In this document: in pieces, positions 1 through 24,151 of the stretch | Numbering within the stretch: the first letter of the stretch is position 1 | How the letters are laid out: each line of letters starts with the position of its first letter | Virus record (IMG/VR): IMGVR_UViG_3300047667_000364 | Span: 1-24,151 of that record | DNA length: 24,151 bases | Origin: a virus | Reading direction: 5' to 3' (one strand) | The notes under the pieces: generated by a model | Told to the model about the DNA's origin: nothing | Database searches by the model: none | The model's input: only the letters and a program-made list of their open reading frames with translations | Made by a program: the position numbers and the translations under genes

Positions 1-1
1 T

Positions 2-217
2 TTCTATTTGGGCGGTTTGAATCATCCGTTTGACGTTAACGCGCGAGGTTTCACAGTTGAAGAAATGCTATTTGAGTACGAAAGACTAATGCAATCGACT
101 TCAATGATACCGACTGAGGTTAACGTATCTAAGCGTCAATGCCGCAAGGTACACGACGAAAGATTTAATCCCGAACGCAACAACAGGACTGAGGGGCCGA
201 TCTATGGGAATCCGTGA
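2..217 (+). CDS. 3' end of an unidentified phage gene (5' truncated)
   Basis: The reading frame is open from the window edge to TGA at 215-217, so only the last 71 codons are visible; the TTG at position 8 need not be a start. The visible part is hydrophilic, with a charged Arg/Asn/Glu-rich C-terminus. It overlaps the start of the head-tail joining gene by 14 nt, as expected in a packed late operon. Position upstream of neck and tail genes suggests a head or connector protein, but I do not recognise the family. Confidence 0.6.
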   Translation, partial: FYLGGLNHPFDVNARGFTVEEMLFEYERLMQSTSMIPTEVNVSKRQCRKVHDERFNPERNNRTEGPIYGNP

Positions 218-584
218 TTTAGCCGAAGCGGATCTCGGCCGTATTCTAGAAGACTCCGCGACGGGCTTCGGATACGCGATCGTATTAACGGATCCCGCGG
301 GGACCATTCTACCGATCACGGGTTTCTCCAACGACATAGCGCAAGTGATCGACCCAGACACGGGGCAGGTTGTAAGCGGTAGGCTCGCGTCGGTAGCGTT
401 ACGCATATCGACGATAATAGCGGCCGGCTTAGGTTTACCTCGGGGCATAGCTAACTCAAAAAGCAAGCCGTGGGTCGTAGAATTTAACGACCTATTAGGC
501 AACCCTCACAAATTTAAAGTTTTTCAAAGTAATCCGGACAGAACGATCGGAATGATTACGCTTATTTTGGAGTCGTACGCATGA
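204..584 (+). CDS. Head-tail joining / head completion protein, putative
   Basis: A 126-aa protein likely to act in virion assembly, capping the filled head or joining it to the tail. The central part reads as a compact beta-rich fold (ITGFSNDI, VIDPDTGQ, VSGRLASVALR) followed by a KPWVVEFND segment and an ASP-ARG-rich C-terminal strand (SNPDRTIGMITLILESY). This pattern and length match small neck proteins found just before tail-terminator and sheath genes in Mu-like phages. It starts inside the upstream gene and ends in an ATGA overlap (581-584) with the next gene, implying coupled translation. The family role is inferred from order and general resemblance; no catalytic motif is expected. 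Confidence 0.55.
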   Translation: MGIRDLAEADLGRILEDSATGFGYAIVLTDPAGTILPITGFSNDIAQVIDPDTGQVVSGRLASVALRISTIIAAGLGLPRGIANSKSKPWVVEFNDLLGNPHKFKVFQSNPDRTIGMITLILESYA

Positions 585-1249
585 TCCAAACGTTGATCGA
601 TAAGCTGGACAGCTTCGAGCAAGTACGCGACGCAATTGTGGCTATTCTTGCGGCCGAGACAGCGAACCAGCAAATACTCGCCACGGCCGCCGCTAAGGAT
701 CCTAGTCTTTGGGCATTCAGTGTTTACGCCGAGCGCGCGAACCCTTGGGAAGCGTACCTTGAAGCGCCTTATCAAGCGGACCCGATCGTAAATGTATGGT
801 ATGAGAGCTCAACAGCTAACGCCTCAGCCTCAAACAGCATCGAACGACAAGATATGCGCGGCGTGTTTAACATTGATTGCTACGGCTACGCCGTAAGCCT
901 AGAAACTGCAGAGGGCCACGCTCCGGGCGACCAGGCGGCCGCCTTCACAGCTTGCCGGGTCGCGCGATTAGTTCGAAACATCATACAAGCCGGACAGTAT
1001 AAACACCTATTGGCGCGCGGCGTAGTGAACGAAAGAACGATCACAAGTGTGTCGGCTTTTCAGCCACCACAACAAAATTCTAGTATGCAACAAATTTTAG
1101 CGGTAAGATTAACTTTAAACGTACGGTTTAACGAATTCGCGCCAGAGTACGAGGGCGAACCGTTAGACTACCTCAGCATTAACGTGTTGCGGGCCGAAGA
1201 CGGGTCGACATACTTTGACGCCGAATATGATTACACATTAGGAGACTAA
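581..1249 (+). CDS. Tail terminator-like protein, putative
   Basis: A 222-aa protein placed between the neck protein and the sheath, where Mu-like phages encode the protein that ends tail polymerisation or connects tail to neck. It starts at ATG 581 in an ATGA overlap with the preceding stop. The N-terminus (about residues 1-30) looks alpha-helical. The centre holds a VWYESSTAN...FNIDCYGYA stretch resembling the beta-strand pattern of tail-terminator folds, followed by a helix rich in Ala/Arg (residues about 125-140, ACRVARLVRNII). No signal peptide or membrane segment is seen. The function is assigned from position and overall shape, not from a diagnostic motif; it could be an uncharacterised neck protein. 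Confidence 0.5.
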   Translation: MIQTLIDKLDSFEQVRDAIVAILAAETANQQILATAAAKDPSLWAFSVYAERANPWEAYLEAPYQADPIVNVWYESSTANASASNSIERQDMRGVFNIDCYGYAVSLETAEGHAPGDQAAAFTACRVARLVRNIIQAGQYKHLLARGVVNERTITSVSAFQPPQQNSSMQQILAVRLTLNVRFNEFAPEYEGEPLDYLSINVLRAEDGSTYFDAEYDYTLGD

Positions 1250-1253
1250 AACA

Positions 1254-2750
1254 ATGACGATCAGCACAGCGGTAGATCTTTCAGCAGTCGCGCGCGTCGT
1301 GGGCATTAGGACAAGCTACGTCGATTTAAGACAAGGCGGGTCGACCCTGCTACCGCAGCGTATAGCGGTCGTCGGGCAAGGCTCCACGGCTTCAACGTAC
1401 AGCACGGTAAAAGCGCAAGTTACCAGCGCACAACAAGCGGCCGAGGCTTACGGCTTCGGTAGTCCCCTACATTTAGCTTGCCTGCAGTTGTTCCCGCAGA
1501 ACGGCGATGGCGTGGGATCGATACCTGTTACGCTTTACCCATTAGAAGACGCCGGGAGCGCAGTAGCCGCCGCCGGAGATATTACGCCAAGCGGGACACA
1601 AACACTCACCGCGTCTTATGTAGTGTATATTAACCGGATCGCGTCGCAGTCGTTTGTCCTTACAGCGGCCGCAACGGTAGCAGACAGGACGCTAGCGATC
1701 ACCAACGCCATTAACGGACAATTAGCTTTACCAGTTACCGCGACGGACAACGGGACAGACGTCACAATAACGTCAAAATGGCAGGGATTAACGGGTAACG
1801 ATTTGGAGATTGAGGTCGTAGGCGGATCGACAGCGGGCACGGTCTTTGCTATTACTCAGCCAGTCGGCGGACTTATTGATCCAGACGTGACCGTCGCGCT
1901 TAACCAGATCGGCGACGTTTGGGAGACTTTAATTCTCAGTTGCTCAAACATGGGCGACACCGCAGCGCTTACAGCGTTTAACACGTTCGGCGAAGGCAGA
2001 TGGGGCGCGTTGACGCGTAAGCCTTGCGTCGTGTTCACAGGTTCGACAGAGCCCTCGGTAGTTACAGCGATCGCAGTGCCGGAAGCTCGCAGGACCGAAA
2101 GGGTAAACGTCCAGCTAATCTCGCCAGGATCAAAAAACTTACCTTTAGTTATTGCAGCCGCTCAGTTAGCACGGATCGCCGTTGTCGCAAACAACGACCC
2201 CGCGCACGACTACGGGAGCCAGCCGGTAAGTTTGATCACCCCAGGCGCCGACGGCCAGCAATGGACTTACCTCCAGCGAGATCAAGCGGTCAAGGGTGGG
2301 AGCTCAACGTCGATCGTTAAAGATGGCGTTGTTAATATTTCAGACGTTGTGACGTTCTTCCATCCCCTCGGCGACACTTTGCCGGCGTATCGGTTTGTCG
2401 TGGACATTATAAAACTTCAAAACGTAATCTTTAACATCGACCTAGTGTTCGCGAATCCCGACTGGGACGGCGCCCCGTTAATCCCTAACGACCAGGCCAC
2501 TTCTAACCGTTCAGCGCGTAAGCCGAAAGCCGCGGTAGCAGCGATCGCCGCAGTAGTCGACGGCCTAGCGTTAGCGGCCATTTTAAGCGACCCCGCAGCG
2601 ATCAAGAAAACGATTATCGCGGGGATCAACGAGTCGAACCCTAAACGCCTAGACACGGCGGTAACGGTCAAGCTATCGGGCAACGCGGGGATCATATCGA
2701 TTGATCTTAATTTCGGCTTTAATTTTGGCGCGGCGACTTTAGTCGCATAA
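1254..2750 (+). CDS. Contractile tail sheath protein (Mu gpL-like)
   Basis: A 498-aa protein that polymerises around the tail tube and contracts during DNA delivery. The N-terminus carries the Mu-type sheath signature: an early VGIRTSYVD segment, then QRIAVVGQGS, AAEAYGFGSPLHLACLQLFP and VPVTLYPLED-like blocks (residues about 15-105). The C-terminal third (from about residue 380) contains the conserved domain that forms the inner sheath layer, including VVDIIKLQNVIFNIDL. The length is normal for the family. A good ribosome site (AGGAGA, about 1240-1245) precedes ATG 1254, four bases after the preceding stop. The tube gene follows 15 bp downstream, the standard sheath-tube order. The assignment is strong from family resemblance plus neighbours. 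Confidence 0.9.
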   Translation: MTISTAVDLSAVARVVGIRTSYVDLRQGGSTLLPQRIAVVGQGSTASTYSTVKAQVTSAQQAAEAYGFGSPLHLACLQLFPQNGDGVGSIPVTLYPLEDAGSAVAAAGDITPSGTQTLTASYVVYINRIASQSFVLTAAATVADRTLAITNAINGQLALPVTATDNGTDVTITSKWQGLTGNDLEIEVVGGSTAGTVFAITQPVGGLIDPDVTVALNQIGDVWETLILSCSNMGDTAALTAFNTFGEGRWGALTRKPCVVFTGSTEPSVVTAIAVPEARRTERVNVQLISPGSKNLPLVIAAAQLARIAVVANNDPAHDYGSQPVSLITPGADGQQWTYLQRDQAVKGGSSTSIVKDGVVNISDVVTFFHPLGDTLPAYRFVVDIIKLQNVIFNIDLVFANPDWDGAPLIPNDQATSNRSARKPKAAVAAIAAVVDGLALAAILSDPAAIKKTIIAGINESNPKRLDTAVTVKLSGNAGIISIDLNFGFNFGAATLVA

Positions 2751-2765
2751 TCAGAGGGTTTTAAA

Positions 2766-3149
2766 ATGGCAGCAACAGGTGGAAGCATTGAAAGCGTTAC
2801 GATCAACGGGCGGGAATTTCCAGCCACTGCAGACTCGGACGTACAGCGAATCCTTGGCGGGTTTAATAACGAACTTTTGCCTAATGGGGACGGGACTAGT
2901 CGGCGCATAAAAACGCGAGTCTTACCGGCGTTTAAGGGGGTGGTTGTTGAGTGCGACGACGCGCGCGCGGATCAAGAATTTTTACAAGATATAGCGGACG
3001 GCGAGGCTCTTGTGCCGATCGCGGTTACGTACGCGTCGGGGTTACCATACCAAGGCAGGGGGACGATCGTCGGCGAGTTAGGATCATCAAACCAAAGCGC
3101 TACGGCAAGCTTCGACATAATGGGCGAGGGTAAGTTTACCCAGCAATAA
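2766..3149 (+). CDS. Tail tube protein (Mu gpM-like)
   Basis: A 127-aa protein that stacks as rings to form the rigid inner tube of the contractile tail. The sequence begins AATGGSIESVTINGREFPAT and continues with QRILGGFNNELLPNGDGTSR, a pattern typical of Mu-type tube proteins. The C-terminal half is beta-rich (VPIAVTYASGLPYQGRGTIV) and ends in a conserved GKFTQQ-like tail. It directly follows the sheath gene and precedes the assembly chaperone, exactly as in Mu-like tails. No signal peptide or membrane segment is present, as expected for a cytoplasmically assembled virion protein. A stem-loop lies just after its stop codon. High confidence from size, sequence pattern and order. Confidence 0.85.
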   Translation: MAATGGSIESVTINGREFPATADSDVQRILGGFNNELLPNGDGTSRRIKTRVLPAFKGVVVECDDARADQEFLQDIADGEALVPIAVTYASGLPYQGRGTIVGELGSSNQSATASFDIMGEGKFTQQ

Positions 3150-3161
3150 CCAAAAAACAAC

Positions 3162-3206
3162 GCCGACGGGGTACGCCCTACCCATGCTCGTTCGCGGGAC
3201 GTCGGC
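3162..3206 (+). other. Stem-loop between tube and chaperone genes
   Basis: GCCGACG at 3162-3168 is exactly complementary to CGTCGGC at 3200-3206. Inside that loop a second hairpin pairs GGGTA (3169-3173) with TACCC (3179-3183). The structure begins 12 nt after the tube stop and ends 22 nt before the chaperone ATG. No U-tract follows, so it is not a classical terminator. It may set transcript stability or the large tube-to-chaperone expression difference; that role is inference. Confidence 0.5.
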
Positions 3207-3228
3207 ACCATAACAGGGCAGAAAAAAA

Positions 3229-3639
3229 ATGAGCAAAATTAATTTAGAAGTAGCACAAGCAGAATTTGATCGATTTGTAGAGTGTATGGGTTTATTGCTT
3301 GACACCTCGAACATGGACGTGGAAGACAAAACGGCTTTTGATAAACAAAAAAATCGAATACTTGACGCGATGATCTCCGGTCATTTAGTTATTAACGACG
3401 ACGGCGAAGCGGTATACACACCGTTTAGACCGACAAGCGGGCACAAAGAGCCGATCACGTTTCACGAGCGCACAGGCGCGTCGGTCCTTGCGATGGACGG
3501 CAAGAAGAAGGGCCACGACATGGCAAAGACCTATGCAATAATGGCCGAAATGTGTAAGGTCCACCCCTCGACGTTTTCGAAACTCGCCGGCCCCGATATT
3601 AAAACATGTGAGGCGGTGTACGCGCTTTTAATGGATTAG
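3229..3639 (+). CDS. Tail assembly chaperone, short form
   Basis: A 136-aa, charged, mostly helical protein between tube and tape measure, where long-tailed phages encode a chaperone that coats the tape measure during tail assembly. Motifs include a GKKKGHDM block (about residues 91-98) followed by helices with KVHPSTFSKL. It ends at TAG 3637-3639. The +1-relative frame is closed, but the -1 frame is open past this stop to 3857, so this is probably the major unshifted product of a frameshifting gene pair. The ribosome site is weak (AGGG near 3215, followed by an A-run). The role is assigned from position, size and the frameshift arrangement rather than a catalytic motif. Confidence 0.75.
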   Translation: MSKINLEVAQAEFDRFVECMGLLLDTSNMDVEDKTAFDKQKNRILDAMISGHLVINDDGEAVYTPFRPTSGHKEPITFHERTGASVLAMDGKKKGHDMAKTYAIMAEMCKVHPSTFSKLAGPDIKTCEAVYALLMD

Positions 3640-3857
3640 TCCGGGCGCGAGTAATCAGAGCGGGCGCGCTTGAGTACATACCGGCGCGCCAAGGCGGGAA
3701 CACATACGCTAATGTTTACAGCGTTATGCTTTTACAGATAACGCGAGATTACCCCGGACTCCCGGACGTTCGGACTCTTAAGACATCAGAGATAGAATTT
3801 TTTTATAATGGCTTAGTGCCTGAGCTGGAGCGAAAAGAGAATGGCGGGAAGGTTTAG
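3229..3857 (+). CDS. Tail assembly chaperone, long form made by -1 frameshift
   Basis: Reading codons in the -1 frame, no stop occurs between 3612 and TAG 3855-3857. A shift after the Leu codon TTA (3628-3630) therefore adds about 75 residues to the first 134, giving about 209 aa. The extension is convincing protein: it contains LEYIPARQGGN, a DYPGLPDVRTL block and, near the end, a TSEIEFFYNGLVPEL motif of the kind found in the C-terminal part of Mu-like tail chaperones. Its codon use matches neighbouring genes. It overlaps the tape measure start by 17 nt. Frameshifting at this point of the tail operon is a well-known feature of long-tailed phages; the exact slip position here is inferred. 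Only a minor fraction of ribosomes would be expected to make it. Confidence 0.8.
3625..3690 (+). promoter_or_regulatory. Putative -1 frameshift site with downstream stem
   Basis: The zero frame reads CTT TTA ATG (3625-3633). A tRNA-Leu on TTA can slip back one base onto TTT (3627-3629). This lies in the only window that works: the -1 frame is closed by TGA at 3609-3611 and the zero frame by TAG at 3637. A perfect 7-bp stem, GGCGCGC (3663-3669) with GCGCGCC (3684-3690) and a 14-nt loop, lies about 32 nt downstream and may stimulate slippage, though this spacing is longer than usual. It is not a canonical X-XXY-YYZ heptamer. Confidence 0.55.
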
Positions 3858-5625
3858 CGTTGAAACTATTTTTAAGGCAGTTGACAAGCTAACCGCGCCC
3901 GTTTCTCGTATGCAGAATTCGATCGGCAAATTTACGCGATCAGCTAGTGACGGCTTAGGTCGGTTAAACCGAAGGTTTTCAAAGGTCAGCGACGGGATCA
4001 AAAAGGTCGGCCGTAACATGCTGATCGGCGCGGCTGTAATTGGCGGAGCTATGACCTCCGTGGTTGCCACCGGCGCGCAGTTTGAGCAATCCATAGTTAA
4101 CGCCTCCGCAAAATTCCCGGAGGGGGTCAAGCGGGGGACAGACGCATTTAAAGCGCTAGAAGACGCCGCACGCAAGACAGGATCAACCACCGAGTTTACC
4201 GCCTCGCAGTCAGCCGAAGCGATTAACTTTTTAGCTATGGCGGGATTTAACGCCGAAAACGCGATCGCCGCACTTCCTGGAGTCGTGGATCTTGCGACCG
4301 CTTCCTCTCTCGACTTAGGCACCGCGACCGACATCGCGTCGGATTCTCTCGGCGCTTTTAATCTAATGACGAAAGACTCCGGGCAGTTAGGGCGCAACCT
4401 GCAACGCGTTAATGATGTGATCGCCAAGACAGCAACGAGCGCAAATACAAGCGTGACAGACCTATTTGAAGCCATAAAAGACGGCGGCCCGGTAGCCACT
4501 ACGGCGGGCGCTTCGCTGGAAACCTTCGCGGCTTTAGCGGGCACGCTAGCTAACGCCGGTATAAAAGGCAGTCGCGCTGGTACAACTTTAAAAAATACGT
4601 TTTTATCAATCGCGGCCCCTAGCAGCGCAGCGGCTAAAATACTAAAGCGCCTTAGCGTTTCAACGCAAGACGCCGACGGAAACATGCTGGACATAGTGGA
4701 GACGTTAGACAGTCTTAACAAAGCCTTAGACGGCTTGGGGACCGCGGAGCGCTCGGCTATACTTGAGGGGATCTTCGGCAAAATCCCGATTGCAGGCGTT
4801 AACGTTCTACTAGCAGCGGGAACCGACCAGCTAAAAGGGTACAGGCGGGCGCTTGAGGGGGCCGGCGGCGCTTCGGCGGACATGGCGGGTATTATGCGCG
4901 ACACGTTACAGGGCCGACTAAACAGCCTTAAATCGGCCGTTGAAGGCGTTTCGATTAGCTTATTTAGCATGACAAACGGGCCGCTAGTAAACGCGATAGA
5001 AAAGACTACGGAGTATGTCAGAGCTAACGAAGAGTTAATCGCGACTAACATCGGCGGTTTTTTGGCGAAGGTGATCAACAATTTCGAACTAATCGTTACG
5101 CGAATAAAACAGATCGCGATCGGTTTGGCGGTATTCTACGCGCTAAATTTAGTGTTACAGACGTTCATCGTTATTATGACCGCAGTAAATCTAGTCATGG
5201 CGCTAAATCCGATCGGTCTGATCGTGCTTGGCGTGCTAGCCTTGATCGCGGCGTTTGTCGGCCTAGTGACGTATATTGACGAGATCAGCGAAGGGTTTGA
5301 AGGTATGCACCCCGTGCTCCAAGCTCTTTTAGCGCCCTTCGGGCTAATAATTAAAGCAATTAAATTTATAAAAGATAACATCGGCGTGATCTCACAGGCG
5401 TATGACAAAGTCGCAGGGTTCTTTAGCGACGACGCGGCGGACCAAGTCGACGGGCGGACCGGCGCGACTATGGTCACCCCTCAAGATCGGATCGCTCGCA
5501 GTATAGAAGAGAGCCGATCTACTAGCTCGGCGGAGGTAACGATCAAAGACGATACCGGGCGCGCGGCGGTCACAGGAGGTCGACTGGGAGACGGGATCAA
5601 CATGATACAATCAGGAGGCTTTTAA
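3841..5625 (+). CDS. Tail tape measure protein
   Basis: A 594-aa protein that sets tail length and is ejected with the DNA. The N-terminus (FSVETIFKAVDKLTAPVSRM) is typical of Mu gp42-like and TP901-family tape measures. Residues about 65-370 hold the conserved domain with GAQFEQSIVNASAKF, a KTGSTTEFTASQSAEAINFLAMAGF block and a LANAGIKGSRAGTTLKNTF block. Two hydrophobic segments follow at about residues 425-480, usual for this family and possibly acting in membrane passage. The protein is short for a tape measure, which predicts a rather short tail. The start overlaps the frameshifted chaperone by 17 nt, and a modest AG-rich site precedes ATG 3841. High confidence from motifs and position. 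Confidence 0.92.
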   Translation: MAGRFSVETIFKAVDKLTAPVSRMQNSIGKFTRSASDGLGRLNRRFSKVSDGIKKVGRNMLIGAAVIGGAMTSVVATGAQFEQSIVNASAKFPEGVKRGTDAFKALEDAARKTGSTTEFTASQSAEAINFLAMAGFNAENAIAALPGVVDLATASSLDLGTATDIASDSLGAFNLMTKDSGQLGRNLQRVNDVIAKTATSANTSVTDLFEAIKDGGPVATTAGASLETFAALAGTLANAGIKGSRAGTTLKNTFLSIAAPSSAAAKILKRLSVSTQDADGNMLDIVETLDSLNKALDGLGTAERSAILEGIFGKIPIAGVNVLLAAGTDQLKGYRRALEGAGGASADMAGIMRDTLQGRLNSLKSAVEGVSISLFSMTNGPLVNAIEKTTEYVRANEELIATNIGGFLAKVINNFELIVTRIKQIAIGLAVFYALNLVLQTFIVIMTAVNLVMALNPIGLIVLGVLALIAAFVGLVTYIDEISEGFEGMHPVLQALLAPFGLIIKAIKFIKDNIGVISQAYDKVAGFFSDDAADQVDGRTGATMVTPQDRIARSIEESRSTSSAEVTIKDDTGRAAVTGGRLGDGINMIQSGGF

Positions 5626-5627
5626 AT

Positions 5628-5873
5628 ATGGCTAGAGCATTAGTTTTAACGAACCCAGAGCAATCTTTGTCAATATCCACCGTCACCGATCTATCGCTTG
5701 TTAAGTTCTCTTATTTAAACACGGAAACCCGCGAGCCCATTGTGACAGAAGTCGAGGTGGTTGTAGCTCGCGACGAGGTTACGAGCGCCCGCGAGGTGCT
5801 GCCCGTTTCTGGCCTAGTAAACTTAAATGGCTTCGTATTTTCTACCCTTTTAAATTCAGTATTGGAGATATAG
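5628..5873 (+). CDS. Unknown 81-aa protein after the tape measure
   Basis: A small protein with a strong ribosome site (AGGAGG at 5612-5617) two bases after the tape measure stop. I do not recognise it. It is predicted to be mostly beta-strand (SLVKFSYLNTE, VTEVEVVVARDE, VSGLVNLNGFVF), soluble, with no signal peptide, membrane segment or cysteines. It precedes the tailspike gene by 5 bp, so it may be an adaptor that attaches the spike to the baseplate, or a small baseplate protein; that is inference from location only. Mu itself has no equivalent at this point. Confidence 0.7.
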   Translation: MARALVLTNPEQSLSISTVTDLSLVKFSYLNTETREPIVTEVEVVVARDEVTSAREVLPVSGLVNLNGFVFSTLLNSVLEI

Positions 5874-5878
5874 CTCAA

Positions 5879-7726
5879 ATGACTAAAGTAATCTCAACAA
5901 ACGTTAACACGGCGCAAGAATACCAAGACGCGCTCGAAAAACTTTATCTTTTCGGAGAATTAACGACAACGGCGTTGATCGCCTCAACTGAGGTTTATCC
6001 GGCCTCAACAGTCATAAACACGATCGGGTTTACAGCTAGCGCCGATCTTGGAAAGGGAGATTGGAAACAAACCGGCCTGGTCGGTCAACCCGTGAGCCGA
6101 AGCCCTGCACAACTAGGAGACAACCTTTTAAACGACGGCTTGGGCAATCAGTGGTCCCTTAAGAGTTACCCTCACAATGTACACATGCTCGGGGCAGTTG
6201 GCAACGGGGTCATTAATGACGCGCCCGTGTGGGAGGCATACTTAACCACTTACGCGATGTTCGGGTGTAACGGGATAAAGGGTAAAGTTTACGGCGTTGC
6301 GGGGGATCTAGTTCTACCGTCTAGGCTAGGTATGAAAGACGCGGAGTTCTTCCAGCTAACCCCCGCATCTCAAACACGGACACTCTACAGCCCATCTAAT
6401 TTGCATTGTAATTTTGAAAATGTAGAAGTAAACCGAGGCACTGATAAAAACGGCGGTAGCTTAGCGAATAGTGCTGGCTTTTGGATAGTCGGCGGAGTCA
6501 TTAGGGGTAGAGACATAAGCGCTACGGGTAATGGTTTTGGTTCTGGAATGTCTTTCCATTTGTTTGACGATCTAATCATATACAGCCCAGTGGTCTATGA
6601 TAATTTTGCAGGAGATAGCACAACAGCGGCTTTATCAGACGATGTTTTCCAAGGATTTTGGTTAAATCGAGGCGAAAAAGCACAGGTTTATGCCCTTTCT
6701 GTTAAAAACACTACAGTTGAATGGACAGGACAAGCGCCGACGACGAGATTCAACAGAGGTGTCTCTGTAGGTGGTACAAAAGACTTCACGTTCCACGGCG
6801 GTATAGTTGACACCGTGGGCCAGGGCTGGGACTTTACAGGGGACCAACATACTACTAGATTCAGCGTACTCGGTGCACATGCAAATAACTGTTATTCTTG
6901 GGGGTTTAAATCCGCAAACACTGCAACCTTTGGGGCCTACATAGGGTGTCATACTTACAGAGCGGATTTAGGGGGTTTTGTTGCAAGCGCGCCGGGTGCC
7001 GTAGTAGCCAACCCGCCCGAAGAATATACACAAAATATCGTTTACACTAACTGCACAGCAACAGAGACCGGCTCCGTAGGTAACTGGGCAGGGCTTGCTA
7101 CGATTGCGGGCTTTAGAACTGGTAACACCCCGGTATACCCGACGTATCCTCAGGGTATACAGTGGCTTAACTGTATAGCCAATAGTACAACTGCAGCGTT
7201 TGGGTTTTTTAATGAGATAAATAGGAACGCCGCAATTATTAATAACTGGGTTGAAGAAAGTGGGTGCAAGTCGTTCGGTCACACAGACGCAGCATTCCGT
7301 GGACTAAACTGCCCTTATTTAGACCGTAGGACAGCTACAGACCAGCCCATACCCTCAGGCACCGCGACAGTAGTATCTTGGGACGATAGTCTATACGACG
7401 GATTTAACGGATTAACCTCTGCAACTGTGAATACAATCCGCCGCGACGGAGTGTATACCGTCAAGGCTAGCGCCGAGTTTGAAGGCGACGCGCTAGGGGT
7501 CAGGTCGATCCAACTGTACCTTAACTCGGGAGGAGGCGGTCCTAGAAGGACATCAGCACCGAGCGCAAACGGCACTACGGTAGACATTAGTCATACACAA
7601 AGGTTTTCCGAAGGTGATACAATTGAAGTATACGTACAGCAAGATAGCGGCTCAACTTTAGATATAAAGAGCGGACAGACTACATTGACCGTAACCGGCG
7701 AGACTCAGGCAGGTCGTTCAGTATAA
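5879..7726 (+). CDS. Tailspike-like protein: beta-helix with C1q-like C-terminus
   Basis: A 615-aa protein probably used for host surface recognition or polysaccharide cleavage. Residues about 45-95 form a virion-binding region with a GKGDWKQTG motif and a SPAQLGDNLLNDGLGNQWSL block. Then HMLGAVGNGVINDAPVWEAYL gives the GA.GdG..D signature that begins pectate-lyase-type right-handed beta-helices. Residues about 140-485 are Gly/Asn-rich repeated short strands typical of such a helix. Residues about 490-605 resemble a C1q/TNF-like jelly roll (VVSWDDSLYDGFNG, GVYTVKASAEFEG, RSIQLYLNSGG, FSEGDTIEVYVQQDSG), a common trimerising tip. The middle of the gene is visibly more AT-rich than the flanking tail genes. 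No catalytic residues can be named. The location next to the tape measure is unusual for a spike. Confidence 0.7.
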   Translation: MTKVISTNVNTAQEYQDALEKLYLFGELTTTALIASTEVYPASTVINTIGFTASADLGKGDWKQTGLVGQPVSRSPAQLGDNLLNDGLGNQWSLKSYPHNVHMLGAVGNGVINDAPVWEAYLTTYAMFGCNGIKGKVYGVAGDLVLPSRLGMKDAEFFQLTPASQTRTLYSPSNLHCNFENVEVNRGTDKNGGSLANSAGFWIVGGVIRGRDISATGNGFGSGMSFHLFDDLIIYSPVVYDNFAGDSTTAALSDDVFQGFWLNRGEKAQVYALSVKNTTVEWTGQAPTTRFNRGVSVGGTKDFTFHGGIVDTVGQGWDFTGDQHTTRFSVLGAHANNCYSWGFKSANTATFGAYIGCHTYRADLGGFVASAPGAVVANPPEEYTQNIVYTNCTATETGSVGNWAGLATIAGFRTGNTPVYPTYPQGIQWLNCIANSTTAAFGFFNEINRNAAIINNWVEESGCKSFGHTDAAFRGLNCPYLDRRTATDQPIPSGTATVVSWDDSLYDGFNGLTSATVNTIRRDGVYTVKASAEFEGDALGVRSIQLYLNSGGGGPRRTSAPSANGTTVDISHTQRFSEGDTIEVYVQQDSGSTLDIKSGQTTLTVTGETQAGRSV

Positions 7727-7747
7727 CTACCTTTGATAATTAAACGG

Positions 7748-7780
7748 TTTAGCGCGGTTGATTTAATTAATCGTGCTAAA
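7748..7780 (+). other. Long hairpin between tailspike and small membrane gene
   Basis: Bases 7748-7760 pair with 7768-7780 over 13 consecutive positions (TTTAGC against GCTAAA at the ends, G-T wobbles inside), with the 7-nt loop ATTTAAT. It starts 21 nt after the tailspike stop. There is no U-tract on the + strand side, so termination would be weak or factor dependent. It may protect or process the upstream mRNA. Confidence 0.55.
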
Positions 7781-7812
7781 ATTAAACCAGACTACAAAAT
7801 GAGGCCAAAATA

Positions 7813-7974
7813 ATGGACACAGTACTTGACGTATTAAATATAATAGCCGTTGTTATCGCTATCGCATCAATAATAGTGAAACTCACCCCGACCCAAAAAG
7901 ACGATGCGTTTATGGCTAAGTATAAACCTTACCTTGACTTTTTCGCTCTGACCCCTAAAGACGCTAAAAAATAA
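7813..7974 (+). CDS. 53-aa single-pass membrane peptide, holin-like size
   Basis: The ORF begins at ATG 7813 with GAGG (7801-7804) eight bases upstream and ends at TAA 7972-7974. Residues about 4-24 form one hydrophobic helix (VLNIIAVVIAIASIIVKL), followed by TPTQKDDAFMAKYKPYLDFF and a basic end (KDAKK), so a short N-terminus outside and charged C-terminus inside is plausible. Small phage peptides with a hydrophobic helix followed by TPT-KDD occur in many phages and are sometimes labelled holin-like; their function is not established. It sits between the tailspike and the DNA circularisation gene, away from the lysis-type cluster, so superinfection exclusion or another membrane role is also possible. 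Confidence 0.7.
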   Translation: MDTVLDVLNIIAVVIAIASIIVKLTPTQKDDAFMAKYKPYLDFFALTPKDAKK

Positions 7975-8000
7975 ACAACATTAAATAACTGGGAGAGACT

Positions 8001-9239
8001 ATGGCGTGGCAGGACCGATTAAACGAAGCAGCGTACACGCCACCCAACGGCCCACGTCTTGTCTTAAAGTACGAAGAAGTTCGCACGGCTACCGAGCTCC
8101 GCGGATCCCGCTTCCAGTTCGCCAACGTTGAGGGGACGTACGTCCAAGGGACAGGGTCAAGCGGCCGCGAGTTCCCTATGCGCATATATTTCAACGGCGA
8201 AGATCACGACACGCAAGCCGCCGCGTTTTTGAGGGCTTTGAGGGACACAGGCGAGGGCACGCTAGAACACCCGATCGCTGGTCGCGTTCAAGTGGTCCCC
8301 CTCGGGCGTATCGTTCAGCGTAACAACTTAGCAACGGCGGCAAATGAAAGCGCCTTTGAGGTTACTTTCTGGGAGACTATCGGCGCGTTATATCCAAGCA
8401 GTCAGAGCGATCCAGCGAGTGACGTTCTCGCGGCGGTCTCAGGGTTTAACACTGCAGTCGCAACGGCGTACGAGGGCGACATAAGTCTTGAAACAGGTAG
8501 CGAGTTAGCAGAACTAACAAACGAGATAAAAGCGCGGACCGAACAAGTTAAAAAGTTTTTAACGCCAATCGCAGCCACGGTCGAGAGCGTATCAAATCAA
8601 TTCGACGACATAGCGGACAGCATAACGGGCGGGATCAATGTCCTCGTAGGGACACCCCTTACCCTCGCTTTTCAGATAGTTCAGTTAGCCCAGGCCCCCG
8701 CTAGAGCCTTCGCGTTATGGCAAGACAAGATCGAAGCTTACGCCAACCTTGCCGCCAACATAACGACAGCCGGCGCCCGGACCCCGACAGTAGACCGCAC
8801 CGCTCAAAACTTATTTTTAACCGATGATCTCTACGCAAGCGGAGCGCTTACGGGGGTAATCGTTGGCGCAATTAATAACGAGTTTACAACGCAGCCGGAC
8901 GCTATAGAAGCCGCGCAGGCCATACTCGCACAAGCCGGAACGCTCAACACTTGGCGCGAACAAAACTTTGAGGCGCTAGGCGAGACGGACACAGGCGAGA
9001 GCTACCAGCAATGGCAGGAAGCCGCGAGCCTTTGCGCGGGCTTTTTGGTACAAATAAGCTTTACTCTTGCGCAAGAGCGGATCATTACCACCGAGCGCGA
9101 CCGTTCGATAGTCGATTTATGCGCCGAGCTATACGGGTCGGTAGACGACAAGCTGGATTTTTTTATTAATAGCAACAGCCTTACAGGCGACGAGATCATA
9201 GAGATCCCCCGCGGGCGTTCAATTAAGTATTACGTATGA
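8001..9239 (+). CDS. DNA circularisation / baseplate protein (Mu gpN, gp43-like)
   Basis: A 412-aa tail protein. The N-terminal 120 residues carry the DNA circularisation N-domain pattern: WQDRLNEAAYTPPNG, RGSRFQFANVEGTYVQGTGSSGR kept here in parts (FQFANVEGTYVQ, GREFPMRIYFNG), then a DTQAAAFLRAL helix and an EHPIAGRVQVVPL strand. The rest is helical. In Mu the equivalent protein is a baseplate component lying next to the hub; the name comes from a proposed role in circularising infecting DNA. GGGAGAG lies just before ATG 8001. It ends in an ATGA overlap with the hub gene. The family call is firm; the biochemical role follows the family. Confidence 0.85.
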   Translation: MAWQDRLNEAAYTPPNGPRLVLKYEEVRTATELRGSRFQFANVEGTYVQGTGSSGREFPMRIYFNGEDHDTQAAAFLRALRDTGEGTLEHPIAGRVQVVPLGRIVQRNNLATAANESAFEVTFWETIGALYPSSQSDPASDVLAAVSGFNTAVATAYEGDISLETGSELAELTNEIKARTEQVKKFLTPIAATVESVSNQFDDIADSITGGINVLVGTPLTLAFQIVQLAQAPARAFALWQDKIEAYANLAANITTAGARTPTVDRTAQNLFLTDDLYASGALTGVIVGAINNEFTTQPDAIEAAQAILAQAGTLNTWREQNFEALGETDTGESYQQWQEAASLCAGFLVQISFTLAQERIITTERDRSIVDLCAELYGSVDDKLDFFINSNSLTGDEIIEIPRGRSIKYYV

Positions 9240-10450
9240 TCACGGTAAAGGGTGACACGTTCGAAAGCCTAAGCCGGCGCGCGTACGGGTCGGAGTCGGG
9301 AGCCGCTCAGATACGCAAGGCAAATCCGGGATATACCTCGCCGTTTTTAGCCGGCGTTCAAGTTTACATACCACCACAGATCGGCGCACCAACTAACCGA
9401 CCGCAGCGAACGACCGGCGATCAAGTCGTCGTTATAGTTGGCGGGGTTAAGTTTCAGTATTGGAACGAGATTTTAATAACCCGGTCTATTGACGCGCCGC
9501 CCGCGATTGAACTTTTGGCAGTATGGGAGCCAAGCAACAAAGAGATCCGCGACGTTTTCCGGCCTTTCAGCTTTAAGCCGATCGACGTATTCTTAGGTGA
9601 TAAGAAACTATTCACCGGTGACATGGCCACGGCAACCCCGAGCACCCGAAACGACGGGAGCACGATCACCGCTTCGGCGCAAGGCAAAACGGCGATCCTC
9701 AGCGATTGCACGCCGCCCGCGTCCGCCTACCCCCTTTCGTTTACCGGTGACACCCTCGAAACTATCGCGGCCGCGCTAATCCCAACACTAGGGGTCGCGG
9801 TGCGGTTTGAAGCCAGCGCGGGCGCACCATTTAAGCAGATTGACGTCTTAACGGGCGATCGGGTTATGCCCCTAATCGTTAAACTAGCAAAACAACAGGG
9901 CCTTGTAATTGGCGAGACGGTAGACGGCGCGGCGTTGTTTACTAAAGCGGACAGCACAGCGGCACCAGTCGCGGTACTCTCAGCCGACGCGCCGCCTGTA
10001 CTACAGATCGACGCCAAGTTCAACCCACAAAATTATTACAGCCACATTACCGCGATCGCTCCGACTATTGTCGGACTCAAAGGCGAGCAGGTTACAGTTA
10101 AAAACCCGTATTTAACCAACATTTTGAGGCCATACACTTTTGAAGCGGATGACAGCGGCAACGAAACCTTGCAGGAAATAGCCGAAGCGAAAGCGGGGAG
10201 AATGTTCGCGAATATGGTCTCGTGGTCGGTGAAGCTTGCGACATGGTACAAGCCGGACGGATCAACATGGCAGCCGGGCGAGCGTGTAAAGTTGTCAGGC
10301 GATACGGCGATGATATACAAGCCTACCATTTTTTTAATACGGTCCGTAACACTTGCACAGAACGAAAGCAGCCGGTCCGCAACGCTTGAACTAGTTTTAC
10401 CTGGCGGCTTTGCTGGGACTATACCGGAGGCACTACCGTGGGACGAATAG
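9236..10450 (+). CDS. Baseplate hub protein with N-terminal LysM/gpX-like domain
   Basis: A 404-aa fusion. Residues 1-48 read as a LysM or tail-protein-X-like module (TVKGDTFESLSRRAYGSE, then IRKANPG and FLAGVQVYIPPQ). Residues about 62-395 match the Mu gp44 (gpP) hub family: VIVGGVKFQYWNEILITRSID, then GDKKLFTGDMAT, a PVTIT-like beta region, KLAKQQGLVIGET, and a C-terminal WQPGERVKLSGDTAMIY with a final beta strand. Hubs of this class connect the tube end to the spike. It starts in an ATGA overlap with the preceding gene and overlaps the next by 13 nt. In many phages the X-like domain is a separate small protein; here it is fused to the hub. Confident for the hub part. Confidence 0.85.
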   Translation: MITVKGDTFESLSRRAYGSESGAAQIRKANPGYTSPFLAGVQVYIPPQIGAPTNRPQRTTGDQVVVIVGGVKFQYWNEILITRSIDAPPAIELLAVWEPSNKEIRDVFRPFSFKPIDVFLGDKKLFTGDMATATPSTRNDGSTITASAQGKTAILSDCTPPASAYPLSFTGDTLETIAAALIPTLGVAVRFEASAGAPFKQIDVLTGDRVMPLIVKLAKQQGLVIGETVDGAALFTKADSTAAPVAVLSADAPPVLQIDAKFNPQNYYSHITAIAPTIVGLKGEQVTVKNPYLTNILRPYTFEADDSGNETLQEIAEAKAGRMFANMVSWSVKLATWYKPDGSTWQPGERVKLSGDTAMIYKPTIFLIRSVTLAQNESSRSATLELVLPGGFAGTIPEALPWDE

Positions 10451-10944
10451 GTAAGGTTTTAAGCTGGGTAGCAAAAGCCTTGACCGGAGATGTCCGACAT
10501 GACGTCGGCGGCGGCTCAGTTCATAATAGCCAGCTTTTCAGCGATAGCGGAACCGACGCCCCGCCGATGGCCGCCGATTACGTCTACGCGGGCGAGACAC
10601 AAAGCCGGAACCGGTCCGCGGTTGTTGGCTCGGTAGACGGTAAGAACGCCAGCGAAGCAACCCCAGGTGAGCGCAGGACATATGCGCGCGACACGGCCGG
10701 AGCGATCGTAGTAACGTTGCATTTAAAAGCGAACGGCTCGGCTAGACTTTTCAACGGAAACGGGTATATTGAGTTAAAAGCAAACGGCGAGATTGAAGCT
10801 AACGGGGCTAAGATCACGACAGACGGCGACGTAGTAACAGCGGACGGCGTAAGCCTTAACAATCACAAGAACCTCGCAGGCTCCGAGCTTTTCGACAGCT
10901 CAGGGAGTCCAGTTACCGGTAAAAGTGGAGCACCCGAGCAATGA
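10438..10944 (+). CDS. Baseplate spike protein (Mu gp45 / gpV-like)
   Basis: A 168-aa membrane-piercing spike located between hub and gp46-like genes. It begins with GTG 10438, preceded by GGAGG at 10426-10430, inside the end of the hub gene. The N-terminal half has the OB-fold region expected of the family (VVGSVDGKNASEATPGERR, then DTAGAIVVTLHLKANG). Residues about 105-140 form short repeated strands (YIELKANGEIEANGAKI, ITTDGDVVTADGVSL) that would build the triangular beta-helix. The family normally ends in an HxH motif that binds iron at the tip; here residues 143-145 are H-K-N, followed by an extra 23-residue Ser/Gly-rich tail. The stop overlaps the next ATG as ATGA. Confidence 0.85.
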   Translation: MGRIGKVLSWVAKALTGDVRHDVGGGSVHNSQLFSDSGTDAPPMAADYVYAGETQSRNRSAVVGSVDGKNASEATPGERRTYARDTAGAIVVTLHLKANGSARLFNGNGYIELKANGEIEANGAKITTDGDVVTADGVSLNNHKNLAGSELFDSSGSPVTGKSGAPEQ

Positions 10945-11342
10945 CAGATGTTTTAATACAACAGACTAACAACGAAGGCGATATCGAATGCGTCGGGGGT
11001 GTTGTGACGTTAACCGGCGGCTTTGAGTCGGCCGTTTATTTGTCATTATTTGGAGGACCCTCCCAGTGGTGGGGGAACTTATTAGAGACAGACCCCTCCA
11101 GGCAGTACGACGGAGAGACTGAAAAAGCTCTGAATGGAGTCCCGGCCACTCCGGCAAACCTCCGCAAAATTGAGCAAGCCGCACAGCGCGATCTCTCTTG
11201 GCTAATAACAACGAAAGCGGCTAACACAGTTAGCGTATATGCTTCAATGCCGGGCGTAAATAAAATCAATTTTTTGATCTCGATCTCCGCGGTCGGCCTT
11301 GAATCACAATTCGAATTTACTGAGAACTGGAAATGGCAATAG
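10941..11342 (+). CDS. Baseplate protein, Mu gp46 / gpW-like
   Basis: A 133-aa protein of the gp46 family, related in fold to T4 gp25, which forms part of the inner baseplate ring linking wedges to the sheath. Evidence is the LSLFGGPSQWWGNLLE motif with its paired Trp, the DLSWLITTKAANTVSVYA helix-strand pattern, and the FEFTENWKWQ C-terminal end, together with the strict 45-46-47 order. It starts in an ATGA overlap with the spike gene and overlaps the gp47-like gene by 10 nt. Length is normal for the family. Confidence 0.85.
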   Translation: MTDVLIQQTNNEGDIECVGGVVTLTGGFESAVYLSLFGGPSQWWGNLLETDPSRQYDGETEKALNGVPATPANLRKIEQAAQRDLSWLITTKAANTVSVYASMPGVNKINFLISISAVGLESQFEFTENWKWQ

Positions 11343-12520
11343 TCACACAAACAACAGCGCAGATCAGCGACAACATAGTCGCACAGCTTGAAGCCTCTCT
11401 AGGCCAAGCCGTGCCCCTATTGCCTCGCGCGTTTATCCGCGTTCTAACTAAAGCGATCGCGGGGGTATTCGTGATCCTTTATAAATACGGCGGCTTTGTC
11501 GGGCTAATGCAGGTCGTGAAATACGCGCCGTACGCAGAGACCACGATCAACGGTCGGAAATTTTCGCCGCTTATCGAGTGGGGTGTCCTTTCGGGCATAG
11601 GCTACCCGTCGACAGCAACGCGCGCAGAACTACAAATAACGATACCGGTGGCAATAGGGGGCGAAACAATACAAGCCGGTGAGACGCTATACAGCGCCGT
11701 GAACGGGTACACGTATGCGACGACTTCCGCGGTTGTTTTGTCCACGCCTTCCGTTGTTGTGAATATTCGCGCGATCGGTGATCCTAACGGCACAGGTGGA
11801 AAAGGCACGGAGGGCAACATTCCGATCGCCTCAACGCTCAAATTCACGAATACGGGCCTAGAGGTCACAGTAGCGGCCGAGGTCACAGTAGCAGCGGACG
11901 CGGAGAGCGAAGTGCTCTACCGCCAGCGCGTCGTCTCTAGGTTTAGCGCGCCGCCTCAAGGGGGGGCGTACTCAGATTATAGAATTTGGGCGACAAGCGT
12001 CGCGGGAATATCGAACGCGTACCCTTACACGGGCGCCACCGCCGGAACGGTTTCCGTTTACGCGGAAGCAACGGCCGCAAGCAGTGGAAGCGCGGATGGT
12101 ATTCCAACAAGCGGGCAACTTTTAGCAGTCTCGGAAGCGATCGAACTAGATAGCGGGGGCATCTCAAGCCGCAGACCGATCGGGTCTTTGGTGACGGTCT
12201 CCGCGATCTCGCGCACGTCTTTTGACGTGACGGTGACAGGTTTAAGTGTAACCGGGTCACAGGCAGACGTAGAAGACCAGATCAGCGCGGCGCTTTTAAC
12301 GTATTTTGCAAGCCGCGCTCCATATATTATCGGACTTGATACGCAAGGCAGGTCGGACCGTGTGACGTCTACGGCGATCGGCGGCGTAGTGGACGATGTC
12401 GTTTCGGCGGCTAACGGCATATTTACAAACGTTGTCACTACCGAGGGAGGATCGGCGGTAGCGCTCTACACTTTAGGCCAGGGCGAAAAAGCTAAACTCG
12501 GGACAGTGACCTACGCATGA
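11333..12520 (+). CDS. Baseplate wedge protein J (Mu gp47-like)
   Basis: A 395-aa baseplate J-family protein, which forms the wedge arms that open when the tail contracts. Motifs in order are LEASLGQAVPLLPRAFIRVL near residue 20, a GVLSGIGYPSTATRAEL block, ETIQAGETLYSAVNGYTY, GGKGTEGNIP, then VLYRQRVVSRFSAPPQGGAYSDY kept here as its first and last parts (VLYRQRVVSRF, PPQGGAYSDY), and YIIGLDTQGRSD near the C-terminus. The PQGG-SDY-Y-WA pattern is typical of the family. A short 18-bp tandem repeat encodes EVTVAA twice around residues 177-188. It overlaps both neighbours (10 nt before, ATGA after). High confidence. Confidence 0.9.
   Translation: MAIVTQTTAQISDNIVAQLEASLGQAVPLLPRAFIRVLTKAIAGVFVILYKYGGFVGLMQVVKYAPYAETTINGRKFSPLIEWGVLSGIGYPSTATRAELQITIPVAIGGETIQAGETLYSAVNGYTYATTSAVVLSTPSVVVNIRAIGDPNGTGGKGTEGNIPIASTLKFTNTGLEVTVAAEVTVAADAESEVLYRQRVVSRFSAPPQGGAYSDYRIWATSVAGISNAYPYTGATAGTVSVYAEATAASSGSADGIPTSGQLLAVSEAIELDSGGISSRRPIGSLVTVSAISRTSFDVTVTGLSVTGSQADVEDQISAALLTYFASRAPYIIGLDTQGRSDRVTSTAIGGVVDDVVSAANGIFTNVVTTEGGSAVALYTLGQGEKAKLGTVTYA
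11861..11896 (+). repeat. 18-bp tandem duplication inside the gp47-like gene
   Basis: GAGGTCACAGTAGCGGCC (11861-11878) is followed at once by a copy differing at two positions (11879-11896). It is in frame and duplicates the residues EVTVAA, so it lengthens a surface strand without breaking the gene. Confidence 0.8.
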
Positions 12521-13434
12521 CTATTTCAGCAACGGAAACCTCGCTAGTAATTACGGGGCCCGAAAGTCGTATCGGTTCAGTTACGATCACTACGTTCTTG
12601 GGGAATGTCGGGGTGCTAGACATGTCGCTAGCTACTAACGAAGGCTTAAGCGCGATTGAAGCGGACACAGGGTATACTCTAACGTTAGCGGGCTTTGTGC
12701 GTACGCTCGACGCGTTTCCCGAGAGCGAAATTTCGTTTGTTTATAATCGTATTTCACGTACGATCCGGCATTTACTGCCTAGTGGTCGCGCGTGGCGCGC
12801 TACTATCGATAAGCCTCTTCGCCAGTTCTTCGCGGGACTTGGGGAAGGCTTGCAAGCTTTCCGCGTGAATTTTGACGCCGTAGCCGAGGACATGTACCCC
12901 GCTACAACGCGAATTTTAAGCGAGTACGAGGAACAGTTCGGGCTATACCCTTCGACGTTAGAGACTCAAGAGCGCCGCGATCGAATAGCCGCGGCGTGGA
13001 AAGCTAGGGGCGGACAATCGCCGCGATATATACAAGACACTCTACAGGCCGCAGGTTTTCCCGTGTTTGTGCATGATTGGTGGGAGACCGGGACGACTAA
13101 CGCGAGAAACCCTTTTGACGTGCTGGGTGACTCTTCGACTAGCTCGGCTTTTAATGTGGTAAGTGACGGAGCAACATCTTACACGAACAATCCTAACGCG
13201 GTGACGGGGGCGGCGGGGGGAGCTAACGGGTATTTGTTAGTAAACTTGCCGACGACCGTCAACTACTTGATCCCCGTAAGTTCAACGCTATGGCCGTATA
13301 TTATTTACGTTGGCGGTGAAGTGTGGGGGGGCCGGGCAACCGTACCGTCGGCGCGGCGTGACGAGTTCGAAACCCTTTGTCTAAAAATCTGCCCGCTCCA
13401 CCTTTGGATCGGTGTACTAGTGGAGTATTCCTAG
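12517..13434 (+). CDS. Baseplate protein, Mu gp48-like with N-terminal extension
   Basis: A 305-aa baseplate protein. The gp48-type core starts near residue 88 with HLLPSGRAWR, then FFAGLGEGLQAF, DMYPATTRILSEYEEQFGLY, ERRDRIAAAWKARGGQS with QAAGFPVFVHDWW, and ends with YVGGEVWGGRATVPSARRDEF (in parts), KICPLHLW and a hydrophobic C-terminus. The core normally makes up nearly the whole protein, so the first 85 residues, a beta-rich block with GSVTITTFLGNVGVLDM, look like an added domain. It overlaps gp47 as ATGA and is followed by the fibre gene after one base. In Mu this protein links the wedge to the fibre. Confidence 0.85.
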   Translation: MTISATETSLVITGPESRIGSVTITTFLGNVGVLDMSLATNEGLSAIEADTGYTLTLAGFVRTLDAFPESEISFVYNRISRTIRHLLPSGRAWRATIDKPLRQFFAGLGEGLQAFRVNFDAVAEDMYPATTRILSEYEEQFGLYPSTLETQERRDRIAAAWKARGGQSPRYIQDTLQAAGFPVFVHDWWETGTTNARNPFDVLGDSSTSSAFNVVSDGATSYTNNPNAVTGAAGGANGYLLVNLPTTVNYLIPVSSTLWPYIIYVGGEVWGGRATVPSARRDEFETLCLKICPLHLWIGVLVEYS

Positions 13435-13435
13435 A

Positions 13436-14281
13436 ATGGCTTTAAAAATAGCAGCACAATACGCGAACACCGTCGCCGCGAGCGCTTCATACCCAGAGGG
13501 TTCGTTTAAAAACGAAACCGCGCCGGGCGCTTTAGACGGTACGCCCCTAGAGAAAGCATGGCCGGACGACATACAAGGGCTTTTACAGTCCCTTTTAGCA
13601 GCCGCGGGGATCTCCGCGACGGGCAACGCCGACACGGTTCTAGCGCCTCAGTACCTGGCGGGGATCTTTAATCTTAGGTACTACAGCCGCGTTGACTACA
13701 ATGTAGGGACGAGAGTCACGGGATCAAACAGTGTGGTCTATGTTGCGATAGTAGCAAACGGGCCCGGTACGACGATCGTCAACCCAGTGGGCGGGGCTGC
13801 AGGATATTGGATCACTGAGCAGGCGGCAAGATACGACGACGATAACCCAGTCGGGACGATCCGAATGACGAATTATACGCCGCATAACTTCCCCGCAGGT
13901 ACTTGGACCCAAACGATGGTCGGACGTTTCCCCGTTGGTGTTAACGGCTCTGACCCGCTTTGGAACGTGGCGGGAGAGACGGGGGGCGCTAAGGCTCATA
14001 ACCATAGTTCGGGGGCACTCTCGGCGGCGGGGCACTCCCTAACGATCGCGCAAATCCCCGCGCATACGCACATCGCAGGGATCCCGACCGTAAATAATCA
14101 ATCAGGTCAATCGGGCCCCGCATTAGAAAGCAACTTACAGCAGGCGTCCGTCCCGTTTGATGTCACCACGTCAAGCGCCGGGAGCGGAGGTGCGCACGCG
14201 CACACCATTTCCGGCAATACGGCCACACAAGACAACATACCCCCGTACGAGGCGGCGTTTTATTGGCGGAGGACTTCATAG
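13436..14281 (+). CDS. Tail fibre protein with phage collar domain
   Basis: A 281-aa fibre. The N-terminal 80 residues (YPEGSFKNETAPGALDGTPL in part, KAWPDDIQGLLQSLLAAAGI) are the usual baseplate-attachment region of Mu/P2-like fibres. From residue about 137 a collar-type domain begins (DNPVGTIRM), continues with GRFPVG and a WNVAGETGGAKAH stretch, and ends with NIPPYEAAFYWRR. Three HxH pairs (188/190, 210/212, 254/256) fit the metal-binding pattern seen in long-fibre tips, where histidines hold a column of iron. The protein is short, so the fibre would be stubby. No separate fibre assembly chaperone follows, unlike Mu. It ends by a 1-nt overlap (TAGTG) with the next gene. Confidence 0.85.
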   Translation: MALKIAAQYANTVAASASYPEGSFKNETAPGALDGTPLEKAWPDDIQGLLQSLLAAAGISATGNADTVLAPQYLAGIFNLRYYSRVDYNVGTRVTGSNSVVYVAIVANGPGTTIVNPVGGAAGYWITEQAARYDDDNPVGTIRMTNYTPHNFPAGTWTQTMVGRFPVGVNGSDPLWNVAGETGGAKAHNHSSGALSAAGHSLTIAQIPAHTHIAGIPTVNNQSGQSGPALESNLQQASVPFDVTTSSAGSGGAHAHTISGNTATQDNIPPYEAAFYWRRTS

Positions 14282-14856
14282 TGAAGCTATGGGACATCGT
14301 TAAAACAGTCGGTAGCGCGGCGTTACAAGTTGCGTTACCCGGCACGGGGTCTCTTATAGTGGGGGCGGTTAACGAGTTTTTACCGGACGACAAAAAGCTC
14401 CTAGCGGGCGCGACCGGTGACGACATCGGCGGCGCGATCTCTCGTCTACCTGCAGCTGATCAGGCGGCACTACTTGAAAAGGAATTCGACGTCGAGGTTA
14501 CGCAAATTAAGGAGGGTAATTCCACAGTGAGGGCTATGCTCGAAAGCGACGCAAAAAACCCGCACAGTACGCGCCCGTATATCGCTAAAGGCTCTTTTCA
14601 CGTAGTAGCCTTTTCTATTGTTTCGGTCGTGTCTGTGTGGGCTTACGGGGTCATAGCAGGCGACAGCGTTGTGATCAAAGCGGTGGTCGAGGGTTGGCCG
14701 TTTATACTCGCGGCGATCGGGCCGCTTGTCACTTTGCTTTGGGCATACTTTGGGGTCCTTAAGCAAGAGCACAAAAACAAACTAGACGCCGCCAACGGGG
14801 GATCGACTCCTGCCAGGTTCTCAGGCATACTATCAAAAATACTTAATCGAAGGTGA
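14281..14856 (+). CDS. 3TM holin-like protein
   Basis: A 191-aa protein started here at GTG 14281, because GGAGGA (14268-14273) lies seven bases upstream and the GTG overlaps the fibre stop by one base; a TTG 18 bases earlier would only add residues that overlap that gene. The N-terminus (residues about 7-35) is a Gly/Ala/Leu-rich amphipathic stretch. A central charged part with MLESDAKNPHSTRPYIAKG precedes two strong membrane helices at about residues 105-125 and 135-157 (FSIVSVVSVWAYGVIAG; PFILAAIGPLVTLLWAYFGV), then a basic tail. That plan resembles the GTA/3TM holin family. It opens a cluster of small membrane proteins, which supports a lysis role; the exact family is not certain. Confidence 0.65.
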   Translation: MKLWDIVKTVGSAALQVALPGTGSLIVGAVNEFLPDDKKLLAGATGDDIGGAISRLPAADQAALLEKEFDVEVTQIKEGNSTVRAMLESDAKNPHSTRPYIAKGSFHVVAFSIVSVVSVWAYGVIAGDSVVIKAVVEGWPFILAAIGPLVTLLWAYFGVLKQEHKNKLDAANGGSTPARFSGILSKILNRR

Positions 14857-14862
14857 TCGACT

Positions 14863-14976
14863 ATGGCAGAGCAAAAGAAAAAAACCGCACCCGCTCCGGT
14901 AGAAACAGTCGGGGGCAGGGGCAAACAACGCCCTCCTAAAAAAACAGAGCAGAAAGACGCAGCGCCCGTCAAATGA
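14863..14976 (+). CDS. 37-aa basic peptide, unknown
   Basis: The ORF starts at ATG 14863 with AGGTGA (14851-14856, overlapping the preceding stop) upstream, and ends at TGA 14974-14976 in an ATGA overlap with the next gene. It is rich in Lys, Pro and Ala (KKKTAPAP, RGKQRPPKKTEQK), has no hydrophobic segment and is likely disordered. Proper start and stop couplings on both sides argue it is translated. Function unknown; it could be an acid-to-base linker peptide or simply a coupling device for the following membrane gene. Confidence 0.55.
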   Translation: MAEQKKKTAPAPVETVGGRGKQRPPKKTEQKDAAPVK

Positions 14977-15452
14977 TCGACACGGCGATAACGGCGCTTA
15001 TGTGTTGCGCGCTGATCGCCGCATTATTCCAGCCCAATCTTCCGCGACTTCTCGCGGCGGGTATTTTCCTTTCCATTACCGCCGCCCATGAGGTATTCTT
15101 GTCGTCCTTAGTCGGGTTTAGTTACCACGGGTCGGCTGCAATTTTTGACTTACTCATAATAATATTAGTTAGCGGCATACGCCCCTTGCCTGAGCTAGTC
15201 TTGTCGTTGCATCGTATATGCGCCGCGTCAATACTTATTAATGTGACGGGTTGGGTGATTTGGGTTTTGTACTTCCCTCCGATTCTGTACGACCTAGCCT
15301 TTGTCGCGCTATACGCGTGGCTAGTAGTAACTTTAATCAGTAGGGATAAAAAAAATGTGGGAGGCAATACACTGGATCGCGGCGGTTTTGGCTTTCGTTT
15401 CGATCGTGGTACATGCAGCCACTTGTTTAATAAACACGGCGGCAAGATATGA
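14973..15452 (+). CDS. Polytopic membrane protein, unknown
   Basis: A 159-aa protein with about four hydrophobic segments: residues about 4-20, 25-47, 56-70 and a long stretch at about 82-120 (CAASILINVTGWVIWVLYFP; LAFVALYAWLVVTLI). The last 33 residues, after the SRDKK stop-transfer charges, are Gly-rich and atypical, and they coincide with the start of another, more natural-looking frame. It begins in an ATGA overlap and ends in an ATGA overlap with the holin-like gene at 15449, which supports both ends. Its position in the small membrane gene cluster suggests lysis or membrane interference, but I do not recognise the family. Confidence 0.65.
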   Translation: MIDTAITALMCCALIAALFQPNLPRLLAAGIFLSITAAHEVFLSSLVGFSYHGSAAIFDLLIIILVSGIRPLPELVLSLHRICAASILINVTGWVIWVLYFPPILYDLAFVALYAWLVVTLISRDKKNVGGNTLDRGGFGFRFDRGTCSHLFNKHGGKI

Positions 15453-15549
15453 GCGCGAGAGACGTAGTTACCGAGATAGTGCAAAACCCGAGGATAGCTT
15501 CCGCGGTGGCAAGCCTAACGACAGGGACGGGCGTAGGAACGATCCTTGA
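15355..15549 (+). CDS. Embedded single-pass membrane peptide, possible
   Basis: A 64-aa ORF overlapping the end of the preceding gene and the start of the following one in the third frame. AGGGA (15342-15346) lies eight bases before ATG 15355. Residues about 4-27 form a strong hydrophobic helix (IAAVLAFVSIVVHAATCLI), followed by a highly charged tail with YERERRSYRD and many Arg/Asp. Codons in this frame look more like the surrounding genes than the overlapping tail of the 14973 frame does. Overlapping small membrane genes are typical of lysis clusters, for example spanin pairs, but there is no lipobox here. It may be real or a fortuitous ORF. Confidence 0.45.
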   Translation: MWEAIHWIAAVLAFVSIVVHAATCLINTAARYERERRSYRDSAKPEDSFRGGKPNDRDGRRNDP

Positions 15550-15736
15550 CTTAATTCCCGACGATATCGGCAAACTCGCGACGTTGGTCGGTATTGTTTT
15601 AAGCACGGTATTAATATACACGCACTGGAGAAAGGGCCGGATCGAGTATGAAAAAACGCGACTAGAGATCTTACTGCTTAAACAGAAAGAGGCGGAGCGC
15701 GTAGAAGCGGCCCGCCTCGGATCAAACGAGGACTGA
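15449..15736 (+). CDS. Holin-like membrane protein with coiled-coil tail
   Basis: A 95-aa protein starting at ATG 15449 in an ATGA overlap with the preceding stop; no good independent ribosome site is seen, so translation is probably coupled. One membrane helix lies at about residues 41-57 (LATLVGIVLSTVLIYTHW), directly followed by a basic then heptad-like helix (RKGRIEYEKTRLEILLLKQK, EAERVEAARL). This single-TM plus charged-coil plan resembles small phage holins. It is the last gene of the rightward late operon: TGA at 15734-15736 is two bases from the end of the opposing gene. A spanin-type role is an alternative. Confidence 0.6.
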   Translation: MSARDVVTEIVQNPRIASAVASLTTGTGVGTILDLIPDDIGKLATLVGIVLSTVLIYTHWRKGRIEYEKTRLEILLLKQKEAERVEAARLGSNED

Positions 15737-15738
15737 AG

Positions 15739-15969
15739 CTATTTTTTAGGATTCGAACGTATTATCCCCCGAACGTGATCGCGCTTGAACTTTTCGACCT
15801 GCTCAACGGTCGGACTATACGGTATCAGATACCGGGCGATCGATCTTTTGCTATCTTTAAACTTGATCGCTATCTCTCCTAGGCTTGCGCCCTCGGCGTA
15901 CATCTCGGCAATGCGATCGCCGCGCGTTGGTAAAAACAACTTCGCCCATTCTTCTAAATCTTTGCTCAT
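15739..15969 (-). CDS. Small helix-turn-helix protein
   Basis: A 76-aa protein translated leftward from ATG 15969. This start, not the one 57 bases earlier, is chosen because AAAGGAT lies just upstream and the longer version would overlap the polymerase gene. Residues about 15-46 read as a helix-turn-helix: RGDRIAEMYAEGASLGEIAI followed by KFKDSKRSIARYL, as in Trp-repressor or sigma-region-4-like DNA readers. The C-terminus is basic. It is the last gene of the replication operon, five bases after the polymerase stop, and could be a regulator or DNA-binding helper. The family is not named with confidence. Confidence 0.65.
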   Translation of the reverse strand: MSKDLEEWAKLFLPTRGDRIAEMYAEGASLGEIAIKFKDSKRSIARYLIPYSPTVEQVEKFKRDHVRGIIRSNPKK

Positions 15970-15974
15970 ACTTT

Positions 15975-18383
15975 TTAATCCTTTTGATATCGTTGGTGTG
16001 TCCAGCCGGCCGCTTTTAACGGCCACCAGCTAGCCCAGGCGGGACGCTCAGAAAAGACGGCGCACATGTCGTCTACTGACCCAAAGTCCTCGGGTACTTC
16101 TGCGCAACCTTCGTCGTGTGTGTGCATTACGATCGAATAGCCGGCCGCTTCGGCGCGCTCAAGTGCTAAGAATTGAATATCGGCGCTAACCGCTTGTACA
16201 TAGTTTTCAAATAGTCGCCCGCCGTAAGTTTCTAAGACTTGCCAGCCTACCGCGCCTTTTTTTGGGTTGCTATTGTGGCCCTCAAAGGTGATTCGCCAAG
16301 TGTCACGGACTTTAGTCTTAACCCATTCACCGTCGATCCTTTCGCTAGTACAGTCGCGCCCGAGCTTGTCGTGCGTTTGTGTCAAGCGTGGCTTGTGGTA
16401 GTGCAGGAAGCGCCCAGAGGGGAGACGACAAAACAGTATATCATTGTGGACCGCGTAACTTATGTCGATGTAAGGAAAGCACTCGCCGGGGTTCAGTATG
16501 GCTTTGATCGCCATGCCCTCAAGCCCGAAAAGCTCTGGTTTATAGTCCCATTTACCCGGCCCGCAGTGTGAATATTGCCCGCCCCACGCGCGTTCGATCT
16601 CCGGCGACTCGGCTCTCCACTTTAAAATATCGGCTTTGATCTCCGCGTCCGTCATAAAGTCGCCCGCACCAAAGGCCAGAAACGCCCCGATCCAGCCGCC
16701 GTACCCCGCCGCGAGCTCGCGCACTTTGCCGATCGTTTTTCGGGCAGGGTGGTGCATGCCATTGTCTTTTTTATATTGTAAAATTTCTGCAAAAGAGATC
16801 CCCGTAGCATTGGCGGCGCTTTGCTCGTAGATCTTCCCGTGTGTGCCGAATATATCGATCCGCCATTGGCAACGCGATACGCACGCGGCCGCCACGGCTT
16901 CGATCGCCGAGAAGTCAACACATATCAGCTTTTTACCTTTTGAGGCGATGAACAGGCCGCGCAGACAGCCGCACATAAGCGCCACCACGTCGCCCCAAAC
17001 GTCGATCAGATCGTCAAGATTTTGGCGCATGATGTCACTTATAGCGTATTCGACAGACTCAACGGTCCAGTCGTTATTTTGAGTAAACCGATTATTCATG
17101 CACTCTGGGCAGTCTTCGCACTTTGCGCCGACATGGCGGCCGCAAAAGTCGCACGTCTTAGACTTGGGTCCTTTGGCTGTTATGTTTTGCAGTTGTGCGC
17201 CGCCGGAGCTAGCGCGCCCGGTCCGGTCCGCCCCGCAGTACATATATTGATCGCGTAGGCGCCCGTCGCTACTGACTTGTAATTTTATTGTGTGAAGCTT
17301 TTTAATATTCGCGGATCCTAGCGCTTGGCGGATCTCAAGTGCTCGGCGTACGTTGTGCCCTAGCGCGTCGCGTTTTAAAAACTCCTCGATCGTTTCGGCT
17401 TGCATGTCGGGCAAATTAATGCCAACGGACGAAAGCCAGCGCAAAAAAGATGCCGTTTCGTTGACGGTGCCGACCGCCCCGCCGGTGATCTCGCACAACT
17501 CAAGTGTAAAGCGCTTTGTCACTTCGTCGAGTATGTAAAGCATGGCGTCGAGCGCTTTCACGTCTACTTGTACGCCGCGCGCGTTGATAGTCTGATCGTG
17601 TAACCATTGGCGGCGCTCGGCTCCGGTCAGGTCGGGGATCCGTGCGGCGGCGTCGTCTTCCGCTTTTACGTCGTCAAGGTTATAAGTGTAAAATTTTGCA
17701 AAGTCCGCCCAATCGCTTAAGGGCGTGCGCCTAAACGATCGGCGAGCCTTTGTCAAGCTATGAGGGCGCGTTAGTTTTTGGATCAGTGCTTTACCCGCCG
17801 GATCCTTTCGCATTGAGTCAAGGACCGTCGCAGCTTTATCAAGGCCACCAGGCAAGCTAAAGCGGCGAGACCTGGACATAACGCAAACGGTCTGATCGAG
17901 AGGTAAGAGCGGCCAGCCGTGCTTCCGCACGCCGACCACGTTCCAGATCCACCATTCAAACGTTGAATTCCACGCCTCGATCATACCGCCGCTGGCAATG
18001 TGACCTAATAGGTCGCGCGGCTCAGGTGATCCGGGGATCCAAAGCTTGCGCCCTTGGCCGTTCTTCAAGTCGTACGCGAGCGACAAGATCGCCGCGCTTG
18101 GGTGCGTTGCGTAGTTGGGCGTCCCGACAAGAGGCAAACCCCCTTGCTTGCCGGTTCTAGCGCTTGTAACCTTGCCGGTCGCGTGATCGATAGTGTAGCC
18201 GGCTTCGCTGTAGGTCTCAAAGTCCATCGACGGAAGCACGGTCGAGCGAGTGATCCCGACGTTTTCGATTATCTGTCCGGCGCGTAGGTCGTAAGGCTCG
18301 ACCGAGACGCAGAGGTCGTCGGCGTGCAGGTCGTCGGTCCAGAACGCCGCGTCGCTCTCGGGGTGGTAGAATAGCCCTAACAC
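15975..18383 (-). CDS. Family A DNA polymerase with 3'-5' exonuclease domain
   Basis: An 802-aa replicative polymerase. The exonuclease domain shows DFET (residues 54-57), WNSTFEWW (138-145) and YNLDDVKAEDD (234-244), matching Exo I-III. The polymerase domain shows motif A VDFSAIEA (D490), motif B RKTIGKVRELAAGYGG (548-563) and motif C HDE (756-758). A cysteine cluster (C411, C414, C425, C428, also C422) after LQNITAKGP suggests a zinc ribbon inserted before the palm, as in a known group of phage polymerases. All catalytic acids are present. At the position equivalent to E. coli Phe762 there is Leu557. It starts at GTG 18383, overlapping the preceding stop by one base, with GAGGG just upstream. 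Confidence 0.93.
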   Translation of the reverse strand: MLGLFYHPESDAAFWTDDLHADDLCVSVEPYDLRAGQIIENVGITRSTVLPSMDFETYSEAGYTIDHATGKVTSARTGKQGGLPLVGTPNYATHPSAAILSLAYDLKNGQGRKLWIPGSPEPRDLLGHIASGGMIEAWNSTFEWWIWNVVGVRKHGWPLLPLDQTVCVMSRSRRFSLPGGLDKAATVLDSMRKDPAGKALIQKLTRPHSLTKARRSFRRTPLSDWADFAKFYTYNLDDVKAEDDAAARIPDLTGAERRQWLHDQTINARGVQVDVKALDAMLYILDEVTKRFTLELCEITGGAVGTVNETASFLRWLSSVGINLPDMQAETIEEFLKRDALGHNVRRALEIRQALGSANIKKLHTIKLQVSSDGRLRDQYMYCGADRTGRASSGGAQLQNITAKGPKSKTCDFCGRHVGAKCEDCPECMNNRFTQNNDWTVESVEYAISDIMRQNLDDLIDVWGDVVALMCGCLRGLFIASKGKKLICVDFSAIEAVAAACVSRCQWRIDIFGTHGKIYEQSAANATGISFAEILQYKKDNGMHHPARKTIGKVRELAAGYGGWIGAFLAFGAGDFMTDAEIKADILKWRAESPEIERAWGGQYSHCGPGKWDYKPELFGLEGMAIKAILNPGECFPYIDISYAVHNDILFCRLPSGRFLHYHKPRLTQTHDKLGRDCTSERIDGEWVKTKVRDTWRITFEGHNSNPKKGAVGWQVLETYGGRLFENYVQAVSADIQFLALERAEAAGYSIVMHTHDEGCAEVPEDFGSVDDMCAVFSERPAWASWWPLKAAGWTHQRYQKD

Positions 18384-18625
18384 TACAAGCCCTCTTCGTC
18401 GGCGTCGAGCGCTTCACTAGCGCCCCATATAAAGCGGGCGGCGTAAAAAACGGCTTTAATCTTACCTAAAAAAGTTAGATCAGCGATTAAAATATATTTA
18501 GGGTTACGCACGCCCCGAGGCGCGGCGCTTTTAACGCGCGCTTTGACTAGGTCGTCGTTATGTGTAAGGACCAGATCGCCGCGTAGGTCTAGGATCTGTT
18601 TTCCATTTAAACGGTAAAAGTACAT
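18383..18625 (-). CDS. Unknown 80-aa protein upstream of the polymerase
   Basis: The start is set at ATG 18625 because it forms a TAATG overlap with the stop of the preceding small gene and has AAGGGG eight bases upstream; a GTG 57 bases earlier would lengthen it but would overlap that gene in another frame. The protein is basic in the first half (YRLNGKQILDLRGDLVLTHN, VKARVKSAAPRGVRN) with a beta-strand pattern, then a mildly hydrophobic stretch (FLGKIKAVFYAARFIWG) and an acidic end (DADEEGL). The stop overlaps the polymerase GTG. I do not recognise it; a small replication accessory protein is plausible from context. Confidence 0.7.
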   Translation of the reverse strand: MYFYRLNGKQILDLRGDLVLTHNDDLVKARVKSAAPRGVRNPKYILIADLTFLGKIKAVFYAARFIWGASEALDADEEGL

Positions 18626-18786
18626 TACTCGATCCCCTTTTTTAGCCACATGATCGCCTGTGAAAAGTTCATAGCGGCCCACGTTAGCTCAGCGAACCCA
18701 GCCCCCGCCGCCTCGGTTTCCATCAACAGCTCGCCGCCTTGGGCCTCCAAGTCTTTGATCTTTTGTTCCAGTGTTTCTTTTGGCAT
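18625..18786 (-). CDS. 53-aa helical protein, unknown
   Basis: The ORF runs leftward from ATG 18786 to TAA 18627-18625. GAGG lies five bases before the ATG, just after an intrinsic terminator, and the stop shares a base with the next ATG (TAATG). Residues 1-22 look like an amphipathic coiled-coil helix (KETLEQKIKDLEAQGGELL); the rest is Ala-rich and amphipathic (TWAAMNFSQAIMWLKK). This fills what would otherwise be an unexplained gap between the SSB and the polymerase-proximal genes. No family recognised. Confidence 0.7.
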   Translation of the reverse strand: MPKETLEQKIKDLEAQGGELLMETEAAGAGFAELTWAAMNFSQAIMWLKKGIE

Positions 18787-18795
18787 AAGTACCTC

Positions 18796-18822
18796 AAAAG
18801 CGCCCGCGGTTTAGACGGGCGC
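18796..18822 (-). terminator. Intrinsic terminator / attenuator after the SSB gene
   Basis: On the - strand GCGCCCG (18822-18816) pairs perfectly with CGGGCGC (18806-18800) around a 9-nt loop, followed by TTTT (18799-18796). It starts 8 nt after the SSB stop and ends 9 nt before the next start. The T-run is short, so read-through to the polymerase genes is likely and expression after it would be reduced. Confidence 0.65.
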
Positions 18823-18830
18823 GGGTTGCT

Positions 18831-19790
18831 TTATTGTGGTAAATAGTTTGTCGCTTGGCTTGGGTAAGGGTTACCGTTGCCTTGCGCCTGCGCGCTTATT
18901 AGCTTAGCCATACCCCATTCCACTAGCTGGGCTTCGGTGTGACCCTCGGCCATCGCTTTCTCGTACGTTACCGGTGAACCGGGCAGCATCTCAACGCCTG
19001 GAGCGGGCTTTTGTTGAGCGTATGGGTTACCCGCGCTTTGTTGTTGTTGTTGTGGCGCGCTTATTAGCTTAGCCATACCCCATTCCACTAGTTGGGCTTC
19101 GGTGTGACCCTCGGCCATCGCTTTCTCGTACGTTACCGGCGAACCGGGCAGCATCTCAACGCCTGGAGCGGGCTTTTGTTGAGCGTATGGGTTACCCGCG
19201 CTTTGTTGTTGTTGTTGAGCGTACGGGTTACCGCCTCCTTGCGGTTGTTGTTGTTGAGCGTGAGCGCCGAAAGCGGCCGCCGCGTTAGCACCGCTACCGC
19301 CGATCGTGATCGGGCTTGCCCCCGCAGAGACTAGAGGGCAAAAGCCTTGCAAACCGAACCCGATCCCTTTTTGCTTGTTTTCATAAGGGAACGAATTCAC
19401 CAAAACATTCACTTTTTGACCAGTAAAAAGCGTAGGCCCCCAGACCATAGGCCCTTGTATGAGTTCGCCGGTTTCGCTGTAACATTGCGGCGCGTGTTGG
19501 GTCTTAACACTCATTTTGATCCAGCCATTAAAAAGCCCGTCTAAGTCGGACGCCCCTAGGACTTTTAAAGGCCAGTTGCCGCCGTTCGGCATAACCCCCG
19601 CCCATTTTGAGCGCTGCAGCTCTTGCGCGGCTAGGCTCTCTAGTAGAAGCTTATCGGAACTAGTCGGGGAGATCACTATCCCGAGCTCATAGCTCAGAAC
19701 CCCCTCGTTGTTAGCCTTCGGGATTTTTATACCTTCCCAGACTACGGTCGCGCCTTCGATCATTACATTGTTTTCGTCAATTTTTGACAT
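18831..19790 (-). CDS. Enc34-type (DUF2815) ssDNA-binding protein with duplicated C-terminus
   Basis: A 319-aa protein that should coat single-stranded DNA during replication. Residues about 1-155 match the DUF2815/Enc34 SSB plan: MIEGATVVWEGIKIPKANNE, then LAAQELQRSKWAG, LKVLGASDLDG, a KTQHAPQCYSETGE block and, near its end, LFTGQKVNVLVNSFPYEN with KGIGFGLQGF. The rest is a Gln/Gly/Pro-rich linker (GNPYAQQQQQ) plus two nearly identical copies of a 55-residue unit containing VTYEKAMAEGHTEAQLVEWG. Related short helical motifs occur at the ends of other phage proteins. No acidic C-terminal tail is seen. AAAAGGAT precedes ATG 19790, overlapping the end of the nuclease gene region. The terminator above follows it. 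Confidence 0.75.
   Translation of the reverse strand: MSKIDENNVMIEGATVVWEGIKIPKANNEGVLSYELGIVISPTSSDKLLLESLAAQELQRSKWAGVMPNGGNWPLKVLGASDLDGLFNGWIKMSVKTQHAPQCYSETGELIQGPMVWGPTLFTGQKVNVLVNSFPYENKQKGIGFGLQGFCPLVSAGASPITIGGSGANAAAAFGAHAQQQQPQGGGNPYAQQQQQSAGNPYAQQKPAPGVEMLPGSPVTYEKAMAEGHTEAQLVEWGMAKLISAPQQQQQSAGNPYAQQKPAPGVEMLPGSPVTYEKAMAEGHTEAQLVEWGMAKLISAQAQGNGNPYPSQATNYLPQ
18891..19218 (-). repeat. Two-copy 165-bp direct tandem repeat in the SSB gene
   Basis: Copy one (18891-19053) and copy two (19056-19218) have a period of 165 bp, exactly 55 codons. Within 163 aligned bases I find two differences (18927 C versus 19092 T, 18975 T versus 19140 C), and both are silent, so the encoded units are identical. 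Runs of GTT (CAA Gln codons on the coding strand) flank each copy, which would favour slippage or recombination. The pattern indicates a recent in-frame duplication. Confidence 0.95.
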
Positions 19791-19793
19791 AAT

Positions 19794-20948
19794 CTAGATC
19801 CTTTTAAATGCCTTGGCTACTTTAGAGTCCGCGGCTTTGGTTAATTTTACGCCCTGAAGTGGGCGCGTTGTGATTGATTTTATCATCGCCTTAAGGCTTT
19901 CGTCCTTCGCAGTCGAAAGCGCCTGTGTGGGCGTTATTAGTCCCGGTTTTGCGACTTCAAGGCCGGCCGACTTGCAGAGCATGATCACGACTGCAGGATC
20001 AGCCGTCCACTTTAAGTTCCCGCGGGCGCTTTCTAGCGTGTACCCAGTGCCCGGCGTCGAAGCTTTGATATGCTCTTCAACGGCTTGCGCTCTCGCTTTT
20101 AACAAAGTCATCGAGTCTTGCAGTATGCCGAACTCGGTCCCTAGTTGCTCGGGCGTTTGTTTGTGCATCGCGTACTCGGTGCGTGCAAAGTCCGCCAAAG
20201 CGTACGAGGCAAGCGTGGCGCCTTGGCACTCTGCGATCGCGGGGCAGTCGCGGCAATGCTTCCCCGGCGTTAGCGTTGGACTAGTGCCGAGCGCCTCGTA
20301 AGCTTGCGCGCTCAGTTGGTTATAATAACCGCGAAGCTCGGCGGCGTTGACGACCCACTCTTCGACCGCCCCGCCGGCCTTATAGGCGAACGGTTGTACG
20401 ACTCGGTGATGAACCGTTATATGCTGCTCTGCTTGTCCGTCAATTTCTAACCGGTTTATGATCCCCTTAGTGTAATCGATTAGTTGAAGGTTACAGACCG
20501 CCGATACGTGCCGGTGTCCGTGCTTATACTCCCATAAAAACAAATGACCTTTGGCGTGAATCCACATGAAAGCGTCTAACGTCCCCCAGTTCTCGGGGTG
20601 GATGTCGGGCATGTAGAGACGTTGCTCGACTTCTATGAGCTGTAAGCCCCCGAACTCTTGCGCAACGTGCAGAACGTCGGAGACGTAAACCGCCGCCCCT
20701 TCGGCCATTTCCTCGTCGATGGTTATGCCGTTTGGTGCTTTTTTACCGATCCATTCGTATGGAGACGGGCACCCCCCGTCGGAAGACTTGTAGCGCTCTA
20801 AGACCTCGGAGCCGACCCAATGCGCCGCCGTGCCGATCTCCGCTTCCGGCGTCGTAAAGTCGGGGTAGCTCAGACCGGCACGTACCGACCCGGCGCAATG
20901 CCCCCAAACGGGGGCGGAGCTAGGCGCGAGGACCGCGTGTTCTTCCAT
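19794..20948 (-). CDS. DUF2800 Cas4/RecB-like nuclease, putative Fe-S
   Basis: A 384-aa phage PD-(D/E)XK protein. Residues about 38-50 (IGTAAHWVGSEVL) supply the family His; GTLDAF gives D125; LWEYKHGHRHV gives E140 and K142 of the E-x-K. One N-terminal Cys (C18 in WGHC) and three C-terminal ones (C232, C235, C241 in HCRDCPAIAEC) fit a Cas4/AddB-type [4Fe-4S] cluster. In this family the protein is thought to process DNA ends or act in phage recombination, next to an ssDNA-binding protein. It starts by a TAATG overlap with the upstream gene and ends four bases before the SSB. The nuclease call comes from motifs; activity is inference. Confidence 0.8.
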   Translation of the reverse strand: MEEHAVLAPSSAPVWGHCAGSVRAGLSYPDFTTPEAEIGTAAHWVGSEVLERYKSSDGGCPSPYEWIGKKAPNGITIDEEMAEGAAVYVSDVLHVAQEFGGLQLIEVEQRLYMPDIHPENWGTLDAFMWIHAKGHLFLWEYKHGHRHVSAVCNLQLIDYTKGIINRLEIDGQAEQHITVHHRVVQPFAYKAGGAVEEWVVNAAELRGYYNQLSAQAYEALGTSPTLTPGKHCRDCPAIAECQGATLASYALADFARTEYAMHKQTPEQLGTEFGILQDSMTLLKARAQAVEEHIKASTPGTGYTLESARGNLKWTADPAVVIMLCKSAGLEVAKPGLITPTQALSTAKDESLKAMIKSITTRPLQGVKLTKAADSKVAKAFKRI

Positions 20949-21685
20949 TATGCTAGATACTCGTAAACTTCGCGTACTTTGTCGCCCGTCGCGTCTTGCA
21001 CTAAGTCAATTGTTGAAAGGTTAAGAGCTTTGAAAGCCGCTTCTAAGTGGTGCGCCTCATAGTTGCCGGCCGTTTGTTGGTTAGCAAACCAAGACATAAG
21101 CTCAGCGAAGTTCTTCGGCTCGTTTGCGTCGGCTACCGGCGTCTTTTTGAAAGCGTTGGCGGCTTTTTGAGGGTCCGGGGCGGGCTCGTCTTTGGGAGTT
21201 TCTTGCTCGTGATTAAGGAGTAGTTGTGCGGCGTACCATTCTTCGTATACGCCCTCAACTAGGCCTTTGCGCTTTTTCCATTGGCCTTTTTGCTTGCCGC
21301 TCGCGTAGAACGGGATCGCAGCCTCACCGCAAAACTTATCATCAAACGCTACAAGCTTTTCGTCGACGCGCTCCTCAGCCTTGCCGACTTGCTCATAAGC
21401 GCCGTGACTATCGCCGCGCGTTTGTGTCTCGCCGGGCTTTGGGTCGGGGGTATGTTGGTAAAGATTGTCGCGTTCTTCGGTTTTAGCTTCCTCTGTGCGC
21501 GTGTCCGCGGGGTTAAAAGCCTTGCGAAAGCTATCGGCTAGGACTACGTCCGAGGCTTTGAGGCTTACTTTTACCTGTTCGCCGTCCAGCCCGTCCAGCC
21601 CTTCGCCTTGACCGATAGCGATAAGCGCTCGCCCTATTGCTAGCGCTATATCTGATCGGTCGGAGGGAAATTCTATTTTAATCAT
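20948..21685 (-). CDS. Conserved phage protein of unknown function, first gene of leftward operon
   Basis: Start chosen at ATG 21685 because AAAGGATC lies upstream; the ATG 39 bases earlier (21724) has no ribosome site and lies inside the promoter region. This gives 245 aa. The N-terminus (IKIEFPSDRSDIALAIGRAL) is followed by an acidic linker, then a FCGEAAIPFYASGKQKGQW block with KKRKG, of a kind seen in other phage proteins encoded with replication or recombination genes, and a helical C-terminus. The charged, possibly disordered middle (residues about 70-120) has no motif. It overlaps the nuclease start by TAATG. Function not known; its position next to nuclease and SSB suggests DNA metabolism. 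Confidence 0.75.
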   Translation of the reverse strand: MIKIEFPSDRSDIALAIGRALIAIGQGEGLDGLDGEQVKVSLKASDVVLADSFRKAFNPADTRTEEAKTEERDNLYQHTPDPKPGETQTRGDSHGAYEQVGKAEERVDEKLVAFDDKFCGEAAIPFYASGKQKGQWKKRKGLVEGVYEEWYAAQLLLNHEQETPKDEPAPDPQKAANAFKKTPVADANEPKNFAELMSWFANQQTAGNYEAHHLEAAFKALNLSTIDLVQDATGDKVREVYEYLA

Positions 21686-21707
21686 CTTTTGATCCTTTGG
21701 TTTGTTG

Positions 21708-21736
21708 TTGACTGGCCCCGACATTAATGCTAATTT
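21708..21736 (+). promoter_or_regulatory. Sigma70-like promoter for the rightward helicase operon
   Basis: TTGACT (21708-21713), 17 bases, then TAATTT (21731-21736); the next gene starts at 21772. The -35 pair of the two promoters forms an inverted repeat GTTGAC (21707-21712) / GTCAAC (21745-21750), and CATTAATG (21722-21729) is a palindrome between them, so an operator here is possible. Confidence 0.6.
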
Positions 21737-21749
21737 TCCAACTTGTCAA
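21721..21749 (-). promoter_or_regulatory. Sigma70-like promoter for the leftward replication operon
   Basis: On the - strand TTGACA (21749-21744, consensus -35) is followed by 17 bases and TAATGT (21726-21721). The first gene starts at 21685, with AAAGGAT between. The opposing promoter overlaps it. Confidence 0.65.
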
Positions 21750-21771
21750 CTAATTAATTAAAAGTAAAAGT

Positions 21772-22020
21772 ATGAAAGACGCGACGCACTTCCTACACCC
21801 ACATCATTTTAAAGTTAGTAAGAACGACGTTTTAATTTGGAAAGCTAAAAAGTGGAATCCTAGCGCGTACAGTGTGCCCGGTTACTTCTTAATGCAACCG
21901 GAGCTCGTAGACTTAAACAAAGCGGGAGACGACCCGGCCGCTAAGTTTATGAGGGCGTACGGCTTGCGGCGCTCCCAGGTAAACAAAATGTTATCAGATG
22001 GGGTTCTTAAAATTGATTAA
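21772..22020 (+). CDS. Unknown 82-aa protein, first gene of rightward operon
   Basis: A small basic protein (THFLHPHHFKVSKNDVLIWK, then KAKKWNPSAYSVPGYF) with a helical C-terminus (FMRAYGLRRSQVNKMLSDGV) that could read as a loose helix-turn-helix. No membrane segment or signal peptide. No strong ribosome site is visible: an AAAAGTAAAAGT tract precedes the ATG. It overlaps the helicase start by 23 nt. As the first gene after the divergent promoter it may have an early or regulatory role, but I do not recognise the family. Confidence 0.6.
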   Translation: MKDATHFLHPHHFKVSKNDVLIWKAKKWNPSAYSVPGYFLMQPELVDLNKAGDDPAAKFMRAYGLRRSQVNKMLSDGVLKID

Positions 22021-23647
22021 ATTACACGACGATCAGGCCGAATTTGTCCGCGACATACGAAAGGCTTGGCGGGATCACCGCTCAGTTATGGGCGTGCTCC
22101 CCACCGGCGGCGGAAAAACAATTTGCTTTAGTTCGATAGTGCGCGATCACGCCGGTTATGCGGGCGTCGTGGTGCATAGGCGGGAGATTATTAAACAAAT
22201 AAGCCTTAGCCTTGGCGCTTTTGACATTAAGCACAGGATCGTCGCGCCGCCTGCAGTTGTCGCGATTGTCCGCCGGGCGCACATGAAAAAGTTCGGCAAA
22301 AGCTTTGTTGATCCGCACGCCCTTGTCGGCGTCGCATCCACTCAGACTTTGGCGAGTAAGTCAACAGAAAGTAATCAACTCGTCATGCGGTGGATCAATC
22401 AGTGCGATTTAGCGGTATTTGACGAAGGCCATCATTATGTCGGCGACGGTTCGTGGGGTAAAGCGGTTAAATTGTTTGATCACGCCGAGCGCTTGCTGTT
22501 TGTCTCCGCGTCCCCCGACCGAGCAGACGGTAAGCCGCTCAGCTTTTGCGACGTGCTCGTAGAAGGCCAAAACACCCAATGGCTGATCGATCATAAGCGG
22601 CTTAGCCCGTTTAAATATTACGCGCCCGAGTCTAATCTAGGCGTTGACGACATACCGCTAACGGCCTCCGGCGATTTTAACTCGCGCGCCTTTCGTGCTC
22701 AGGTTGTTGAGTCGGACATAGTCGGCGACGTTGTGGCCCAGTACTTAAAGCTCGCTAAGGGCAAAAAGACGATCGTATTTGCGACCGATGTCGAAACCGC
22801 TTTTGATATGGCTAACGCTTTTAACGCTCAAGGCGTGCGCGCTTTAGCGCTTCACGGCGGGAGCGAGTCCACCGAACGCGAGCGGGGCTTAGAACTTTTT
22901 GAAAGCGGGGACTACGACGTTCTCGTAAATGTAGATCTCTTTGACGAAGGGTTCGACGTGCCTTCGGTCGAGTGCGTGATCCAAGGGCGGCCCACGATGT
23001 CGATCATTAAATTTTTGCAGCAATGCGGGCGGGGTCTTCGCGTACTTAAGGGCAAAAAGTATGCAATTTTGATCGACATGGTGCGCAACTGGGAGCGCCA
23101 CGGCCTACCGTCGTTCCCTCGTACCTGGACGCTAGACGGTAGGGCGAAAGGCGAAGGCAACGAGCGCGACGCTGAGCCTTTGTCGTTGTGCTTGGTTTGC
23201 ACTCAGCCGTTCCCGGCATATCTTAAGGCGTGCACGATTTGCGGAGCTGAACGAGTACCGGCCGGCCGAGGCTCACCCAGCCAGGTCGACGGCGATCTGT
23301 TTGAACTTGATGTGGCCGCACTGCAAGCGCTCTTTAAGAAGATAGACGAGGCCAACCTGAGCGACGCCGACTACCAGCGCGATCAGATAGCGCGCAACAT
23401 ACCCGAGATCGGACGCGGGCCAGACTTAAAGCGCTATCAGGCGGCAAAGTATCGGCGCCAAGTACTTGAAAATTTGATCGGGTGGTGGGTAGGGTCTCAG
23501 CCTAAAAGCCGGGAGCTCGCGGAGATACAACGCCGGTTTTACGCTCGTATGGGGGTCGACATGGCGACCGCTAAAACGCTAAACGCAAAGGATACGGACG
23601 CGCTGATCAAGAAACTTGAAATTAATTTCACAAAAGACTTGCACTAG
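21998..23647 (+). CDS. Superfamily 2 DEAD/DEAH-type helicase with zinc ribbon
   Basis: A 549-aa helicase probably acting in phage replication or recombination. Motif I LPTGGGKT (34-41), motif II DEGH (142-145), motif III SAS (170-172), motif V around NVDLFDEGFDVPSVE (311-325) and motif VI QQCGRGLR (341-348) are all present, so it should be an active ATPase. A zinc ribbon follows the core (C398-x2-C401-x10-C412-x2-C415), then a helical C-terminal region with YQAAKYRRQVLENL and an ARMGVDMATAKTL block. ATG 21998 overlaps the upstream gene by 23 nt; a TTG at 22013 is an alternative start with a GGGG site nearby. A hairpin begins at its stop codon. Confidence 0.9.
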   Translation: MGFLKLIKLHDDQAEFVRDIRKAWRDHRSVMGVLPTGGGKTICFSSIVRDHAGYAGVVVHRREIIKQISLSLGAFDIKHRIVAPPAVVAIVRRAHMKKFGKSFVDPHALVGVASTQTLASKSTESNQLVMRWINQCDLAVFDEGHHYVGDGSWGKAVKLFDHAERLLFVSASPDRADGKPLSFCDVLVEGQNTQWLIDHKRLSPFKYYAPESNLGVDDIPLTASGDFNSRAFRAQVVESDIVGDVVAQYLKLAKGKKTIVFATDVETAFDMANAFNAQGVRALALHGGSESTERERGLELFESGDYDVLVNVDLFDEGFDVPSVECVIQGRPTMSIIKFLQQCGRGLRVLKGKKYAILIDMVRNWERHGLPSFPRTWTLDGRAKGEGNERDAEPLSLCLVCTQPFPAYLKACTICGAERVPAGRGSPSQVDGDLFELDVAALQALFKKIDEANLSDADYQRDQIARNIPEIGRGPDLKRYQAAKYRRQVLENLIGWWVGSQPKSRELAEIQRRFYARMGVDMATAKTLNAKDTDALIKKLEINFTKDLH

Positions 23648-23664
23648 TGCGCGAACGCGTGCAC
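23647..23664 (+). other. Hairpin at the helicase stop codon
   Basis: GTGCGCG (23647-23653) pairs with CGTGCAC-type bases at 23658-23664 (one G-T wobble) around loop AACG. It begins on the last base of the helicase stop codon. No T-run follows. Confidence 0.5.
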
Positions 23665-23704
23665 AATGTACCCACTCAAGCAAACAACCAAAGCGAAAAA
23701 CATT

Positions 23705-23899
23705 ATGACTAATTTACAAAAAATCAAATCAGTAGCTAAAGAAGCCGGCCTGTTATTTATACGTCAAAAAGCGACAAGCGGCGGCGCATGGCTTTACAAC
23801 TTTGAAGATGAATTTGGAATTGCCGTGGCTAGCAATTGGACGATAGCAAGCGCAATAAATGAGCATAAATGCGGCGACCTTCTCGCTAAGATTTCTTAA
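23705..23899 (+). CDS. Small unknown protein (about 64 aa)
   Basis: Begins at ATG 23705 in preference to an in-frame ATG at 23666, which lies directly behind a hairpin; neither has a clear ribosome site. The protein reads as an N-terminal helix (LQKIKSVAKEAG) followed by strands (FIRQKATSGGAWLYN, GIAVASNWTIASAI), soluble and without cysteines apart from one near the end. I see no known family. A UUCG hairpin follows its TAA after four bases. Confidence 0.55.
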   Translation: MTNLQKIKSVAKEAGLLFIRQKATSGGAWLYNFEDEFGIAVASNWTIASAINEHKCGDLLAKIS

Positions 23900-23903
23900 C
23901 CAC

Positions 23904-23919
23904 TAGCCCTTCGGGGCTA
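23904..23919 (+). repeat. UUCG-tetraloop hairpin, copy 1
   Basis: TAGCCC-TTCG-GGGCTA, a perfect 6-bp stem closed by the extra-stable C(UUCG)G loop, starting four bases after the 23899 stop. The same 15 bases recur at 24137-24151. No T-run follows, so it is not a normal terminator. Confidence 0.85.
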
Positions 23920-23948
23920 CCATCTCACAATCTAAATAGGAAATAATT

Positions 23949-24131
23949 ATGGAAACTTACGTTCAAATCTCGTTTTGGCTTAACCTCATATGCGTAGCGA
24001 TCAACATGATATTAATTTGCTCGGTTGAGTACCCTAAAACTAAAAAAGAGACCCTCGGCGAAAAAGTGTTTATGGTTTTGCTCGGGGCAGGGTTTACCGT
24101 TTGGGGTGGGGTTTTGCTTTTTGGAAGCTAA
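23949..24131 (+). CDS. Small two-pass membrane protein, unknown
   Basis: A 60-aa protein with AGGAA about eight bases before ATG 23949. Two hydrophobic segments at about residues 7-26 (ISFWLNLICVAINMILICSV) and 41-58 (FMVLLGAGFTVWGGVLLF) flank a basic, charged loop (EYPKTKKETLGEKV). That hairpin topology is common among small phage membrane proteins, including superinfection-exclusion and inhibitor types, but no specific family is recognised. It sits between two identical UUCG hairpins. Confidence 0.65.
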   Translation: METYVQISFWLNLICVAINMILICSVEYPKTKKETLGEKVFMVLLGAGFTVWGGVLLFGS

Positions 24132-24136
24132 TCGAC

Positions 24137-24151
24137 TAGCCCTTCGGGGCT
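24137..24151 (+). repeat. UUCG-tetraloop hairpin, copy 2 (cut by window end)
   Basis: TAGCCC-TTCG-GGGCT identical to the first copy and again starting within a few bases of a stop codon (24131). The final pairing base would be just outside the window. Confidence 0.8.

Follow-up and report, generated by a model that had tools for sequence, protein, structure and literature searches.

A conserved pair of predicted face-to-face promoters between two phage replication operons and a TetR_N-only protein as candidate regulator

The window analysed here, a viral contig of 24,151 bases and a fragment of a tailed phage, carries at positions 21707-21750 a 44-bp element that is predicted to direct transcription both ways and is bordered by inverted-repeat arms (GTTGAC at 21707-21712, GTCAAC at 21745-21750). 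As the likely reading we propose that this element is a bidirectional early promoter, and that the two adjoining operons as well as the gene of the regulator itself would be under the control of a small TetR_N-only protein, here called mini-TetR. According to our comparison of homologous regions, the same layout recurs across dozens of phages that are only distantly related.

The operon to the left of the element, on the minus strand, begins with a gene for a 245-aa protein of unknown function (20948..21685); the genes after it encode a DUF2800/exonuclease protein (phrog_69; 19794..20948), a Gp2.5-like ssDNA-binding/annealing protein (phrog_112; 18831..19790) and, at 15975..18383, a DNA polymerase of family A (phrog_17). 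The first gene most likely starts with the ATG at 21685, where relatives share a MIKIEF-type N-terminus and where a putative ribosome binding site (AAAGGA, 21693-21698) lies 7 bases upstream; a start at 21724 is disfavoured because the longer reading frame would overlap or run through the promoter. In the C-terminal tail of the Gp2.5-like protein a stretch of about 50 residues is repeated in tandem, with two copies of AGNPYAQQKPAPGVEMLPGSPVTYEKAMAEGHTEAQLVEWGMAKLISA. To the right, on the plus strand, an 82-aa reading frame (21772..22020) is the first gene of an operon that continues with an SF2 DNA helicase (phrog_16; 21998..23647, protein matches).

The sequence-only reading had described two overlapping promoters, TTGACA-17-TAATGT leftward and TTGACT-17-TAATTT rightward, and both were found where they had been placed. 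For the rightward promoter, the predicted -35 box TTGACT (21708..21713, plus strand) also forms the outer half-site of the left arm; it is followed after a 17-bp spacer by the predicted -10 box TAATTT (21731..21736), with a predicted start at about 21743. The leftward promoter has its predicted -35 box TTGACA, also the outer half-site of the right arm, at 21744..21749 (minus strand) and its predicted -10 box TAATGT, again after 17 bp, at 21721..21726, with a predicted start at about 21714. Both have the features of sigma-70 promoters, namely a TTGACA-like -35 box, a spacer of 17 +/- 1 bp and a -10 box with T-12, A-11 and T-7. The -35 boxes match the consensus at 6/6 (TTGACA) and 5/6 (TTGACT) positions, and the -10 boxes, though retaining TAnnnT, match TATAAT at only 3/6 positions each, which is weak by E. 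coli standards and the reason why a consensus promoter scan lists neither promoter. Each predicted start adjoins the -35 box of the opposite promoter, so that, judged from geometry, only one RNA polymerase can be accommodated at a time.

The window by itself makes a modest, suggestive case. TTGAC-N25..40-GTCAA occurs once in the 24 kb (0.25 expected), and 22 of 100 shuffled sequences contain it at least once; TTGAC-N18-TANNNT occurs twice (0.59 expected), and both occurrences are the two junction promoters. These statistics are not compelling without comparison.

Relatives were collected by protein similarity rather than by motif, using the helicase in IMG/VR and the 245-aa protein and DUF2800 protein in annotated phages. 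The replication and helicase operons likewise diverge from one another in phages of Oceanospirillum, Pseudoalteromonas, Vibrio, Alteromonas, Aeromonas and Shewanella, and also in those of Pseudomonas, Stenotrophomonas, Acinetobacter, Klebsiella and Sinorhizobium. We compared 47 junctions including that of the window, from Oceanospirillum, Vibrio, Alteromonas, Shewanella, Acinetobacter, Klebsiella, Sinorhizobium and uncultured phages. An exact TTGAC-N31..36-GTCAA is present in 42 of them, that is, TTGAC is kept in both arms; among the other five, one has the arms at N39 (L033), and in four one arm is degraded or missing (L011, L025, L044, L063). Distant helicase homologues that do not show the divergent layout (e.g. 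L035, L037 and L039) lie outside the count of 47, and no such element was found in them.

After removal of similar cores, 34 non-redundant junctions were left, and dinucleotide shuffles of the inner sequence (2000 rounds) served as null model. The inner sequence is otherwise unconserved, with a mean identity of 0.39. A TAnnnT at a spacer of 16-18 bp was found rightward in 22/34 junctions (shuffle mean 2.7), leftward in 24/34 (shuffle mean 3.1), and on both strands in 19/34 (shuffle mean 0.2, maximum 3 in 2000), with 17 bp being the commonest spacer. The distance between the two predicted starts is 29-31 bp in 17 of the 19 two-promoter junctions (29 in the window), and the gap between the -10 boxes is 4-5 bp in 16 of the 19. 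The presence of TAnnnT on both strands, together with the fixed start spacing, indicates that both promoters have been selected as one unit. Very probably, two working promoters are present, and gene order and comparison support the assignment, made earlier, of the leftward one to the replication operon and of the rightward one to the helicase operon.

The motif appears to be meaningful only within its genomic context, since scans of 2.9 million viral contigs for the bare motif gave chiefly chance matches, with L085 and L164 as the only genuine new junctions. A search of genome contigs for prophages, with the DUF2800 protein as query, gave no match. In Pseudoalteromonas phage PY6 (PP806536) we observed four 40-bp copies of TTGAC-N30-GTCAA (at 7093, 12368, 19984 and 28180), which enclose a GTAGCGC...GCGCTAC palindrome and come with a -10 box of the TACACT/TACGCT type, at least one copy being intergenic. 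These gap-30 repeats and the junction of Klebsiella phage 1611E-K2-1 had suggested that a GTCAA near the start is part of every promoter, an idea that we dropped as it is not general. In two records the helicase gene seems to be interrupted by an intein-like insertion directly after the Walker A motif GGGK (L025, about 2900-4000, just downstream of the junction; L029, 3257-3953); the gene in helicase position of Vibrio phage 1.009.O (L053, 715-3363), annotated as homing endonuclease, fits this picture.

The arms had also been put forward as candidate regulator sites, and here the comparison extends the earlier proposal. In many relatives each arm is one half of a 16-bp dyad, TTGAC-N6-GTCAA. 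A GTCAA with at least 4/5 matches follows TTGAC at exactly N6 in 18 of 68 arms (shuffle mean 1.0, maximum 6), as against 0-3 arms for other spacings, and one junction (L017) has two perfect dyads. Beyond the junction, the exact dyad occurs six times in the genome of Vibrio phage CP-T1 (6537, 9812, 12722, 23361, 30663 and 34100) and seven times in that of Klebsiella phage 1611E-K2-1 (4455, 25837, 28586, 29787, 35105, 38713 and 47275), and other dyad spacings are found about once per spacing, summed over 13 genomes. Nearly all of these sites in the two phages have one TTGAC at the -35 position and a TAnnnT-like -10 box, directed toward the next gene. The N6 dyad looks like an operator, and the sites in CP-T1 and 1611E-K2-1 probably constitute a phage regulon. 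In Pseudomonas phage MR14 and Acinetobacter phage Scuro the N6 dyads have one mismatch. A clear dyad is seen in only about one third of the junctions, the inner halves being degenerate in the window and in many marine relatives; at arm gaps of 31-33 the inner half clashes with the opposite -10 box, and perfect dyads occur at gaps of 34-36. The palindrome CATTAATG (21722-21729, between the arms), likewise suggested as a regulator site, is indeed present but confined to the window and not conserved; being absent from the other junctions compared, it was discarded as operator.

A candidate for the cognate regulator is a protein of about 100 aa (90-115 aa), which consists of a TetR_N domain with a short conserved tail; its gene was found in 40 of 44 records. 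The four records lacking it are two fragments (one being the twin contig of the window, which ends in the helicase), W14 and Agrobacterium phage 7-7-1 (G022); in the latter the arms are present (TTGAC-N31-GTCAA) and mini-TetR was not detected. Three members match PF00440 (TetR_N) above the Pfam cut-off, and an AF2 model reached a pLDDT of 91.8, its best PDB neighbours being LuxR, SmcR, HapR and other TetR proteins (E about 0.01). At this length the protein is devoid of a C-terminal ligand-binding/dimerisation domain. It falls in phrog_8723, which is annotated as "unknown function". The window contig ends before any mini-TetR gene; we infer the gene from the lineage L254/L255, where it lies in an opposing operon. 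Four further phages were picked by the regulator alone. In Pantoea phage AAM22 and Edwardsiella phage PEi21 the junction carries N6 dyads, and so does the mini-TetR gene or its close vicinity; Psp6 and PhiPLPE have a mini-TetR homologue, and no such junction element was found in them.

A link between regulator and junction is suggested by shared promoter sequence. The closest helicase relative of the window (L021/L254, 86% identical) carries a mini-TetR gene, the promoter of which (TAGTTGACAAGTTAGAAAATAAACCTTAATTT) equals the leftward promoter of the window (TAGTTGACAAGTTGGAAAATTAGCATTAATGT) in 24 of 29 bases, and the same applies to L255. The candidate operator TAGTTGACAAGTTGGAAAATTA (21731..21752, minus strand), is common to the mini-TetR promoters of L254 and L255, and the window has no other such site. 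An exact scan for this lineage motif returned five contigs, of which one is the twin of the window, two hold the mini-TetR promoters and two are unrelated and match by chance. A likeness between the junction and the phage's own mini-TetR promoter is also seen in VP16T/C, Vibrio phage 1.009.O, Acinetobacter phage Scuro and Oceanospirillum phage PD0307. When junctions were paired with their own mini-TetR promoter, at least 20/29 matches were obtained in 4 of 30 non-redundant phages (p = 1e-4 against permuted pairings); in the other 26 no shared sequence was found upstream of the mini-TetR gene. The shared sequence could reflect a recent promoter duplication instead of an operator. At position 556 of L254 the lineage promoter occurs a third time (TAGTTGACATTGTGGAAAATAACGCATAATTT), here preceding a different cluster of genes, and the regulon in this lineage may thus be larger.

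As an alternative, the element might consist of plain overlapping sigma-70 promoters that have no dedicated regulator, with the arms kept only as good -35 boxes and polymerase competition setting the ratio of the two operons. The strongest signal of all, TAnnnT correctly spaced on both strands, is what such promoters would give, and so are the degenerate inner dyad halves of the window and many marine relatives. We nevertheless regard this alternative as unlikely, since it leaves the enrichment of N6 dyads and the genome-wide N6 sites of CP-T1 and 1611E-K2-1 unexplained, and accounts neither for the sequence which, outside the hexamers, is common to junction and mini-TetR promoter nor for the T-W-G/A found upstream of TTGAC in the junctions.

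The sequence-only reading had further taken the junction for a choice point between the two operons, i.e. a genetic switch, perhaps with the 82-aa protein or a 76-aa HTH protein as arbiter. The geometry, which excludes two polymerases at once, and a weak Cox-like match of the 82-aa protein (phrog_575, E 0.0045) speak for a switch, which we nonetheless hold to be very improbable: both operons serve replication (polymerase, SSB and exonuclease in one, helicase in the other) and are expected to be active simultaneously, and bidirectional promoters of E. coli compete little at basal activity (PMC12825309). In addition, the 82-aa protein is not conserved (its only relative is on an identical contig, and its AF2 model has a pLDDT of 46), and in several relatives the helicase gene directly follows the junction. 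The 76-aa protein (15739-15966, minus strand, downstream of the polymerase gene) is HTH-like, with only weak matches (phrog_6081; phrog_664, DNA-binding protein). Flanking repressor and antirepressor genes, as in a lysis-lysogeny switch of the CI/Cro type, are absent, the flanking genes being replication genes. Neither protein is supported as a regulator, and the TetR_N-only protein expected beyond the contig end is the better candidate. An equally improbable proposal, that the junction mainly serves as a replication origin or as the site of an initiator protein, with its repeats playing a part in replication, agrees with its position between replication genes, its higher A+T content than the flanks and the near-minimum of the cumulative GC skew (19-24 kb) around it. 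However, a reversal of gene direction would be expected to produce such a change in skew, conservation falls on the positions of the two -35 and two -10 boxes, and comparable sites precede other genes.

Returning to the regulated bidirectional promoter, we envisage face-to-face sigma-70-type promoters with TTGAC -35 boxes outside and TAnnnT -10 boxes 4-5 bp apart inside, on which host RNA polymerase would sit in either orientation, each firing blocking the opposite promoter briefly. Leftward firing would produce the replication operon (245-aa protein, exonuclease, SSB and polymerase) and rightward firing the helicase operon, and both would probably be made together and early. Joint early expression is the likelier course because both operons provide replication functions and because competition in E. 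coli is confined to high activity (PMC12825309). Mini-TetR, once accumulated, would bind the arms and its own promoter and lower all three transcription units, thus acting as an autorepressor. We lean towards binding of mini-TetR to the junction; if it binds, repression appears a fairly good bet over activation, a guess from the habit of the TetR family. If our proposal holds, the phage protein family phrog_8723 would obtain a function and a target, and the timing of replication genes in a widespread phage group would be explained. As natural and strongly conserved two-way promoters with a spacing unlike the known E. coli type, the junctions make polymerase competition directly testable in cultured phages.

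In the bidirectional promoters of E. coli described by Warman, Grainger and colleagues, both directions use a single symmetric -10 element and the starts lie 10, 18 or 23 bp from each other; where overlapping, such promoters compete only under strong activation (PMC12825309). The phage junctions resemble them in combining pseudo-symmetric sigma-70 DNA with two opposite predicted starts and, judged from geometry, one polymerase at a time. They differ in having two -10 boxes with 4-5 bp between them in place of a shared one, in a distance of about 29-31 bp between the predicted starts, and in a layout that is fixed across many phages. For Agrobacterium phage 7-7-1, whose record (G022/L045) shares the TTGAC-N31-GTCAA arms with window-type junctions, divergent sigma-70 promoters were predicted between two transcription units, and the accessible part of that account does not mention overlap, arms, conservation or a regulator (PMC3517404). 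The tetR-like genes of phiPLPE-group myoviruses, including CP-T1, were noticed earlier and read as co-opted cellular regulators; they are the same mini-TetR genes, but the word "promoter" is absent from that study (PMC3391216). In the open-licence literature we found no account of the conserved overlap, the arms or the link to mini-TetR. We tentatively suggest that phages of one family with a wide host range use an invariant symmetric promoter whose outer operator half-sites double as -35 boxes, and that a stand-alone TetR_N protein (phrog_8723) lacking a ligand domain controls both early operons and itself; this would be a ligand-free TetR timer of replication not previously described. Repressors of the TetR family act on divergent promoters, binding with their TetR_N HTH to a palindromic operator that overlies the promoter, and have their own gene among the targets. 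The proposed phage model has these features in common with them, i.e. the TetR_N HTH, the palindromic operator over the promoter and the regulator gene as a target. Unlike TetR repressors, the phage proteins (about 100 aa) have no room for a ligand-binding domain, and their proposed target is the replication module of the phage.
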